A stretch of 64,000 nt of DNA from a virus. Position 1 is the stretch's first letter. Every line of letters begins with the position of its first letter. Positions 1-64,000 of the stretch are shown here, piece after piece. The position numbers and the translations under genes were made by a program. Under the pieces are notes generated by a model. The model did not search any database. It saw only the letters and a program-made list of their open reading frames with translations, and had not been told where the DNA came from. The stretch covers positions 1-64,000 of IMG/VR virus record IMGVR_UViG_3300048694_000663. One strand, 5' to 3'.

Positions 1-277
1 CTTTGGCTGCACTTTGTGTCGCCATAGCTTCTTGTAATTTTAACTGCTTATCAAACTCTGAAGCGGCAATCTCCGCTACCGTTGTCTGTAGACTTAAAAA
101 GTTTGCGTACTCAACTAAAACGTTATAAAGGTCAATAACTTCATGATTACTTAAGCTAGTTAATTCCTCTGGGACAGTAGGTGTTGGGTATTCAAACTTA
201 GTTGGTATAAAAATACCTTGTTTACCTAAATTATTTACAATATTACTACTGTAATTATCTAATGCTAACTCAATCAT
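1..277 (-). CDS. Hypothetical protein, 3' part cut by window edge
   Basis: An open frame starts at the ATG at 277-275 and runs off the left edge after about 92 codons without a stop. Its ATG overlaps the TGA of the Cas4-like gene as ATGA, the usual coupling in this genome. The visible part begins MIELALDNY. After a proline-rich stretch it becomes helical and rich in Ala, Glu, Gln and Lys. I recognise no family. The position downstream of Cas4-like and RecA genes suggests a DNA-metabolism role, but this is only context. Confidence 0.75.
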   Translation of the reverse strand, partial: MIELALDNYSSNIVNNLGKQGIFIPTKFEYPTPTVPEELTSLSNHEVIDLYNVLVEYANFLSLQTTVAEIAASEFDKQLKLQEAMATQSAAK

Positions 278-1158
278 GCTTCAAAAGCTTTACATGAAGC
301 GCACTGCTCAGCGGTATTAACATTGCAAGAAGGTGGTGTGCCGTTCTTAATGCAATCTAGAATCATGTACACAGCCTCAAACTTTTGTTTAATACCCCAG
401 TCATCTTTACGGATAATAAACTCTTTCTGCGTCTGATTAGCTTTGTTTTCATATAGAAATAAAATCTCTTGTGGAGGAGTTTGTGGGTACGGGTCGCGCT
501 CGTGAATAATTTCTAATAACTTTAAATAAATCTGTGCCTGCATAATGTGGCTAGTAAATGGCATAGCAAGGTCATCCCATGCATCCATCCAATTAATATT
601 TCCGTCGTCAGTGTAAATTAATTCAGGAGCTTCCCAACGGAAAGTCCCTTCGCCAACAGATTTAACTTCTAGTAATAGTGGCTCGCCAAAACCAATTAAC
701 CAACCATCGGCATGACCGCCAAATTTTAAATCTTCAATTGCTAATGGAACTTCTTTGTACTTCTTCATAGGTCCGTGACCACGGCTGCATTCGGGATATG
801 GCAAACCCCATTGACGTTCTTTACAATCATGATGCCAGCACGCCCATACGCCGTACAAGACGCCCATCTCTCCATAAAAATTTTGATACCACTCATGAAT
901 AGCATGCCCTGTATCAAATACACGTTGCGTACTAAGTCCAGTACGTGTTTTTTCTGTTGCTGGTTTTTGATTAAGTAACTCAAAGTATGTTGCTCTATGG
1001 CACCAATTTTCTTTTGCCATTTGAGATGGATGAAACACATCTATTCGACGTGATTCATCTTTTGGACGAGTAAGCATGTGGCGCTCCATCCGTCCCAGTA
1101 CTCGTGATTCGTACTTTGTCGCATCAAGAAACTTCTTGAAGGTCGCGGATGAAGCCAT
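274..1158 (-). CDS. Cas4/RecB-like PD-(D/E)XK nuclease with Fe-S cysteines
   Basis: This is likely a Cas4-family exonuclease acting in phage recombination or end processing. The 294-residue protein carries the nuclease core: His85 in GHAIHEW, Asp151 in GGHADG, and Glu164-x-Lys166 in LLLEVKS. Cys53 plus the C-terminal Cys278, Cys286 and Cys289 match the four-cysteine iron-sulfur arrangement of Cas4 and AddB. Between them, Cys107, Cys112, Cys124 and His128 look like an extra zinc-binding insertion. There is no Cas1, Cas2 or CRISPR array nearby, so this is a stand-alone phage Cas4-like nuclease. The ATG is preceded by GAGGGG. It lies just downstream of WhiB, resolvase-like and RecA genes in one transcription unit. 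Confidence 0.88.
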   Translation of the reverse strand: MASSATFKKFLDATKYESRVLGRMERHMLTRPKDESRRIDVFHPSQMAKENWCHRATYFELLNQKPATEKTRTGLSTQRVFDTGHAIHEWYQNFYGEMGVLYGVWACWHHDCKERQWGLPYPECSRGHGPMKKYKEVPLAIEDLKFGGHADGWLIGFGEPLLLEVKSVGEGTFRWEAPELIYTDDGNINWMDAWDDLAMPFTSHIMQAQIYLKLLEIIHERDPYPQTPPQEILFLYENKANQTQKEFIIRKDDWGIKQKFEAVYMILDCIKNGTPPSCNVNTAEQCASCKAFEA

Positions 1159-1162
1159 TTGT

Positions 1163-1480
1163 TTACCCCTCTTGTTCTATCCAATCGTAGACGGTCATCT
1201 TATGACGCTTTGCCTTACGTTGTAAAGCGTTTCGCTCTCTGTGACTTAGACCACCTCGTATGCCGTGCTGCTCGTCTATCTTGAGGGCAGCAATCAAGCA
1301 TTCTTTACGAACAGGACATTCTGGTTCGCCGTCTTTACCAAAGCAAATAGCTTTGGCTTGGTCTGCTATCGGCTTATATAACTGTTTGTCACGTGGGGGA
1401 AACCACAAGTCTGTATCCATACCTTTGCATTTGGCATGGTTATCCCAATAATCTAGCTCGTCGCCTTTGTACAAGTGCAC
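1163..1480 (-). CDS. WhiB-like protein with atypical cysteine spacing
   Basis: WhiB proteins are actinobacterial Fe-S transcription regulators that bind the primary sigma factor. This 105-residue copy has Cys18, Cys46, Cys55 and Cys61, a CPVRKEC block, and a basic C-terminal tail. Two features are unusual. The central pair is spaced C-x8-C, where the family normally has C-x2-C, and the turn motif reads GIRGG, with Arg in place of the usual Trp. The frame opens with GTG at 1480. A TTG two codons later (1474) has AGGAG at an ideal 5-base spacing and may be the true start. The 5' end overlaps the resolvase-like gene by 28 bases. Confidence 0.85.
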   Translation of the reverse strand: MHLYKGDELDYWDNHAKCKGMDTDLWFPPRDKQLYKPIADQAKAICFGKDGEPECPVRKECLIAALKIDEQHGIRGGLSHRERNALQRKAKRHKMTVYDWIEQEG

Positions 1481-1791
1481 TCCTGGAGGTGAGTGCAGAG
1501 CTCATGAAAATCTGTTTCTAATAAACATACATAGTCTTCGCCGTTTAGGTGAAACCCTAATACAGGTGTACGACTATCTATGATTGCCTCCGTGACAATC
1601 TTCTCAAGCACTGCAGCTTTGACAGTGATTTGAGTTTTGCCAGTCCACTTGTGCTCAATCAAAAGCTCAGGTGTACGAACGTCGCCCTTCCGTTGCCAAA
1701 AACTTCCGCTCCCCGCGTTTCGGGCTCCCCCAAAAGTTTTAGCTAAACGGTCCTCGTGTTTCTTAGATTCTCGTTGACCCTTACTCTTCAT
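1453..1791 (-). CDS. Holliday junction resolvase-like PD-(D/E)XK nuclease
   Basis: This 112-residue protein has the layout of archaeal-type Holliday junction resolvases and related small phage nucleases. Glu13 lies in an N-terminal basic helix, a Gly-Ser-Gly turn sits at 27-29, Asp37 follows in KGDVRTPE, and Glu46-x-Lys48 lies in LIEHKW. These are the expected metal-binding residues. The inferred role is cutting branched DNA left by recombination or replication before packaging. It overlaps RecA upstream and WhiB downstream, so it is translationally coupled. A short C-terminal tail with three cysteines (HLQECTCTK) is additional. Another VRR-NUC-type nuclease remains possible. Confidence 0.75.
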   Translation of the reverse strand: MKSKGQRESKKHEDRLAKTFGGARNAGSGSFWQRKGDVRTPELLIEHKWTGKTQITVKAAVLEKIVTEAIIDSRTPVLGFHLNGEDYVCLLETDFHELCTHLQECTCTKATS

Positions 1792-2842
1792 CAGAGCTTG
1801 ACTCTTCGTTCTCTAAAGCCGTAGGGCTTGCGTGAACGGCTGCGCGAACATCTCTATCAAGCTGTTCTCGAAGGTCCACATCTTCTCGTATCCCAGCAAT
1901 TGTAGCATCCTCGCCCAACCATCTGCCTCCACCATAGCTGTAATAAGCCCCTGCGCGAGTTATGACTTTGTATAACTTGGCGGTCATGATTAATTCTTTC
2001 ATGTAGTCAATTTCGCCAGCACGGAACCCGTTGCCATCGGCAAAGTAAAAGTCAAAGACGGCTACCTGATTTGGAACAGCGGTTTTGTTCTTTACAACAT
2101 TGGCTTTGATTGTTTGCCCAATGATTACAGCGCTATCGCCTTTACCTGACTTGAGGTATTCAGACTTTTTAAGTTCAATTCGGGTGGCGTAATGGTAGTT
2201 CTTACCTTCTCCACCTGGAGTTGTCTTAGGGCTGCCGTACATAACCCCAATCTTTGAACGGAATTGATTAATAATTAAACCTAAAACTGGTCGGTCTTTA
2301 CCATCAGTTGTGCGCTTTGAGGCGTACTGCACCTTGCGCCAAAACTTATTTAGTTGCTTTGCTGTAGTTCCCATTTGTTGCTTTTCCATATCACCCTCAT
2401 CTTCGACCTTAGTCAAAAGGGCGGGCAAACTGTCAATCACAATACAGTCAACAGCTTTTGTTTCTACAATATCTAAAACTGCATCGAGTGCTTCTTCAAG
2501 AATGTTTGTTGTAATAACGTGAACGCGACTTTGGTCAACACCACACATTTCTGCATGGCTGGGTACCCAGTCTTCGGCCGCTACCCATACTGTTGTGTAT
2601 TCAGGGTCTCGCTCTTGATTAACGGCAATGGTTTTTAAAGCAAGCGCAGTTTTACCGTTACTTTGCTCGCCAATAATTTCATGCCACTTATTTACAGACC
2701 ACCCACCGCCAAGCGCAAGGTCTAATGTTAAGGAACTAGATGGGACACGTCCGTAGTCAACAATCTCATCTGCTGTGACAATTGTATCTGAGCCGAGTTT
2801 TTTATTAATCTTTGCAATAGCTGATTTGAGCGCTGTATTCAT
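1781..2842 (-). CDS. recA: RecA/UvsX-like recombinase
   Basis: This is an ATP-dependent strand-exchange protein for phage recombination and repair. The Walker A loop is GEQSNGKT and the Walker B strand is CIVIDSLPALL. The conserved region with NQFRSKIGV and GG(E)GKNYH corresponds to RecA loops L1 and L2. The open frame extends six bases further to a TTG. The ATG at 2842 is preferred because it lies at the TGA of the upstream zinc-ribbon gene, giving a coupled start. The C-terminus is acidic and Ser/Glu-rich, as in bacterial RecA. It is clustered with the resolvase-like, Cas4-like and polymerase genes. Confidence 0.93.
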   Translation of the reverse strand: MNTALKSAIAKINKKLGSDTIVTADEIVDYGRVPSSSLTLDLALGGGWSVNKWHEIIGEQSNGKTALALKTIAVNQERDPEYTTVWVAAEDWVPSHAEMCGVDQSRVHVITTNILEEALDAVLDIVETKAVDCIVIDSLPALLTKVEDEGDMEKQQMGTTAKQLNKFWRKVQYASKRTTDGKDRPVLGLIINQFRSKIGVMYGSPKTTPGGEGKNYHYATRIELKKSEYLKSGKGDSAVIIGQTIKANVVKNKTAVPNQVAVFDFYFADGNGFRAGEIDYMKELIMTAKLYKVITRAGAYYSYGGGRWLGEDATIAGIREDVDLREQLDRDVRAAVHASPTALENEESSSDEE

Positions 2843-2844
2843 GC

Positions 2845-3414
2845 TCAAATACTATCAATACGTCCGACAATTCCTTGTGGGTTGAACCCGCCTGTCGCTA
2901 CTTGTTTAGATGGAGCAGCTTTTCCTGTTCCGCTCATACCGCTAGTAGTGTGTCGAACTGGATACCCACATTCAAGACATTGCCAGTGTTCGACGGTTCC
3001 GTTTTGAGCTGCAATCTTTCCACGCATCATGTAATTGCCACTACCGCAATCTGGGCAAGTAGATGTTGAACGCGCACTTGATGGCGGTTTACTAACAAAA
3101 CCTTGTGCTTCTTGAATTTTATATCCTGGCATTGCTTGTGGAACTGCTGGATACATATTTGGTGGATATCCAGGTTGTTGTGGCATTTGTTGTGGATATG
3201 GATACATCGGCTGCTGCTGTTGCGGATACATCGGCACTTGTTGTTGTGGATACATCGGCTGTTGCGGTTGAAACTGCGCAGGAGGATATGGCGATGGAAC
3301 TTGTGGTGGATACCCAGGTTGTTGGTAATACTGTGGTGGGTATATAGGTTGTTGTGGTTGCTGTGGTTGTGGTGGGTTACCAAACTTACGTGCGTACCAG
3401 TCTTGATTACTCAT
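2845..3414 (-). CDS. Pro/Gln/Tyr-rich low-complexity protein with C-terminal zinc ribbon
   Basis: Roughly the first 95 residues are almost entirely Pro, Gln and Tyr, with repeated MYPQQQ-like units, a prion-like composition. The second half has a zinc ribbon of pattern C-x2-C-x22-C-x2-C (CPDC and CLEC). A short tail ends in a conserved-looking GRID motif. The function is unknown. Its place between RecA and the polymerase suggests a nucleic-acid-binding role, for example organising replication complexes, but that is inference. Plus-strand frames opposite the repeats are shadows. Its ATG overlaps the end of the next gene upstream by 8 bases. Confidence 0.8.
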   Translation of the reverse strand: MSNQDWYARKFGNPPQPQQPQQPIYPPQYYQQPGYPPQVPSPYPPAQFQPQQPMYPQQQVPMYPQQQQPMYPYPQQMPQQPGYPPNMYPAVPQAMPGYKIQEAQGFVSKPPSSARSTSTCPDCGSGNYMMRGKIAAQNGTVEHWQCLECGYPVRHTTSGMSGTGKAAPSKQVATGGFNPQGIVGRIDSI

Positions 3415-3928
3415 GTGGGAAGTTCCTTATTGCTTCTGAGGGTCCTGGCTGAATAAGGCCAAGATTAAATCCAATTGACAACATAAAAAGACAGGCAGCA
3501 AAACCAACTTGGTCAAGAAAAGCTGCACTTTCTTCTCTAGCTGCTCTTATCTGCTCTAAATCTAGCTCACTCAGTTCTGGGTGATTCTCTTTGATGGCTT
3601 CTTCAAAGCCTTCTTCGTGAATCATGCTGATGATATAGCCATTTATCTCAGCAACTGCTTGAGCAATTGATTCGTACTCTTTTACTCGCGCCATGCGTTC
3701 TTCGCTATCTTTGCGCTCCATATCCATACCCTCTTGACTAATAGGAGGTATGTCTAGGTATTTTTGCGCAAATTCTTCTGCTCTTTCAACCTCAAGGTCA
3801 TATAAGTACCATCTAAGCAAGGTAGACATTGGTAGATAAGCAGCGTCAGTTTCATTTTTAGCAATAAACTCATGGCCTTGTTCGCCATCGTTACTGCGAC
3901 GGTCATTTAACCAGTCTCTAAAACTCAT
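3407..3928 (-). CDS. Hypothetical protein between polymerase and zinc-ribbon genes
   Basis: A 173-residue, mostly helical and acidic protein with no family I recognise. The N-terminus is charged (SFRDWLNDRRSND). The middle is Glu-rich and probably coiled. Residues around 140-160 form one hydrophobic segment (FAACLFMLSIGFNLG) that may be buried or touch the membrane. Its ATG overlaps the stop of the DNA polymerase gene as ATGA, so translation is coupled to the polymerase. Confidence 0.75.
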   Translation of the reverse strand: MSFRDWLNDRRSNDGEQGHEFIAKNETDAAYLPMSTLLRWYLYDLEVERAEEFAQKYLDIPPISQEGMDMERKDSEERMARVKEYESIAQAVAEINGYIISMIHEEGFEEAIKENHPELSELDLEQIRAAREESAAFLDQVGFAACLFMLSIGFNLGLIQPGPSEAIRNFPHE

Positions 3929-5886
3929 TTTGCCTCACCCCAACGGTCCACTACTTTGACGTCCGCAATCAAAGGAACGTCTAGTAGATTAACGCCTTCC
4001 ATAGCCCCTCTAATCGCTTCTTCGGTCTGGGTCGCCAGGTGCTCTGGAGTCAGAGTCACCAATTCGTCATGAACAGTAAGAATAAGTCTACTCTCTTTAG
4101 GAATCATTTGGTGTGCACGCACCATAGCCAGCTTCATAATGTCTGCAGCTGTGCCCTGGATAACGGTGTTAAAGGCTTGACGGTCGGCGCTTCCCTTCTT
4201 AATACGGTCCCTAGAGTTGATGTCAGTGATATATCTGCGACGTCCCATAACGGTCTTAACAAATCCGACGTTTTCGGCAATACTTATAACCTTGCTTTTA
4301 TATTTTCCAACAGATTTAAACTCTTTTGCAAAGTTATTGATGAGGTCTCTAGCCTCCTGAACTTTACAGCCAATCGTGCGGGCTACTTTGTCGGGACCTA
4401 CGCCGTAGGATATAGAAAGCACTAAAACCTTACCCGCAGCTCGGTCTACGCCCATTTTGCTGGCTACTGCCTTGTAGATGTCCTCACCCTTGGTATACGC
4501 CGAAAGCATTGTCTCATCCTTACTAAGTGAGGCAATAATGCGAGGCTCAATCTGTGAGTAGTCAGCTACAACCAGCTTATATCCTGGAGGCGCAACAAAA
4601 AGATTACGGACAGCGCGACCATTAGCGGTGGCTGGATTAGGTACGTTTTGAAGGTTGGGGTTTTTAGAGCTAAACCGACCAGTTTCTGCGCCGTGCTGGA
4701 CAAAGTCGCCGTGGACTCTCCCCTTGACTAATAAACTCTCGCGCTCAGTTGTCTTGGATTCACCATTTACTGTCTTAGTAACTTCTCCGCCCAAATATGG
4801 GATTACATAGGTAGTAAGTAATTTATTCAAATCTTGGTAGTCAACAAGGTGTTGAATAATCTCGTGGCGCCCAATCAAACTTTGCAAAGCCTCTGCTGAA
4901 GTTGAAAAGTTATCCCACTGCAACTCTTCGTATGGCTTGTCTCCAGCACTAGATGTGACTATCTGTGTCTTTAGTCCAAGACCGCCCTCTTTACGAGGTT
5001 TGTAAAGCAAAGCCTGCTTTTCTTTTACTGAGTTGATATTAAAATGGCGACCAGCAGCTCGATAGATATCAGCTCTCTTATCTTCAATCTGTTTCTCAAG
5101 GTCTATTTTGAGTTGAGATAGGGCAACCATGTCAATTGGAGCACCTTCGAGCTTCATATGGCAAAGGACATAAAGAACGTCCATCTCTAAACGCATGATG
5201 CCCATAAGGTTACGTTCTTCTAAATGCTCTTGAACTTTACGATATAAGAGCCATGTATATTTAGAATCAAGCGCAGAATACTTTGCAACTTCATCAAAAG
5301 AGTGGGCTGCAATATCTTTTCCCACACCTTTGACCATGTGGTAGTCCAGCTCTCGCTTAAGGCAATCATCAAGACCTAACTTACCTTTATTACGGGTATC
5401 AAAAATAAAAGAACCAACTAAAGTATCAAAGTATGGCTTTGCAACAACTCTATTGCCATAATATTTAGCAATGGAAGTAATATCAAAAATTATGTTGTGA
5501 CCTATTTTTAGTTTGTCACTAAAAAATAATGGCTCTAACGCTTGAAAAACTTGCTTAGGAAATAGCTGAACTGGAGGAGACGTAAACGTCTTCGTAGCTT
5601 TCTTGTCGTCCCGCGAATAATCCGCATCTCGGACTGTAAGTCCTTTAGCCTGTCTCTTAGCCCCTTGTCCAGTAAGAGGACGAATAAGATTTTCAAAATC
5701 ACCATTCGGATGACCCATAGGAATAACATCGACCCTGCCATAAGTAGCAAAGCTAATCCAAACGACGTCGTTAAGAATTGTATTGCCTGCATGTTCCCCC
5801 ATGGTTTCAATGTCAAAAGCAAAAGAATCTTGCTCTAAATAATAAGCAACCATCTCATTAAGTTGCTCAACAGTTGTGATTACCAT
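3925..5886 (-). CDS. polA: Family A DNA polymerase (Pol I type) with 3'-5' exonuclease
   Basis: This is the replicative polymerase of the phage. The 653-residue length fits exonuclease plus polymerase without a 5' nuclease domain. Exonuclease motifs are FDIET (Asp25, Glu27), GHNIIFD (Asp135) and YSALD (Tyr203, Asp207), all intact, so proofreading should be active. Polymerase motif A is DYSQIE (Asp442), motif B spans about 483-495 with the O-helix Tyr494, and motif C is VHDE (606-608). Tyr at the O-helix position, as in T7 polymerase, is linked in the family to weak discrimination against dideoxynucleotides. The ATG follows AAAGGGG. That sequence is complementary to part of the leader described at 5881-5953. 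Confidence 0.96.
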   Translation of the reverse strand: MVITTVEQLNEMVAYYLEQDSFAFDIETMGEHAGNTILNDVVWISFATYGRVDVIPMGHPNGDFENLIRPLTGQGAKRQAKGLTVRDADYSRDDKKATKTFTSPPVQLFPKQVFQALEPLFFSDKLKIGHNIIFDITSIAKYYGNRVVAKPYFDTLVGSFIFDTRNKGKLGLDDCLKRELDYHMVKGVGKDIAAHSFDEVAKYSALDSKYTWLLYRKVQEHLEERNLMGIMRLEMDVLYVLCHMKLEGAPIDMVALSQLKIDLEKQIEDKRADIYRAAGRHFNINSVKEKQALLYKPRKEGGLGLKTQIVTSSAGDKPYEELQWDNFSTSAEALQSLIGRHEIIQHLVDYQDLNKLLTTYVIPYLGGEVTKTVNGESKTTERESLLVKGRVHGDFVQHGAETGRFSSKNPNLQNVPNPATANGRAVRNLFVAPPGYKLVVADYSQIEPRIIASLSKDETMLSAYTKGEDIYKAVASKMGVDRAAGKVLVLSISYGVGPDKVARTIGCKVQEARDLINNFAKEFKSVGKYKSKVISIAENVGFVKTVMGRRRYITDINSRDRIKKGSADRQAFNTVIQGTAADIMKLAMVRAHQMIPKESRLILTVHDELVTLTPEHLATQTEEAIRGAMEGVNLLDVPLIADVKVVDRWGEAK

Positions 5887-5953
5887 GCTACCCCTTTAAA
5901 TACTTGAGCAGGGACATGTTCGGAAAGGGGTAAACGCTGCCCCTGCTCAAGTA
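5881..5953 (-). promoter_or_regulatory. Polymerase leader: 13-bp hairpin with anti-Shine-Dalgarno loop
   Basis: In the minus-strand transcript, bases 5953-5941 and 5913-5901 form a perfect 13-bp stem with a 27-base loop. The loop contains UACCCCUUU (5932-5924). This is exactly complementary to AAAGGGGUA (5897-5889), which contains the Shine-Dalgarno sequence of the polymerase. Only three bases separate stem and Shine-Dalgarno, so the two pairings are either mutually exclusive or form a strained pseudoknot. No T-tract follows the stem, so it is not a standard terminator. The layout suggests translational control of the polymerase. Confidence 0.6.
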
Positions 5954-5965
5954 ACCTAGTGCGTG

Positions 5966-6658
5966 TTAGTTGTTGTCAGCAGATAGTTCTTGAGCAATCT
6001 CAAGAAGTTCTGCGTATGTGTTCATCTTGTAAAGTGATGATTCAAATACTTTTGACTTGCTAACTACGTCTTCTGCATTGGCTTCGTTGATGTTCCAATC
6101 TTCTTGGAGGTCACGAGCCTTGATAGCCTGTAAGTGATAAACAGTTGTCTGCATCTTACCTGTGCGTGAAATCGCCCAGTAGTGCTTGGTCAGCGGACCC
6201 TGCGGTGAAAAATGTGCAAGGTGAAGTGACTTATAGAAGCGTGGAGTTGCCAAAATAATTTGGCGTTGTGGTCCACCTTCTGCTGAGAAGTTAACAACAC
6301 TGAAAGCACGCTTTTCTTCAGCCTTGTTCTTCAGTACGGAGCAAAGTGGGCAATCATTCCCACCCTTGCTGTTGAGGCAAACATAAGACTTCTTACCTGG
6401 CTTACCATTTAAGAAATGTTGCTTGAAGTTTGCAAATGGACCATCTTGGTCAAGGAACTTCACAATCTGTGGTTGTTCCGTGTGCTTGAATTCGGTTGGG
6501 AATCCTTCTGATTGTTCTGACTGCAAAGCTTCTGCTGCAGCCCAACCTGAGGTTACTACTGTATCTTCGCTGATTCCCTGCGGACGGTCATCAACATCGA
6601 TGGTTTCTTCTGCTACTACGTAATCGGTAGCGTTTGCTGTTAGGTCGTTATTTGACAT
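5966..6658 (-). CDS. Single-stranded DNA-binding protein-like (gp32-type)
   Basis: This 230-residue protein lies directly upstream of the polymerase in the replication cluster. Its central region, with a C-x8-C-x2-C motif (Cys at YVCLN and CPLC) and aromatic and basic residues, resembles the zinc-containing SSB-like proteins of large phages. The N-terminal 50 residues are acidic and low in complexity. The C-terminus ends in an acidic helix (LLEIAQELSADNN), and acidic tails in SSBs usually recruit partners. I assign it from motif and context, not from a certain family match. The ATG is preceded by AAGGAAA. Confidence 0.65.
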   Translation of the reverse strand: MSNNDLTANATDYVVAEETIDVDDRPQGISEDTVVTSGWAAAEALQSEQSEGFPTEFKHTEQPQIVKFLDQDGPFANFKQHFLNGKPGKKSYVCLNSKGGNDCPLCSVLKNKAEEKRAFSVVNFSAEGGPQRQIILATPRFYKSLHLAHFSPQGPLTKHYWAISRTGKMQTTVYHLQAIKARDLQEDWNINEANAEDVVSKSKVFESSLYKMNTYAELLEIAQELSADNN

Positions 6659-6681
6659 TATTTTCCTTATTTCTAGTGTGA

Positions 6682-7140
6682 TTATGCTTTAAGTAGCGTT
6701 TGCCACTTCTCGTTTAGTTTTTCAGTGACTAAACGGTTGCGCGACCAGTCTATATACGGTTGGTCAATAAGTCCAGCCTCCGTAAATATTGTGATTGCAG
6801 CCTCTATCATATCGCGTGTATAAAGTCTGCGACCCTTATGGTCTTCTCCGTTTTTGTCTTTCTTTGTTGGCAATCTGTAAGGACTAGGAGGAAGAATCCC
6901 CTCTTTCATCCACATACGGATTGTCGGTATCGGCCTGCCAAGTGCATCAGCTAGTGCGCCGATAGTAAACATCTCTATATCTTCACCGTTAGGTAGTGTT
7001 TTTTTATAGGGATGTCTATCCCAAGTCTTCTCCTGTACTTGGGAAACTTTAACTACAGAACCCTCACGACGTTTGCGTTTACTGCCTGGATAAAACTCAT
7101 CCAAACCAGAAAACATATTGTCGATTAAGTCGTTGTCCAT
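6682..7140 (-). CDS. MerR-type helix-turn-helix DNA-binding protein
   Basis: Residues about 55-115 form a MerR-like winged helix: FTIGALADALGRP is the first helix-turn-helix, followed by IRMWMKEGILP and a wing ending GRRLYTRDMIEAA. It lacks the long dimerisation helix and effector domain of true MerR regulators. It is more like excisionase or small phage MerR-type binding proteins. The N-terminus is basic (SKRKRREGS). It probably binds DNA to regulate transcription or to assist replication. The gene abuts the next gene upstream by one base, in the early transcription unit. Confidence 0.75.
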   Translation of the reverse strand: MDNDLIDNMFSGLDEFYPGSKRKRREGSVVKVSQVQEKTWDRHPYKKTLPNGEDIEMFTIGALADALGRPIPTIRMWMKEGILPPSPYRLPTKKDKNGEDHKGRRLYTRDMIEAAITIFTEAGLIDQPYIDWSRNRLVTEKLNEKWQTLLKA

Positions 7141-7644
7141 CTAAGCCTTTTGTGGGAAGAAAGCGTAAGTAACTTTGCGAGGGTACATTTCTGAGATGTC
7201 GTCTTCAGTAAGCAAACCATCAAAGCTTGCTTTCATAACCTCATCCTCTTGGACTACAGGAACCATTTTGATGCACTGTGCCCACAAAGGTTGGTTGTTA
7301 GCGTCACGTTTAGTTTTAAGAATGCGCTCAATCGCTTCCATATTCTCTTGAGGAGTTGAGCGACGCTGCAATTGCAAACCTGCAATGCCGACGGATTCGT
7401 CGCCCACCTCAAGATTGATGTGACCACGTCCATCGGTCTCACCAAAATTTTCTACGGCTGCTGTTAAATAGCTCTTAACTTCTGACATTCGCTTTGCAAG
7501 TAAATCAGATTGTTCTTTAAGAGTTGCAAATTGACGAATTTGAGACTTAAGTTCTTCAACATTAAGTCCTGATTTAATTTCTTGATTAGATTCCATTAAG
7601 TCTTTTAACTCGTCTGGATGTGTAGTAATAATGTCTTCTGACAT
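7141..7644 (-). CDS. Hypothetical coiled-coil protein
   Basis: A 167-residue protein of no recognised family. Residues about 28-65 form an amphipathic helix likely to be a coiled coil (Leu and Ile spaced through SQIRQFATLKEQSDLLAKRM). A more beta-like domain follows, with GRGHINLEVGDE. The ATG has a strong AAGGAGG ribosome site. A short dyad GGTAG-n6-CTACC lies just upstream (7661-7676) and could be an operator or a minor hairpin. Confidence 0.7.
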   Translation of the reverse strand: MSEDIITTHPDELKDLMESNQEIKSGLNVEELKSQIRQFATLKEQSDLLAKRMSEVKSYLTAAVENFGETDGRGHINLEVGDESVGIAGLQLQRRSTPQENMEAIERILKTKRDANNQPLWAQCIKMVPVVQEDEVMKASFDGLLTEDDISEMYPRKVTYAFFPQKA

Positions 7645-7699
7645 TTCCCTTTCCTCCTTCGGTAGGTGTAACTACCTTAAAGCAATAAATATTCCGTTG

Positions 7700-7861
7700 T
7701 CAACCTTTTCCAACAATGCGTTTTGCCTCGGCGGATGTATAACTACGGAACCCTGTCTTACGTGGATTCATTGAGCCTGGCTTCTTATAGCCTGAGCCTT
7801 TAGGCATGTTCTCCTGACGCCATTTGAGCGCAGCAGCAACTTTGTCGCGGTGCTTTCCCAT
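7700..7861 (-). CDS. Small basic hypothetical protein, 53 aa
   Basis: This small frame starts at ATG 7861, which overlaps the TAA of the ribbon-helix-helix gene as TAATG, and ends with TGA at 7700. The product is strongly basic, with many Lys, Arg and Gly (SGYKKPGSMNPRKTGF), and ends in a helix-forming SAEAKRIVGKG. I recognise no family. The tight coupling to the DNA-binding gene upstream and the charge suggest nucleic-acid or partner-protein binding. Confidence 0.6.
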   Translation of the reverse strand: MGKHRDKVAAALKWRQENMPKGSGYKKPGSMNPRKTGFRSYTSAEAKRIVGKG

Positions 7862-8004
7862 TACTCTTTTACGTACTTCTCAAGCGCCTTGATGATGATG
7901 CTTGTTACGGTTACTTTGTCTTTAGCTGCTTGCTTTTGTGCAGCTTTCCAGAGCTCATCAGATACACGGATGGTTCTGGTCGGTGTCTTAGGTGCATTTG
8001 GCAT
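7861..8004 (-). CDS. Ribbon-helix-helix DNA-binding protein, 47 aa
   Basis: The 47-residue product has the Arc/MetJ/CopG layout. A short beta-strand RTIRVSDEL is followed by two helices, WKAAQKQAAKDKVT and SIIIKALEKYV. Such proteins dimerise and bind operators, so this is a candidate phage repressor or regulator. The start at ATG 8004 has no Shine-Dalgarno sequence. A TATACT box ends seven bases upstream, which would fit a leaderless transcript, common in actinobacteria. It is coupled to the 53-residue gene downstream. Confidence 0.8.
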   Translation of the reverse strand: MPNAPKTPTRTIRVSDELWKAAQKQAAKDKVTVTSIIIKALEKYVKE

Positions 8005-8010
8005 GGTGTC

Positions 8011-8016
8011 AGTATA
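8011..8016 (-). promoter_or_regulatory. Possible -10 box (TATACT) for leaderless RHH transcript
   Basis: On the minus strand TATACT lies so that transcription would start about at the ATG of the ribbon-helix-helix gene. No good -35 hexamer is visible at 16-18 bases, so support is the -10 match and the lack of a ribosome site. Confidence 0.3.
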
Positions 8017-8020
8017 CCTT

Positions 8021-8584
8021 TCAAGCGGTAGTTACGGGCGCGTATACAGTTGGATGATAAAGACCAAGTTGGTTAACTAGATAACTATCCGTGGACTGTG
8101 AGTAGGTAAAGTAATCGGACGGGGTTGCTTGGCTAGCTGGTATTGCCCTGTCCATAGCCTCTTCAATTTGAATAGCCCCCAAGATGCTTATGTGCTGGGG
8201 GTTATCGTCGTGAACGAAGGCGAGAACGGCCACTTTACTCTTTTCATCGTCCCCCCGAATCGAGAGGTAGCCGTTCTCACTATTAATGCGTCGCACTTCA
8301 AAGTTAGGCTCAACATCTGGAGCCTTGGTGTGCAACTTATGCTCTGATAAATCCCATGGAACATCATTCCATTTAGTGCCATAGTACTTTGCCACAGCAC
8401 ACTCCGCAACTGTACCTAGCATCTCCCCGATGATGTCAGGAAGCTTGCGCCCTGTGCGGTAGGTAGTTCCTTTGCGTTCGCCATTTTCATAGCGATGTTT
8501 AAAAGCTCTATCTAGTGCCACGTTCATTGCGTGGCGTAGTTCCTCTCTTGTAAGGAATACTTCTGCTTCATGTTTAGTAGACAC
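8021..8584 (-). CDS. Hypothetical protein, possible PD-(D/E)XK-like fold
   Basis: A 187-residue protein starting at GTG 8584 and overlapping the helicase gene by 11 bases. The order of elements recalls restriction-endonuclease-like proteins: a helix with GEMLGTVAECAVAKYYG, then an acidic residue in KAPDVEPN, then FEVRR. The last motif has Arg where the catalytic Lys would be, so activity is doubtful. The assignment is inference from the pattern only. Confidence 0.6.
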   Translation of the reverse strand: MSTKHEAEVFLTREELRHAMNVALDRAFKHRYENGERKGTTYRTGRKLPDIIGEMLGTVAECAVAKYYGTKWNDVPWDLSEHKLHTKAPDVEPNFEVRRINSENGYLSIRGDDEKSKVAVLAFVHDDNPQHISILGAIQIEEAMDRAIPASQATPSDYFTYSQSTDSYLVNQLGLYHPTVYAPVTTA

Positions 8585-10157
8585 TGTGTGTCTGCAAGAA
8601 GTTATTTAAACTTGCTAAGGTCATTTCGACCCCACCTTTCTCATTGATGCCTTTGCCGTCAATGACCGCGCTCGCCACGGCGTTTTTTTGTTGGAGTGAT
8701 AAATGCTGACGGAACTCCAAAGAGGAGTCGATGATTGCGTCCAAGATAACGACTCGTTTAAAGGAAGAGCTGGCACGTACAATCCTGCCGTTTCTTTGGT
8801 TTGCTGTTCCTGATGACCAAGGGAGGTCGTAGTTGATGAGGAGGTTGCCCGCTGGCAAATCAACTCCGTAGCCACCAGCATCGCTAGAGACAAGAACGCG
8901 AGTCCTAGGATTAGTATTAAACTCAATCTTGTTATCCTCCTTTTGTTTTGCGGTCAGTAGTCCTGTGTATGTCACACACTCTACAGTATCAAGAGCCTCT
9001 ACAATTAAATCTACCATGCGAACATGGGTAGCAAAAATAACTACCTTATTGTTCTCGTCTAAGTCTAAGAAATCTTTGACGTAGGTTATAACCGCATCAA
9101 GCTTAGGATGACGTACCCCATCGAGCAAGCCACTATCAACAAGTTCAGCGCAGTAAGCACTTCCCTCTCCCTCCTGTCTATGAAACTTTGCAGCACTATC
9201 CGCAATTAACTGTGGGTGGGAACAGAGCATTTTCATAGCGCCAATTTTGCTCATTAATTTCCCACGCATCTCATCCGCTGGCCCGCCCCATTGTTGCTCT
9301 AACCCATAGTGCGCCATGATGTTAAAGCTGGAGCCAAATAGTTCTTGTGCATCAGCTAAATCATTAAGCAAATCCTTCTTAATCTTCTCGTAAAGCTTGG
9401 CGCCTTTACTATCTATCTTGACAGCCATTGGTTCTAAATGGATTGCTTCAGGCAAATAAGGAGCCACGTCTGCATCGGTTTGAGCTTTGCGTACCGAAGC
9501 TTGCTTCATGCGTTGATGGAGGGTAGGTAAATTACGATAGCGGTCTACGCCACCCCACTTATTACGGACAATAAATGCGGCATCAAAGATGTCGTACTTT
9601 CCTAAGACCTGCTTGTCAACAAACTGCATGATGGAAAACAGCTCTTCAGGTTTTCCATTCTCAATAGGAGTTCCTGTTAAAGCAAATCTATATTCTGAGT
9701 TAAGTCCTTTAACGTGCTTTGAACGCTTTGACCTAAATGATTTGATTGCCGTGGCTTCATCAAGAACGATAAATCCTCGCGGTAATTTGCTAACGTATTT
9801 CCAGTCGTTGACCACCTGCTCATAATTAAGAATGATGTAGTCAGGAGCAGTTCCGTCGGTTTGGATACACCTAAGGTATTGGGCTTCCCTTTGTTTTGGG
9901 CTCCCATCAATGACCATAGGGTTTGCAGTGTCATCAGTAAACTTTCTTATCTGGTTGTACCACTGATACTTCAATGGTGATAGGCAGATAATAAGTCCTG
10001 GAGCTGTAACTTTCTGCTCTTCTTTAAGCCTTTCTATTGCGGCAATTGTAAGGACAGTCTTACCCAACCCGAGGTCGTAGGCGACCAGCATGCTTTTTCT
10101 TTCGCACATGCGGTCAACCGCTTCGGGTTGATACGGTAAAAGAGTCCCTTTAAACAA
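8574..10157 (-). CDS. SNF2-type DNA helicase/translocase
   Basis: This superfamily 2 ATPase of 527 residues probably remodels or translocates on DNA during phage replication or recombination. Motif I is DLGLGKT (28-34), motif II is DEAT (133-136), motif III is TGTPIEN (161-167), and the second RecA domain carries VSSDAGGYGVDL and QRNGRIVRASS (motifs V and VI). The compact size is typical of phage SNF2-like proteins such as T4 UvsW-type helpers. The open frame begins with TTG at 10157, overlapping the stop of the dNMP kinase gene. AAGGA lies 12 bases upstream, so the start is plausible but not certain. Confidence 0.92.
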   Translation of the reverse strand: MFKGTLLPYQPEAVDRMCERKSMLVAYDLGLGKTVLTIAAIERLKEEQKVTAPGLIICLSPLKYQWYNQIRKFTDDTANPMVIDGSPKQREAQYLRCIQTDGTAPDYIILNYEQVVNDWKYVSKLPRGFIVLDEATAIKSFRSKRSKHVKGLNSEYRFALTGTPIENGKPEELFSIMQFVDKQVLGKYDIFDAAFIVRNKWGGVDRYRNLPTLHQRMKQASVRKAQTDADVAPYLPEAIHLEPMAVKIDSKGAKLYEKIKKDLLNDLADAQELFGSSFNIMAHYGLEQQWGGPADEMRGKLMSKIGAMKMLCSHPQLIADSAAKFHRQEGEGSAYCAELVDSGLLDGVRHPKLDAVITYVKDFLDLDENNKVVIFATHVRMVDLIVEALDTVECVTYTGLLTAKQKEDNKIEFNTNPRTRVLVSSDAGGYGVDLPAGNLLINYDLPWSSGTANQRNGRIVRASSSFKRVVILDAIIDSSLEFRQHLSLQQKNAVASAVIDGKGINEKGGVEMTLASLNNFLQTHSVY

Positions 10158-10686
10158 ACTGCAACATCCTTGTCTTAACAGCCATTTCTAATGATTCAAC
10201 TGAACCATCATTGATAAATTTACAGTCCCACCTATCCCAGTTGTCAAGAGCAGTCTCAGAAATATGAGCGTTAATTGGCCCAACCCCAGGTCGTTCTACT
10301 TTCCACAACTGAGAATAGTCCCTATCCTTAATAACTTTGGCTTCGTTTGGAAACCTAACGTCGGTGATAACTACGTTACTTGTATAAGCGACGTCCTTAA
10401 GAGCTATATTTACCCAAAAATCTTCGCCAAAATTCTTTCGAGCAGCAACTCCCACATCCTGCAACATCTTGCGAATCTCTGGTTTGCTTTTAGCCTCATC
10501 CCATCCAAGCGCCTCAACAACCTCTTTAATGGTGTTTCCTTCTCGATTGTAGGTGGGGTTTAAATCATAAAGGTAGTTGCGAATAGCGTCGGCAAAAGCA
10601 ACTCTTCTATAACCAAATTGTGTACATAAATATTCAGCTATGGTGTCTTTGCCTGAACGTGCGTACCCTGAAATTCCAATAATCAT
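10150..10686 (-). CDS. Deoxynucleoside monophosphate kinase
   Basis: This P-loop kinase of 178 residues probably phosphorylates dNMPs recycled from host DNA to feed replication, like T4 gp1. The P-loop is GYARSGKDT near the N-terminus, followed by the family's FGYRRVAFADAIR. A conserved VVITDVRFPNEA segment lies in the middle. The protein then continues into LWKVERPG. It is located between primase and helicase genes and overlaps the helicase gene by 8 bases. Confidence 0.87.
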   Translation of the reverse strand: MIIGISGYARSGKDTIAEYLCTQFGYRRVAFADAIRNYLYDLNPTYNREGNTIKEVVEALGWDEAKSKPEIRKMLQDVGVAARKNFGEDFWVNIALKDVAYTSNVVITDVRFPNEAKVIKDRDYSQLWKVERPGVGPINAHISETALDNWDRWDCKFINDGSVESLEMAVKTRMLQFV

Positions 10687-10694
10687 TTATCTCC

Positions 10695-11624
10695 CTATAT
10701 TGACATCATGGCTGAAAACTTTGCGTTCTCAATACCTGTTTGTATCTCTACCTTACTCATGCCCCCAACATCCTTTTGGTCTGTCTCAGCATAGTTAAAT
10801 ACCCAAACGCCTTTGTTAATTCCTCTAGCCCATTTGAGTAAATCTAAAGTGCAACTTCTGCCAGCATCATCATTATCAAATGCCAACATTAAATGTTCAA
10901 CAGAAGCGAGTTCTTGTTTTTGTTCTTTTGTTAGCCCAGCTCCATAAGCAGCTATAGCATTTGGATAGCCGACTGAATAAAGTCGAGCAACATCTAGGGG
11001 AGATTCAACAATGATTCTTGTTTTAGCATGGCCCCAATTATTAAAATTAAAAAGAGTATGCCCCTTTTTAACTCCTTTTGGATAGTTATTAAAATAACGA
11101 CCTACATAAGACTTCTCTTGCCACCCGTACAGTTTGTTTGTTCGCGGTTCACGGATAGGAAGAATCCACAGTTCTCGTCGCGGGTCCCAAAGGATTTCAC
11201 ATTCACGACATGACTCAGCAGTTATGCCTCGAGACTTAAGAGCATTCAATGGGGGATATGTAAACAAAGCCATGGAAGACTCTTGAAGTGTTTCTATAAC
11301 TTCTGTCTCTGGTTCTTTTAATAATGATTCAAATGCTTTGGTTAATCCAGTTGCGCTTTGGCTAATCCAAGCCTCTCCGTTTTTAACATCCTCTACAGAT
11401 ACGCCAGTGACGTATGCAATGAGAAAAGGAAAGCTTCCTTTAAAATTACATGACCAGCATCTATGTGCACCAGTGCTTGCATTGATTGACCAAGATGGGT
11501 TTCTATCTTCATGGCCAGTGCGTGCTAGGTGTCCTGGACACTTAGCCCATACCTCCTGCCCAACGGTTTTTGTTGGGTGTATCTCTAAAGTCTCTAAGTA
11601 ATCTTCTAGTTGTGAAGTTTCCAT
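10695..11624 (-). CDS. dnaG: DNA primase (zinc-binding and Toprim domains)
   Basis: This protein synthesises RNA primers for lagging-strand replication. The N-terminal zinc finger has Cys29, His32, Cys56 and Cys59, the CHC2-type pattern. The Toprim domain in the C-terminal half has IIVESPLDVARL with the catalytic Glu, and AFDNDDAGR with the metal-binding Asp residues. At 309 residues it is shorter than bacterial DnaG and lacks the DnaB-interacting domain. Its ATG overlaps the TAG of the helicase gene by one base, so primase and helicase are made together. Confidence 0.92.
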   Translation of the reverse strand: METSQLEDYLETLEIHPTKTVGQEVWAKCPGHLARTGHEDRNPSWSINASTGAHRCWSCNFKGSFPFLIAYVTGVSVEDVKNGEAWISQSATGLTKAFESLLKEPETEVIETLQESSMALFTYPPLNALKSRGITAESCRECEILWDPRRELWILPIREPRTNKLYGWQEKSYVGRYFNNYPKGVKKGHTLFNFNNWGHAKTRIIVESPLDVARLYSVGYPNAIAAYGAGLTKEQKQELASVEHLMLAFDNDDAGRSCTLDLLKWARGINKGVWVFNYAETDQKDVGGMSKVEIQTGIENAKFSAMMSI

Positions 11625-12850
11625 TAGAAGTCATCCTCTTCAAACTCACGGAACGTAGCTGTATCCCACTCCCATGAAAGCTTTACCTCAGCACCGCCTG
11701 AGTTACGGCTAGCCATAATCTTTAACAAACGAACAGAGTCATCATCATCAATACGCTCAAGGCCCATAACAATGTCAGCATCTTGAGCAAAGGAAGATGC
11801 ATAACCAATAGAGTCAAGAGTTGCTCTACCGCCCTTCATCTTATGACCTAGATATTGAGTATTAATAACAATAGGGATGTTTACATTAAGCGCTAGATTC
11901 TTTAAAGAACGCGTAATGTTAGTAAGAGCAGCTGGGGTATTCATTTCTTTTGTCTGCTCATCTTGCATCAAGTACACGCCGTCAATTACCACTAATGAAG
12001 GTTGAAGGATTTGAATGTTATTAGCGATAGAGGTAACGGTTCTACCCTCTGCTCCTGGAACAAGGTGGAATCCAGCTTTGAAGTTTGCTAATGATTTAAG
12101 GCCACTAAGGAATCTAGTTTCTTCTTCCTGCTCCAAAGTACCTGTCATCAAACGGTGGTGGGAAAGTCGAGAACGCATAGAGTCGTAGCGACGTGCTTGC
12201 TCATCGTTTGTCATTTCAAAAGACTTAAACATTACGGGGTTACCAGACTCATGAACTGATAAAGCCATTTGTAAACAAAGTGTTGACTTACCAGTTTTAG
12301 GAAGAGCAGCTACAACAATGAGCTGTCCGTTTTGGATACCACTGATGCTTTTATCAATCGTTGGAAATCCTGTCCTGTAACCAAGAATTCCATCTGGAGT
12401 ATTTTTTCGTGTGAGGTACTCTTCATACCGTTGTTCAGGATTGTTCGTGAGGTCGACAGTAGCTGCACCTTTAAAAGATGAAGCTTCAATCCCGACGAGC
12501 CCTCCTTGTAAAGCAAGCAGTGCTGCTTCATGGTCTTTCTCCTTATCAATAAGTTTGATTGCTTCGCCAAGCATTGCAATGGTTGCTTTTTTACGGCGCT
12601 CAGCAACAACAGCATCAAGGAGATAGTCAATAGGGTCACTAACTTCAACTAAATCAAAAGCTGGAAAGTTATCTTTTACTGCATCAATGCTTGGAGACTC
12701 TCCGTAGTTAACAAAGAATTGGCGCATGAATAAGAAAAGACGTCGGTCTTCATCTATATCAAACCAAGTTTCATCAACAGCTTTTGTAAGAATTGGTGCA
12801 AGGTCTTGTAAAGATATTGCTTTATGTAGCAATCTCGTTTCGTTTAACAT
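11624..12850 (-). CDS. dnaB: DnaB-like replicative helicase
   Basis: This is the hexameric replicative helicase. An N-terminal helical domain of about 125 residues is followed by a RecA-like ATPase with Walker A LPKTGKST (near 184-191) and Walker B SLVVIDGVYLM. The conserved FKSFEMTNDEQARR helix and the C-terminal QDADIVMGLER segment fit the DnaB family. The ATG at 12850 overlaps the upstream TGA as TGATG and is preferred to a TTG one codon earlier. It is adjacent to primase downstream and near a DnaC-like loader upstream. Confidence 0.93.
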   Translation of the reverse strand: MLNETRLLHKAISLQDLAPILTKAVDETWFDIDEDRRLFLFMRQFFVNYGESPSIDAVKDNFPAFDLVEVSDPIDYLLDAVVAERRKKATIAMLGEAIKLIDKEKDHEAALLALQGGLVGIEASSFKGAATVDLTNNPEQRYEEYLTRKNTPDGILGYRTGFPTIDKSISGIQNGQLIVVAALPKTGKSTLCLQMALSVHESGNPVMFKSFEMTNDEQARRYDSMRSRLSHHRLMTGTLEQEEETRFLSGLKSLANFKAGFHLVPGAEGRTVTSIANNIQILQPSLVVIDGVYLMQDEQTKEMNTPAALTNITRSLKNLALNVNIPIVINTQYLGHKMKGGRATLDSIGYASSFAQDADIVMGLERIDDDDSVRLLKIMASRNSGGAEVKLSWEWDTATFREFEEDDF

Positions 12851-13269
12851 CAACGACCTCCGAACAAATCTCTAAACGAGTAACCCCAGTGGCCGTACAT
12901 TAGCAAGCGTTCGGGCAAGTCCACTACCCCCATTACTTCAGGATGATATGGGAGTGTCGTGACAAGAGAAGCTACATCATCATAAGCAGAGTGATAGCGG
13001 AAGGGATTAGTTCCTGCAGCATCTAACTTCTCCACAACATTATCTAACTCTTCTTGTGTATGAGAAGTGCTCACCAACTCTAGGGTGACGCCAACTTGAA
13101 CTGTATAAATATAGAAACGACTTAAAGCAACGGAGTCTAGTTGTATATCTGTCTGTGTTTTCTTTAAAACTTTATATTTTGTTACGGTAGTTTTTGTGCT
13201 TTTAGAAATTACATCGATGTGAACTAAAAAACGCTTTGGCATATCATTGCTGATATCACCATTACGCAT
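12850..13269 (-). CDS. Hypothetical protein
   Basis: A 139-residue protein of unknown family located between the helicase and the SWIM zinc-finger gene. The N-terminal half looks like alternating beta-strands (RFLVHIDVISKSTKTTVTKY). The C-terminal half is more mixed and ends GYSFRDLFGGR. Its ATG is at the TAG of the upstream gene, so it belongs to the replication operon. No catalytic motif is visible. Confidence 0.7.
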   Translation of the reverse strand: MRNGDISNDMPKRFLVHIDVISKSTKTTVTKYKVLKKTQTDIQLDSVALSRFYIYTVQVGVTLELVSTSHTQEELDNVVEKLDAAGTNPFRYHSAYDDVASLVTTLPYHPEVMGVVDLPERLLMYGHWGYSFRDLFGGR

Positions 13270-13565
13270 TAGAACACCTCTATTCTCCCGTATTTTATAA
13301 TGAACTCACGAAACTCTTCGTCAGAGCCTTGTGCTAGTGCTGCTTCTTCTTGACTTGCTTTTTGTGAAATTTCTAATGGATACGTTCCGTTGTTGGTATC
13401 CATTTTGCTTCTAACAAATTTAAGATGTTTACAATCATATGTGGTCTGCCATCCAGGGCAGGTGCAGTAAAGCCTATCTGCATCATCCACACTGACCTCA
13501 AAGATGCCAGGGTTAAATGAAGACTTCGTACTAAGGAATACTTGGATTAGTCTTTTGGTCACCAC
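13269..13565 (-). CDS. SWIM-type zinc-finger protein
   Basis: The 98-residue protein has a C-x-C-x8-C-x-H motif (CTCPGWQTTYDCKH) preceded by a beta-hairpin VSVDDADRLY. This is the SWIM zinc-finger pattern, which binds DNA or protein. Free-standing SWIM proteins are unusual, since most are attached to helicases or transposases. The gene begins with GTG within the end of the DnaC-like gene (35-base overlap). This suggests it works with the loader or helicase. The rest of the protein is acidic and shows no further domain. Confidence 0.75.
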   Translation of the reverse strand: MVTKRLIQVFLSTKSSFNPGIFEVSVDDADRLYCTCPGWQTTYDCKHLKFVRSKMDTNNGTYPLEISQKASQEEAALAQGSDEEFREFIIKYGRIEVF

Positions 13566-14259
13566 CCCTCAATCTTAAATCACCTTCGTTCGTTGCGAGG
13601 CGTATTTGATAAAAAGCTTCGTTTAAAAAGCTGCGTGTCGCAGGGCTATACTGGTCGCCCCAGTCCTTAGGGTTGGTGTTGCTGGTGATGATTGTAGGCA
13701 AACCCTCTTCATACCTAGTTCGTATTACCTCGTGTAGCAAGCTCTTTTGCCATGCAGAACCATAGTTATGTTCATTACCCACATCGTCGATAACAAGTAC
13801 TCTGATATTAAATGCGTCATCTTTGCAGTTACCTAAAATGCCATGCCATATTTTGTATTCACGCTCTTCATAATCTCCGCTAATTATTTGACCGCGCAAG
13901 GCAATTAACCCTGTGTATGAAGTAAAGTAAACAGGACGTGACAGGGCTTTACTTTCAGTATCAAAAGACTTTAATGGGTATGTGGTAATCATCTCTTGAA
14001 GCAAGGCAGCTCCTACAGTTGACTTACCTAATCCAGGAGAACCTGCGAAAAGTAAACCGCGACCACACATCTTTCCACCATAAGCTCGGATGACAAAACC
14101 AGTCTTAACTTTATTGACCCAGCCTTGTAATTCTTTATGGGCATCTTCTGAAAGGTCTACACAATCTTCCAAACGCCAGCCAACAAACTTTGCTGGAATG
14201 TTTGCAAGCTTCAACCAAGACTTACGACCAAGCGTTAACTTATCAATCGAGTAGGTCAT
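13531..14259 (-). CDS. dnaC: DnaC/IstB-like AAA+ helicase loader
   Basis: This ATPase probably loads the DnaB-like helicase onto single-stranded DNA. Walker A is AGSPGLGKST (72-81), Walker B is VLVIDDVG, and sensor 1 is IITSNTNPKDW. The short N-terminal region before the ATPase domain would contact the helicase. At 242 residues the length is normal for DnaC-like proteins. The gene overlaps the winged-helix gene upstream by 17 bases and the SWIM gene downstream, so this is one replication module. Confidence 0.88.
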   Translation of the reverse strand: MTYSIDKLTLGRKSWLKLANIPAKFVGWRLEDCVDLSEDAHKELQGWVNKVKTGFVIRAYGGKMCGRGLLFAGSPGLGKSTVGAALLQEMITTYPLKSFDTESKALSRPVYFTSYTGLIALRGQIISGDYEEREYKIWHGILGNCKDDAFNIRVLVIDDVGNEHNYGSAWQKSLLHEVIRTRYEEGLPTIITSNTNPKDWGDQYSPATRSFLNEAFYQIRLATNEGDLRLRGGDQKTNPSIP

Positions 14260-15175
14260 TGTTTGCCCCCTTCAATCCCTCATAGTACTCATCCCATTGC
14301 TCTTTTGAAACATGTTGGTACTTAGCTCTTTCAAGAAGGGAACCGTAGTTCTTTACAAAGAGCATTGCAATAGCTGTGGGGTTCTTCATACCGCGCACAA
14401 GAGGCTCAGCAAGATGTAGGTCCATCATCTTCAACTCTAATTCAGGGTTTGAATCATGTTTTTTCTCAGCCAAACCAAGCGCATAAACAAATCGGGTTTC
14501 AGACATCTCCCAAGGCGGTAGGTCAAAGCGATTATGTAAACGGTTAGCAAACTCTCGCGCAACATCTAAGGTATCCCAATCGGAGACGGGACGCTCACTT
14601 CGCGCCTTCTTGCGCTTCTTGTTAAGTACAGCCTTCTCGTCTTTGTAGTCTTGATTTTTTTGAGCCTTGCCTTTGACTTTGTCTCGAGCCTTTTCTTGCT
14701 CGTACTCTAAATCATCAGCTGAAAACTCGAAGCTCACGGTGCTACCTCCGATATTAATTATGTTTTTATTTTTTTCTTTTCCGAAATTCATTTTCGGGTA
14801 TGCATAGGAATTAAGAGTATTAGCTATACTGCTAGATATAGTTGTAGTAGCTATATTGGTTATATTAGCTTTACTGCTATAGAAGCTGTATAAGCTTACT
14901 AGCAGTGTGTAAATCCCATTAGATGGGTCTTGGTGCAGAACACCATCTAGTAGCCATCGGTCGGGTAAAGAGAACCCTTGAATGGTTGCCCAACGACCGC
15001 TGGCTTGAGGTTGTCTCTTGCTCCAGATTAAATTCATAGCCTTGAGTTCACGCAAGGCCGTGCGAGTAGCGTGCTTGCCATATTTGAGTTCTCCTAGCTC
15101 AACTATCTTTTCAGCAGCTAGGACTTCACCCTTGGTGAGCATGTAGATGTAAATGGCTAGGGCAGCAGGGCTCAT
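14243..15175 (-). CDS. Winged-helix replication-initiation-like protein
   Basis: The 310-residue protein begins with a winged helix-turn-helix (SPAALAIYIYML to about residue 80, with HATRTALRELKAMNLI as recognition helix). A Ser/Asn-rich linker and a very basic segment (about 165-195) follow. The C-terminal helical domain has the look of DnaD or DnaB-loader-like proteins. Its location upstream of the DnaC-like gene suggests origin recognition or primosome assembly. The name is inferred from architecture and neighbours. Confidence 0.65.
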   Translation of the reverse strand: MSPAALAIYIYMLTKGEVLAAEKIVELGELKYGKHATRTALRELKAMNLIWSKRQPQASGRWATIQGFSLPDRWLLDGVLHQDPSNGIYTLLVSLYSFYSSKANITNIATTTISSSIANTLNSYAYPKMNFGKEKNKNIINIGGSTVSFEFSADDLEYEQEKARDKVKGKAQKNQDYKDEKAVLNKKRKKARSERPVSDWDTLDVAREFANRLHNRFDLPPWEMSETRFVYALGLAEKKHDSNPELELKMMDLHLAEPLVRGMKNPTAIAMLFVKNYGSLLERAKYQHVSKEQWDEYYEGLKGANNDLLD

Positions 15176-15804
15176 TTGTCCCTCATGGCTCTACGAACAG
15201 CTACCTTTGCAATCTCATAAATGGCGTCATAGACCGCCTCCATAAGAGCCTCTTCCTCAGCAGAGTAGTCCTCAGAATCCTCTGAGACGTCCGCAGAGGC
15301 TTCCTCCTGCTCTTCGGTTAGTCTCTCCTGTTCAGGAGCCTCAGCGCGTCTTGTAGGGGGCTTCAAGCCCGCTACAGGGGTAATATCTGTCAGACCGTTG
15401 GTAAGGTCATAGCAGCCAATACCCTTAGAGCTAAAGGTGGCTAGGGCATCGGCAGAGTCTTGGTCTTCGTCATCCCACAAGAGGAAGCCATAGACCTTAG
15501 ACATTGCGCCTTTGTAAAGTTTGCAGGCTTCTTTGAGTGGGTCTTTTGATTCAGTAAAATCTGCAGCAGGGAACGCCGATAGTCGAGATGCATCTGGTGT
15601 ATACACAACACAATCGATGCCTTTTTCACGAGCAAACTTTGCAGCAATAACCTGACCCTCCGATGCTCGGTTAAGCACTATCGGAACAATGACAGGTTTG
15701 ATGTTCTGTTGTTTTAAAGGAACGATGTAATCATTTAACAACGCTTCGATATTGTTTTTACTGGTCTGTCCATTACCAGCAACAAAGAGAAATGCTGAGT
15801 CCAT
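15172..15804 (-). CDS. Rossmann-like (possible SLOG-type) protein with acidic tail
   Basis: About 130 residues form an alpha/beta domain with alternating strands (SAFLFVAGNGQ, IKPVIVPIVLNRA, IDCVVYTPDASR, VYGFLLWDDEDQDS). This recalls SLOG/DUF2493-type nucleotide-binding folds. The remainder is acidic and ends in a helix. The open frame extends to a TTG at 15819. The ATG at 15804 is preferred because AAGGA lies five bases upstream. That ribosome site is in the 3' arm of a hairpin (15805-15829). The function is unknown, and the fold is inference. Confidence 0.65.
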   Translation of the reverse strand: MDSAFLFVAGNGQTSKNNIEALLNDYIVPLKQQNIKPVIVPIVLNRASEGQVIAAKFAREKGIDCVVYTPDASRLSAFPAADFTESKDPLKEACKLYKGAMSKVYGFLLWDDEDQDSADALATFSSKGIGCYDLTNGLTDITPVAGLKPPTRRAEAPEQERLTEEQEEASADVSEDSEDYSAEEEALMEAVYDAIYEIAKVAVRRAMRDK

Positions 15805-15829
15805 AGGTTTCCTTTCCAAGGGGAAACCT
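15805..15829 (-). promoter_or_regulatory. Hairpin covering the ribosome site
   Basis: AGGTTTCC and GGAAACCT form an 8-bp inverted repeat with a 9-base loop. The repeat ends immediately before the ATG at 15804. The Shine-Dalgarno bases lie in the 3' arm, so folding would hide them and could limit translation. Confidence 0.45.
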
Positions 15830-15842
15830 AAGTGTAATACAC

Positions 15843-16103
15843 CTAGCGCTTAGGAGGCAATACCGTCGGGAAAAGCGGAGTGGCAAGCCTATCTGCAACA
15901 AGTAACAAAAGTAATGAAAGGAACGAAGTAGCACAAACTAGGACAGTCCTATGAGCAATAGTCACGTCCCTCGTTACTACGGCAATAGCACAGGTAGATA
16001 ACCCTACGGCAATAGGTGCTTTCCACCATCTGAGTCTTACAACTTCATTGAAGATGGCTAGGAAAAAAGAAGACGCCAAAGCACAGATGATTATTGTTTC
16101 CAT
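15843..16103 (-). CDS. Small membrane protein with about three transmembrane segments
   Basis: The 86-residue protein is very hydrophobic, with segments at about 3-18, 33-47 and 55-72 separated by short basic loops (RLRWWK, DRLATP). I recognise no family. It sits between the baseplate/tail region and the replication cluster. It might be a holin-like or envelope-modifying protein, although better holin candidates occur at 56754-57296. Confidence 0.65.
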   Translation of the reverse strand: METIIICALASSFFLAIFNEVVRLRWWKAPIAVGLSTCAIAVVTRDVTIAHRTVLVCATSFLSLLLLLVADRLATPLFPTVLPPKR

Positions 16104-16112
16104 GAGTGGATA

Positions 16113-18935
16113 CTACAACGCTCCGTAGTAAATTGCATAGTTCGTGCCAGTTAATAAGTAGTCGGTAAGAGTTGTTTTTATACGCCCGTAGGTAGCGTTG
16201 CGATTACGATAGTAGTGACTTCGACTTGCGCCTGGTGTTCCTTGCCAAAGCAAATCGTTTTGGTCTGCATAACCATAACTTCCATCAAAGTAATCAAGAA
16301 CAAAGGAGCTCTTCTCAAAAAGCATTTGGTCAAACACAAGGCCAATACCTGCAGCAGTTGGAGCTACCCAAGTAACTCGAGCAATGGCATAGGCTGCTTC
16401 TTCAGGGGCTGTAGCGGTAACAAATGGACGAGCAAATGTGAGGGTTGAATTTAAAGGAACAACCCAAGTAGAGCTAGATGATGTTCCCAGAAGAACTTTG
16501 CTGGAGTCATACCAATCAATTTTTACAACAATGTTTTGGTTTACCGTAGGGTTATTGTCAGAAGACATGATGAAATAACCACTAAAGGTATATGCGTTAC
16601 CTGCGAGTACTGAAATGTAATTAGCAGTGTCCGCTACCGAACAGCTTCGTAGCTCAACATCAGCGGTTCCTGTGGCATAAATTTCTCCTGCGTTTGCGCT
16701 GGTTGCAATATTAGTTGATGTGGTTCCCACTACCTCACCAACAGAAACCGCAAGAGTTGCACCAGTCACAGACCAAGGACTTGTAGTTCCGTAGTCAAAG
16801 TCTGGATTTTTAAACTCATTTACTCTATCTGCGTGGACATAGATTTGAAGTTGTCTTGCATCTTGGTAGTAAGTAGCTGATGACCCAGCCTCAAACTGAA
16901 CAGCATCAATGTAATGCACCTCATCCAAGGCAGCGCTTGCTATAGCTACTCTTCCAATTCCAAAGTATGCTGAAGGGTTAGATAACCCACTTACCGATGC
17001 TGTTGTCCAATTAACACTACTGCTAGTAACTGGAGTTCCTGTTACTGTGCTTAATAGGTTTCCTCTAAAGTCATACCAGTCGATGTATAAAGTAAAGGAC
17101 CTTGTGGTAGACGCAGATAACATTTTTATACTAAAGGTGTAGTTTGTGCTTGCTGATACTGGGATGCCAGTAAGAAGAGGAGAGGCAGAGTCAGCGCATC
17201 TAGCTGTGACTGTTCCAGCGTTGGTGCATTTAATAACTCCAACACCTAACTGGGCGTTGTTAATTTGATTTGGATTACTACCTTCTAGATAAGGTAAGAA
17301 CGTATAGGGGTATACATGTCCGCCAGAGCCTGTGTTGGCAGCAACTGCAGACGGCATAGTGATTGTCGTGTTAGTAATTCCATATAAAGCATTAGTTGTT
17401 GATGATGAGGTTACTCCAGAACTATAAATATTATCTAACCCGCTAGACCCTTGAATGCGTACAGCGTTTCCATTAGTAAAAGCATAAGGAGAAGTTGATG
17501 GATAAGTTAAGTTTAAGGTAAGAGAAGTTCCTGTTGTTGTCCAGCTATTAATATAAGCCCCAACACCTGCGGTGATAGTTCCATTAGTTACTTTCCAATT
17601 ACCAATTCCTAGTTCAAAGGAGCTGGTGTCATTATCAAGCATCAAGTTTTTGCCTTGAACAATTGTTGACTCAAGACCAGTAAATGATTTTATGTAATCC
17701 TTGGTTCCAACAAGACTACCCTTTGATTGATAGATGTGAGTAGCGTTGGCAAGCAAAGAACGCATTCTCTTAAATCCAAGTTCTGGCTCATAAATAAATT
17801 TAAATTCTTGAAGAGCAGCGGGTAGTAGTTGACCAGCTACGTGTTTCATGTCGTATCTGGTTGAGGCTAGGGTCGCATAAGTTTTAAGTAAATCATAGTA
17901 AAAACCAAATAAAGCTAAGAAGCTACGTAGCGTAGGGTTCTCTTGGTTTTCAATACTTTGTGTTGTGTCAACTACTTTATAAATATCTGGAAGATAGTTA
18001 TACATAAGTGCTTGAGTTCCGTAGTCTTTAACGGATAGTCCTACCGCATTACCTGCTCTAACCCATTGGGTATTAAGGCCAGCGACAGAGGTAGCTGAAA
18101 CCGTTGCAGCTCCAGTTGCTCCCGATACAACTGTAAACGTATTAGTAGTTCTTGCAGTAACTTGATACCCAGAAATATTGTATGTAGTTGGGAACATACC
18201 ATTAACGCCAACAAGGTCTCCTACTAAAAATGTATGCGCTCCAGAAGTGGTATATGTAACTGTCCCGTCACCATTAGATATTGCACTACTTACATAAACT
18301 GGATTTGAAAGAGTTTTAACAAAAATAGAATAATAATAAAAATGTTCTTGCTCTAGTTGGTTGATAAGTAGGTACCCGCCCTGACCACTAATGTTTGCTC
18401 CGCTGTATAGGGCCTCAATAGTGTAGGTTTGAGGGAATATGACTGGGCGTGATTGAGTTGGCTGTGTAAGAGCTACATTGTTTACGGTGTATGTCCCGTC
18501 TACAGAGGTGCCTCCAAAAATGGAAACAGAAGTTCCAGCCACAACATAAGAAGCATCAACTATTTCTATTGTTAAGATACCGCTTGTAGCAGACCAGTTA
18601 ATGATTTCTCTCTTTTTATTGTGAACCTCGTTATCAGTTCTAGGAGCAATTGATTGCCCTATACCTACTGGGTCATAAAAACTTACAGGAGTTGCTGCTG
18701 CTGTGTTTCCTCGAACTTGGTCCACAAGGACTGTTCCATCATCTGCGGTTTGCGGAAAACCATAACTATTACGAAGTAGACGAATACCTGTCCAGTTACC
18801 CGCAGGAGTTGCCCATTCAACTAAGATTTTTCCATAGTCAATTGCGGTCGCATTAAACGGAGCAGCATCATAGTCAGCAAGGGCTATGTTTCCGTAATAA
18901 GCGCGACCGTAGTAGTCAACTCCATAACGTGCCAT
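16113..18935 (-). CDS. Large baseplate/tail protein with P2 gpI-like region and beta domains
   Basis: This 940-residue protein closes the baseplate gene block. The N-terminus is Tyr-rich (MARYGVDYYGRAYYG) and leads into fibronectin-like strands. A module with LVGVNGMFPTTYN and TNTFTVVSGATG is related to repeats in the 35026-39150 and 58259-59338 proteins. Residues about 310-430 resemble phage tail protein gpI (YNYLPDIYKVVD, LRSFLALFGFYYD, KGSLVGTKDYIKSFTG), which joins baseplate to fibres. The C-terminal half has two carbohydrate-binding-like jelly-roll segments (SSFELGIGNWKV and SPWSVTGATLAV). It is probably a fibre-attachment or receptor-contact protein. Confidence 0.72.
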   Translation of the reverse strand: MARYGVDYYGRAYYGNIALADYDAAPFNATAIDYGKILVEWATPAGNWTGIRLLRNSYGFPQTADDGTVLVDQVRGNTAAATPVSFYDPVGIGQSIAPRTDNEVHNKKREIINWSATSGILTIEIVDASYVVAGTSVSIFGGTSVDGTYTVNNVALTQPTQSRPVIFPQTYTIEALYSGANISGQGGYLLINQLEQEHFYYYSIFVKTLSNPVYVSSAISNGDGTVTYTTSGAHTFLVGDLVGVNGMFPTTYNISGYQVTARTTNTFTVVSGATGAATVSATSVAGLNTQWVRAGNAVGLSVKDYGTQALMYNYLPDIYKVVDTTQSIENQENPTLRSFLALFGFYYDLLKTYATLASTRYDMKHVAGQLLPAALQEFKFIYEPELGFKRMRSLLANATHIYQSKGSLVGTKDYIKSFTGLESTIVQGKNLMLDNDTSSFELGIGNWKVTNGTITAGVGAYINSWTTTGTSLTLNLTYPSTSPYAFTNGNAVRIQGSSGLDNIYSSGVTSSSTTNALYGITNTTITMPSAVAANTGSGGHVYPYTFLPYLEGSNPNQINNAQLGVGVIKCTNAGTVTARCADSASPLLTGIPVSASTNYTFSIKMLSASTTRSFTLYIDWYDFRGNLLSTVTGTPVTSSSVNWTTASVSGLSNPSAYFGIGRVAIASAALDEVHYIDAVQFEAGSSATYYQDARQLQIYVHADRVNEFKNPDFDYGTTSPWSVTGATLAVSVGEVVGTTSTNIATSANAGEIYATGTADVELRSCSVADTANYISVLAGNAYTFSGYFIMSSDNNPTVNQNIVVKIDWYDSSKVLLGTSSSSTWVVPLNSTLTFARPFVTATAPEEAAYAIARVTWVAPTAAGIGLVFDQMLFEKSSFVLDYFDGSYGYADQNDLLWQGTPGASRSHYYRNRNATYGRIKTTLTDYLLTGTNYAIYYGAL

Positions 18936-18938
18936 TTA

Positions 18939-19349
18939 TTAGTATCCGCCCATTACCGCAATCGCTTGGTTGTTTTGAATTTGCGTAGTATTGGTTCCTA
19001 CAGTTGTTGTTAATGCGGGGATTGTGCTTGCTTGGCTTAAAGCATAATTAGCTAGGCCCTCCACATTGGTAATGCGGTCAGAGACTGTACTGAAAGTTGA
19101 CAATCCCGCATAAATATAGTTTGTAATGTCTGGGGTGCTTGAGCCTGCTGTAGTTAGAGTAAGAAAGTTATTTAAAGCATTCTTTCCAAACTTACCTGAA
19201 ATATTTGGGGTAATACCTAAAGTGGTTTCTACAGCAAGTACTTCAGCTTGGATAGAGTTAGGGTCAGAAGCATCAATTAGGTCTACGTTGTTCTGTTTTG
19301 TAGTAAACGTAGTAACGATACTTGCAGGGTATGAGGCGTACGTTGGCAT
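18939..19349 (-). CDS. Small tail/baseplate-associated protein
   Basis: A 136-residue protein with the segment DASDPNSIQAEVLAVETTLG, a motif often found in phage fibre and baseplate proteins. The C-terminal half is rich in Thr and Gln and likely forms a helical or fibrous trimer region. It lies between the baseplate J protein and the 940-residue tail protein, so a structural role is likely. No enzymatic motif is seen. Confidence 0.65.
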   Translation of the reverse strand: MPTYASYPASIVTTFTTKQNNVDLIDASDPNSIQAEVLAVETTLGITPNISGKFGKNALNNFLTLTTAGSSTPDITNYIYAGLSTFSTVSDRITNVEGLANYALSQASTIPALTTTVGTNTTQIQNNQAIAVMGGY

Positions 19350-19361
19350 TTCTTCTCCTTA

Positions 19362-20843
19362 TTAAATAATTCCGCCAGTAGGGGTTACCGTAATGGTTCC
19401 TTGTGATGGAATCTCGTAGTAAGCAAATGTTAAGTCTGAAACTCCTGAGCTACCTGTTCTATTAAACAAAGTGATGTTATAAGTGTCAACGCCGTCCACC
19501 GTTGATATGGCGTTTCTTATATCATCTGCTTTAATAGTTTGGCCAAAGCTTGTATTAACAAAATATAACAAACTTGCTATTGCGGTATTTACAGCAGTTT
19601 GGGTTGTTGATTGACGTCGTTTTGCATTAATGGTGACGCTTACAGTCACGTCTACTGCTACATAAACTGGAGGTAAAACAGTGACAGTTGCCGTTGGGGG
19701 AGTTACGTCTGTTAATGAGTATGCAACTTTTGTTTTAAGATTTGAAAAGGCATCTGTAAATGAACCGCCAGAAGTTCCTGGGTCTCCTTGTTGAGCACAG
19801 TATAAAACAACGCTATTGTAAGAAGTTGCTACGGCATTTGCCTTGTCAACACCACTGACGTTTGCAGTTACATAGTTAGCGTAATCTTGTAGTGTAACAA
19901 TACGATTTAAAGTTGCAATCTTTTTTGGAGCATTAACTCTAATAGAGTCGGTTAGTTCTTGGTCAGCTCCGCCGTAGGCAGCGGTAGTCTGTGAGACGTT
20001 TAACCCCGCAGTAGTTAAATTAATAATTTTATTGAGGGAACCAGCAGCTACATTTCCAGAAGCCCCGCTACCAACACGGTAGACAAAAGTTATTTCCGCA
20101 TTAATTGGTGGGATTCGGCCCGCAGTGTTGTCACCAAAAAGAACGTAAGTATTGCCATACTCGTCTGTTGTTGTGGAAAAAACTGGGTCATTTGCTGCAG
20201 CATCAATAATGTTAGTTATATATGTATAAGGAATTCCGTCAATAGCGACTGAGATGCTTCCATCAATAACGGGCTCTTGTAGTAGCTGATACGTTTGGTT
20301 TGCAAGCCCATCTGAAATTTGAGCAGGGTCGGTTGTTACGGTCTGACCTTCAGTTGCCGTTGTATTTACTGTTCCAACAGTTAATGGGTTCAGGCTTATT
20401 GCTGCTGGAACATAAACATCAAAATCTGTTTCAAATACAATTTGTTGACTAGATGAGTTGAGTACGGTTGTAGTAGATACTTGGGTGCCAGCAGGAACTA
20501 AAATTTGGCTTGCCGTGCTGTTACTAAAAGTTAAAGTTACTTTTGCAGCCCGAGCTCCCGCAGGTTGGTAGTTAAGTAGATTAGCAATTTCCAATACGCT
20601 TTTACGCTGGCTAGCAGTAGTTAAAAAAGCTTCATTTGCTGAGCGGTCAATATAAAAAGACATGATGTCGCCCATATAGGCAAACAGCTCAAGGATAGTT
20701 ATTCCAAAATCAGCTGTATCTCTAGTGGTCCATGCAGGCAAGTAGTATTGAATAAGATTCTTTAACTCGTCACTAATAGACGCGTAGTCACGCACCGTAT
20801 AGTCCACTTGGGGGACATAGTTATTATAGTTAGCTGTAGCCAT
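19362..20843 (-). CDS. Baseplate J-like wedge protein
   Basis: At 493 residues this matches baseplate assembly protein J (P2 gpJ / T4 gp6 type). The N-terminal DYTVRDYASISDELKNLIQ and FGITILELFAYMGDIMSFYIDR are hallmark segments of the family. A middle beta domain and a C-terminal region with VDVTVSVTINAKRR follow. The protein forms the ring of wedges around the tail hub. It follows the gp25-like gene by one base, the conserved order in contractile-tailed phages. Confidence 0.92.
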   Translation of the reverse strand: MATANYNNYVPQVDYTVRDYASISDELKNLIQYYLPAWTTRDTADFGITILELFAYMGDIMSFYIDRSANEAFLTTASQRKSVLEIANLLNYQPAGARAAKVTLTFSNSTASQILVPAGTQVSTTTVLNSSSQQIVFETDFDVYVPAAISLNPLTVGTVNTTATEGQTVTTDPAQISDGLANQTYQLLQEPVIDGSISVAIDGIPYTYITNIIDAAANDPVFSTTTDEYGNTYVLFGDNTAGRIPPINAEITFVYRVGSGASGNVAAGSLNKIINLTTAGLNVSQTTAAYGGADQELTDSIRVNAPKKIATLNRIVTLQDYANYVTANVSGVDKANAVATSYNSVVLYCAQQGDPGTSGGSFTDAFSNLKTKVAYSLTDVTPPTATVTVLPPVYVAVDVTVSVTINAKRRQSTTQTAVNTAIASLLYFVNTSFGQTIKADDIRNAISTVDGVDTYNITLFNRTGSSGVSDLTFAYYEIPSQGTITVTPTGGII

Positions 20844-20844
20844 T

Positions 20845-21252
20845 TTATCCTCCCTGGACTATTTCCCCGTAACGGTTTAAGGTAACGGTTTTTAATGTAA
20901 GAGTCTCGGTATACCCAACTGGAGTTGTGTAGATTACCTGAACAATTATGGTATTTGTAGCTTCATTTGGGTATGCCATTACTGAGTTAAGTGTTAATGA
21001 CGGTAACCATATAGCAAAAGCAAAAGAAACAATTTTTTCAGCCAAAGAAGCTATTGAGGACTCATTCTCAAATGTCAAAGCTGCAAGCCTGCTTCCAAAA
21101 TCTGGACGCATAACTCTTTCCGTTAAATTTGTCATTAATACACAGCGTACTCTGTCTTCCCAAATAACGTTGTCATCTTCATCATACGCAATATAACCAC
21201 TAGCATTTATAGAAAATGGAAACGCTATTGCTCTACCTTCAATACCAGCCAT
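20845..21252 (-). CDS. Baseplate wedge protein, gpW/gp25-like
   Basis: The 135-residue protein has the gp25 signature: a short N-terminus, VRCVLMTNLTERVMRPDFGSRL around residues 36-57, and a strand-rich C-terminus with VQVIYTTP. The gp25 protein joins the sheath to the baseplate wedge and helps start sheath assembly. The conserved Glu-Arg-x-Met-x-Pro-Asp-Phe-Gly core is intact. Neighbours are the spike and the J protein, as expected. Confidence 0.92.
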   Translation of the reverse strand: MAGIEGRAIAFPFSINASGYIAYDEDDNVIWEDRVRCVLMTNLTERVMRPDFGSRLAALTFENESSIASLAEKIVSFAFAIWLPSLTLNSVMAYPNEATNTIIVQVIYTTPVGYTETLTLKTVTLNRYGEIVQGG

Positions 21253-21791
21253 TAGCTATACACTCCCATCCATACTGGAAAATTAGGGTCGCCCTTTTCA
21301 AACATAATCCAAACAACTTGGTTCAGATTTGGAATCGTCCTATGATAAGTATGCTGTGGGCTAGCGTCCTGCGTATCGTATAAGTCCTTCTTATTTCCTG
21401 AAGGCAAGTTGGTATTGGTGCTGCTATCCACATGCTGATGGTCTAAGTAGTTAGATGTGTCAGGGGTTTTACCTGAATGATTATTGTCATGGGCTACAGT
21501 AAAAGAAAAAGAATGAGTGTGAGAAGGAGAGCCCCCACTCCCTGTGTTTCCACTAAAGGTGTGGTCGGTATGCGCCTTGAGTAGGGCAGCTACTTCTGAA
21601 GCTAAATGCTTTTTGTGGTCTGGGTGGTCAGCATTACTGACTACAGGCATGCACCCAGGAATCCAATCTGTAATAAAATCATTTCCGTATAAATCTGGAA
21701 TGGCTACCTTTATGCGGTCATGATTAGTAGGGTCCTGGTTATCTTTGCAGATGCCTCTGTATAAACCATAATAATGATTATCTAACACCAC
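21252..21791 (-). CDS. Baseplate spike / gp5-like OB-fold protein
   Basis: This 179-residue protein starts with an OB-fold region (YYGLYRGICKDNQDPTNHDRIKVAIPD) seen in gp5 N-domains and VgrG-related spike proteins. A His-rich segment with repeated HTHSF and DHQH motifs follows and probably binds metal near the tip. The end, PNLNQVVWIMFEKGDPNFPVWMGVY, closes the OB fold, so the His-rich stretch is an insertion. It is encoded between the gpD-like hub and gp25-like wedge genes. Confidence 0.8.
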   Translation of the reverse strand: MVLDNHYYGLYRGICKDNQDPTNHDRIKVAIPDLYGNDFITDWIPGCMPVVSNADHPDHKKHLASEVAALLKAHTDHTFSGNTGSGGSPSHTHSFSFTVAHDNNHSGKTPDTSNYLDHQHVDSSTNTNLPSGNKKDLYDTQDASPQHTYHRTIPNLNQVVWIMFEKGDPNFPVWMGVYS

Positions 21792-23100
21792 GGCTCCTCA
21801 ATGACGCCACAGCAGCAGCTGTTGCATTGCTCTTTGTTGGTTGCTGCCTTAAGTTACCAGATGTCCCCACCCATTGACCTGGAGCACTTTTAGTAGAGCG
21901 AGTCACCGCTGGCTGTTGTCTATTTTTAATTTTACTACCAGCGCCTGTAGTAGTAATAGATTTATTTTTAGGTGTTGTATTTTTAGAAAATTTTGATGTT
22001 GGATATTTAGATTTTGCTGGGGTTAGTGGAGATACTACTCTTACTGGTATTTTATTTGGGGCTTGAACAGCAGCTCCCTTAGTAGGGCCCAAAGAGTCTG
22101 TGCCAACAACAATTTCTGTAGTGAATTTCATAGCCTCAATATGATGGGTAGTCTCTAACACTGTCCACAAACCAGAATAGTCGTCACCGATTCCATTCAA
22201 GAACACAGGCATATCTGGTTTTAAACGAGCATCACCAATAACAACTGCTGTGCCGCGATATGGATATCTAGCTCTTTCATCAGCCGCTATTGCCTCATGA
22301 ATAGCGACAGTGGCATCAGGTACTACGGCCTTTGTGTGAAACCTGTCATACGATTCAGTTCTAGAGGTTCCTCTAGTTGTGTTTGGTCTATTTGGGTTAG
22401 TCACTACTAATGGGTTTGATGAGCCTAAGTCAACGCCACCCACAGCTGTTGCCGCTTTCATAGCCCCATCAAAAACTAAAGCTTCTCCAATGGTTGGATA
22501 AAAACTATACAAGCTTGACCCGTTAGGATGGTTTGCCTCTCGCATAACAAACTCAGGGGCCGATGCTTTAAAGTCGTTAAAGTCTTTATAAAACGGGTCA
22601 AAATACAAAGCCGTACCTTCTGCCCTTAAAGTGTGCCCGCTCTTATAGGCCAGCTTACAAATAAATTCCCAATCTGTTTCACCAGTTTGTGCAAGATGGT
22701 CATAGACGCGAGGATGTGGAGTAGAGTGATAAGAAAAATTATGTTTCTTTGCAATTTCAGTAACTACTTGGTCAGCCGTAACTTTAGTCCAAACTTTTTG
22801 GGATGCTTGCTTCATAACAACAGAAGCTCCAAAAGCAACTACTTCAACAAAGTTTTTTGTAGGGGACAGCTCTGGAGTAACAGTGTGAACATAACCAGTA
22901 AATTCTTTTCTTCCTAATGGGGATTGAACAATAGCTTTAACTGGCGCATGCACTTCTATTTGTTTGTAGTCAACCCCCCAATTCTCTAGGTACATTGTCA
23001 AGGTTTCGTGCCCATATCTAGACATAGTTAGTGTTGTCATATATGAAAACACCCTGCCTATTTGAGATTCAGGAAATTGAATATCTAAAAAATTATACAT
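21778..23100 (-). CDS. Baseplate hub protein, gpD/gp27-like
   Basis: The 440-residue protein has the late-control gpD architecture. An N-terminal beta domain contains FTGYVHTVTPELSPTKNFVEV. The helix-rich module has VTADQVVTEIAKKHN, and the diagnostic QTGETDWEFICKLAYKSGHTLRAEG follows in the middle. The C-terminal about 100 residues are Lys/Thr/Ser-rich and low in complexity, and may be flexible. In related phages the protein forms the central hub that carries the spike. It overlaps the spike gene by 14 bases and the LysM gene by 8. Confidence 0.88.
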   Translation of the reverse strand: MYNFLDIQFPESQIGRVFSYMTTLTMSRYGHETLTMYLENWGVDYKQIEVHAPVKAIVQSPLGRKEFTGYVHTVTPELSPTKNFVEVVAFGASVVMKQASQKVWTKVTADQVVTEIAKKHNFSYHSTPHPRVYDHLAQTGETDWEFICKLAYKSGHTLRAEGTALYFDPFYKDFNDFKASAPEFVMREANHPNGSSLYSFYPTIGEALVFDGAMKAATAVGGVDLGSSNPLVVTNPNRPNTTRGTSRTESYDRFHTKAVVPDATVAIHEAIAADERARYPYRGTAVVIGDARLKPDMPVFLNGIGDDYSGLWTVLETTHHIEAMKFTTEIVVGTDSLGPTKGAAVQAPNKIPVRVVSPLTPAKSKYPTSKFSKNTTPKNKSITTTGAGSKIKNRQQPAVTRSTKSAPGQWVGTSGNLRQQPTKSNATAAAVASLRSRGVR

Positions 23101-23380
23101 TTGGAATTACCAATGCTGTTCCAGGTTTAATATTAGATATGTCTAAAATTGAAGGGTTATACAAAGCAATTATCCACCATAGGGAAGGTCTGCTGTAGTA
23201 TTTATATGCTATTTGGTCTAGGCGCTCACCCTGTGTGTATATATGAGTTACAGGGTTGATTGTTCCTAAATTCCCAAATTCGTAAAAAACAATAGGATGT
23301 TGGTCCCCATGCTCTTCTAATTGAATATAATCAATAGGAGAGATGTAATAGCGAGACCCTGCTTTAATTCCTGTAGCCAC
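23093..23380 (-). CDS. LysM-domain tail/hub protein
   Basis: This 95-residue protein ends with a LysM-like module (YTQGERLDQIAYKYY ... WWIIALYNP ... IKPGTALVIP). Small LysM proteins (P2 gpX / T4 gp53 type) occur between tape measure and hub genes in contractile-tailed phages and help assemble the baseplate. The start is GTG at 23380, with AAGGAG seven bases upstream. The position in the operon supports the call. Confidence 0.85.
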   Translation of the reverse strand: MATGIKAGSRYYISPIDYIQLEEHGDQHPIVFYEFGNLGTINPVTHIYTQGERLDQIAYKYYSRPSLWWIIALYNPSILDISNIKPGTALVIPNV

Positions 23381-23389
23381 AATAACTCC

Positions 23390-25132
23390 TTATTTTGTCT
23401 TAATCTCTTGTGCAACTTTTGCGGATGACATCAATACAAAAGATAAACGAACTATTGAATGGGTGGGGACCATGTTAGGCGTAAACATTTCGTGGTTAAT
23501 ATTTAAACTATTTAAATATCCAAGGTATCTATTTGGACCTATTTCAATCTCTACAAGGTTCATCATTAAGAAACCAATATCAGAAGTGACCTGGCCTAGG
23601 CGCGTCCAGCCATCGCCGTTAACCGTTCGGTATATATATTCAATGTCAGCAAGCGTTCCTCTTTGGTAGAGGTCTTTAATTTTTTCAGCCCATCTATCGC
23701 CCGCATATGTATAGTTTTGTTTAATCTCTGCGTCATTAGCTACGCTCGTTAATAGGTCTGATAAATTATCTTTTGCAGAAGTAAAATCGGCTTGAGCCTC
23801 AGCTATAGCTCCAGTCTGCCGTCCTATACGACCTAAATCTTTAGCCGCAACCAAGTCTTCATATGTGTAATTTATGGCGGATTGTTGTTTATTAGAGACT
23901 AAATCTCCAAAAGAAGCAAAATCATTTATTCTACTGATTACCACCTCAACATCTAATTGTTGACCGCTTGGAAACACAGGCAAAGAAGTCTGCCAGTATT
24001 GCGTGCTGCTTGGGGTCATCCCATCGTTTAGTTGAACGGTGGTACTAAAAGATTGAGGGTTCCATAAGAATTGAAAACCATATTTTGTTTTTGCACCATT
24101 AGATGCTGTTCTACCTTTATCGGTTTTTGTGCTGCTAGACTGAGTGAAAGTAGCTTGAGAGTCTGCATAAAACCAAAAACGACCACGGCGTAAATTGTCG
24201 TCTGCTCTTACGCCTTCACGCCCCATCACTAAGTCTGCTTGGATTGGTAGACTAGCTCGATGCGGTGGAAGGTTCCACTCTACGTCCGCTGGCAATGTAT
24301 ACATAGGCGGTATAAAGTCAGCATATGAAACAACTCGAGGCAGTACCCCGCTTGTAGCAGTTGTACTGCTAGTACTAGAGCCGCCGCCGCTTCCTTTTCT
24401 GATAATCTTAATAAGAGCATTTTGATATGTAGTTTCCGCTGTATCTATTGCTTTTTTAGATGTAGTTATATGAGCTAGAAAAGTATTGTATTTTTTAATG
24501 ACAGCATCTTTTTGTGCCTTAAGGCTTGCATATCCATTAATGGCTTCTAATTTAGTTGCTTCCGAAGCATTTGATGCCCCAACAGCTTTTATAAATTTAT
24601 CTAAATAAGTCCAAGTATCATTGCTTGTTAAAAACTGATGTGCCCAAGATAAATAAATAGTGTGGTTAATGTCAATGCCTAAAGTACTCATATTTGGAGC
24701 AGGCCAATTATTATTTGTTTTATAGGCGCTAAATCTTTCATACCAGTACCTGTCCAGGATGACCCCGTTTAAGGTTGGGAACCACGAGGGAAATGAAACA
24801 GGATTAAAAATCTTTGGGATTGTTATTTTAGTTCCATTAACCGATGGTTTACTTCCTGAGGCTGTAGAGATACCTACAATATTTAAAGTTACAACTGCCT
24901 TATTTCCAACAGTTACATTTGTAACAGGCTTAGCATCAGTAGCTACTTTATCCCCACCAGCTAAACCATTTAATTCATTATAAGCAGTATTAATAGCTCC
25001 CCAAGAAGCTTTAATACTCGATTCACGTTTTGATTTTGCGTCCGAGTAGGCTTTAAGTTCAGTTGCGTATTTAGAAGACTGAGAGGTAGCAGTCTTTAAC
25101 CAGGCATCAATTTCTTTTTGTGTTATTGACAT
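23390..25132 (-). CDS. Tail/baseplate protein with helical N-terminus
   Basis: A 580-residue protein between tape measure and LysM genes. The first 270 residues are helical with Ala and Lys-rich stretches and a Gly/Ser/Thr linker. The C-terminal 300 residues contain beta-rich sections and a conserved-looking ending, EIEIGPNRYLGYLNSLNINHEMF. This ending resembles baseplate or hub proteins that precede gpX-like proteins. I do not recognise an exact family. A structural role comes from position. Confidence 0.7.
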   Translation of the reverse strand: MSITQKEIDAWLKTATSQSSKYATELKAYSDAKSKRESSIKASWGAINTAYNELNGLAGGDKVATDAKPVTNVTVGNKAVVTLNIVGISTASGSKPSVNGTKITIPKIFNPVSFPSWFPTLNGVILDRYWYERFSAYKTNNNWPAPNMSTLGIDINHTIYLSWAHQFLTSNDTWTYLDKFIKAVGASNASEATKLEAINGYASLKAQKDAVIKKYNTFLAHITTSKKAIDTAETTYQNALIKIIRKGSGGGSSTSSTTATSGVLPRVVSYADFIPPMYTLPADVEWNLPPHRASLPIQADLVMGREGVRADDNLRRGRFWFYADSQATFTQSSSTKTDKGRTASNGAKTKYGFQFLWNPQSFSTTVQLNDGMTPSSTQYWQTSLPVFPSGQQLDVEVVISRINDFASFGDLVSNKQQSAINYTYEDLVAAKDLGRIGRQTGAIAEAQADFTSAKDNLSDLLTSVANDAEIKQNYTYAGDRWAEKIKDLYQRGTLADIEYIYRTVNGDGWTRLGQVTSDIGFLMMNLVEIEIGPNRYLGYLNSLNINHEMFTPNMVPTHSIVRLSFVLMSSAKVAQEIKTK

Positions 25133-27396
25133 TAGTTTTTCCTAGATGCGCTTGTATGTTTTGTTTTATTTACAGCATCAACAACCGCTTTAGTAGTTGC
25201 TTTTACATGCTTAGGGTCAGTAGATGGCGGGACTGTTACATTAATAGTAATATTACCAGCAGAACTTCCTCCAACAATTTGAGACCCGCCCGCTGAACCT
25301 CCAGCTGTTGAGGCGTCCCCTCCACCAGACTCAAGCTTTGTGCCCCAACCGCCTGTAGATGTAGTTGTTCCAAATGCTCCAGTAACACCGCCATTTGCCA
25401 TAGACATTGATGCGTCGTTATATCCTGGGACAGAACTCATTCCATTAGCGCTAAGAGAAGAGTTATTTCCAATTACCGTTGACCAGTTGATAGCGTTGCC
25501 GTTACCAGCACCAAGGACTCTTCGCGCTGCCGATACTCCTCTAAGGTCAACTGAAGCAACCTCTACTTCTCCGCCAGTGTGCGGTGCTTGAATTATTTTT
25601 CCATTACCTGCGTAAATAGCTACGTGATGAGGGGCGTTAGGTGAGCCCCAGAACAAAAGGTCGCCAGGTCTAGCTGACATTGGGTCAATGCCCTGACCAG
25701 CTTTTATCTGATAATACGTTGTACGTGGAAGATTAATACCTTGTTTAGCAAAGACGTATTGAACAAAAGAAGAACAGTCAAAACCAACAGTTCCAGCTCC
25801 TTGAGCAAATCCTTTAGTTGGTCCCCCAATACCACCACCGCCCCATGCATATGGAGTTCCAATTTGAGAGGCGGCAGTTGCTAATGCATATGCGGCCATG
25901 GGTGTTGCGCCCTGTACCGAAAGTGAAGTATTAGAAACCCCATAACCACCACCGCTGCTGTGTGAGCCAAAGGCGTAACCACCACCATAAACAGCCCCGC
26001 CACCAACAGCGCCCACTAATGCGCCCCACGGCCCGCCCATCATGGCGCCAGAGGCAGCTCCACCCGCTACGGATGTGAGGAAACTTCCCCAATTCCAATT
26101 ATGTTTTTTACCATCATTGTACCCAGCTTTACCGCCCATAACCGCGGTTGCAATTGCACCAAGGCCACCGCCTAATACTCTAAGTGCCCCGCCTATGCTT
26201 CCCATGCTGGTAGATATTGACTTTCCAATATTGCTAAACATAGGACTAAGGGCTCTACCAAGAACTGGTCCAATAATATTTCCAATCAATGAGGATACGA
26301 GAGTTCCCATCGCACCATTCATTCCGCCCATAAAAGTATTGGCGTACCCATATCCATACAACAAAGCGTGTTGCTTAGAAATCATGTCAGCAAAAGTATT
26401 TGTTGCTTTAGTTAAAGTATTTAATGCTGCAGCTGTTCCTCTATTAATATCAGACTGTGTCATCTGAGTTAAGTTAAGCTGTGATGTATTGTAGCTTGAC
26501 TGCGCCCCAGTTACCTTTGTGTATAGCCCTGCTTCAGTAAGTTGGTCTTTGCTTGGGGTTCCTGGTAATCCTTTTGCCTTAGCAAACAACTTGTCAATAA
26601 TAATTTGACGCATGTTAGAGTCTTGAATGTAGGTATTTAAAATTGCATAAAGTTGATTACCTGGTTGAAGCGAACCAATAAGATAAGCAAAAGCATCTCT
26701 AGCGTTACCGCGAAGAGGAGGGGTGGATTGATAAATCTTATCTACAAAGTCATTTGCAATTTGATTAGGGTCGCGAAACATTCCGTTAGTGCCGCGAACT
26801 TGAACGCCAATAGCATTCATAAGATTAACGCTGCGCCCCTGGTTCATGGATGCTGCAGCCTGTGCGGTTCCCGCTAAGCCTAGGCCAGGCTCATAGTTAG
26901 ATAATGCTGCAATGCCCCTACCAATTTGCCCTGTGTTATAAATACCAGCGCCTTGCAAAGCTGTGATTGCTTGAACAGCATCCATTGAATTGATGGCTGT
27001 GCCCCCACGAGACATTGACGCCTGTTGAGAAGCAGCATTGCCAAATCCCATGCCACTAAAAAATCCTTGACGGGCCGTTGCTAGTTGGTAAGAAGCAGCA
27101 AGTTGTGGGCTAGGTAGCGCTTGGGCAACAATGCCAGGAAGTGAAAGAGCAAAGTTACCTAGACCACTGAGGAATTGACCTCCAACACTTCCGCCACTGC
27201 CCGATAGCGGAGTAAAAGAAGGCATGGCAACAGAGCCATTAGCGCCTGCGCCTGGGTTTGCACCGCCTCCACCTTTAGAGGCGTTAGCCATATTTGTAGC
27301 GAAGCCCGCAGATGATTTCTCTGCATCGCCCATTCGCTTAGCAAGTTTATCTACCCAGCCAAAAGCAGCAGCAATGTTGTCATTAAACTTTGCCAC
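25132..27396 (-). CDS. Tape measure protein with NlpC/P60 peptidase domain
   Basis: The 754-residue protein fixes tail length and probably helps DNA pass through the cell wall. The first 450 residues are helical, rich in Ala and Gln, with Gly-rich membrane-like segments (SVAGGAASGAMMGGPWGALVGAVGG). Roughly residues 500-640 form an NlpC/P60 cysteine peptidase with catalytic Cys in GFDCSSFVQYVF and His in PHHVAIYAG, both intact. A Gly/Ser-rich tail follows. The protein is short for a contractile-tail tape measure, suggesting a short tail. It starts with GTG in a TAGTG overlap with the small chaperone-like frame. Confidence 0.88.
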   Translation of the reverse strand: MAKFNDNIAAAFGWVDKLAKRMGDAEKSSAGFATNMANASKGGGGANPGAGANGSVAMPSFTPLSGSGGSVGGQFLSGLGNFALSLPGIVAQALPSPQLAASYQLATARQGFFSGMGFGNAASQQASMSRGGTAINSMDAVQAITALQGAGIYNTGQIGRGIAALSNYEPGLGLAGTAQAAASMNQGRSVNLMNAIGVQVRGTNGMFRDPNQIANDFVDKIYQSTPPLRGNARDAFAYLIGSLQPGNQLYAILNTYIQDSNMRQIIIDKLFAKAKGLPGTPSKDQLTEAGLYTKVTGAQSSYNTSQLNLTQMTQSDINRGTAAALNTLTKATNTFADMISKQHALLYGYGYANTFMGGMNGAMGTLVSSLIGNIIGPVLGRALSPMFSNIGKSISTSMGSIGGALRVLGGGLGAIATAVMGGKAGYNDGKKHNWNWGSFLTSVAGGAASGAMMGGPWGALVGAVGGGAVYGGGYAFGSHSSGGGYGVSNTSLSVQGATPMAAYALATAASQIGTPYAWGGGGIGGPTKGFAQGAGTVGFDCSSFVQYVFAKQGINLPRTTYYQIKAGQGIDPMSARPGDLLFWGSPNAPHHVAIYAGNGKIIQAPHTGGEVEVASVDLRGVSAARRVLGAGNGNAINWSTVIGNNSSLSANGMSSVPGYNDASMSMANGGVTGAFGTTTSTGGWGTKLESGGGDASTAGGSAGGSQIVGGSSAGNITINVTVPPSTDPKHVKATTKAVVDAVNKTKHTSASRKN

Positions 27397-27512
27397 TACT
27401 GCCTACCTCTCTTAGAACGTTCTAGCCAATTCTTACGCTCTCTAAATGACAACCCTCTGATATCAGAAAGAGTCCAACCAAAGGAACGAGCAATAAGCTC
27501 GTATTGGTCCAT
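27396..27512 (-). CDS. Small tail-chaperone second frame, possible frameshift product
   Basis: A 38-residue frame from ATG 27512 to TAG 27396 contains YELIARSFGWTLSDIRGLSF followed by RERKNWLERS, typical of the downstream half of tail assembly chaperones. Its frame stays open upstream to about 27566, overlapping the end of the gp26-like gene by some 30 bases in the +1 frame. It has no obvious ribosome site. It may therefore be made as a frameshifted C-terminal extension rather than as a separate protein. It overlaps the tape measure start as TAGTG. Confidence 0.65.
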   Translation of the reverse strand: MDQYELIARSFGWTLSDIRGLSFRERKNWLERSKRGRQ

Positions 27513-27534
27513 TAAAAGCTCGTAATCAGTTTCC

Positions 27535-28326
27535 TTATAGTCGAAACAAAGCGGCGAGACTTAGTGGTAAATCAACTTCATTACCACATGCCTGGCAAGC
27601 CTTGCTCACCTCCCCAAGGCGTGGGCCTGGGTTTTTCTCGATAATCTCTTGTATAAGAGTTTCGCGGTCTGCTATACCAAGTTCTAGAACGGTAGACGGT
27701 GTTATGGACGAATCATTAATGCCGACTAAACAACCATTTAAGATTATTGTATTGAGTTCCGCCACAGTTTTGTTAGCGTTCTCCATAACCTTTTTCTGTG
27801 TTAGTCCGTTTGGTAAAGTTAAAGTGGCGTAGCCAGATTTAATCTTTACCCTCCAAGTACGTTCAGTAATTGGATTTTCCAACTCTTTAACCTCAACGTC
27901 TTCCGTGAGGTCAACTTCAAATTCACGTGGTTCCTCACATTGGTTACAAAAACCAACGTGTTCAGATTTATTACCAAAGGTAACTTTTCTGATTCCTAAA
28001 AGAATTGCATCTCTATCTCCAGAGAGCAATATGCTTAAGTCTTCTCTTGTCGCTGGCTTATCGCCAATTGCTACAAGACCACGTTCTAGTACCGTGATAA
28101 GTGCCTTAGCGGTACTACCCGCCTTGGCAATAGCTTCTTCGTCTAGACCATTAAGTTCTCTGACTTCAGCTGTTCTTACCACAGTACGTTCTGGCGTTAT
28201 ATATCCACCAGGTAGTTGCACAGTAGTTGATGCAGGAGCCTCGGTAGCAATTACCTGAGGCCCTGCAGTCAACCCCTCTGCAAGCCTATTAATTTGTGCT
28301 GCGTCTGTTGTCGTTGTTTGTGACAC
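27535..28326 (-). CDS. T4 gp26 / Mu gp41-like tail assembly protein with zinc motifs
   Basis: The 263-residue protein resembles baseplate-assembly chaperones: VRELNGLDEEAIAK, GDRDAILLGIRKVTFG, and two C-x2-C pairs (Cys127/Cys130 and Cys244/Cys247) that likely bind one zinc. Position between the tube gene and the tape measure gene is where tail chaperones are encoded in many phages, often with a frameshift. It is followed by the overlapping small frame at 27396-27512. Its N-terminal 45 residues are low-complexity and Thr-rich. Confidence 0.75.
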   Translation of the reverse strand: MSQTTTTDAAQINRLAEGLTAGPQVIATEAPASTTVQLPGGYITPERTVVRTAEVRELNGLDEEAIAKAGSTAKALITVLERGLVAIGDKPATREDLSILLSGDRDAILLGIRKVTFGNKSEHVGFCNQCEEPREFEVDLTEDVEVKELENPITERTWRVKIKSGYATLTLPNGLTQKKVMENANKTVAELNTIILNGCLVGINDSSITPSTVLELGIADRETLIQEIIEKNPGPRLGEVSKACQACGNEVDLPLSLAALFRL

Positions 28327-28351
28327 GATTTATTCTCCTTGTGTTTAGTTA

Positions 28352-28981
28352 TTAGATAATCTTGATATCTGAATAGCCGCCATTGTCTTGAGCCTTACCG
28401 TCTGGTGCGGTAAAAGTTACAGAAAGGCCTTCATGTACCAAAGTCATTTGCTCAAACAAAACGTTGTTATCTGTTCCGTTTAAGTCAGTGTATGCCAGCG
28501 AAGAAATCCAAGCGTTATGTACTGTGAACATGACGCGAGCATCTGTTCCGTTGATGCCAGTATTGCTTTCAGGTGTAGCTGGATGGTCATTAACGTAAAT
28601 CTTTACGTTTAGACGGAAGTCTTTTCCTTTTACAGCAAGACCATTAGAACCAGAAGCATCAAACAAACCGCGCATCCATAGGATTGCTTGGTCCTGTCCA
28701 TATACCATTCCTCGGTTAAGTACCAAAGGCTGGAAGCTTGTCTGTCCAGGAAGTTGATGAACTGTAGTATTGAATCCACCTTCACGATAAGCAATTGCTT
28801 GGGTGTTGATGGTTAACCCTTGAACTTGGGTAAAGCCTCCAGTAAAGCCTTTAACCTTGTCATTAAAATGAGTAATGCCGTTAGATGCTGCTTCAAACTC
28901 TACAAAGAATTTAAAGTTACGAAGAGGGTCGTGTTGTCGAGCACCCCACCGTCTTGCTTCGGTTAGATTGTTGTCAGCCAT
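28352..28981 (-). CDS. Tail tube protein, gp19-like
   Basis: The 209-residue protein forms the inner tube of the contractile tail. The N-terminal RQHDPLRNFKFFVEFE, the GFTQVQGLTINTQAIAYREGG region and the LNRGMVYG turn match the gp19/T6SS Hcp-like tail tube family. It lies just after the sheath gene, the standard order. Its ribosome site TAAAGGAGATAATCA is the same as that of the sheath gene, consistent with high, matched expression. Confidence 0.92.
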   Translation of the reverse strand: MADNNLTEARRWGARQHDPLRNFKFFVEFEAASNGITHFNDKVKGFTGGFTQVQGLTINTQAIAYREGGFNTTVHQLPGQTSFQPLVLNRGMVYGQDQAILWMRGLFDASGSNGLAVKGKDFRLNVKIYVNDHPATPESNTGINGTDARVMFTVHNAWISSLAYTDLNGTDNNVLFEQMTLVHEGLSVTFTAPDGKAQDNGGYSDIKII

Positions 28982-28993
28982 TGATTATCTCCT

Positions 28994-30499
28994 TTAGGCG
29001 GTGGTGACTGTTACTCCGCCGTCATATTGTGAAATATTAATGACGACGAATTCTGCTGGACGTTGTAGTGAAACACCTACTGAAATATTGACCTGCCCTG
29101 CATCAACAGTCTGGAGGGTGTTATTTGTTCCATCACAAATGACATAGTACGCAGCCTTTGCTGTGTTGCCACGAAGACCGCCCTTACGCCAGAAGGAGTT
29201 AAGGAAGTTCTCGCATACAGCAGTAAGCTGACGATACAGTCTGCCATCGTTAGGCTCAAAGATTGCAAAACGAGTTAAGTCCTGAAGAGTCTTCTCTAGA
29301 TAGATAAGAGTACGACGAACAGGGACATACTTGTCTACATAACCTTGCTTTAATGTGCGAGCACCCATAATGACAATGCCAGAACCATTGACATAACGGA
29401 TAGCATTGACAGGAGCCGCTGCTGTGTTCATAGAGTCAAGGTTTGCATTTGTCAATGGAGCTACAGATACTGCGCCACCAATACGAGTTAAAAGACCCGC
29501 AGGAGCCTTGAACACGTCACGTGTGCGGTCTGTATATATGTATTGACCAATAACCGCTGCGCCATTGTTAATGGTACGAACTACTCCAGGAGCAGTAGTT
29601 GTTGGGTCACTGATAATAATATTTGGATAGTAACAAGCAGCACGTGAGCTAGCTGTGTAGCTTGCTGCAAGTGTTAATTGGTCGGCAACTGTCTGAGCAC
29701 CGCCATCAATTACAATAAAGCAATCTGTGCGAGCCTCGGCATAAGCAATAAGTGTATTAACACTAGATGCGTCTGTAACACCAGGAGCATTGATAATAAG
29801 GCTTTCCTGTACTGTGTCAAAAGTTACGACGCTTGATGCAACAGCTGAGCTTGTTTGTCCGCCAGATGCATTAGTTCCACCAGCAAGTTGAGCTCCTAAT
29901 ACAGATGCAGGAACATCTGCTGAGCCAGTAGCTGGGTCAGACATGTCAACAAGGTAAATAAACTGAGATTGTCCATTTACAACTTTTGGTGCATAACGGT
30001 TGTCTGTTGAAACCATAGACAAGTCAGTGAAACGCTCTACAGCATCTCCGTAATAAACGTTAACGGCAAATGTTGTTGCTGTAGCTGTTGGCTTAACAAT
30101 ATCGATATAGATATCGTTACCCCATGCTCCAGGGTTAGCTGCGTTTACTTGAAGGGTAGCTGTAGCACCAGCAGACCCTCCAGCTCCTGAGCTGTCGTAG
30201 AAAGAGCGAGAGGCAACAGCCCATCCGCTTCCTGGTACTCGAGCTATGTAACATTCTCCACCCGCGTTATCCACCAAGAAAGAGTGAACAGCGTGACGAA
30301 GTAAATCAGTTGTGTCATTCTGCCATGTACCGTAGATGCGAGTGAACTGAGACCAAGAAGTAATAAGGTTTGGTCCTAGAGGTCCTTGATTAGATGGACC
30401 AAGAAACGCGGCTCGTGTAAGGGTAGCGACGCCAGCTGATGGTGGTGTTGGGTTAAGTGTTTCATTAACATAAACACCAGGGCGTTGATATACAGCCAT
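28994..30499 (-). CDS. Tail sheath protein
   Basis: The 501-residue protein is the contractile sheath. The N-terminus QRPGVYVNETLNPTPPSAGVA, the middle NDIYIDIVKP region and the C-terminal part with GIVIMGARTL, YVPVRRTLIYLEKTLQ and FEPND are family hallmarks. The last, an FEPN(D/E)-type segment, is near-invariant in sheath proteins. The C-terminal domain with VGVSLQRPAEFVVINI provides the strand exchanged between neighbouring subunits. This protein is the best proof that the phage has a contractile tail. A strong ribosome site, AAAGGAGAT, precedes the ATG. Confidence 0.95.
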   Translation of the reverse strand: MAVYQRPGVYVNETLNPTPPSAGVATLTRAAFLGPSNQGPLGPNLITSWSQFTRIYGTWQNDTTDLLRHAVHSFLVDNAGGECYIARVPGSGWAVASRSFYDSSGAGGSAGATATLQVNAANPGAWGNDIYIDIVKPTATATTFAVNVYYGDAVERFTDLSMVSTDNRYAPKVVNGQSQFIYLVDMSDPATGSADVPASVLGAQLAGGTNASGGQTSSAVASSVVTFDTVQESLIINAPGVTDASSVNTLIAYAEARTDCFIVIDGGAQTVADQLTLAASYTASSRAACYYPNIIISDPTTTAPGVVRTINNGAAVIGQYIYTDRTRDVFKAPAGLLTRIGGAVSVAPLTNANLDSMNTAAAPVNAIRYVNGSGIVIMGARTLKQGYVDKYVPVRRTLIYLEKTLQDLTRFAIFEPNDGRLYRQLTAVCENFLNSFWRKGGLRGNTAKAAYYVICDGTNNTLQTVDAGQVNISVGVSLQRPAEFVVINISQYDGGVTVTTA

Positions 30500-30517
30500 T
30501 GATTATCTCCTTTAGAT

Positions 30518-31165
30518 TTATTCTGTTGTGATGATTCGTGTAAGCGGGAAGTAGTCCGTAGGGATACCAGTAGTAGTCGGATTGATTTGGACTTCCTGCA
30601 CGATTGCAAGAGCGTCTTGAGCCGTTTCCTCAGTCATTTCACTTAGGATACGAACAGTTATTGTATTTCTATATAGACGTCGGTCGTCGGTTATAGTGTC
30701 GCGTTTTGCAAATCCCTCGACAAACATGTGCCTATATTCATAAACAGACTCATCGATATTAGGAACAGGTAGGTATCCCCATTTACCAGGAGTCTTGTAC
30801 TTTAACATCTGCCGAATAATCTCACGGTCATGGCGTGGATGACGGGCATACGTTGTGATTTGATAATAAAGGTCATAGAGAACAGGCTGAGGGTATGAGT
30901 AAACATCCCCACCATCTGGCACAGCGCCGTTGAGGTCATGGTCATAAATCATGCCTCCACCCACTTGACGCTCACGGGACTGTTGGATATCAACAAGGTC
31001 AATAAGGGCATAGGGATAAGTGATAGCTTGAAGTTCAACATCAGGTTGATTGAACCAGACCTTCATAGGGCGAGCAGCGCTCTTACCATCTTTAACAGTG
31101 ATGCCAGCAATAAGGTCTTTGAGGGCGTACTCTTCTCGAAGTAAGAACTGATTAGAGGTTGTCAT
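30518..31165 (-). CDS. Probable tail terminator/completion protein
   Basis: A 215-residue protein located directly before the sheath gene in the transcript. The segments ITYPYALIDLVDIQQSRER and PVLYDLYYQITTYARHPRHD recall tail terminator proteins that cap the tail tube. The assignment rests on pattern and position. The C-terminal part (TITDDRRLYRNTITVRIL) is beta-rich. Overlaps are absent; it follows the next upstream gene without a gap. Confidence 0.62.
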   Translation of the reverse strand: MTTSNQFLLREEYALKDLIAGITVKDGKSAARPMKVWFNQPDVELQAITYPYALIDLVDIQQSRERQVGGGMIYDHDLNGAVPDGGDVYSYPQPVLYDLYYQITTYARHPRHDREIIRQMLKYKTPGKWGYLPVPNIDESVYEYRHMFVEGFAKRDTITDDRRLYRNTITVRILSEMTEETAQDALAIVQEVQINPTTTGIPTDYFPLTRIITTE

Positions 31166-31486
31166 TTATTTAAACGCCTCCGAATTCATGAAGGACTCTT
31201 CAATAGCCTTAGCTACATACTTCTCTACCAAATCCTGAGAGTTGTTCTGAGAAACTCTAAGGGCAGGCATGAGGGTGTTGTTGGCTGAGCCATACTCAAA
31301 GTCATCTACCTGTGAGGCTATGCTCTCTGGGAACTCTTCGTCTATACCGTTTTCATCCCAAGAGACGGAGACTTTATCAATCACGTCTTTTGACCAGCCC
31401 ATAGTTGCAGCGGTTTCACGTGTGAGGTTTGTTAGCTCTTCAGTAAGAGCATCAAGATTTTTTTCTAAAAATTTATTTGCGACCAC
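31166..31486 (-). CDS. Probable neck/head-tail joining protein
   Basis: A 106-residue protein with helical N-terminus (KNLDALTEELTNLTRETAATMGW) and an acidic centre. Start is GTG at 31486, with a 14-base overlap on the 50-residue gene upstream. The size and position between connector and tail terminator genes fit a neck protein (HK97 gp10-like). No motif confirms this. Confidence 0.6.
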   Translation of the reverse strand: MVANKFLEKNLDALTEELTNLTRETAATMGWSKDVIDKVSVSWDENGIDEEFPESIASQVDDFEYGSANNTLMPALRVSQNNSQDLVEKYVAKAIEESFMNSEAFK

Positions 31487-31625
31487 GCTTGCCCACAGCC
31501 TTACCCAGCAAAACAGCTGCTGTCACCATTAGCCAGTTATTACGAACGTCCCTTGCGTCAGGCAGATTCTGAAAGATTGTGTTTTCAAAGTCGTCCTTAT
31601 CAGGACGTGAAATCTTGTCAGCCAT
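31473..31625 (-). CDS. Small hypothetical protein, 50 aa
   Basis: The frame runs from ATG 31625 to TAA 31473 with a good AGGAG ribosome site. The product MADKISRPDKDDFE continues into NWLMVTAAVLLGKAVGKRGRK, a short hydrophobic segment with a basic tail. This could be a single-pass membrane or neck-associated peptide. It is the first gene after the terminator at 31704-31732, so an internal promoter is likely nearby. Confidence 0.65.
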   Translation of the reverse strand: MADKISRPDKDDFENTIFQNLPDARDVRNNWLMVTAAVLLGKAVGKRGRK

Positions 31626-31703
31626 CGTAAAAACTCCTAAGGAGAGCAGTGTCTTTCGCAGGGGTACAGCCGTAGGTCCGCACGGAACTACTCTTTAAGG
31701 ATA

Positions 31704-31732
31704 AAGCAAAAAGCCCCTCAGCGAGGGGCTTA
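31704..31732 (-). terminator. Rho-independent terminator
   Basis: In minus-strand sense AGCCCCTC-GCT-GAGGGGCT forms a perfect 8-bp GC-rich stem followed by TTTTTGC. It separates the tiny basic-protein cluster from the tail genes. Confidence 0.85.
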
Positions 31733-31736
31733 ATAC

Positions 31737-31949
31737 TTACTTCTTTCGTTTCTTCTTTATGTCTTTAATTATCTTCTTGTCAATTGGCAGGTCTTCTTGG
31801 AGGGTTTTAGGCTTTTTCTTTTTGCCGTGGGCTTTGTCCTTTTTCTCGAACTCGTCCTTTTCTTTTTTGCTTAAACCTTTAGTTAAGTACTTGTCCATCT
31901 TTTCGTCAGATTCTTTAGTGTACTTACCTTTTAATGGAGGCTTCTTCAC
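31737..31949 (-). CDS. Very Lys-rich hypothetical protein, 70 aa
   Basis: The protein is about one third lysine with interspersed Asp and Glu (KKEKDEFEKKDKAHGKKKK, IKDIKKKRKK). It starts with GTG in a TAGTG overlap with the upstream small gene and ends just before the terminator. No fold is predictable. The charge suggests binding of nucleic acid or of an acidic virion surface. Part of a run of four overlapping tiny basic genes. Confidence 0.65.
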   Translation of the reverse strand: MKKPPLKGKYTKESDEKMDKYLTKGLSKKEKDEFEKKDKAHGKKKKPKTLQEDLPIDKKIIKDIKKKRKK

Positions 31950-32095
31950 TACATACCCTTCTTACGAACCATGCTCTTTTTCTTCATTGCAGGAGCAGCC
32001 TTCTTTACAGCAGGCCCCTTGGCTACCGACTTCTTGCCCTTGCCAAATCCTGGGGCTTTTGGGTTCTTCATTCCGCAACCACATGTCGCGCACAT
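31949..32095 (-). CDS. Small basic protein with MCATCGC N-terminus (48 aa)
   Basis: The frame from ATG 32095 to TAG 31949 codes a 48-residue protein. It begins MCATCGCGMKNPK and continues as a Lys/Ala/Pro-rich tail. The first seven residues are identical to those of the gene immediately upstream, with three cysteines in five positions, suggesting metal binding or a duplicated leader. The ATG overlaps the TAA of the upstream gene. Confidence 0.7.
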   Translation of the reverse strand: MCATCGCGMKNPKAPGFGKGKKSVAKGPAVKKAAPAMKKKSMVRKKGM

Positions 32096-32265
32096 TATTT
32101 CTTACCCTTCTTTGCACGGAGAGCTGCAAAGTCAGAGCCTTCTAGCTTGCCGTTTTTATCTGTGTCGAGCTTCTTTTGCTTAGGTGAAAGTTTCTTTGCA
32201 GCCGACTTCTTTGCAGGAGCCTTCTTAGCTGACTTCTTTGCTTTGCATCCACATGTTGCACACAT
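32095..32265 (-). CDS. Small basic protein with MCATCGC N-terminus and EF-hand-like loop (56 aa)
   Basis: The 56-residue product begins MCATCGCKAKK, followed by a Lys/Ala/Pro-rich histone-tail-like stretch. It then has DTDKNGKLEGSD at 34-45. That segment fits a canonical EF-hand calcium loop, with ligand positions Asp34, Asp36, Asn38, Leu41 and Asp45 and glycine at loop position 6. Only one loop is present, with short flanking helices (SPKQKK and FAALRAKK). Calcium binding is possible but untested. It overlaps both neighbours by TAATG junctions. Confidence 0.72.
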   Translation of the reverse strand: MCATCGCKAKKSAKKAPAKKSAAKKLSPKQKKLDTDKNGKLEGSDFAALRAKKGKK

Positions 32266-32399
32266 TATTTTTTACCTGCTTTCTTTTTGACTTTCTTAGG
32301 GAGCTTCTTACCTTTAGGGGTTTTCTCTTCCCATTCCTTAGCCATCTCTGGGTGTTTAGCGTACATGAACTTACGCTGTTGTTGGGATTTAAAAGGCAT
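32265..32399 (-). CDS. Small basic phage protein, MPFKSQQQ family (44 aa)
   Basis: The longer open frame extends to 32498 but overlaps the upstream gene. The ATG at 32399 gives a 44-residue product starting MPFKSQQQRKFMYAKHPEMA, a pattern seen in many phage small proteins of unknown function. The C-terminus is Lys-rich. It starts nine bases after the TAG of the upstream gene. Confidence 0.75.
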   Translation of the reverse strand: MPFKSQQQRKFMYAKHPEMAKEWEEKTPKGKKLPKKVKKKAGKK

Positions 32400-32407
32400 T
32401 AGGCGAC

Positions 32408-32695
32408 CTAGAATGGGCTGGAGTATAGGACGCTTACCGCGTTGGTGGCCGTACCCGCAACGGAGATTGCATATAAGGAGTCCCCAGCATTTAACCAAAT
32501 CTGGGTAGTAGTAGTTGACTTATTAATCTTTACCCCAAGGTTTGCCCCACTGGTTGATACGGTTGAGTCTCCAACAAATATTGCGGAGTTGTCGTCATTA
32601 AATAACAAGACAGCAGTATTTGGGCTCTTAGCTGGGATAGTTGCTAAAAGAGTTGGGCTAGTTCCTACAGTAATTGCTGCGTGATGTAGTGCCAT
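32408..32695 (-). CDS. Small beta-rich virion-like protein
   Basis: A 95-residue protein predicted as all beta, with alternating strands (HHAAITVGTSPTLLATIP, AVLLFNDDNSAIFVGD, SLYAISVAGTATNAVSVLY). It resembles small head- or fibre-associated beta-sandwich proteins of phages. It could decorate the head or neck. Position between connector and tiny basic genes fits. No precise family is known to me. Confidence 0.62.
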   Translation of the reverse strand: MALHHAAITVGTSPTLLATIPAKSPNTAVLLFNDDNSAIFVGDSTVSTSGANLGVKINKSTTTTQIWLNAGDSLYAISVAGTATNAVSVLYSSPF

Positions 32696-32704
32696 AAGTA
32701 TCCT

Positions 32705-33238
32705 TTACAAGTTCATTATGTCTGGGACCCCAGACGCGTATTGGGCAAACTGAGGGTCATTAACAATTTCTTCAGGCATCATCTGTACGCACTCAACAAT
32801 AACAAGGGTGAAACGTTCGGAGACAATACCTGCTTGTTGTACGAACCAAGAACGGTATAACTGACCCTTCCATTCAATACGCCCACGGTTTTGAATGTCA
32901 GGATTATTAAGTACATTAGGAGCAATACGCTCAATCTCTTCTGCGTCAAGAAGTAAATGCAACTTATCCGCGCCGTAGAAACCAGAATCTGATTGTGGAA
33001 TACCGCCTTGAGTAATTCGTGCCTTGATGACTGGAAGGTCATAAGGACCTTTCCAGCGACGCCCGACATCGACGGTACCAACGTTATACAAATCGTCCAT
33101 CTGGCTTGCTACAGGGTCAAAGACCCACCATTTAGCAAAAGTTCCGACGGGGCGTTGTAAGTCTGTTGCAATACCAGCAAGGATTTCGTTGGTCTCAAAA
33201 TCTGCATCAAACCTACCGCCAGGCGAGTAGGCTCTCAT
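32705..33238 (-). CDS. Probable head-tail connector protein
   Basis: A 177-residue protein of mixed alpha/beta composition with FAKWWVFDPVASQMDDLYN and GRIEWKGQLYRSWFVQQAG. The latter looks like the beta-core of head-closure or stopper proteins. It is located between capsid/fibre genes and tail terminator genes. The role is inferred by context. The ATG is at 33238, a few bases after the stop of the small zinc gene. Confidence 0.6.
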   Translation of the reverse strand: MRAYSPGGRFDADFETNEILAGIATDLQRPVGTFAKWWVFDPVASQMDDLYNVGTVDVGRRWKGPYDLPVIKARITQGGIPQSDSGFYGADKLHLLLDAEEIERIAPNVLNNPDIQNRGRIEWKGQLYRSWFVQQAGIVSERFTLVIVECVQMMPEEIVNDPQFAQYASGVPDIMNL

Positions 33239-33247
33239 GCTTAATCC

Positions 33248-33373
33248 TTAAGCGTGGATTTTTTGGCAGGCGTGGCAAAGATATGTTGCGTCAGCGTCAG
33301 CATCCTTTGTAAGGATTTCTGCAACGACGATGTTGTTAGCGCATTGAGCGCACTGGGTCTTCAAATCAGCCAT
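33248..33373 (-). CDS. Small zinc-ribbon protein, 41 aa
   Basis: The frame from ATG 33373 to TAA 33248 encodes a 41-residue protein with two C-x2-C knuckles (TQCAQCAN and LCHACQK), a compact zinc ribbon. An AAGGAAA ribosome site is well placed. Upstream, TTGAGC and TATGAC spaced 17 bases apart could be a promoter. The role may be structural or regulatory. Confidence 0.72.
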   Translation of the reverse strand: MADLKTQCAQCANNIVVAEILTKDADADATYLCHACQKIHA

Positions 33374-33419
33374 TATATTTCCTTTCAAAGAAACATTGTG
33401 TTTGTTAGTATGTCATATC

Positions 33420-33980
33420 CTACGGCAGAATATTGCTCAAATTGGATTCTACAGAGGCCTTGTATCGAGGCTCTAGTTCCATTTGGTCTAGTTCTTTAAA
33501 GAGGTTACGGGATTCTTCTTGGCGCCCAATCCACCAAGCCGATACCGCCTTCTCAAAGGTCAACACATAAGGCCCGTAGTACTCAACATCTGCAGGCAGG
33601 GGCGATGTATTTTCAGCCCAGACAAGTCCAACGCAAGCCATGGTGTAGCACTCCTGCCAAGCTGCCAGTCCTTCATAGTAACGAGCTAAAAAGAAATATG
33701 CCTCGGGACGATTAGGGACAAGCGCCATAGCTTGAAGGATGTTATTAAGCACAGTCTTGTTTCTATCTCGCTGGTCGTTAAAGCAGATAGACATCTTTAG
33801 CAAGGATGTGTAAGCAATCAAAGGGTGGGTAGTAACCCCATACTCGGCTGCCCGAAGGTAAAACGAAACCGCCGAAGCTGTTTGATTCAGCTCATTATAT
33901 TTTTCTGCAATCTCAAAGTTTAATACAGGATTAAACATGTCATGAGAAGCGCTCTCAATTAGCTCTTCAATGGACTTCAT
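33420..33980 (-). CDS. TPR-like protein related to glycosyltransferase-associated repeats
   Basis: The 186-residue protein contains tetratricopeptide-like helices (NFEIAEKYNELNQTASAVSFYLRA, PEAYFFLARYYEGLAAWQEC, WWIGRQEESRNLFKEL). The ARYYEGLAAWQECYTMA segment and following YYGPYVLTFEKAVSAWW resemble the TPR part normally fused behind family 2 glycosyltransferases. Here it stands alone and overlaps the GH130-like gene by 5 codons. The pair may act together on a glycan. Its presence amid head-tail genes is odd for a structural operon. Confidence 0.72.
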   Translation of the reverse strand: MKSIEELIESASHDMFNPVLNFEIAEKYNELNQTASAVSFYLRAAEYGVTTHPLIAYTSLLKMSICFNDQRDRNKTVLNNILQAMALVPNRPEAYFFLARYYEGLAAWQECYTMACVGLVWAENTSPLPADVEYYGPYVLTFEKAVSAWWIGRQEESRNLFKELDQMELEPRYKASVESNLSNILP

Positions 33981-34971
33981 TAGTCAAAGCCTCCTCAATC
34001 ATCTCTTCTACCACCGCTCCTGGAACGCGAAGTACAAATGCTGCGTTATCTTGAAACCCAAAACTTATTAGTAAGTCATCCCCTAGCTTCGCTGCCCCAG
34101 CACAAAACTCAATCCTGGCGTCCAGGAAGGTCCATTTCTCTGGAGATATCCCTAACAAGTTAAACTCTTTATCCCAGACATAAAGGCGGTGATGGTAGAA
34201 CCCGTCTTTTTGCTGTAGATAGTTTTTAAACAATTGAACCTCATGACCAATGGAGATATAATAATCCCCCCAGGTAAGGACCTGCGAACCACCGCGTTGG
34301 TCGTTAGGTACAGGAAAAGATTCTTTAACAAATACTTGGTTAGTGCTTTCGGCATATGGCTCTGAGTAGACAACCTCGGTAGGGTTTGTCCATTTAACAA
34401 AGTGATAAGGCTCGTCAACTACTGGATACCAGTTCTTTTCGCAATAGGATGTATTAGGCGGTGGGGCAGGGATTCTTTTTCTATGAATCTCTTTAGCCGT
34501 CCACGCCTCTTTGTCTATAGTTAATTCACTATATTCCATACGACCTTGACCATTAGTCGTAGTGTCTCGCCTGACGCCAATAAGAAAGTAAGCGTTGTGC
34601 CATTGCACTAGGCGGGCATCTTCTAGCCCTACAAATTCCCAGATAGGTTGATGCAACTCAAGCATCTCTACCTTAGTGTGGTTAATTACCTTCAGGTTTT
34701 TATCAAGACGCATCAAGTAATTTTCAGTCACTAGACGCATGTCTTTCTCTGGATGTAAGTAAGACAGAGGGCCCCAATGGGAAGGAAACTGTTGAGTGTT
34801 CTCAGAGTGATAAAGCGTGTAGTTGACGTGGCGTAGATTGACAAGAATGTCGCCATCGCTGTCCACAAAGATAGAAGGGTTCATAAGGCCAGTGCCGTTG
34901 GTTAGCCCTTTGGATATTACTAAGGGAGCTAACTTGCCTCCGCTTGCTACTGAGCGTTGTACTAGATTCAT
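33967..34971 (-). CDS. GH130-like five-bladed beta-propeller (glycosidase/phosphorylase-like)
   Basis: The protein of about 334 residues shows the repeated-blade pattern of GH43/GH130-like enzymes: LMNPSIFVDSDGDILVNLR, EFVGLEDARLVQW with the EDAR motif, CEKNWYPVVD, GGSQVLTWGDYYISIGHE and ARIEFCAGAAKLGDDLLISFG. GH130 enzymes cleave or phosphorolyse beta-mannosides. Whether this one is catalytic or only glycan-binding is open. The open frame reaches 34995, but that ATG lies in the loop of a terminator hairpin. ATG 34971 is preferred, with no ribosome site but a TATACT box just upstream. Its partner downstream is TPR-like. Confidence 0.75.
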   Translation of the reverse strand: MNLVQRSVASGGKLAPLVISKGLTNGTGLMNPSIFVDSDGDILVNLRHVNYTLYHSENTQQFPSHWGPLSYLHPEKDMRLVTENYLMRLDKNLKVINHTKVEMLELHQPIWEFVGLEDARLVQWHNAYFLIGVRRDTTTNGQGRMEYSELTIDKEAWTAKEIHRKRIPAPPPNTSYCEKNWYPVVDEPYHFVKWTNPTEVVYSEPYAESTNQVFVKESFPVPNDQRGGSQVLTWGDYYISIGHEVQLFKNYLQQKDGFYHHRLYVWDKEFNLLGISPEKWTFLDARIEFCAGAAKLGDDLLISFGFQDNAAFVLRVPGAVVEEMIEEALTNEVH

Positions 34972-34975
34972 GGTG

Positions 34976-35011
34976 AAAAAAGTATACCCCGCCATTTCTG
35001 ACGGGGCATAC
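34976..35011 (-). terminator. Rho-independent terminator after the 1374-aa protein gene
   Basis: In minus-strand sense GTATGCCCCG and CGGGGTATAC pair (10 bp with one G-U) around a 10-base loop and are followed by TTTTTT. It ends the unit of the 1374-residue protein. A TATACT in its 3' arm may also serve as a -10 box for the GH130-like gene. Confidence 0.8.
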
Positions 35012-35025
35012 TTCGGAAGCGTTTT

Positions 35026-38000
35026 CTATGCTTGAGCTTCAGACCATGATAGACGAGCCTGAACTGTCTGAGCAGTTGTACCAACGTTAGATACAACGAT
35101 TGTCAAGACGTCTGGACCATCTGGGTATGGAGCGGTGTTACCATAAGGCATACCACCACCAAGGATTGAGTTACCAAGGTCACGAACCTGTGAAAGGTCA
35201 ACCTGACCAGTTGAGTTGGTAAAGAATCCACCAGTTGCTTCTCCACCTTGGATTGTGTAGTTACCACCAGCGTAGTCCACAATCTGTGCAAGTGAGGAGT
35301 TTGGAATCAAGGTTGCGTTGTTTACAGCGTTCTTCCAAAGTGCGTTGACGTTTGCTGTTGGGTTAAAGACTTTACCGTTTAGGTAAGCAAGCACAAGTAC
35401 GTTACCTGTGGTTGTTCCTGTAAGGGTAAGGTCGAGAGCCTTAAGCATCAACTGCATGCGGTTAACAATTTCCTTAGTACCGAAGTTACCTGTCACACCT
35501 GAGTCAACAGCTGGTGCTACGCGGATTGACATGAGAGCCTTTGTAGAAGCACCCCAGAAGGTCAATGTAGCTGATGTGATAGTAACTGCGTTACTTAGAG
35601 TAATTGATGTTGAGCTGTTAACTGCTGTTACGTAAGTATTACGTGGGACAGCTGTACCAGCAAAGTCAGCAACATACATACCAGGAACGATGTTGGTGTT
35701 TGCTGCACCAAGGGTTACTGTTGCAGAGGCTGATGCTGTACCAGTTGCGGTAAATGATGTAGCAGGAGCAAGCTGTGTACCCACTGTCTGGCCGTATGTG
35801 AAGAGAAGTGACTTATCATCATCAAAACGACCATCCATCATTACTGATGAACCCCAGTGAGCAATAGTTGGAGCATCTGTAGGCATAGCCTGGAAGACTT
35901 CAACTGGAGCTGTTGCTGAGTAGGTAAAGGCCTGACCAGATGTCGCACCACCAGCTACAGCAACGATTGTTGGGTTTGCTGTCATTGGTGAGTTAGAGAA
36001 TACAACTGTTGTTCCTTGAATGTAGCTGATGAAGGTACCTTCTGGAACTGTTGGGTGAATAATACGCTGACCAACCTGTAGACCAGTAGCAGAACCAACA
36101 ACTGCAGTGTTAGAACCAACAGCCCATGTGGTTGTTACTGATGTAGAACCAGCCTGAGCACGTGTAACACCTGTAAGTGTGTTAGAGGTCTTACCTGTGT
36201 AGTTGATAAGTTCTTGCTTTGTACCGTCCTTGATAACAGCAAGACCTGGCTGGCTGTAGAAGGTGATAGCACCTGAAACAGCACCAGCATTGTTCGCTGA
36301 AAGAGTTACGGTTGTACCTGAGATTGAAACAATCTGAGTACCAGCAGTAATGTTAGTTGCGTTAGCCCAAAGACCATTTGTAAGACCTACAGCGCTACCT
36401 ACAACAATTGTGTTAGCTCCTGAGTTACCAGTTGCTGTTGTAACAATTGCCTTAGGTGACATGAATGATGAAGTATCTTCAACGTTAATGGTTGTATCAC
36501 CTGAACCAACAGACGCAGTAATCTTTGTTGTTGGAGCATATGTTGAAGCCTCATAACGAGCAGGTAGGTTACCTGAACGCATGTAAGCCATTGGGTTTTG
36601 GTTGTTATTAGCAAGCTTGTGTGCGTAGATGATTTCGCCCTTAGGACCACGGAAGCCCCAACGAACGAATCCAGCGCCATACCAGGTGTAGTCGATGTAG
36701 AACATCTGCATCTTGGTAAGGTCAAGTGTGTAACCTGAAGGGCCAGTTCCATCGCACTTATCAATATTCCAGTTTGAACGTGGAATACGAAGGTCTTGTG
36801 TCTTTGAGACAGTTACGTTAGAAGCATCTGGTCCACGGTACGCTTGTGTAAGAGTAAGTGATGTGTCAGATGCGATTGTATCAACGCGGTAAGATTGACC
36901 ACGAATAACAATCCAGTCACCAGGGTTCAACTGCTTGTTGAAGCTGGTTGGGAAGTTTGTTGAGCCTGTTACAGTTGCTGAACCGCCTGTTACAGATACG
37001 CGACCCGCAATCTGGAAGATTGAAGAACGACGAACTGCATAAAGGTTCTGACCATCGTATTCGAAGAAGTTACCGTTCTGGTTATCAAATAGACCAAGAC
37101 GGTTTTGAGCACCATCCCAGTTAGTAATTGATAGGTAGTACTGTCCAGATGCTGTTGCAATAGTTGGGGCAGTAGCAGGGATGTATGTGAAGGTGTTCTG
37201 GTCAATAACGTTTACAGCAGAGAAGCTTCCATTGTATCCAGTTTCGTTAGCACCAAAGATGGTGATAGCAAAACCTGGCTGTAGACCATGACGTTCCTTT
37301 GTTGTAACAGTCACAGATGGTGAGCTGTAGGTCATCTTGTCAATTGTGTATGTTGGCTGCAAGATTGTTCCTGTAGACAACTGCATACCCTTACCTGATT
37401 GGTAACGGAAGTAACGGCGTGTTTGACGAACAAGTGAGATGTTGTTAGATGAACCGTTAGATGAGAACATAACGCCACCGTCAAATGCACGGTGAACTGA
37501 CTGAGCCTGTGAACGAGCAAAGACTGAAGCAGTTACGGTACAAGCTGTAGATGACATTGTTGCAAGAAGGTTCTGTGACAATGAAACGATATTACCAACT
37601 ACACCTGTGATGTAAGTATCTGCAGGAATGAAGTTAGCTGAGATAAGTGAAGCACCAACAACAGCACCCGTTGCGTTAGCAAGAGTAACCATGTTAGTTC
37701 CAACAGTACCTGAACCAGTTGTGGCAGTCTGAGGTCCAAGCAAGGTACCTGAGATTGTTCCACCGCGGTTATCGTAAATGTTAAATACAGTAGGTGATTG
37801 AACACGAGATACGATGAAGTTACCGTTTGGAGGAGTACCGCCTGAGGTAGAACCTACGATTGCAACTTCGTTACCTACCTGAAGACCGTGGTTTGTACCA
37901 GTTGTAACTGTTACATCCTGACCTGTGTAGGAAAGAGTTGTTGCTGTGTTGTTACCGACAACAGCATCGCGGTAGTAATCACCAGTAAGAATAAGAGTCT

Positions 38001-39150
38001 TAGATGGGTCAAAGATTGACTGTGAAGCCCAAGCTGTTGGTGTTGGGGCCTTTGAAGTAAAGGTGAATGAAGTTTCACCAGGACGTGTTTCAATAACATA
38101 GTTACCAGCAACGCCTGGGAAATAAGCATCTTGTACAGATACTGGGCTTCCAACTGGAGGAGCAACGTTAGTAGTTACTGTACCAGCAACTGATGACTGA
38201 CCAGTTGTAGCGTTCATTAGGCGGAATGAAGTTGCATTTGGAACTTCAAGGACCTGTAGAGGAATACCTGAGTTAGTGTTGTAACCTGATGGAGTAACAC
38301 CAGTAATGGTTACATACTGACCGACAGTTAAACCGTGTGCAGTTGCTGTGTTATAAATAGCAGTCGTACCATTGCCTTGAACACCTGTAGCAAGAAGAGT
38401 TACAGTGGTGTTTGTCAAAGTCGCTGTAATAGTACGAGTACCAGCCGCACCAGTTGTAAGACCAGACAAAGTCAAAGCGTTGAATAGAAGCTGTGATGCA
38501 AATGGACGACCATTTGTAAAGGTCTGTGTTTCCCACTTGGTGTCTTGCTTAGCGTATTCAAAGTCTGTATCCATCATTGACTGTGGAGTAGAGACGCGTA
38601 GCTTGTTTACTGGGTCTGAGTATGTCTCATCTGGCTTAATACGCTCAGAGAACTCATCAACAGTAATCTGAAGTGCGTCAGTTGAAAGCATACCTGCTGT
38701 AGCAGGGTTGTAATTAAGAGTGATAACAGTTGACTCACCAGCAGAAGCCAAACCACCAGAAGAGTATGTACCTGTAACAGTTGAAGCAACAGTAAATGTA
38801 TTAGCTGTTGTTGCTGTAATTGTTACACCAGCAAGATTAAATGACGCTGGAGTGATACCTGTAATGTTTACAAGTTGACCTGGGGTAAAGCTGTGGTTAG
38901 CAGTTGTTGTGAAAGTTACCGCAGTACCGTTACCAGTAGCAGTAAGGATTGCTGCCGTTAGCTGGTTATCACCGTAGGTTGCATAACCTGTTGCTAAAAG
39001 AGATGTATCTGAGAAGTTATAAATAACTTTATTTTGCGTTACGTTTGTGATAAGAACAAGGCGTTCCTTTGGAACGATGCGTCGTAGAACTACTTGCTTT
39101 GTTGATGGGTTAAACGCATAACCACCATCTAATAGAATCTTTCTTGCCAT
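35026..39150 (-). CDS. Giant beta-repeat virion protein (1374 aa)
   Basis: The 1374-residue protein consists largely of repeated beta-modules of the form HGLxVGxxVxIxGxxxxxYN followed by xVxxTTFTV, for example GLTVGQYVTITGVTPSGYN, GLQPGFAITIFGANETGYN and FTPGQLVNITGITPASFN. Related modules occur in the tail protein at 16113-18935 and the protein at 58259-59338. The middle has a non-repeat segment (FYIDYTWYGAGFVRWGFRGPKGEI) that looks like a core fold. It is probably a large tail or neck fibre, or a head-bound appendage, and not enzymatic. A terminator follows directly. Confidence 0.78.
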   Translation of the reverse strand: MARKILLDGGYAFNPSTKQVVLRRIVPKERLVLITNVTQNKVIYNFSDTSLLATGYATYGDNQLTAAILTATGNGTAVTFTTTANHSFTPGQLVNITGITPASFNLAGVTITATTANTFTVASTVTGTYSSGGLASAGESTVITLNYNPATAGMLSTDALQITVDEFSERIKPDETYSDPVNKLRVSTPQSMMDTDFEYAKQDTKWETQTFTNGRPFASQLLFNALTLSGLTTGAAGTRTITATLTNTTVTLLATGVQGNGTTAIYNTATAHGLTVGQYVTITGVTPSGYNTNSGIPLQVLEVPNATSFRLMNATTGQSSVAGTVTTNVAPPVGSPVSVQDAYFPGVAGNYVIETRPGETSFTFTSKAPTPTAWASQSIFDPSKTLILTGDYYRDAVVGNNTATTLSYTGQDVTVTTGTNHGLQVGNEVAIVGSTSGGTPPNGNFIVSRVQSPTVFNIYDNRGGTISGTLLGPQTATTGSGTVGTNMVTLANATGAVVGASLISANFIPADTYITGVVGNIVSLSQNLLATMSSTACTVTASVFARSQAQSVHRAFDGGVMFSSNGSSNNISLVRQTRRYFRYQSGKGMQLSTGTILQPTYTIDKMTYSSPSVTVTTKERHGLQPGFAITIFGANETGYNGSFSAVNVIDQNTFTYIPATAPTIATASGQYYLSITNWDGAQNRLGLFDNQNGNFFEYDGQNLYAVRRSSIFQIAGRVSVTGGSATVTGSTNFPTSFNKQLNPGDWIVIRGQSYRVDTIASDTSLTLTQAYRGPDASNVTVSKTQDLRIPRSNWNIDKCDGTGPSGYTLDLTKMQMFYIDYTWYGAGFVRWGFRGPKGEIIYAHKLANNNQNPMAYMRSGNLPARYEASTYAPTTKITASVGSGDTTINVEDTSSFMSPKAIVTTATGNSGANTIVVGSAVGLTNGLWANATNITAGTQIVSISGTTVTLSANNAGAVSGAITFYSQPGLAVIKDGTKQELINYTGKTSNTLTGVTRAQAGSTSVTTTWAVGSNTAVVGSATGLQVGQRIIHPTVPEGTFISYIQGTTVVFSNSPMTANPTIVAVAGGATSGQAFTYSATAPVEVFQAMPTDAPTIAHWGSSVMMDGRFDDDKSLLFTYGQTVGTQLAPATSFTATGTASASATVTLGAANTNIVPGMYVADFAGTAVPRNTYVTAVNSSTSITLSNAVTITSATLTFWGASTKALMSIRVAPAVDSGVTGNFGTKEIVNRMQLMLKALDLTLTGTTTGNVLVLAYLNGKVFNPTANVNALWKNAVNNATLIPNSSLAQIVDYAGGNYTIQGGEATGGFFTNSTGQVDLSQVRDLGNSILGGGMPYGNTAPYPDGPDVLTIVVSNVGTTAQTVQARLSWSEAQA

Positions 39151-39153
39151 GGA

Positions 39154-39669
39154 TTAAAACGCTCCTATTAATAAATCCGCTGCTGGAAACGGATAAGTTG
39201 TTGTTAGTGCTGTTGAGTCTGGTCCTCCCACGACTCGACCATCAAAAGTAGTTCCTGCTGCTACAGGTTGTGAAAACACAATGTAGCCATCATTATCTAC
39301 TCGTAACCAATTGTATCTTGCCACATCATTCTCTGGAACAGAAAAGGCTATGTAAGAATTGCTTACTCTTTGAACTATACCATTCAGTGCGACTAGGAGT
39401 CTTTGTGAATTGGTGATGTTCACCTTCACGCCTTGGTAGGTCGGAAGGAATCTATATGTTACGCCATCAAACTTTGGCGATAAATCGTCCAAAAGAACGA
39501 TATCGGTGTTGAAACCAGAAGGTCCCTGCACACCTTGGAGTCCTTGAATACCTTGTGGACCAGTTGTGGTTGTTGTTGCTTGCCACGCATATCCCGTCCA
39601 AGTCCAAGTACGTGAGCCATATGTATAGACCTGCCCATTCGTGGGCGTGCCTGGAAAATCAATTGGCAT
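39154..39669 (-). CDS. Short fibre protein with collagen-like segment
   Basis: A 171-residue protein. The N-terminus has a Trp-rich anchor (PGTPTNGQVYTYGSRTWTWTG) common in phage fibres. This is followed by six Gly-X-Y triplets ([16 protein letters not shown]) and a C-terminal beta domain (about 60-171) with NNSQ-like and GRVVGGP stretches. It probably forms a trimeric fibre tip or a head fibre. It shares the collagen-like pattern with the two big genes upstream. Confidence 0.72.
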   Translation of the reverse strand: MPIDFPGTPTNGQVYTYGSRTWTWTGYAWQATTTTTGPQGIQGLQGVQGPSGFNTDIVLLDDLSPKFDGVTYRFLPTYQGVKVNITNSQRLLVALNGIVQRVSNSYIAFSVPENDVARYNWLRVDNDGYIVFSQPVAAGTTFDGRVVGGPDSTALTTTYPFPAADLLIGAF

Positions 39670-39747
39670 ATTTTTTCTCTCTCTGAGACGTCTTGGTTAA
39701 AAGTATACGAGGCTTCTGCCCTTCTGTGGGGTATATAGTCAAAAGGT

Positions 39748-40461
39748 TCAAAGGTTGTTCTTAATCAGGTTGTAGTTTGAGAGTACCTCGGCGTCTCCGA
39801 GGACCCTATTGTAAATATGGACATGCCTCATTTGGGCAGGGATTGTATACGCTGGAAATAATCCAATAGGAGCGTTGCCCGCTGTTTTGGGGTTGGCAAG
39901 CCCTGTTCTATCTCCAAGTTTGTTTCCATTTACATAAACGGAAGTTGTTGCGCCATTTTTGGAGACGCCAATGTAGTACCAGGTATTCACAGTAAACTCT
40001 GTTCCAGGAGCTGGATAAGGCCCAGTCGCTGTTGATGTAAAGTCTGAGTCAGTATTCCCTGGGTCAAACCGCCAATGGACTGTGTTATTTGAGGGGTAGC
40101 GCCAAATTCCAGGGCTGCGGTCAGTTCCTGAGGGTTCGTAGCCAAAAATTTTATCCCAAGTACCGCTGAAGCCAGAAAGCCGAATTGAAAGAAAAATACT
40201 GTGAACATCTGTATTAAGAATTGAAGTAGAGGCTGTTGTGTATGGAGTGTTGTATTGCAAAGCGCTTCCTGAAAGCGGAGAATTTCCAGTAGCATTTAAT
40301 ACTGATGGACTTAAGTCGTACCAAGTATTCCCACTTCCAGGATATGAAGATGGATTTGTTGCGTCCAAGTGAAGTACCAACCCATTAAGCACAATTGATT
40401 GAACAGCTCCAATTTTAGTCCCTTTAGTGCTGGCGACTCCTAGCGAGCTTACTAACGGCAT
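39748..40461 (-). CDS. LamG/concanavalin-like lectin domain protein
   Basis: The 237-residue protein has the jelly-roll laminin-G/concanavalin A-like pattern. LVLHLDATNPSSYPGSGNTW and YDLSPSVLNATG are followed by NTWYYIGVSKNGATTSVYVNG and HVHIYNRVLGDAEV. Such domains bind sugars and often form receptor-binding heads of phage fibres. It lies between collagen-like fibre genes, so it is a plausible receptor-binding or decoration protein. The ATG overlaps the end of the 1057-residue gene as TAATG-type coupling. Confidence 0.8.
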   Translation of the reverse strand: MPLVSSLGVASTKGTKIGAVQSIVLNGLVLHLDATNPSSYPGSGNTWYDLSPSVLNATGNSPLSGSALQYNTPYTTASTSILNTDVHSIFLSIRLSGFSGTWDKIFGYEPSGTDRSPGIWRYPSNNTVHWRFDPGNTDSDFTSTATGPYPAPGTEFTVNTWYYIGVSKNGATTSVYVNGNKLGDRTGLANPKTAGNAPIGLFPAYTIPAQMRHVHIYNRVLGDAEVLSNYNLIKNNL

Positions 40462-43400
40462 TATGCATACCTAGTTCTGTTAGCAAGTACTGTCCATGTT
40501 GAGGCTGCTGTTTTAATAATAGAGTATGTATAAGCATCAATTGCATTAGTATTACCGCTTGTAGGAGCTCCATTAAACCACTTAGGGGTAACAGCAACGC
40601 CATCAATTTGAAACGCTGTTTGATAATAAGCAGTAGCTCCTTGGGTAGTTAGCATGGTCACAGTAATAGATTGCCCAACTGCTAGATAATTATCAAGAGT
40701 TTGGGCACCATCAGCCGTGACATTAAACGTAAAGTTTCCTGTTGCATTAGGTACAAACAACGTCACTGCAGTAAACGCTTTGATGTAGTAATTAAGAACA
40801 CCATTAAGAGCAGATTGATTAATGGACGCTGACTCGATTAATTGAGCAACAGTGGTTGTTCCAGTAAAGGTTGTGTTAGAGAAAGTTACGCCTGTGGTTG
40901 TTGGGTATGTTCCTTGAGTTCCTTGAATACCCTGTGCACCAGTGTTACCTTGTAATCCAACAGGACCAAAACCACCTTGAATACCAGTGGTGCCTTGCGC
41001 ACCGCCTTCGCCAGGGAATCCTTGAATACCCTGAATTCCAATACCAGTAGTGCCTTGAATACCTTGAGAGCCATAACCAGTTAATCCTTGTGGACCTAGC
41101 GCTCCGTCATGTCCTTGAATACCTTGAGAGCCAGTTAATCCTTGAAGACCAGTGGTACCTTGCGTACCTATTGCACTTGGCCCTTGGATACCTTGGATAC
41201 CCTGTACACCAGCAAAACCAGAAGCTGAAAGCTCTACCCATGCATATGTGTTTCCATCATATACATATGTATAGCCAACACCAGTCTCTGCATCTGTCCA
41301 TCTATCTCCAAGTAATGGAGAAGACGGAGGAGTAGAACTAAATGCAATTGCAGCGTTCGGACCTTGTACGCCTTGGTTTCCTTGAACGCCTTGTAGCCCT
41401 TGAACACCTTGGTCGCCAGTTAATCCCTGCGTTCCTTGTGTTCCGTTATTACCAGTTAAACCTTGTAGCCCTTGAGCGCCAATAAAACCTTGTACACCAG
41501 ATGCGCCTTGAAGACCAATAGTTCCCTGAGCACCTTGTGCTCCTTGACCAGTTGCTCCCTGAATACCTTGAGCACCAGATGCCCCTGCAAATCCACTAGC
41601 ACTTACTTCTACCCATGCATAATTATTTCCATCATAGATATATGTATATTCAACGCCGCTATTGCTGTCGACCCATCTATCACCAAGCAATGGAGATACT
41701 GGAGGAGTTGCATCAAATATTAAAGCAGCGTTAGGTCCTTGGATACCTTGCACACCTTGTGCGCCACTACCTGTAGCTCCTTGAATGCTTGCACCCTGAA
41801 TACCCTGAGTACCTTGTACGCCATCATTTCCAGTAAAGCCTTGAAGTCCTTGAGCTCCTATGAAACCTTGAGCACCTGAGGTTCCTTGAGCACCATTAGC
41901 GCCTTGAGTTCCCGCGCCCGCAGCTCCTTGCAAACCTTGCGTTCCTTGAGCACCTGCAATACCTGCATAACCTGAAGCTGATACTTCAACCCATGCGTTG
42001 TTATTACCATCATTAATCCACGTATATTCAACACCACTATTTGAATCAACCCAGCGGTCACCCAACAATGGAAATGCTGGAGGAGTGGTTCCAAAACTAA
42101 TTGCAGCATTAGGACCTTGGATACCTTGAGAGCCTTGAACTCCTTGTGCACCGATAAAGCCTTGAACACCTTGTGTTCCTTGAGCACCATCTACACCGAT
42201 TGTGCCAGTAAATCCTTGGACACCTTGAGTACCAACAAATCCTTGTAAGCCTTGAGCACCAGCAAATCCTTGAGCCGCTGCAGCTCCAGCTATACCTTGC
42301 GCACCAGCAGTACCTGTCGCACCTTGAATTCCGTAACCAGCAAAACCAGATGCTGAAAGTTCAATCCATGCATAACTGTTGCCATCATAAGTCCAGGTAT
42401 ATTCAGAACCAGAGTTCGCGTCTACCCAACGGTCACCAAGAGTTGGAGAGACAGGTGGAGTAACTGAGAAAGTAATTCCAACAGTAGGTCCTTGAACACC
42501 TTGGTTTCCTTGGATACCTTGGGTTCCTTGAATACCAGTTCCTGTTAAACCTTGCGAACCAGTAGTTCCTTGAGCGCCATCATTTCCTTGTAAGCCTTGA
42601 GCGCCGATAAATCCTTGAAGACCTTGAGCTCCTGCAAAACCTTGAGCTGCTGCTGCACCTGCAATACCTTGTGCACCTGGCGCACCAGCAGGTCCTTGAA
42701 TACCAATACCAGCAAAACCAGAAGCACTTACTTCAACCCAGGCGTAATTGTTACCGTCATAAATCCACGTGTACTCAGAGCCTGAGTTTGCATCAACCCA
42801 TCTATCACCAAGTAATGGAGATGCTGGAGGAGTAACATCAAAAGTGATTGCAGCATTTGGTCCCTGTAAACCTTGAATACCTTGAGTACCAGCACCAGTC
42901 AAACCTTGGGCACCAAGTAAACCTTGGATACCTTGAACACCATCAAAACCTTGAGCGCCAATTAATCCCTGGGTTCCAATAAAACCTTGAAGACCTTGCG
43001 AACCAGTAAAGCCTTGAGCTGCAGCAGCTCCCGCTAAACCTTGTGCACCAGCAGCACCAGCAGGACCAGCAGGTCCTTGCACACCACTAAATCCAGATGC
43101 AGAAACTTCAACCCATGTTGAATTATTTCCATCGTTAATCCATGTGTATTCGATACCGCTGTTGCTATCTACCCAACGGTCGCCAATAGAAGGGGATAGT
43201 GGAGGAACTGAATCGAATGTGATTCCAGCATTAGTTCCTTGTACACCCTGGATACTTGCACCCTGGATACCTTGCGCACCAGCAACGCCTTGCGCTCCAG
43301 CTAAACCTTGAAGACCAGTCGCGCCTTGTACGCCATCAACACCAATAGTTCCAGCAGTACCTTGTGAACCAATAAAACCTTGTAGACCTTGTGTACCACC

Positions 43401-43634
43401 AACAATAAGTTGAACCCATTGATTGGTGTCACCATCTGCAATGTATGTGTACTCAACACCATTGACGGTATCCCACCAACGGTCACCAACAACAGGGCTA
43501 AGTGGAGGAGTTGGTCCAGAAGTGAACCCACCGCCAGAACCACCGCCACCTGCGGGACCTTGAATACCCTGAGCACCAACAACAACTGGAAGCCATTGAC
43601 CAGAGGCCGCGTCATAATATTTAAGCAAACTCAT
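40461..43634 (-). CDS. Large collagen-like fibre protein (1057 aa)
   Basis: The protein consists of Gly-X-Y collagen-like blocks (GTQGIQG, GAQGLQG and variants) broken by seven copies of a module of about 40 residues. Each copy reads like TPPLSPxxGDRWVDSNSGxEYTW...[18 protein letters not shown] and would fold as a small beta domain. The C-terminal 140 residues (from GVTFSNTTFT) form a fibre trimerisation/tip domain. It is expected to be a long flexible virion fibre. Pro is rare at X and Gln frequent at Y, as in bacterial and phage collagens without hydroxyproline. Its start overlaps the 1221-residue gene by one base. Confidence 0.88.
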   Translation of the reverse strand: MSLLKYYDAASGQWLPVVVGAQGIQGPAGGGGSGGGFTSGPTPPLSPVVGDRWWDTVNGVEYTYIADGDTNQWVQLIVGGTQGLQGFIGSQGTAGTIGVDGVQGATGLQGLAGAQGVAGAQGIQGASIQGVQGTNAGITFDSVPPLSPSIGDRWVDSNSGIEYTWINDGNNSTWVEVSASGFSGVQGPAGPAGAAGAQGLAGAAAAQGFTGSQGLQGFIGTQGLIGAQGFDGVQGIQGLLGAQGLTGAGTQGIQGLQGPNAAITFDVTPPASPLLGDRWVDANSGSEYTWIYDGNNYAWVEVSASGFAGIGIQGPAGAPGAQGIAGAAAAQGFAGAQGLQGFIGAQGLQGNDGAQGTTGSQGLTGTGIQGTQGIQGNQGVQGPTVGITFSVTPPVSPTLGDRWVDANSGSEYTWTYDGNSYAWIELSASGFAGYGIQGATGTAGAQGIAGAAAAQGFAGAQGLQGFVGTQGVQGFTGTIGVDGAQGTQGVQGFIGAQGVQGSQGIQGPNAAISFGTTPPAFPLLGDRWVDSNSGVEYTWINDGNNNAWVEVSASGYAGIAGAQGTQGLQGAAGAGTQGANGAQGTSGAQGFIGAQGLQGFTGNDGVQGTQGIQGASIQGATGSGAQGVQGIQGPNAALIFDATPPVSPLLGDRWVDSNSGVEYTYIYDGNNYAWVEVSASGFAGASGAQGIQGATGQGAQGAQGTIGLQGASGVQGFIGAQGLQGLTGNNGTQGTQGLTGDQGVQGLQGVQGNQGVQGPNAAIAFSSTPPSSPLLGDRWTDAETGVGYTYVYDGNTYAWVELSASGFAGVQGIQGIQGPSAIGTQGTTGLQGLTGSQGIQGHDGALGPQGLTGYGSQGIQGTTGIGIQGIQGFPGEGGAQGTTGIQGGFGPVGLQGNTGAQGIQGTQGTYPTTTGVTFSNTTFTGTTTVAQLIESASINQSALNGVLNYYIKAFTAVTLFVPNATGNFTFNVTADGAQTLDNYLAVGQSITVTMLTTQGATAYYQTAFQIDGVAVTPKWFNGAPTSGNTNAIDAYTYSIIKTAASTWTVLANRTRYA

Positions 43635-46600
43635 TATGCAGCCTCATAACTTCCACTAATAACAATGTAATCTCCATTAGCAAACGTAAACGGTGTGCTA
43701 GCACCGACACCATTCCATGTAGTAAGTGATGCATTTGGGTTTGGCACTATGCAACAAAATTCAGTTGTTGAACTTATATAGTTACCGTTACCAGTAGCCC
43801 CATACCAAGCAATACCGTTATCAAGTATAGACGCTGGAAAATTATAATTAACATTTTGTGCTGTTACAGGTAAACTAAATTTCCATTCATTAGTTCCGCC
43901 TGTTGTGGTTGTTCCATAAGTAAGTTTTAATTGGAAGAAACAAGTTTTGCCAATTAACTTATAGCTACCTGTAATTGTTCCATTACCTAAAGATGGAGCA
44001 GTTCCACCATTAGACGCCCAAGTAGGAGTGTAAGAAGTCCACGCATTTAAATCAGAAGCAGAGGTTCCTTGGTTACCTTGAAGGCCTTGAGTTCCTTGCA
44101 AGCCTTGAAGTCCTTGAGTTCCCTGTAAACCTTGGGCTCCAGTAAATCCAGTAAAGCCTTGTGCACCTGTTGTTCCTTGACTTGCGCTCCCAGCAACAGA
44201 CGTGTCTAACCACAAAGTTCCTTGTGTAGCTGGAGGAGTTGGGCTAGCGATAATTCCTTGAATACCTGTTGTTCCTTGCGCACCAGTTACGCCTTGAGTT
44301 CCAACTGCTCCTTGCGCTCCAGCGCCTGTGGCTCCCTGTATACCTTGAGTTCCAGCAAAACCAGAAGCAGATAGTTCTACCCACTGATAAGTGTTTCCAT
44401 CAAACACCCATGTATATTCAACACCAGAGGTACTGTCTACCCAACGGTCATTTACGCTTGGTGATAGAGGAGGTGTTGAACTAAAAGTAACTGGGATGGA
44501 AGGGCCTTGTGTGCCTTGTGTACCTTGTGCTCCAGTTCCAGTTAAACCTTGAATACCTTGCGTACCCTGTATGCCATCTGCTCCTATGTAACCAGCAGTA
44601 CCTTGAATACCTTGGGTACCTAAGAAGCCTTGAACACCTTGTAAACCTTGTGCGGCAACTTCACCTGCAATACCTTGCACACCTTGAGAACCAGGAGCGC
44701 CTGCAATACCTTGTGCGCCGACAGCGCCAGAATAACCAGAAGCAGATAGTTCAACCCAGGCATAGTTGTTGCCATCGTAAATCCACGTATATTCAGAACC
44801 ACTTGTTGAATCAACCCAGCGGTCATTAAGACTTGGATTACTTGGAGGCGTTGCAGAGAATGTAACAGGTATAGAAGGGCCTTGAATACCCTGCGTACCT
44901 TGAAGGCCAATTAAACCTTGTGAACCATCAACACCTTGTGCGCCTGTTGTTCCTTGCGCACCAACGCCTGTAAGACCTTGTGTACCTTGCGTTCCAATAA
45001 AACCTTGAACACCTTGGAATCCTTGCGCAGCAGCAGCTCCTGCAATACCTTGTAAACCTTGAGAGCCAGAACTTCCTGCAGGACCAGCGGGACCTTGTAC
45101 GCCTGAGTAGCCTGATGCAGATAATTCAACCCATTGGTAAGTATTACCGTCATATACCCATGTGTATTCAGAACCTGAATTAGAATCAATCCATCGGTCG
45201 CCTGTTGCAGGATTTAATGGAGGTGTTGCTCCATAAGTAACAAATGCCTGCCCACCCTGAATACCTTGACCGCCAGAGATACCTTGAATACCCTGAATAC
45301 CAAAGAAACCTTGTAGGCCTGTTGCACCTTGTACGCCTTGAGGACCAGAAGGTCCAGGCATACCTTGAACACCAATTGGACCTGATGGTCCTTGAATACC
45401 TTGTTCTCCAAAACCAATAGGTCCTTGAATACCTTGTAAACCAGCGGCACCACTAAAACCTGATGCAGATACTTCTACCCAGAAATCGTTGTCGCCATCA
45501 TTTAACCATGTGTATTCAGAGCCTGAAGTTGAGTCAACCCAGCGGTCACCGTATAAAGGATTAAGTGGAGGCTGCGGCCCAAATGCGATAGCAGCATTTG
45601 GTCCCTGCAAACCTTGGATACCTTGAACACCATAACCAAGAGCACCTTGCAGACCCTGGAAACCTAAAAGACCTTGAGTACCTTGATTGCCTTGTAAACC
45701 TTGTAGGCCCTGTACTCCTTGGTCACCTTGTAATCCTTGAAGTCCTTGCGTTCCTTGAACACCCTGTAAACCTAAAGTTCCTTGTACACCTTGTATACCT
45801 TGAGTTCCTTGCGCACCAGTAGTTCCTTGTAAGCCAGTAGCGCCTTGCGAACCAGTGGTTCCTTGTACAGAACCTGCCATACCTTGGATACCCTGAATAG
45901 AAATACCTTGAGTACCTTGTAAACCTTGGTCACCTTGAAGACCTTGTAATCCTTGTAAACCTTGTGTGCCTTGCGTACCAGTAAAGCCTTGAAGCCCTTG
46001 TAACCCTTGTGTTCCCTGAGCACCCTGTATACCAGTTGTACCTTGAATACCTTGTAAACCAATAGGACCTTGTGGACCAACACCATCAGTAAGAACAAAT
46101 CGAATTAAATCTGTACCAATAATGATTGCATCATTAGTGCCTGAACCATCTCGGTTTTGCAACCAAGCTGAGCCAGAAAGAGTTCCGTGGGTAACGTAAA
46201 CATAATCACCATTACGAATTTCAGCATAGACACTGTTGTCGTAATCTGCTGCGCGAGTTAATCTCCATGGAGTAATAGATGAACCAGTATTAGTTACAAC
46301 ATAAATACCATTTTGTAATTCATCAACTTGATTTTTTACAAGAACACGTGCGTTAACATGTGGGGATACGCCATCAACAACTAAAGTTCCATTAAGTGAT
46401 GCTTCAAGTTGAGCGCCAACACCCATACCACCATCAGCACCAGATGTTCCTGCAGTATAGAAAGGTGCATTAGGTAGTGGGTTTATTGTTGCTGCATAAA
46501 CTGAATCTTTAGCGTTGTATGAACCAGTCTCACCTTTAAGACCTTGGATACCCTGTAAACCTATTACACCTTGAGTTCCCTGGGCACCCGCGAATCCTTG

Positions 46601-47160
46601 TAGCCCAGTAGCGCCTTGTGAACCAGTTGTTCCTTGAGTACCTTGGTTACCAATTGGTCCAGCCCAGCCTTGAATACCATCATTACCTTGCAGACCGAGT
46701 AAACCTTGCAGGCCCTGTACTCCTTGCGCACCAATAGGTCCAAAGAAACCTTGTAAACCTTGGAATCCTTGAAGACCAAGAGTTCCTTGCACACCTTGGA
46801 TACCAATTGAACCATCAGAGCCTTGAAGACCTTGCGCACCTTGGTCACCTTGAATACCGCGAGTACCTTGTGCACCAGCACCTTGAATACCTTGGAAACC
46901 TTGAGTTCCAAGCGCTCCTTGCAAACCGCTAGGACCTTGCGCACCAAGTTCACCCTTTTGTCCTTGCGCACCAACCGCACCTTGAAAACCAAGTAGACCT
47001 TGAACACCTTGTCCAGTTAATCCTTGAGTTCCTTGTACGCCTTGTACACCCTGTGTACCAATTAAACCCTGCCCACCAGAAGGGCCTTGAAGCCCTTGAC
47101 CTGGAAATCCTTGAGTACCTTGTGCTCCTTGAATACCAGTAGTTCCCTGCACGCCAGGGC
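40900..47160. repeat. Degenerate tandem coding repeats of the collagen-like genes
   Basis: Short units around CCTTGNNNNCCTTG (reverse complements of Gly-Thr-Gln codons) recur hundreds of times within both collagen-like genes. They are mixed with about twelve copies of a module near 130 bases. The repeats are coding, not intergenic. They are potential substrates for recombination and a source of assembly error. Confidence 0.85.
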
Positions 47161-47299
47161 TGACTGTTAATTTATTTGGAGTTTGTGTAGAAGGTGTTGG
47201 GACATTAACGTTAACAACAATAGGCGCACGAGGAATAACATTAATTCCTTGTGCTGTACAGTTGCAGTTAGGCTGCCCGCAGATATTGCAATTAGTCAC
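43634..47299 (-). CDS. Large collagen-like fibre protein (1221 aa)
   Basis: The N-terminus has a Cys knot-like segment, C-x2-C-x4-C-x-C ([11 protein letters not shown]), then long Gly-X-Y repeats. Roughly residues 270-400 form a fibre domain with [19 protein letters not shown], well known from tail fibres. Four full and one partial copy of the PPxxPxxGDRWxDSxSG module follow, alternating with collagen blocks. The last 140 residues (from [11 protein letters not shown]) form a tip domain. Interchain disulfides at the N-terminus could lock a trimer. It pairs with the 1057-residue gene as a double fibre locus. The coding DNA is itself highly repetitive. Confidence 0.88.
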
Positions 47300-48356
47300 T
47301 TGTCACCTGCTGTGTGGTGAACACCTGACCTTTAATAAAAGTCACTTGATAATCAGGGTCAGACGCAGCAGTAGCCTGTAAATCCCAAAACGCTCTAACA
47401 GGCATATATTTAGTCGCACTACTTGTAAGCGATAGCTTAATCTTACTGAGATTAGCTGAAGTAGAAACAGTAGTTATCGTAAATGATGCATAGAGCGATG
47501 GAGCATTAGGGTATGTGCGGACCTGTGCTTTAAATGTAAGTGCTGATGTATCGAATGGAAAATCAAATTCTACTTCGTAAGAGTCTCCTTGATACAACGC
47601 TATGTCATAGTTTTGTGCTGTGGTTGGCATTGGCGTACGTCCAAGAAGATTATTTTCAATGTAAACGCGCTCTGGACGGCGAGCGTCATCAATCTCTTGA
47701 GCTAAATAAACTGGAACAAGTTTGTTTGTAAGACGACTAACTCGGCGTAGAGTTCCCATCTCAATACGCCATAGACCAATATTTAACGCAGAGCAAAGCT
47801 GACGATACTGCTCCATGCGTTGTTGAATAATCGTAGTCAACTGTTGAAAGCGTTGGGCGCGAGGAATCATGACGCCATCAGGGGCTGTGATGTTAATATC
47901 AAAAGAAGAGTCTGTTGCTAATATCCAAAGAGCTTCAATCGTAGCCAAAATTGCAATTGGGTATTCTTCTACAGGCTGGATGGAAGCAATCGTAACTTGT
48001 GAGCCCATAGCATCCGAACGATTATGGGAGTGCTGAGTGACTGCGGTATTAACAAACGTGCAAATATCGTCATCTAGAAAATAACGATAGCCCTCGCCTT
48101 CGACGCGAACAACAGCACCTGCTACTGGGGTGGCTGTAAAGGTAATTTGACCGTGGGTAGCATCAAGGGAGTAATTTGTTGGATAGGCCTTTGGCACACC
48201 ATTTACAGTTACATACAAAGTACTTATTTCTATGTACTTAGCATTTAGGTCAAACATGGTGTTCGTACCGTCAGCTATAGTGCTGTACGTAAATTGTGAT
48301 GGCTGGTCGCCAAGCTCCAGACGAACTCTAGAGATTAAATCAGATAACTGAGCCAC
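47292..48356 (-). CDS. Head-tail adaptor / fibre-base protein
   Basis: The 354-residue protein has an N-terminal helical region ([18 protein letters not shown]) typical of head-completion adaptors and a beta segment ([19 protein letters not shown] ... [21 protein letters not shown]). Its C-terminal 100 residues look like an Ig-like fold ([20 protein letters not shown]). It may join the fibres to the neck or baseplate. The start is GTG with AAGGAG at a good distance. It overlaps the 1221-residue fibre gene by 8 bases. Confidence 0.62.
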
Positions 48357-48412
48357 CCAAATCTCCTTTTGCTACCACTCCATGGTGCCAGCATTTTCCT
48401 CTATAGTCCTTA

Positions 48413-48442
48413 TAAAACGAATGGCGCCTCGAAGAGACGCCA
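48413..48442 (-). terminator. Rho-independent terminator-like hairpin after capsid block
   Basis: In minus-strand sense TGGCGTCTC-TTC-GAGGCGCCA forms a 9-bp stem with one G-U pair, followed by TTCGTTTTA. The T-tract is interrupted, so termination may be partial. Confidence 0.65.
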
Positions 48443-48460
48443 CCCGTTGAAAGCTTAAGT

Positions 48461-48826
48461 TTAAAAAACTCCAGCTAGGTAGCCCTTTTCTTCAAGGTGC
48501 TTTGCGACATCTCGAGATACTTTGTATTTCTGACCTGCTTTGAAGTTGTAATTATTTCCAACTCCAAGTGTCATATTTTCAATATCTTGAACTACGCGGA
48601 TAGTTACAGTATCTTCGTCAGTAGAGAGCTCTACTGGATTGTCCACAATAACTGTTGCAACATTTGGTTTAGTTGCATCTACTACTTCATCTAGCTGAGC
48701 TTGTTTCTGAAAAGAAACCATGGCCATTTCATTAGCACGGTCTGCTTGTTCTGTCTCAAACTGAGCCTGAGCTTCAGCTCGCATGCGACCTGTTACGTCG
48801 GTCGGCTTTACGTTTTTTCCTGCCAT
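48461..48826 (-). CDS. Hypothetical capsid-associated protein
   Basis: A 121-residue protein following the major capsid gene. The N-terminal half is helical and Ala/Glu/Gln-rich. The C-terminal half is a small beta domain with TIRVVQDIENMTLGVGNNYNF and a helix KVSRDVAKHLEEKGYL. This pattern occurs near capsid genes in other phages, where a decoration or head-assembly role is likely. The terminator at 48413-48442 lies after its stop. Confidence 0.65.
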   Translation of the reverse strand: MAGKNVKPTDVTGRMRAEAQAQFETEQADRANEMAMVSFQKQAQLDEVVDATKPNVATVIVDNPVELSTDEDTVTIRVVQDIENMTLGVGNNYNFKAGQKYKVSRDVAKHLEEKGYLAGVF

Positions 48827-48889
48827 TGGTTCTCCTAATTAATAGCTGTTAGAGTGGGTCAGTTTAACGACATGACCCAGGTCGCACTG

Positions 48890-49960
48890 CTAGTTGGTTT
48901 CTGCAATAACTACAGCCTGGTCAGTAATTAGACCAAGACCGAAGATTGAGTACCAAGCGATTGCGTGCTCACGACCGAAGTCCAAGATACCGCCATCGCG
49001 TAGTTCAACTGGAAGTGAAATTGCGTGACCGAATGCGTTATCTCCAAGGAAGATAGCTGCGTAGCGGTCTGCTGCACCGTTACCTGTGTAGGTAGCTGGT
49101 GTTGTGTAACCTCCGCCAGGAGATACTGTTGGGTTAGCAACTGCTGTGTCTGCTGAGTAGCCAGAACCAGCACCGCCTGCAACCTTAAGTACCTGTGTGG
49201 TCTCGATGAATACTACGTCATATAGACGTCCGATTTCACCAAGCATGAAGTTACCTGGAGCTGCGTACTTAGTTACTTCGATGAATTCAGGCATGTCGCG
49301 TAGACGACGTGACTGGTGTGGGTGCACGAAGCAAACATAAGTCTCGCCAAGACGAGGGATGTTCTTTGTAGCTAGTGTTTCAGCTGCGTCCTTGATTGTG
49401 TGTGGTGTCAAGTAGAATGAACCAGTCAATGAAGCACGGTTAGAACCAGTTGTGCCATAGGCATACCAGTTGTTAACTGCTGAAAGAGCTGAGCGGTCTT
49501 CACCATAAATGGTTGAAGAAGCTGCATAGAGTGTGTCGCGTGACAATTGGTCGATGTAAATCGCCATGTTGCGGCCAAGAAGACGTGATGCAGAAGCCAT
49601 CACATCGTCGAATGAAGCGTTAAGCAAAAGCTCTGAAATCGCAAGAGCATAACCATGCTCTGTAACTGTGATTGAGAACTGTTGTGCTGTCAACGCGTTG
49701 GTCTGCATACGAACACCTTCAACAAGTGCTGATGCAAATCCAAGGTTGTTATAACGCATGAAGTTGATTTGAAGACCAGGAGCAACACCGAGTTCAGTTT
49801 TCTTAACTGCAAACTGTTCGAAGCGAAGGATAGGCATAGCCTGGAAAAGGATTTCCTTTGACCAGATTGTCTGAATCGCTTGAGTCAGCTGGGTGTTGGT
49901 ACCTGAGTACGCTGTAGGTGCAGCGGCTAGATTGCCACTACCTGTAATACTTGATGCCAT
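48890..49960 (-). CDS. Major capsid protein (HK97-fold, N4-gp56-like)
   Basis: The 356-residue protein resembles the major capsid family related to N4 gp56. An N-terminal helix (TQAIQTIWSKEILFQAMPILRFEQFA) is followed by the beta-core with ITVTEHGYALAISELLLNAS, the helix DVMASASRLLGRNMAIYIDQLSRDTLYA, and the ETYVCFVHPHQSRRLRDMPEF stretch. It lies after the scaffold gene and before structural adaptor genes, the standard place. An AGGAG ribosome site precedes the start. The gene is expected to be highly expressed. Confidence 0.9.
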   Translation of the reverse strand: MASSITGSGNLAAAPTAYSGTNTQLTQAIQTIWSKEILFQAMPILRFEQFAVKKTELGVAPGLQINFMRYNNLGFASALVEGVRMQTNALTAQQFSITVTEHGYALAISELLLNASFDDVMASASRLLGRNMAIYIDQLSRDTLYAASSTIYGEDRSALSAVNNWYAYGTTGSNRASLTGSFYLTPHTIKDAAETLATKNIPRLGETYVCFVHPHQSRRLRDMPEFIEVTKYAAPGNFMLGEIGRLYDVVFIETTQVLKVAGGAGSGYSADTAVANPTVSPGGGYTTPATYTGNGAADRYAAIFLGDNAFGHAISLPVELRDGGILDFGREHAIAWYSIFGLGLITDQAVVIAETN

Positions 49961-49999
49961 TGAGCTTTGACTCCTATTTAGTCGTTAACGGTTTAAGGT

Positions 50000-50791
50000 T
50001 TAACTGAACATACCCTGTGTACGACCTCGAGCTTGTTCGCTCAAGATGCGGTTACGATATTTTGCGTATTCGCCCATATCCATCTGCGCAATTTCTTGTG
50101 CAGTAAGTTGGCGAGTTGATTCCGAATTAGTTTCCAGTGGTCCAGTCGGAGGCAAAGTTGACTTTGTCCCCTGCATTTCGCGTCGTGCTGTATCGCGTTG
50201 AGCACGAGCATTTTCGAGAATTGAGTTTGAGCGAGTCACCAAATCGGCAAGGCTTGCGTCTACTTCTTCTCTTGTATTGCCCACAACCAAGTCTGACAAT
50301 TCAGGAATGATGTTATCTTGTTCCTGAGCCAAACGAGCGTTACGGTATTGCTGTAAATCAGCTAATGCACGTTCCTTTTCCAGAAGTGAGAAGGCGAGTT
50401 CGCGCTCTTGGCGCTCACGCTCCAACTGCTCCTTCCATTCTCTTTCCTTTAACTTAAGAAGGTCTTTTGCGGAAAGTTCGTTTTCAATTGCTTCTCTTTC
50501 TTTTTCAGCAATCTTATTTAATTCTTCCTGCTCTTTGTCAGCTGCCTTAGCAGCCTTACGAGCTTCGCGTTCTGCCTTCTCTCGGTTAAGAGTTTCTACC
50601 TGAGATTTAAGAGCTTCAATCTCTGGATAGAGTTTGTTCTTCTCTTGAGTTCTTGCCTTAGCAATATCCTCTTCTGAGTAGAACTTTTGGTTAGTAGAAC
50701 CAGCAGACGCGTCAACGCCCTGAGTTACTACTGGAACTGTGCCTGCCTCGGCTGCGAAGCCGTCGACAATGACTGGTGCAATTTCTGACAT
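50000..50791 (-). CDS. Capsid scaffolding protein
   Basis: The 263-residue protein is strongly charged and dominated by long coiled-coil helices between residues 40 and 160 (KLYPEIEALKSQVETLNREKAE and following). The C-terminus is Arg-rich with a short helical end (MGEYAKYRNRILSE) that could bind the capsid protein. No protease motif is present, so a separate enzyme or none removes it. It lies between portal and capsid genes. Confidence 0.85.
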   Translation of the reverse strand: MSEIAPVIVDGFAAEAGTVPVVTQGVDASAGSTNQKFYSEEDIAKARTQEKNKLYPEIEALKSQVETLNREKAEREARKAAKAADKEQEELNKIAEKEREAIENELSAKDLLKLKEREWKEQLERERQERELAFSLLEKERALADLQQYRNARLAQEQDNIIPELSDLVVGNTREEVDASLADLVTRSNSILENARAQRDTARREMQGTKSTLPPTGPLETNSESTRQLTAQEIAQMDMGEYAKYRNRILSEQARGRTQGMFS

Positions 50792-50792
50792 G

Positions 50793-50903
50793 TTACTTCC
50801 TTTTCTTTAGGTCGTTTTCCAATATGAGAGCACTAATGACCGCACGATGTTTTTACGTATTTAATTTTCCCCTTTTAATACGAGTTGCGAGGGCTAAACC
50901 CAT
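50793..50903 (-). pseudogene. Short gene split by one in-frame TAA
   Basis: Starting at ATG 50903, which overlaps the portal TAA as TAATG, the frame codes MGLALATRIKRGKLNT, then has TAA at 50855-50853. The same frame continues for 19 sense codons (KHRAVISALILENDLKKRK) to a TAA at 50795-50793, directly before the scaffold ATG. The frame therefore fills the 111-base gap exactly, with one stop. It could be a broken 36-codon gene, a readthrough gene, or two tiny frames. Confidence 0.45.
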
Positions 50904-52624
50904 TACTTCTCGTATTCTTGTGGTACTCGCCTCATTGGGAGTTGAGTGCCATAAGCTTCAGTTACTAGGCGGGTACGCATCTGCTGCTCGCCTACTTCTA
51001 GCGCTGCCTTTGCCTCATCAATGATTGGCGTCATGGCGCTAGGGTTACCGCCTTGCGGTGTCTTACCTTCAGGTCCACCCATGATTGGCTGAGCAGGGGT
51101 GCCGTCAATACCAGGAATCTGACCCGTAAGTTCTTGAATTTCTTGTTGAATCTCTGTCTGTAGAAGCTGCAGGGCGCCATCTGCTTTGGCGTCATCCATA
51201 AGCTCTTGACGAATCTCAGTGAGCTTCTCCGCTGGGAACTCCTCACCTAGTAGGCGTAGGGCGCCTTCCTTAGACTCAAGACCAAGCGACATCTTCTGTG
51301 AAATTTCATTAAGAACAACGAGCTTGTCTAGAGGCAGTGGAGGTGGGAAGTGAACAACAGAGCGATATGTAATTGGGTCTTGTGGGTTGAGTACTGGAAT
51401 CTGACCAGGCTTAAGAGGGGTTGTAGAAGTCATTGGATTCCAAGCAAGAACTTCTGGCTCCTTAACAACTAAGTTAAGAAGAATTAATTCATTTACTTTT
51501 TCTAATCCACGAGCATATTGAATAATTTTTTGGTGATAACGATTCATTAAAGGCTGGAAAAGAATTGAAAGCGCAACACCAGAAGTATTAGAAACAGGCA
51601 TAGCTTGTCCGAGAGCGGTTTCTGGCACGCCAGTAAGTTCGTGCATAGCCTTCTTTAAACGGTCAAGGAACTCCATTGCTCCTTTAAGGCCCTCAGAGCC
51701 GCCAGAAAGATTCTCTACCTTTGCGTCTTTTGGTAATCCACCCCAGACTTTATTAGCGCCTTTCTCAAGCTGATTAGCCTTAGCACCGATGATGACCGTG
51801 ACTGGCGCTGCGTGGTAATTAACAATGTCCGCGATGTCAGTGTTGACTTCGTTATACGTACGGTTGATAGAAGTAATTTGGTCACAGTCAGCAAGGCCCC
51901 AAGGGGAACCAGAAATACGAATATTAGGAATATGAACAACAGGTATAGTCCCGAGAGGATTTGGACGAGAATCAATAAGCTCGTCGTTAAGATACTCTTC
52001 AATAGTATCGTCGGTAAGAATTTCAGTGTAGGTAAATACTTGGCGAGTACCTTCGAGGCTTGTTCCCCAAAAACGATATTTGAGCTTAAAACGCATAAGA
52101 CGCTCGCGGTCGTGAGGATGGAACTCTGGAAATGCGAAAGATGAATTAAGCGGAAGAACGCGTACGCGACCAGGGTGAGAACGACCAGCTGGGTCAATAT
52201 AAGGCTCTTCATATGCCACTTTGATAAAGCAATCTCCTGATACCGCACCTTGTTGTCCAATCTCCCAAAGGACTGTTGCCTTGTTGTTATCGACTTCCCA
52301 TACACGCTCTAACAAGTCAGGAACAATTGCTTCTGTTTCTTTAGGGCTGCGGAACTGAACACCTTTACCAAAGGTAAAGTTAATAATAAAATCTGAAAAA
52401 GCTCTCCAATAATTAAGCGCCATTTGCGCTTCGCCTGCTTGACGGCGGTATGAATAGTGATGACCAAGATACATGGCCCAATTCATTGAGTAACGATTTA
52501 GGCGAGGGCCGTGAACTTCAAACTCTTCATCAGCGAGTTCAACTAAGCCTAAAGGTGAGATAGAGATTGTGAGGTCAGATGATGCCGCCCTGTAACTAGG
52601 GGGAGAAAAATCAATTGAACTCAC
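50903..52624 (-). CDS. Portal protein
   Basis: The 573-residue protein forms the dodecameric portal for DNA packaging and ejection. The conserved parts include NYWRAFSDFIINFTFG, TVLWEIGQQGAVSGDCFIKVAYEE, GTIPVVHIPNIRISGSPWGLAD, the long helix with DCDQITSINRTYNEVNTDIADIV, and LTGVPETALGQAMPVSNTSGVAL. This order is typical of large phage portals. The C-terminal 100 residues are Pro/Gly-rich and helical. The start is GTG with AAGGA upstream. It is followed by the small split frame and then scaffold. Confidence 0.9.
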   Translation of the reverse strand: MSSIDFSPPSYRAASSDLTISISPLGLVELADEEFEVHGPRLNRYSMNWAMYLGHHYSYRRQAGEAQMALNYWRAFSDFIINFTFGKGVQFRSPKETEAIVPDLLERVWEVDNNKATVLWEIGQQGAVSGDCFIKVAYEEPYIDPAGRSHPGRVRVLPLNSSFAFPEFHPHDRERLMRFKLKYRFWGTSLEGTRQVFTYTEILTDDTIEEYLNDELIDSRPNPLGTIPVVHIPNIRISGSPWGLADCDQITSINRTYNEVNTDIADIVNYHAAPVTVIIGAKANQLEKGANKVWGGLPKDAKVENLSGGSEGLKGAMEFLDRLKKAMHELTGVPETALGQAMPVSNTSGVALSILFQPLMNRYHQKIIQYARGLEKVNELILLNLVVKEPEVLAWNPMTSTTPLKPGQIPVLNPQDPITYRSVVHFPPPLPLDKLVVLNEISQKMSLGLESKEGALRLLGEEFPAEKLTEIRQELMDDAKADGALQLLQTEIQQEIQELTGQIPGIDGTPAQPIMGGPEGKTPQGGNPSAMTPIIDEAKAALEVGEQQMRTRLVTEAYGTQLPMRRVPQEYEK

Positions 52625-52687
52625 GTGTTATCCTTCTCAGTTATATAAGCATACGGTAGCAAAAATATCGACAAATCGATTACCGAC

Positions 52688-52999
52688 TCACGGTATTTGG
52701 TTAAGTCTTTTTTTAACTACTTTTTTCACAGGTTTTTTAACCTGTTGCTTCTTTAATGATTCTTGCTTATCAAGGATTCTTTGACGATTGTCAATCATGC
52801 GTGGGTCTTTTTGTTGCTCATGGTCTACCATCTGACCGCCAAGAGATGTGTACTTAGCACGCACCCAGTGAGCTGCAGCTGGAGATGGGTATTTGTTAAA
52901 GCGAGACTTTGCTTGCATGACAACCATATTCCAAAGCTTTTCATTTTTAGGGAGTTGCTTTGGACCCTCTTTAACTTCTTTACCACGTACAAGTGCCAT
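52688..52999 (-). CDS. Small basic hypothetical protein
   Basis: A 103-residue basic protein with LWNMVVMQAKSRFNKYPSPAAAHWVRAKY followed by a long Lys-rich helical tail (QQVKKPVKKVVKKRLNQ). The central motif is found in phage and viral small proteins whose role is unknown to me. The high charge and position near terminase and portal suggest DNA or RNA binding during packaging. The terminator at 53016-53048 lies just upstream, so it probably has its own promoter or depends on readthrough. Confidence 0.7.
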   Translation of the reverse strand: MALVRGKEVKEGPKQLPKNEKLWNMVVMQAKSRFNKYPSPAAAHWVRAKYTSLGGQMVDHEQQKDPRMIDNRQRILDKQESLKKQQVKKPVKKVVKKRLNQIP

Positions 53000-53015
53000 C
53001 GTCTAAATCCTTTAG

Positions 53016-53048
53016 AAAAGCCCCCGCAATCCCTGAGGATGCGGGGGA
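53016..53048 (-). terminator. Rho-independent terminator
   Basis: In minus-strand sense CCCCCGCA-TCC and GGA-TTGCGGGGG pair as a long GC-rich stem followed by CTTTTCT. It follows the gene at 53060-53458. Confidence 0.85.
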
Positions 53049-53059
53049 GCTACTTCTTA

Positions 53060-53458
53060 TTAGTCGTTTACGACTGCTGGGTTTGAACGCTGTTGATGCG
53101 CACCGCTGCGGAATACTTCTTCAAAAGAAGCTTCAGAAGCGCGATTAAAAGCACCGTGTGAGAATTCAGAAACTGAATCCTGTGCTTCTACCCATGCAGC
53201 AGAACCTACGTGAGCACGCTCACGCATTGTCTCGTCAGCTGTCTTTGTGTGAACAGCTGCATTACGGTTAGGACGACCACCTGCTGTAGTGAACCCTTGT
53301 CCTGCGCCCTTGCTGAATTCTGTTGGAACATCAGTATCGGTTGCAATACCTTCTTCGAAACGAAGTGGGCCACGCTGACCTGGTGTAGCTGGTGAAACCT
53401 TGCGGTCATACACAGTGCCAGGACGTTCTGGGAACTTTGGTGTTGGGGCAATTGCCAT
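53060..53458 (-). CDS. Hypothetical protein after terminase
   Basis: A 132-residue hydrophilic protein that appears partly disordered (KFPERPGTVYDRKVSPATPGQRG). It has conserved-looking helical parts: TMRERAHVGSAAWVEAQDSV and SEASFEEVFRSG. It follows the terminase gene and ends at a terminator. A role in head assembly is possible, but no domain supports it. The ATG has a TTAGGAG ribosome site. Confidence 0.68.
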   Translation of the reverse strand: MAIAPTPKFPERPGTVYDRKVSPATPGQRGPLRFEEGIATDTDVPTEFSKGAGQGFTTAGGRPNRNAAVHTKTADETMRERAHVGSAAWVEAQDSVSEFSHGAFNRASEASFEEVFRSGAHQQRSNPAVVND

Positions 53459-53530
53459 TTATATACTCCTAAATTAGGTTGAGGACCTCGCTTAAATCAT
53501 CCCGCCTAAAGGGGTTTTCTACAGGCTAAA

Positions 53531-55126
53531 CTAACGTTGGAAAAATAAATTGTGGCTTACTTCCACCTCAGGCATAGTGACATCAACAGTCATAGAAACG
53601 GCAATTGCCAATGAGTCCGCATAGTCATCATGGGCGTGGGCTTCATCAGGAGCATGAGCTAAGAAGTTAGGCCCTTGGAACTTAGTCTCTAGGTCAGTCA
53701 TCTGTTGGTAAAAGCGCTTCCATCTATGAAGGCGTCTTGTCTTAGCATGGGCGGGGTACCCGATAAGACGGCGGTCAATAAGTGCTTTTAGATGCTTCCA
53801 ACGCTTTGATTGCTCAGGTTGGCTAGAACCTACCGCAACAACATTTGCTTTAGGTAAAAGAATCTTTAGACGTTGAGCAACAGCGTCACCGACACCGTTT
53901 GCATCTACACCAACTGCAAGTACATCGTAGTTAGATAAAAAGTTAACAATTTGAAAGTACTGGTCTTCCCAGTCATCTCCTTGAATTTCTAGCCAGTCAA
54001 GAACTCGGTGGTCAAAATATCCAAACTCATCTGGCCTATCCCAACCTACCCACACAACAGTAACAACAGTTGAGTCCATCTTTCGGGCTGGGTCAATTCC
54101 AACCACAACAGGGGTGCGGTGCCAAGCTCGCGTTACTTCCGCAGACTTATCGCCAAGCTCTTCCATAACCGTTGAAGTAACGAACATACCTCGCTCGAGC
54201 AACCACTTGCAGCAATAAGACATTTGGAACTCATCTGATTCTTCACCAATGCGAAGTTTCTCGCGCTTAATGAACTTCTCATAGTTTTTATTAACTTTTG
54301 CTACTTCAGTCCAGTCCCATTCAAAATGGTTTTTGCGAGCAGCTCTTCCCGTTTGACGGCGCTTATTTAATTGAATAGCTCTATAGAAATTATTTTTATG
54401 AGTTGTAGGTGTTCCTGTTTTAACCATTGTTCCTGCGTAGTACGCAAGCATAGGAGAAATAGATTTAGAGACAACAAAATCGTCAGCTTCTTGACACTCA
54501 TCAATAATGACAAGGTGAAAAGACTTAGATTCAATTTTAGCTCTAGGGTTAGCTGTCATCATTGTTGCTATAGAGCCAGATTTCTTTAGCTTTATATTTG
54601 TCGGTCCATCAGACTCTTTACCAAGGGAGTCGTCAATTTCATCATCTTGTAAAATTTCTAAAGCACGTGGACTTGATAGACGATTGACTGTACGACCAAA
54701 TACTGTTTGAGCCTGGTCAGATACGGGAGCGAACATTCCTACCTTAATGCCGTCTCTAAACTTACCTAGTAAATCTGGAAACATCTTTGCCAGGCGCGGT
54801 AGAAGAATCATAAGCGTAGCTATTGTGTTAGCAATTGTTTCTGTTTTACCTGACTGACGAGCAGCAAGGGCGGTAACTTCTTCTCCATCTCCAATGATGA
54901 CAGACTCCATAATTCGCCTAGCTAAAGGGCGTTGGTATGGGTGGAGGGCATGAGGCTGTCCCTCATGAGGTACAAGTGCATCCATAAACTGGAAGCACTG
55001 CTCGATGAGTTTATTGACGAACTCTTTAGAAAGTTCGTCCATCTCCTCTTCAGGCTCTTCGTCAATGAGTTCCTCTTCAGGCAACTCCTCGTCAAAGAGC
55101 TCTTCTTCTTCAATAAATTCGTTCAT
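53531..55126 (-). CDS. terL: Terminase large subunit
   Basis: This is the packaging motor. After an acidic N-terminal region (Glu/Asp-rich first 30 residues), the ATPase has Walker A AARQSGKTET and Walker B FHLVIIDECQEADD. The RuvC-like nuclease has VVGIDPARKMDST, LAVGVDANGVGDA and a final HAHDDYADSLAIA with acidic metal ligands. The open frame extends to a TTG at 55150, but the ATG at 55126 has GGGGTAGG just upstream and avoids the hairpin at 55154-55177. No small terminase is obvious nearby; the neighbouring short genes are candidates. Confidence 0.93.
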   Translation of the reverse strand: MNEFIEEEELFDEELPEEELIDEEPEEEMDELSKEFVNKLIEQCFQFMDALVPHEGQPHALHPYQRPLARRIMESVIIGDGEEVTALAARQSGKTETIANTIATLMILLPRLAKMFPDLLGKFRDGIKVGMFAPVSDQAQTVFGRTVNRLSSPRALEILQDDEIDDSLGKESDGPTNIKLKKSGSIATMMTANPRAKIESKSFHLVIIDECQEADDFVVSKSISPMLAYYAGTMVKTGTPTTHKNNFYRAIQLNKRRQTGRAARKNHFEWDWTEVAKVNKNYEKFIKREKLRIGEESDEFQMSYCCKWLLERGMFVTSTVMEELGDKSAEVTRAWHRTPVVVGIDPARKMDSTVVTVVWVGWDRPDEFGYFDHRVLDWLEIQGDDWEDQYFQIVNFLSNYDVLAVGVDANGVGDAVAQRLKILLPKANVVAVGSSQPEQSKRWKHLKALIDRRLIGYPAHAKTRRLHRWKRFYQQMTDLETKFQGPNFLAHAPDEAHAHDDYADSLAIAVSMTVDVTMPEVEVSHNLFFQR

Positions 55127-55153
55127 ACCTACCCCATTGTAAAAAGCCAAAGA

Positions 55154-55177
55154 GCTCAGGTCTTTGCAAACCTGAGC
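55154..55177 (-). terminator. Hairpin with T-rich tail before terminase (terminator or attenuator)
   Basis: In minus-strand sense GCTCAGGT and ACCTGAGC form an 8-bp stem around TTGCAAAG, followed by TCTTTGGCTTTTT. It lies between a candidate promoter and the terminase start, so it could act as an attenuator. Confidence 0.55.
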
Positions 55178-55222
55178 CCCTCAGATACCACGACACGGAG
55201 AAGAGAAACACGCGGTGAGATA

Positions 55223-55260
55223 ATTGTATAACTATATGTCGACAAAGTGACACACGTCAC
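55223..55260 (-). promoter_or_regulatory. Candidate late promoter and operator dyad upstream of terminase
   Basis: On the minus strand TACAAT (55228-55223) is a five-of-six -10 match. GTGTCA lies 19 bases upstream. The dyad GTGAC-ACAC-GTCAC (55247-55260) overlaps the -35 region and could be an operator. Confidence 0.4.
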
Positions 55261-55261
55261 A

Positions 55262-55513
55262 TCAGCGTGTCGTAGCTCGATAAGCCAATTCTGAATACAG
55301 AGCATTGATTGCTTCAACGCCTTTTGCTAAATCTTCTAAATCTTCAAAAGCTTTGGTTTTATCGTAGGCATAAAGAACTCTGCCTGTCTCACTTAGGGCT
55401 TGGTCAAACCAGGTAGTTAGTTCAGGAGAAGAGAGTCCAGAGACCCTCTTAATCATTTTGTCAGAATAGGCTTTCCCTGATTTTTCTTTCTTCTTCGAAA
55501 TCCCAAACACCAT
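55262..55513 (-). CDS. Hypothetical small protein
   Basis: An 83-residue charged protein, mostly helical, with LSSPELTTWFDQALSETGRVLYAY and a C-terminal helix with EAINALYSELAYRATT. Its location directly upstream of the large terminase and its helical character would suit a small-terminase-like or accessory role, but no DNA-binding motif is clear. It overlaps the upstream gene by 53 bases, which is long for this genome. Confidence 0.6.
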   Translation of the reverse strand: MVFGISKKKEKSGKAYSDKMIKRVSGLSSPELTTWFDQALSETGRVLYAYDKTKAFEDLEDLAKGVEAINALYSELAYRATTR

Positions 55514-55778
55514 CTTTTACGCCTCCTTTTCTGGAAACGTTCATAGCATCAAGCAACACTTCTGAAACCGCCTCATGGTCCTCTTCATCAATCCGAGGAT
55601 TGTGGGTCCAGATACCTAACTTAACTCCATAACGTAGTCCAGGTAATTTAACTATCAAGCAGCGACCTTTGCGATAGGGCGCTTCAATTTCACGAGTTTT
55701 ACCCGTCTCAAATATAACTCCAGGCTTTAACAAGTCTTTAGTTGGGTACTTGTGCAGCCCGCTATAAAATAACTTCAT
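55461..55778 (-). CDS. Hypothetical small protein
   Basis: A 105-residue protein with an N-terminal beta-rich part (MKLFYSGLHKYPTKD, GRCLIVKLPGLRYGVKLGIWT) and an acidic C-terminus ending in a charged helix (FEEERKIRESLF). I recognise no family. It overlaps the KTSC-like gene by one codon and the next gene by 53 bases. It lies in a string of small accessory genes. Confidence 0.62.
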   Translation of the reverse strand: MKLFYSGLHKYPTKDLLKPGVIFETGKTREIEAPYRKGRCLIVKLPGLRYGVKLGIWTHNPRIDEEDHEAVSEVLLDAMNVSRKGGVKDGVWDFEEERKIRESLF

Positions 55779-56224
55779 GGTGCGTTGAATTGTACTCTAT
55801 TTTCTCGGGTCATCTCTGATGGGTCAAAGTCCCCCATGTCGTGCCATTTATTTAAGCCATTTTCATGAAGCCAGCCCCCAGTAGATGGGCTGGTCTTTAG
55901 GTCATTCCACATGTTATCGTCAATGCCGTTGTAGTACCACCAAGTACCATCATAGAACCTAACTACTAACTGCTCTTTGCCTCGACTGTAAGCAATCTTG
56001 GTGCAGCGTGGGTTGCGCCTGTTTCCAGGCGAAAGGGTAGGGGCTTGTTGTAAAACATAAGGGGCTGGAACTTCACGAGGGTCCGTCACCTCATAGTCAT
56101 TCTCAGTAAGAAACTCTTTTATTAGTTGTTCTCTAGGCGAGATTTGATTGCGCTTTTTTGTTTCTTCTAAAAGCTGACTAGCCTCGTCTAGGCGCTCAAT
56201 ATACTTTTTTGTACGTTTTGCCAT
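55775..56224 (-). CDS. KTSC-domain-like protein
   Basis: The C-terminal half of this 149-residue protein has RGKEQLVVRFYDGTWWYYNG and a following LKTSPSTGGWLHENGL. This resembles the KTSC domain (a beta sheet with aromatic WYY and a Ser/Gly loop), a small module of unknown function common in phages and bacteria. The N-terminal half is helical and basic (AKRTKKYIERLDEASQLL). Its ATG overlaps the TAA of the upstream gene by one base. Confidence 0.68.
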   Translation of the reverse strand: MAKRTKKYIERLDEASQLLEETKKRNQISPREQLIKEFLTENDYEVTDPREVPAPYVLQQAPTLSPGNRRNPRCTKIAYSRGKEQLVVRFYDGTWWYYNGIDDNMWNDLKTSPSTGGWLHENGLNKWHDMGDFDPSEMTRENRVQFNAP

Positions 56225-56601
56225 TATTCCTCACAAACATGTTTAGAAGTTAGGTCTTCTCTAACCCGTTCATAGCAGGTACTGCAGTAGAGGTAGCGCA
56301 AAGGTTTAAAGTTATTTTGCGCGGTTGCTCCCAGTGCATAATCACTGCCATCATCATTTTCCGCAGCTGGATATTCTCGGACTAGCTTAGGCTCAGCCAA
56401 GATATGAGCTTGATTTCCATACTCAGGTTCATATCCCTGTTGTTCAGGGGGAAAGGGTCCTCTAGGTCTAATAGCATGTTTTGGAAAAGGATGTACTTGG
56501 ATTGCATCTATTTTTTCAACTGAAAGTGTATAAACAGGATTATTAAATGCCGACCCCGCTGTTGAGCTGTTGTCGGGAACGTCCCTAAGCCAGTTGCTCA
56601 T
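56224..56601 (-). CDS. Hypothetical protein with C-terminal zinc motif
   Basis: A 125-residue protein, Pro- and Asn-rich, mostly without defined structure. The last 20 residues contain C-x2-C and H-x-C (YCSTCYERV and KHVCEE), a probable zinc site. It overlaps its neighbours as part of a compact string. No family is recognised. Confidence 0.62.
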   Translation of the reverse strand: MSNWLRDVPDNSSTAGSAFNNPVYTLSVEKIDAIQVHPFPKHAIRPRGPFPPEQQGYEPEYGNQAHILAEPKLVREYPAAENDDGSDYALGATAQNNFKPLRYLYCSTCYERVREDLTSKHVCEE

Positions 56602-56752
56602 TGTCTTCTACCAAACTGCGAAGAGGGTACTTACCAGCCATAGCTAAGCTGTATAACCGTTCTGGTAAATGTGTGCCGCAATAATCAATTGGATTGGCTC
56701 CAGGATTGTCTACTGTAAAAATGGCTGCCCTCTCGCAGTTGGCGCACTTCAT
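56585..56752 (-). CDS. Small treble-clef-like zinc protein, 55 aa
   Basis: The longer open frame starts at 56788 inside the holin-like gene. ATG 56752, next to the TAA of that gene, gives a 55-residue protein MKCANCERAAIFTVDN with C-x2-C and C-x2-H (DYCGTHLPE), a compact zinc site. The rest is a short helix. A regulatory or protein-binding role is possible. Confidence 0.65.
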   Translation of the reverse strand: MKCANCERAAIFTVDNPGANPIDYCGTHLPERLYSLAMAGKYPLRSLVEDNEQLA

Positions 56753-56753
56753 A

Positions 56754-56945
56754 TTACTTAGATGCTCCGAGTCCAAACGCGCCGTCATTTTTATTGAGAG
56801 CGCGAAGTAGAGGACCTGCCACAGCAGCTAGTGCTGCGCTTCCTAGTGCTTTAGCATCAGTGTTTCCTGATAAATACATTGCTAGTACAGCTGAGATAAC
56901 TGTGCGTGCGTAAGATGCTAGAGCTGCTTGAATTTGTTTATTCAT
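56754..56945 (-). CDS. Holin-like membrane protein
   Basis: The ATG at 56945 follows a strong AGAAGGAG ribosome site, preferred to a longer frame start at 56972. The 63-residue product starts MNKQIQAALASYARTVISAVLAMYLSG and has LGSAALAAVAGPLLRALN, giving two hydrophobic segments. It ends GAFGLGASK. This pattern matches small holins of actinobacteriophages, which open the membrane for lysis. Neighbours are a second membrane protein and, on the plus strand, a muralytic enzyme. Confidence 0.75.
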   Translation of the reverse strand: MNKQIQAALASYARTVISAVLAMYLSGNTDAKALGSAALAAVAGPLLRALNKNDGAFGLGASK

Positions 56946-56981
56946 ATAAGTCTCCTTCTGTGGGCTATCCACAGAGTAATG

Positions 56982-57296
56982 CTACGCCTGGTGCTCTTCT
57001 ACGTGTTGCTCGAAACGCCCCTCTAGGCGGTCAACTTTTTCTTTTATGAGAATTTGATTATCTCTAAGCTCAAGAACTGTCGGAAGAATTTGAAGCTTTA
57101 CAACATCTAGTAATGAAGACCCACCATTATGGCGTAGTTCGCTGATTGGGTCATCCATCTCTGCTTTCATCTGTTCTTTATTTGCAACCAACGCGCTCTT
57201 TACTGCAGCCTTAAATAAGCGTGCAACAATACCAGCAAGAACAACAGCGACTCCAGTGTACGCTGCAATAATGGTTGCGATATCTGTTGGAGTCAT
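56982..57296 (-). CDS. Membrane/coiled-coil protein, possible holin partner
   Basis: The 104-residue protein has one N-terminal transmembrane helix (IAAYTGVAVVLAGIVARLF) and a cytoplasmic C-terminal coiled coil (VLELRDNQILIKEKVDRLEGRFEQHVEEH). Such proteins next to holins act as second holins or antiholins in actinophages. The start has GAAAGGG upstream. It heads the minus-strand unit divergent from the plus-strand lysis cassette. Confidence 0.65.
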   Translation of the reverse strand: MTPTDIATIIAAYTGVAVVLAGIVARLFKAAVKSALVANKEQMKAEMDDPISELRHNGGSSLLDVVKLQILPTVLELRDNQILIKEKVDRLEGRFEQHVEEHQA

Positions 57297-57377
57297 GTAT
57301 TACCCTTTCGGAAATCGCTGTATTTGATAATTTTTTCAGAAAAAAGTGTTTTTTATCACCTAAATGTACAACTCCGC

Positions 57378-57442
57378 TTGACATCAAACTGTGTCTCTAT
57401 GCTACTTTAGAGTAGTAACAGCCACCCTACAAGGTGGCTTTT
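57378..57442 (+). promoter_or_regulatory. Promoter-like leader with 5' hairpin for the plus-strand cassette
   Basis: A perfect TTGACA lies at 57378-57383. Possible -10 boxes are TATGCT (14-base spacing) or TACTTT (19-base spacing), neither ideal. Downstream AGCCACC-CTACAA-GGTGGCT (57420-57439) forms a 7-bp hairpin followed by TTTT, either an attenuator or a stabiliser of the 5' end. The ribosome site AGGAG follows at 57454. Confidence 0.55.
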
Positions 57443-57463
57443 GCATTCTAGAGAGGAGCAGAA

Positions 57464-58009
57464 ATGCTTAATATCAGAATCAATGTAACGATAAACGTTA
57501 AGAAAGTCTTAGCGACCATGGGAGTTTACTTGGTAGCGCTGTCACACCTGATGGCCCCAGCCCATGCTGAAACAGTTCAATTCAAAGCACAGTTTGTTCC
57601 AGAGAAATCTGTGACTGTACATCTTGCTGCTTTAAATGTAACGACAACACGGACATCTGCTATAAACGCAATTAATAGTGATTATGCCAAATATTTTAAT
57701 GCGGAAGCTCTTGCCTTCTTGACAGTCTATGCCAAGGGGCATACTCTCCGCGAATGGTCATGTCTTCAAAATCTTTGGAACAAAGAAAGCCATTTCAACC
57801 CAAAAGCAAAGAATATGCACTCAGGCGCATATGGAATTGCGCAATTCCTTCCCTCTACATGGGGCAACTACAAAGTAGCAAAGACCCCTGAAGCCAAGCT
57901 CCAAATCAAATACGGCCTTCGATATATAGAGAAACGGTATGGAGATGCAAAAAACCCAAGTGGAGTCTGTAACGCGTGGAACTTCTGGCAAAAAAATAAC
58001 TGGTATTGA
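57464..58009 (+). CDS. Secreted lytic transglycosylase-like enzyme
   Basis: A 181-residue protein with an N-terminal signal peptide (basic start, hydrophobic core VYLVALSHLMAPAHA, likely cut after Ala35). The SLT-like domain follows with CLQNLWNKESHFNPKAKN (Glu108 expected catalytic), then SGAYGIAQFLPSTWG, and YGLRYIEKRYGD. Such enzymes cut the glycan strands of peptidoglycan; phage versions act as endolysins. The Sec signal suggests export without a holin, with activation at lysis. The gene is on the plus strand with an ideal AGGAG site and overlaps the WhiB gene by about 71 bases. Confidence 0.88.
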   Translation: MLNIRINVTINVKKVLATMGVYLVALSHLMAPAHAETVQFKAQFVPEKSVTVHLAALNVTTTRTSAINAINSDYAKYFNAEALAFLTVYAKGHTLREWSCLQNLWNKESHFNPKAKNMHSGAYGIAQFLPSTWGNYKVAKTPEAKLQIKYGLRYIEKRYGDAKNPSGVCNAWNFWQKNNWY

Positions 58010-58232
58010 GTTTGATGGAACTCAACCTTGTAGGCAAACTGACCCTGAAATTTTTTTCCCTGAAAAAGGGGGAAATGCTTTTGAGACTAAGGTTGCCGTC
58101 AATATCTGTAGAACATGTAGATTTATAAACCCTTGTCTTGAGTTTGCTATAGAAACGCATGCTCTTGGCATTTGGGGAGGCACAACAGAACGACAACGAA
58201 GAACATTAAGAAAGCAAAAAGGCCAGCCGTAA
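57939..58232 (+). CDS. WhiB-family transcription regulator
   Basis: The 97-residue protein has Cys31, Cys57, Cys60 and Cys66 (C-x2-C-x5-C) and GIWGGTTERQRR, the full WhiB hallmark, so an Fe-S cluster and sigma-factor binding are expected. Starts at 57939 and 57945 are possible, both within the transglycosylase gene. The tail is Lys/Arg-rich, typical for DNA contacts. It shares the plus-strand transcript with the lytic enzyme. Phage WhiB proteins can repress host WhiB genes or control late genes. Confidence 0.87.
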   Translation: MEMQKTQVESVTRGTSGKKITGIEFDGTQPCRQTDPEIFFPEKGGNAFETKVAVNICRTCRFINPCLEFAIETHALGIWGGTTERQRRTLRKQKGQP

Positions 58233-58245
58233 GGCTGGCCTTTTT
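58216..58245 (+). terminator. Bidirectional Rho-independent terminator
   Basis: AAAAGGCCAGCC-GTAA-GGCTGGCCTTTTT is symmetric, with a 9-bp GC stem flanked by A and T tracts. It ends the plus-strand WhiB gene (the stop lies inside it) and the minus-strand gene at 58259-59338. Confidence 0.92.
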
Positions 58246-58258
58246 GTTTGTCGGGTAA

Positions 58259-59338
58259 TTAAGCCCAAGGTGTAACTGTGATTGTTGCAGAAAGGGCAAC
58301 TGAGCCAGTTCCTGCTGCTGTGCTCTGAGACTTAACTGTTCCAGATGCACCAGTAAGAGCTGTACCAGGTGTGATAGCGCCTGTATCAGCAACTGTCCAT
58401 CCTGAACCTGCAATAACAAGAGAAGTTCCGTTACCGCCAGTTACAGTCCAAGTACCAACGAGTGCTGCTGGGATTCCTGTACCTGATGCGATAGTTACCT
58501 TGTTACCTACAGCCCATGTTGATGTTCCACCGCTGATGTATACGGTAGCTGCAGTTGTTGCAGTTACGTTAATACGTGTAGGTTGTGTAGCTGTGTTAGT
58601 TGCTGCTGAAGCTGTTGTGATATTAGCTGCTGCATATCCAGCATCCTTAAGGGCATCCACACCAAGAGCGGTTGTGAGGCCAAGAATGTTTGGAACGTCA
58701 ATATAAGCAACACCAGCAATGTATGCGCCGTCAGAGCCTGTAAGAGCTGTTGTAGGCTGTACTTTTCCGTTAGCGCCAGTTACTGAACCAGCAGCTGAGT
58801 TAGTGACTGTGAAGCCTAAGCGGTTTGCTGTAGCAACAGTTGCGCTTGAAAGGTTGAGTGCTGAAACTGAAAGACCTGTGATGTTTACAACATCTCCTGG
58901 TTGTAGCCAGTTAAGAGAAGTGTAGGTGACGGTTGTTCCATCTCCCGAAGCTGCTGTAATCATGTAGTTAGCTGCAGCAGGAGTATATGCTGGGTATCCA
59001 GCGTATCCTGTCTCATCAAGTTCGTGATTAGCGCTTGCAACAGTTACGTTAGATAGCACGCCAGAACCTGAGTAAGCAGATGTACCTGCAAAATCAAGAC
59101 GTGAGCCCGCTACCTTTGTAGTAGCTGACCATGCAATATCTGCACCTTCGCCAGGTACTGAGCGCATTTCGTAATTAGCGTTAAGAGTTACTGGGTCACT
59201 GCCGTTAGTTCCGCCATAGTTTCCCGCAGATGTCTCTGTGCGGACGTCATTTGGTTGTAGTGGGAAGTTGCCCCACGCAAAATCGACCGCAGGCTGACCT
59301 GCAGAGTCGAGGGAATGGGCGTTGTTATTTGTCGCCAT
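58259..59338 (-). CDS. Beta-repeat presumed virion protein
   Basis: A 359-residue Ala/Thr/Gly-rich protein with predicted beta structure. Residues about 140-200 contain QPGDVVNITGLSVSALNLSS and NRLGFTVTNSA, clearly related to modules in the 1374-residue protein. The start (SLDSAGQPAVDFAWGNFPLQPND) is also seen in head- or fibre-associated proteins. A second module is VYISGGTSTWAVGNKVTIASGTG. It is a probable virion decoration or fibre protein and not an enzyme. Two dyads upstream (59347-59376) may control its expression. Confidence 0.7.
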   Translation of the reverse strand: MATNNNAHSLDSAGQPAVDFAWGNFPLQPNDVRTETSAGNYGGTNGSDPVTLNANYEMRSVPGEGADIAWSATTKVAGSRLDFAGTSAYSGSGVLSNVTVASANHELDETGYAGYPAYTPAAANYMITAASGDGTTVTYTSLNWLQPGDVVNITGLSVSALNLSSATVATANRLGFTVTNSAAGSVTGANGKVQPTTALTGSDGAYIAGVAYIDVPNILGLTTALGVDALKDAGYAAANITTASAATNTATQPTRINVTATTAATVYISGGTSTWAVGNKVTIASGTGIPAALVGTWTVTGGNGTSLVIAGSGWTVADTGAITPGTALTGASGTVKSQSTAAGTGSVALSATITVTPWA

Positions 59339-59346
59339 TATTTTCC

Positions 59347-59376
59347 TATCTCTAGAGATACCCCGTGCACTGGGGT
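59347..59376. promoter_or_regulatory. Two dyads upstream of the beta-repeat virion protein
   Basis: A 14-base perfect palindrome TATCTCTAGAGATA (59347-59360) and the dyad ACCCC-GTGCACT-GGGGT (59360-59376) lie in the leader. They may be a protein-binding site or an RNA hairpin. No T-tract follows. Confidence 0.35.
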
Positions 59377-59408
59377 TTCCTCAAGTATCTAGGAGAATCT
59401 GGGCTTTG

Positions 59409-59681
59409 TCAGGCTTTACGAGGCAATCCGTCGTTATGAATAACGCCAGGCTCAGTGATAGAGAAGGAAATTTGGCCCCACTTATGAATAGGGCACTCAG
59501 AGTTAACCAATGTTGTTTTTGCAGGCATAATGCACTTACAAATACCGCACATTTTTGCCACCTTTATATACTCTGGGCAGGCCTCACATAAGGCCATTCG
59601 AGCCTCAGCTATGTGAGGGGGCACAGCCCTTAGTTGGCTATTAAATACATCCCAAGGACGCGCTGGTCTGTCTTTGCTCAC
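59409..59681 (-). CDS. Small cysteine-rich zinc protein
   Basis: The 90-residue protein has C-x2-C, then C-x2-C-x-C and a last Cys (LCEACPEY, MCGICKCIMPAK, ECPIHKWG), the pattern of small phage zinc-ribbon proteins near DUF6171. The role is unknown. The start is GTG with GAGGAG at good distance. It overlaps the end of the upstream gene by 4 bases. Confidence 0.72.
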   Translation of the reverse strand: MSKDRPARPWDVFNSQLRAVPPHIAEARMALCEACPEYIKVAKMCGICKCIMPAKTTLVNSECPIHKWGQISFSITEPGVIHNDGLPRKA

Positions 59682-59977
59682 AACAACTCCTCATTTTGCT
59701 TTCTAGCAGCAATAATATCGGCTTTGGTGCCGTCCCATCTGACTCTACCCTTACATCCAACGTTGTATTTTGTAACGCCATTTTCATCAGAAAGCACATC
59801 ATAGACATACCCTTGAATCTCAAATCCACTTGCTAAGTGCGCCACCCCATTGATAAATACCCGCCAAACCAAAGGGCTTCCTGGTTCGGCTTTTGTATTA
59901 AATCGTAATTCAATCTCATCGTATGGTCGAAGCCAGCGGTCTTTTACAATTTTCCAAATAAAAGCTACTTTACTCAT
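59678..59977 (-). CDS. Hypothetical protein
   Basis: A 99-residue protein with beta-strands and a C-terminal helix. Trp and Arg occur in FIWKIVKDRWLRPYDEIELRF and WRVFINGVAHLASGF. I recognise no family. It lies in the same operon as the membrane protein and glycan genes. Confidence 0.62.
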   Translation of the reverse strand: MSKVAFIWKIVKDRWLRPYDEIELRFNTKAEPGSPLVWRVFINGVAHLASGFEIQGYVYDVLSDENGVTKYNVGCKGRVRWDGTKADIIAARKQNEELL

Positions 59978-60167
59978 TTTTGCCCTGTCGGTTATGGGTT
60001 CTATTTAATATCCAACTAAGCATTTTAGATGCCGTTGTCTGAAAGGTAAATGGCAAAATGGAATGGATAAAGCAAAGAACCGCGGCACATACGAGAGTTG
60101 CCGAAATAAGCCATGCCTCTAACATATGCTTAAAATAATTTTCTTTTACTAAATGCAAATGTTTCAA
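59970..60167 (-). CDS. DUF6356-like small membrane protein
   Basis: A 65-residue protein starting at TTG overlapping the TGA of the kinase fusion. It contains ENYFKHMLEAW, a transmembrane segment WLISATLVCAAVLCFIHSILPF, and TASKMLSWIL. This follows the pattern of DUF6356 (xENYFxHxxFA ... HxxLPFxFxxTAS), a membrane protein of unknown function found in phages and bacteria. The HxxLPF motif is intact. Confidence 0.7.
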   Translation of the reverse strand: MKHLHLVKENYFKHMLEAWLISATLVCAAVLCFIHSILPFTFQTTASKMLSWILNRTHNRQGKNE

Positions 60168-60919
60168 ATTCCCATTTCCTTACGCTTTTGTGTGGCGCTA
60201 ATTGCGTGGATATCAGCCCCTAAGTCTACCTGTTCAATTTTATATCCGACATCTCGCCCGTACACAATATTGGTAATGTTCGGCATTTTTACGACCATAG
60301 CGTTTGCCATGTGAGGGTCTAGACCAATATAGTGCTTTACCTCATCAAACGATAGCGGGTCTTTTGGGCTCGTTCCTTGAGTGTCACGAACTCCTAACAT
60401 TACTTGCGTAGTCCGCTTCTTCGCCTCATCATAAAGGGCGTGGTGGCCTTCATGCCATGGTTGGTAGCGTCCAAGCATAAGAGTAGTGGGCGCCTTCCAG
60501 TCTGGAAGTCCTAATTCTTCTAAAGCCGTTTCGACAGATTCCTCAGGAGTAGAGGCTTCGCCAAAAGATAAAAACCAACCCGTAGGAGCCTCCCAAATTT
60601 TATCTGTGTCGGGAAAGCGACTGCTAGTAATCGTATCCATCCAGATACGCTTGTCGTAGCGTCCAAAGGCATCTCTTGTCGCTTTAGTGGGGGCAATCCA
60701 GTCAACCACAACAATATGTCCCTGCTCGTCTAAAAGGCGAGCTACAGCCCCTAGGCGCCTTGCCTGCTCTACACGGTCTTCTGCTGTAAATCCAAGGTCA
60801 CTAGATAAATCTGCTCTCACCTTATCCGCATTAATGTGAATGGCGTTAATACGTGCAGAAAGATTAGTAGCTAGTGTGGTCTTGCCTGAACCTGGCAAAC
60901 CAATGATTTGAATAATCAT
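60164..60919 (-). CDS. APS kinase-like / nucleotidylyltransferase fusion
   Basis: Residues 1-140 are a P-loop kinase close to adenylylsulfate kinase: GLPGSGKT (7-14), NADKVRADLSSDLGFTAEDR and RRLGAVARLL. The second half (about 146-251) is a small HxGH-type nucleotidylyltransferase with GRYQPWHEGH (150-159) and ISATQKR (240-246). APS kinase makes PAPS, the donor of the sulfotransferase encoded next. The second domain is too short for full ATP sulfurylase and could be NMN- or cytidylyl-type instead. The fold is clear, but the exact substrates are not. Overlaps of 4 bases join it to both neighbours. Confidence 0.85.
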   Translation of the reverse strand: MIIQIIGLPGSGKTTLATNLSARINAIHINADKVRADLSSDLGFTAEDRVEQARRLGAVARLLDEQGHIVVVDWIAPTKATRDAFGRYDKRIWMDTITSSRFPDTDKIWEAPTGWFLSFGEASTPEESVETALEELGLPDWKAPTTLMLGRYQPWHEGHHALYDEAKKRTTQVMLGVRDTQGTSPKDPLSFDEVKHYIGLDPHMANAMVVKMPNITNIVYGRDVGYKIEQVDLGADIHAISATQKRKEMGI

Positions 60920-61761
60920 TTTCCCCCCCTCCAGAAGAGAGAATCCGTAAAGTAAAGCTCTGAGTCAAGTTTATTGCGTTCATAAAGACTGTCAACTTCT
61001 GATTGAGATAGTTGGTCATAAAGCTTTTTTGACTTATCTGTAACATTATGAAATTTATAGCCGACCATAGGATGCGGTCTCATTGAATCTTTAATGCCAA
61101 AACTATCAAATATTTCTTTTCTAACCCTGAGCATATTGTCGTCGTTTAGTTGAGAGTCGCGTAGTTGTATATCTATGCTTTTAGCTCTATCCCACACCTT
61201 TTGATTATCTATTTCCATATTTAAAAACTCAGGTTCTTTAAAAAAGAAAATATTATTAGGAACCATTAGCCCTGGATATGGCGCACTAAACAGAAGATTT
61301 TTAGCCTGATAGTTATCTATGTAATTAGGGAAGTAGTCTAACCAAGCCATAAGCTCTTTTGCTGTTGGGTTATTTATATCTTCAACTACAACACCCTCTT
61401 GTTTGTAGTCCATTTGAAGCATAAATACAAAATGGCTTACTGTTCTTTGCGCAGGGTCTCTAAGGGTGTTAAGAATAAAAGTAAACTCATCAATATAAGG
61501 TGTCCACCCCAAATGGCCAACAACAAATGCGATGTCATTATCTTTAAAAGACTCTTCTAAAGCATAGGTAAGCTCACTGCGAATGTAGTTACCAGCAGTT
61601 TTTGGGATGTGTAAGTGATAAAACTTACTTTTATTGTTTTTAAAGTTGGATGCGTTTGCAGTTCTTTCAAGCCATCGTTGAGAAAGAAAAATATTCTGTT
61701 CATTTGGAAAACTTTTCTCAATAGTGGAGTATTCAATTTCACGCCCATCTGGGTCTGTCAT
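60916..61761 (-). CDS. Sulfotransferase family protein
   Basis: The protein shows PAPS-binding motifs: IPKTAGNYIRSEL (5'-phosphosulfate loop) and LRDPAQRTVSHF (3'-phosphate motif). The rest is a helical domain typical of glycan sulfotransferases of the HS2ST/sulfotransfer_2 type. It would transfer sulfate to a sugar or polysaccharide, on the virion or on the host surface. ATG 61761 overlaps the TGA of the dehydratase gene and is preferred to ATG 61770. Its place after the APS-kinase-like fusion strengthens the call. Confidence 0.85.
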   Translation of the reverse strand: MTDPDGREIEYSTIEKSFPNEQNIFLSQRWLERTANASNFKNNKSKFYHLHIPKTAGNYIRSELTYALEESFKDNDIAFVVGHLGWTPYIDEFTFILNTLRDPAQRTVSHFVFMLQMDYKQEGVVVEDINNPTAKELMAWLDYFPNYIDNYQAKNLLFSAPYPGLMVPNNIFFFKEPEFLNMEIDNQKVWDRAKSIDIQLRDSQLNDDNMLRVRKEIFDSFGIKDSMRPHPMVGYKFHNVTDKSKKLYDQLSQSEVDSLYERNKLDSELYFTDSLFWRGGK

Positions 61762-62780
61762 TGGAGCCATTCAGGGTTTTCCAATGTCCACTTAATAGTT
61801 TTTTCCAAAGAAGTGTCAAAAGACACGGGAGAAACCCAACCCCATTCTTCAAGGGTTTTTCGTTCTAACCCGTACCTAAGGTCGTGTCCTGGGCGAGTAG
61901 CTCCCACGTCTTCTCTAGAAACCCAATCTCCCTCAAGACCCATATGATGGGCGATAAGGTTTGCCATATCTGCGTTAGAGACTTCGCGTTCCCCGCCTAC
62001 ATGGAATCTATGAGGACGCTCTAACCCATGTGAAAACCTAATTGGATGGTTTTTGTGGCTCATAATTACATAAGTTAAAGCATCTGCTTGATTTCGAGCA
62101 TGAAGATAAAAGCGTGAACCTGACTTCCAGTACCCATCAACAAGAGAGCCATGTACAGGCATCAACTCTTTATTTTTAAATTGTCTAATAGTTTTAGGGA
62201 TGAATTTCTCTACATCTTGTCGTTCACCAAACATATTCATAGTGTTTGAAAGCACTACAGGGAGGTCATAGGAACGCCAATATGAAATAGCAATAGCCTC
62301 TTGCGCAGCTTTACTTCCTGAGTAAGGATTAGACGGTAAAATTGGGTCATACTCTGGGTGGTCGCCATGTTTAGCGGGTCCATAGACCTCGTCAGTACTA
62401 ATTTGAATAAATAAAGAGTGTTCAATAGTTCTTGCGTACTCAAGCATATTTAAAACAATTAGTACATTATTTTCGATAAAGTGACGAGGTTCAACAAGGC
62501 TTCTGTCCACATGAGATTCAGAAGCCATGTTAATGATTACATCTATCGGGCCAATTTCACTTTTAGTTACGTGGTCAATAGGAGCGGTAAGGTCATGCGT
62601 AATTACCTTGACCCTACCTATGTGTTCTGGGTTTGCCTCAAATACAGCTCTGAGGCGAGAGCTCATTCCTTTATGACGAAAGCTTTCTAGGCATACAACT
62701 TCCCAGTCAGTAGTCTTAAGGATGTGCTCTAGGGTATGGTGCCCTACAAATCCACCAGCTCCAGTTAAAAGAATTCTCAT
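61758..62780 (-). CDS. NDP-sugar 4,6-dehydratase (RmlB-like)
   Basis: A 340-residue extended SDR enzyme with GAGGFVGHH at the N-terminus, ASESHVDRS, STDEVYG, and the catalytic YSGSK (Tyr-x3-Lys), plus RPGHDLRYGLER near the C-terminus, characteristic of dTDP-glucose 4,6-dehydratase. It converts a nucleotide sugar to the 4-keto-6-deoxy form for building deoxysugars. Phage copies usually modify surface glycans or virion glycosylation. It is part of the sulfate/glycan operon with 4-base overlaps. Confidence 0.9.
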   Translation of the reverse strand: MRILLTGAGGFVGHHTLEHILKTTDWEVVCLESFRHKGMSSRLRAVFEANPEHIGRVKVITHDLTAPIDHVTKSEIGPIDVIINMASESHVDRSLVEPRHFIENNVLIVLNMLEYARTIEHSLFIQISTDEVYGPAKHGDHPEYDPILPSNPYSGSKAAQEAIAISYWRSYDLPVVLSNTMNMFGERQDVEKFIPKTIRQFKNKELMPVHGSLVDGYWKSGSRFYLHARNQADALTYVIMSHKNHPIRFSHGLERPHRFHVGGEREVSNADMANLIAHHMGLEGDWVSREDVGATRPGHDLRYGLERKTLEEWGWVSPVSFDTSLEKTIKWTLENPEWLQ

Positions 62781-63568
62781 TGGTTCTTCTTATTCTTTGC
62801 CCACCAAGAGACTCGTTTAGATGGAAGCTCATGAACGTGTTGGTGTGGGTGGTCGTGAGCAGCAGCACTGTTGAAGTCAGTGCGTACAGATAAGAAGCTG
62901 TCGTCTGAAAGCGCCATAACCTTTAAGTGAGTAGATGTTGCTCTAGGTTCAAATGTAACATTTGTACCAGGGAGTAATTTATGCAATTGAATAAAGAAGT
63001 AAACATCATCAGAAATCCACATATCTACCTCAGATGCATAAAAATCTCTAAACCACGGGAGCACATTTGTTTTGTCTTCCCGCGCCTCAAATACCGCTTC
63101 AAAAACACTACGATGATAAAGGCCATAACCAAAGCCAACTGAGTGTAAACCTTCAATAGGTTGATTACTATTAGTAGCTTCTACAGGAAGCCAATTACCG
63201 TAAGGCTGTCCTGCTGGCCCAAACTGTTGGGCAGAAGCCTGCATGCTGGTTCCATTTAAAAACGGCAAGTAATACTTACCTCCCACAATTGGACGCTTTT
63301 GGGAATCTGCTGTTTCACAAAGTTGGTCAAAGTCTTTTAAAGTAATTTTTAGGTCAGTGTCTACTGCAAATAACCATTCGGCTTTTGTTTTTAAAAAAAG
63401 TTCAACCATTTTATTTCTATTGTAGGATAGGTATGGCCCACTACCTACAACTATGTCAGAAATTCTTTCGTTTCTGTTTAAAATTAAATGAGATAGGTGC
63501 GCAGCAAACCCTGAGTAAATTTGCCCGCCATCAATCCAACCTACAGCTATTTTTTCATTAGAGTTCAT
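62777..63568 (-). CDS. GT-A-like glycosyltransferase
   Basis: A 263-residue protein with NRNKMVELFLKTKAEWLFAVD(T)D and a DxD motif (AVDTDLKI), then IVGGKYYLPF, SVGFGYGLYHRSVFEA and SDDVYFF with acidic residues. This matches the GT2/GT-A glycosyltransferases found in phages. A His-rich C-terminal segment (DHPHQHVHE) is unusual. The substrate is probably a nucleotide sugar made by the dehydratase path, or a host sugar donor. Confidence 0.8.
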   Translation of the reverse strand: MNSNEKIAVGWIDGGQIYSGFAAHLSHLILNRNERISDIVVGSGPYLSYNRNKMVELFLKTKAEWLFAVDTDLKITLKDFDQLCETADSQKRPIVGGKYYLPFLNGTSMQASAQQFGPAGQPYGNWLPVEATNSNQPIEGLHSVGFGYGLYHRSVFEAVFEAREDKTNVLPWFRDFYASEVDMWISDDVYFFIQLHKLLPGTNVTFEPRATSTHLKVMALSDDSFLSVRTDFNSAAAHDHPHQHVHELPSKRVSWWAKNKKNQ

Positions 63569-64000
63569 CTTTTCCTCCCATTAACTTATACACTTTCTTT
63601 ACCCAATAGTTATCTCTGTAATACCCGCGATTAGCTGCACGAAGTTTCTCACCTACGGTAGGGATTATGTCTACCATTGAGGGGTCATATACCGCCATCC
63701 ATTCCTCTCTTTTAATCGGAATGATTTGAGCAAACGGGGTTCCCTTTGGGATAACTCCTTCAAAGCCCTCTTTAAGAAAGAAAGGAACGTTACCAGAGCC
63801 ATGAAATTTATCACTATCTATAATTCCTGAAGATGTTGTGAAAGGTAAATCAAAACGATTTAAAGGGTGGACAATTAACGAACTAAACCCTTTAGGAGAC
63901 TTAAATCCCCATTTAGGTGTCCACACTAAGTGGTTTGGCAAATGACCTGCGGGTCTAGGCATGTGGTATCCAACAGTTTTTGTTCGCTCAGCAATGATTG
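63558..64000 (-). CDS. DUF6065-like protein, 5' end beyond window
   Basis: An ATG exists at 63962, but the frame stays open to the window edge (for example the codons for ERTKTVGYH), so the true start is outside. The visible part contains NHLVWTPKWGFKSPKGFSSL, FHGSGNVPFFL and VIPKGTPFAQIIPIKREEW. These resemble DUF6065 proteins of phages and bacteria, whose function is unknown. The 3' end overlaps the glycosyltransferase gene by 11 bases. Family assignment is moderate. Confidence 0.6.
   Translation of the reverse strand, partial: IIAERTKTVGYHMPRPAGHLPNHLVWTPKWGFKSPKGFSSLIVHPLNRFDLPFTTSSGIIDSDKFHGSGNVPFFLKEGFEGVIPKGTPFAQIIPIKREEWMAVYDPSMVDIIPTVGEKLRAANRGYYRDNYWVKKVYKLMGGKDEL

Follow-up and report, generated by a model that had tools for sequence, protein, structure and literature searches.

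An intercistronic hairpin downstream of ssb in uncultured phages carries a loop complementary to the polymerase Shine-Dalgarno sequence and probably acts as a brake on polymerase synthesis

The window analysed here is the 64,000-nucleotide stretch that forms positions 1 to 64,000 of the IMG/VR virus record IMGVR_UViG_3300048694_000663. All genes around the site, from a MerR-like regulator to an exonuclease, lie on the minus strand. Their order is the MerR-like regulator, a probable single-strand DNA-binding protein gene (ssb), the hairpin, a family-A DNA polymerase gene (pol), two small ORFs, recA, a Holliday-junction resolvase gene, whiB and a Cas4-like exonuclease gene (exo) (Table 1). The presence of whiB together with the low G+C content suggests an actinobacterial host, and whiB is also present in isolated Ca. 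Planktophila phages (PMC10202952). A proline/glutamine-rich ORF at 2845-3414 of the window showed a weak match, below the cut-off, to the Cas12f TNB zinc-ribbon model.

Table 1. Positions of the genes and RNA features discussed in the text. SD, Shine-Dalgarno.
Feature	Position	Strand	Basis or remark
Cas4-like exonuclease gene (exo), possible second target	274..1158	-	phrog_2506 exonuclease, E 1e-29
AGGGGUAAAC in the exonuclease SD region	1161..1170	-	10-nt complement of the loop
Family-A DNA polymerase gene (pol)	3925..5886	-	Pfam PF00476, E 8e-96
pol SD region AAAGGGGUA	5889..5897	-	sequence
RNA stem, 3′ arm	5901..5916	-	sequence and MFE fold; covariation in related clade
21-nt loop GCGUUUACCCCUUUCCGAACA	5917..5937	-	predicted fold: ACCCCUUUCC unpaired atop a 4-bp inner helix
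Anti-SD UACCCCUUU, complementary to the pol SD	5924..5932	-	exact 9-nt match
Overlapping anti-SD GUUUACCCCU, complementary to the exonuclease SD	5926..5935	-	10-nt match
RNA stem, 5′ arm, 16 bp with one G.U	5938..5953	-	sequence and MFE fold
Probable single-strand DNA-binding protein gene (ssb)	5966..6658	-	stop codon 12 nt ahead of the stem

The ssb product had no sequence match in Pfam, PHROG or the PDB. It was 24% identical (E 1e-10) to gp129 of phage GiJojo, an annotated single-strand DNA-binding protein (SSB), and a profile match was obtained as well. An AlphaFold model of the product (pLDDT 83) gave only weak structural matches to OB-type folds, such as RPA, PrgE, the gene V protein and PRD1 P12. 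On this identity and these modelled folds, the SSB that the initial annotation had placed just upstream of pol is a probable one. The product also has a CPLC motif and is a candidate for a new phage SSB family.

The only DNA mismatch in the arms of the hairpin becomes a G.U pair in the minus-strand RNA, so the stem is 16 continuous base pairs long. The MFE fold gave the same uninterrupted 16 bp, with a z-score of -3.1 compared to shuffled sequences. The perfect 13-bp stem noted originally (5901-5913 with 5941-5953) was thus correctly placed but too short, and its supposed 27-base loop is reduced to 21 nt in the fold. Within this loop, the nine-base complement of the pol SD that had been pointed out is exact, and AAAGGGGTA had no other occurrence in the 64 kb besides the loop complement. 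A search of the window against Rfam gave no family at the gathering score.

The hairpin was the strongest on the minus strand of the window, and its score of 37 exceeded the maximum of 26 that was reached in 100 dinucleotide shuffles of the leader. Among the strong hairpins of the window, it was the only one with a loop complementary to downstream sequence over at least 7 nt, and none of the others had an anti-SD loop. When the loop was dinucleotide-shuffled, 0.8% of the shuffles gave a complement of at least 9 nt. Further strong intergenic hairpins with loops of 3-4 nt were seen at 34979-35014, 48416-48448, 55145-55186 and 58210-58251, and these are probably ordinary terminators. What decides against a chance origin is the conservation of the hairpin in relatives.

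Relatives were collected by scanning viral contigs with pol proteins, which gave 250 loci with 105 distinct leaders. Three GC-rich leaders, with pols 41-43% identical, were set aside, leaving 102 leaders with pols 57-100% identical. In a search confined to stems ending 9-30 nt ahead of the start codon, every one of the 102 distinct leaders had a hairpin of 9-20 bp between ssb and pol, immediately 5′ of the pol SD, and the observed stem was better than all 100 shuffles in 29 of 33 cluster representatives. The initial annotation had proposed that homologous leaders be aligned and inspected for covariation, and compensatory substitutions were indeed present. Within one clade, aligned over 20 rows, both sides had changed in 9 of 14 stem pairs, a number that none of 500 shuffles reached. 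In the same alignment 97.8% of the cells were paired, compared to 52-62% when the partners were slid by one column, and between the window and a relative at 92% an A-U pair of the stem was swapped for G-C. This comparative evidence shows the RNA stem to be structurally conserved.

The position of the hairpin followed the ssb stop codon. The distance from the stop to the stem was 3-15 nt in 95 of the 102 leaders and 17-20 nt in the remainder. Five isolated Streptomyces phages, with pols 39-40% identical, also had a strong hairpin about 7-12 nt past the stop of the gene preceding pol, which is annotated as an SSB gene in GiJojo, LuckySocke and Alone3. In the Streptomyces phages, the hairpin stayed at the ssb stop when the pol start was 69-76 nt away and also when ORFs in between placed it about 435 nt away. 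No anti-SD was found in the hairpin loops of the five phages. The hairpin is therefore tied to the ssb stop rather than to pol and represents an ssb-pol intercistronic element, not simply the polymerase leader that it had been called. The simplest reading of its retention at the ssb stop in the Streptomyces phages is that of an element of the ssb 3′ end which acquired the anti-SD loop in the present phage group. An intrinsic terminator was discarded as a general explanation because U tracts are absent in most leaders: at least five U in the next 8 nt were found in only 18 of 102, so in most of them the hairpin is no standard terminator. A terminator scan did not list the hairpin of the window as terminator-like.

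Most relatives carried an unpaired UCCC-type motif in the loop, complementary to a G-rich pol SD; in about a quarter of the lineages, among them two clades whose ACGUGC loops are conserved, the hairpin lacked an anti-SD. When CCCC in the loop was compared with GGGG in the pol SD over 59 clusters, 42 had both and 11 had neither, with three discordant clusters in each direction (Fisher 4e-7), and over 33 clusters the corresponding counts were 20, 7, 3 and 3 (p 0.0024). The loops also matched their own SD over a longer stretch than swapped SDs, with p values of 1e-4, 8e-4 and 0.004 at 90, 80 and 75% clustering, respectively; at 70% clustering, with six clusters, the difference was not significant. 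Even inside the CCCC-GGGG class, the flanks matched their own SD better than swapped ones (p 0.016 and 0.038). Of 17 homologous gene starts or families, just two matched their own loop over swapped loops, namely pol (p 1e-4 at every clustering) and, more weakly, exo. The loop:SD complementarity of the initial annotation is thus conserved in relatives, where it tracks the pol SD (own versus swapped, p about 1e-4).

In 88 phages, GGGG was present in the SD of pol in 58 and in the SD of ssb in none. The dnaB starts (11624-12853 in the window, and relatives) had GGGG in 21 of 28 relatives with any loop type, which warns against over-reading the GGGG of pol. On the pol tree, CCCC changed at least nine times and GGGG at least eight times, and the two were jointly absent in three separate clades (the L098-L240, L004-L144 and L065-L080 groups). 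Discordant lineages included L176, L011, L074, L046, L062, L085 and L026; pol SDs of the L011 type are GGGA, and L085 has GGGGG without CCCC. When the tree was taken into account in an independent-pairs test, CCCC and GGGG yielded too few contrasts for power, and the result was not significant. In L176, L177 and L178, the CCCC loop is retained, and no SD, G-rich or otherwise, could be recognised in the leader of pol (CCTAAACTATTT ATG). In the ssb-pol gap of the clades with ACGUGC loops (L004:1-8545, L016, L144, L098 and L111), the pol SD is of the AAGGA type and is not complementary to the loop, which may perhaps be a protein or kissing site; no partner of these loops was found at gene starts.

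The loop of the window also matched the SD region of exo. This complement was 10 nt long in the window, 11 nt in L001, 8 nt in L002 and L024, and 7 nt in L203 and L210, and GGGGTAAAC occurred in the window only at the exo SD and as the loop complement. Two matches of at least 9 nt among 64 gene starts were reached by 0.3-0.4% of shuffled or random 21-mers. Own loops matched exo better than swapped loops (p 0.0018, 0.02 and 0.03 at 95, 85 and 80% clustering), a result that fails correction for 17 genes after de-replication. The signal was concentrated in the clade of the window, in which the base that follows GGGG (U, U, A) changed in step with the loop base opposite it (A, A, U). As a second target of the loop, exo is therefore suggestive only. 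The 8-nt matches of the window's loop to the starts of dnaB and ORF 7141 were not conserved in swap tests and were dropped.

The interpretation that we favour starts from what the sequences show, namely a conserved hairpin with a covarying stem that is anchored to ssb, and a loop that goes together with the pol SD and matches it. We consider it fairly likely that the hairpin after the ssb stop had an older role at the ssb 3′ end and that its loop later became an antisense anti-SD lowering the translation of pol. The older role would probably have been mRNA protection, insulation or partial termination, giving much SSB and little polymerase. In the present lineage, the loop would have turned into a C-rich antisense sequence pairing with the pol SD, whose AAGGGG is unusually rich in G, so that less polymerase would be translated. 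The loop:SD element is probably a built-in brake on making polymerase. The predicted loop:SD duplexes were -14.6 kcal/mol for pol and -19.0 kcal/mol for exo, compared to about -8.5 kcal/mol for SD:16S tail pairing. The pairing might occur in cis, through a strained pseudoknot or an opened stem, or in trans, with the loop of one ssb transcript acting on the SD of another.

The initial annotation had proposed a switch in cis, in which one molecule alternates between a stem form with a free SD and a loop:SD form, or pseudoknot, with a blocked SD. Nine complementary bases are available in cis, and by a deliberately lenient estimate, opening 0-3 bp would suffice for the loop to reach the SD in 68 of 74 leaders. 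However, the stem of -20 to -32 kcal/mol would form before the SD is made, the lengths of stem and linker are correlated at -0.45 where a spanning pseudoknot would need a positive correlation, and the exonuclease match is far away. H-type pseudoknots are also not known to combine stems this long with linkers this short. Such a switch therefore appears doubtful, and the idea of a spontaneous alternation between two states is not upheld given how stable and how early the stem is. The lenient calculation of geometry and energy did not bear out an outright steric ban on pseudoknots in cis; since it allows cis pairing with the stem kept in most leaders, a local pseudoknot may be called strained only.

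Because the exo SD lies about 4.7 kb downstream of the loop, pairing with it, if real, would have to occur in trans or over a long range. The exo match would favour such a component in the clade of this phage, and the pairing may perhaps block ribosome access to exo as well. It is conceivable, and we propose it only tentatively, that the loop at the ssb 3′ end serves as an antisense hub for pol and the Cas4-like exonuclease at once, pairing with both SDs in trans or across kilobases, so that the amount of ssb transcript would set their translation.

A translational operator, at which the polymerase or SSB would bind the hairpin and the SD and block the ribosome, with the loop as a recognition element instead of an antisense sequence, seems unlikely. 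Such an operator would fit the adjacency of hairpin and pol SD, a loop motif that is kept while stems diverge, and the ACGUGC loop of the two other clades, which a protein site would allow without SD complementarity, and it has a precedent in T4 gene 43 (PMC3014915). Protein recognition alone does not predict a loop that matches the pol SD beyond swapping, and the hairpin remains with ssb where pol is displaced. That the hairpin is nothing but a terminator, decay barrier or insulator of ssb, with the loop:SD complementarity as a functionless by-product, is improbable: it would agree with the anchoring at the ssb stop in all lineages, including the Streptomyces phages without anti-SD loops, and with the U-rich tails of some members, but the loop:SD matching is significant and most tails are not terminator-like. 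A DNA operator of two inverted AAGGGG sites is unlikely because the spacing from the loop CCCC to the SD GGGG varies from about 19 to 32 nt.

A literature search, in which few subscription journals were covered, found no description of the element. By analogy, the best precedent for the antisense mode of working that we favour is icaR of S. aureus, where UCCCCUG in the 3′UTR base-pairs with the SD, in cis or in trans, so that ribosomes are blocked and a substrate for RNase III is made (PMC3868564). Both systems set a UCCCC motif, as also found in RNAIII and RsaE, against a G-rich SD, and many phage loops contain the same UCCCCUG; in the phages, however, the motif lies in an intercistronic hairpin loop upstream of its putative target. 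In T4 and RB69, the operator of gene 43 likewise puts a hairpin ahead of the SD of a replicative phage polymerase, but the T4 polymerase belongs to family B and its 16-18 nt hairpin has a fixed, protein-bound -UAAC- loop (PMC3014915), whereas the phages here have a family-A polymerase, stems of 9-20 bp and loops that are either of the SD-complementary CCCC type or ACGUGC. The combination of a UAAC loop and a short stem as in T4 gene 43 was not seen in the leaders examined. The pseudoknot of T4 gene 32, which encodes an SSB, is also a leader RNA structure in the translational control of a replication gene, but it controls ssb itself from 67 nt upstream, whereas the phage hairpin comes after ssb. 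In the aapA mRNAs of H. pylori, anti-SD sequences hide the SD within one transcript (PMC6733600); there the SD is part of a hairpin, whereas in the phages it lies outside and the anti-SD is formed by the loop. The decay-barrier hairpins of puf and papBA also lie between genes that are needed in unequal amounts (PMC5927463), but unlike the phage hairpin they have no anti-SD loop.

If the favoured interpretation is true, a large group of phages that are uncultured and apparently infect actinobacteria would govern their replicative polymerase through an antisense RNA loop that lies at the end of ssb and targets the ribosome site. This would be an alternative to the T4 polymerase operator that needs no protein. 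The output of polymerase, and in some phages also of exonuclease, would then be tied to the transcription of ssb. About one hundred natural variants, some of which have lost loop motif and SD together, would provide a ready set for studying how such control evolves.
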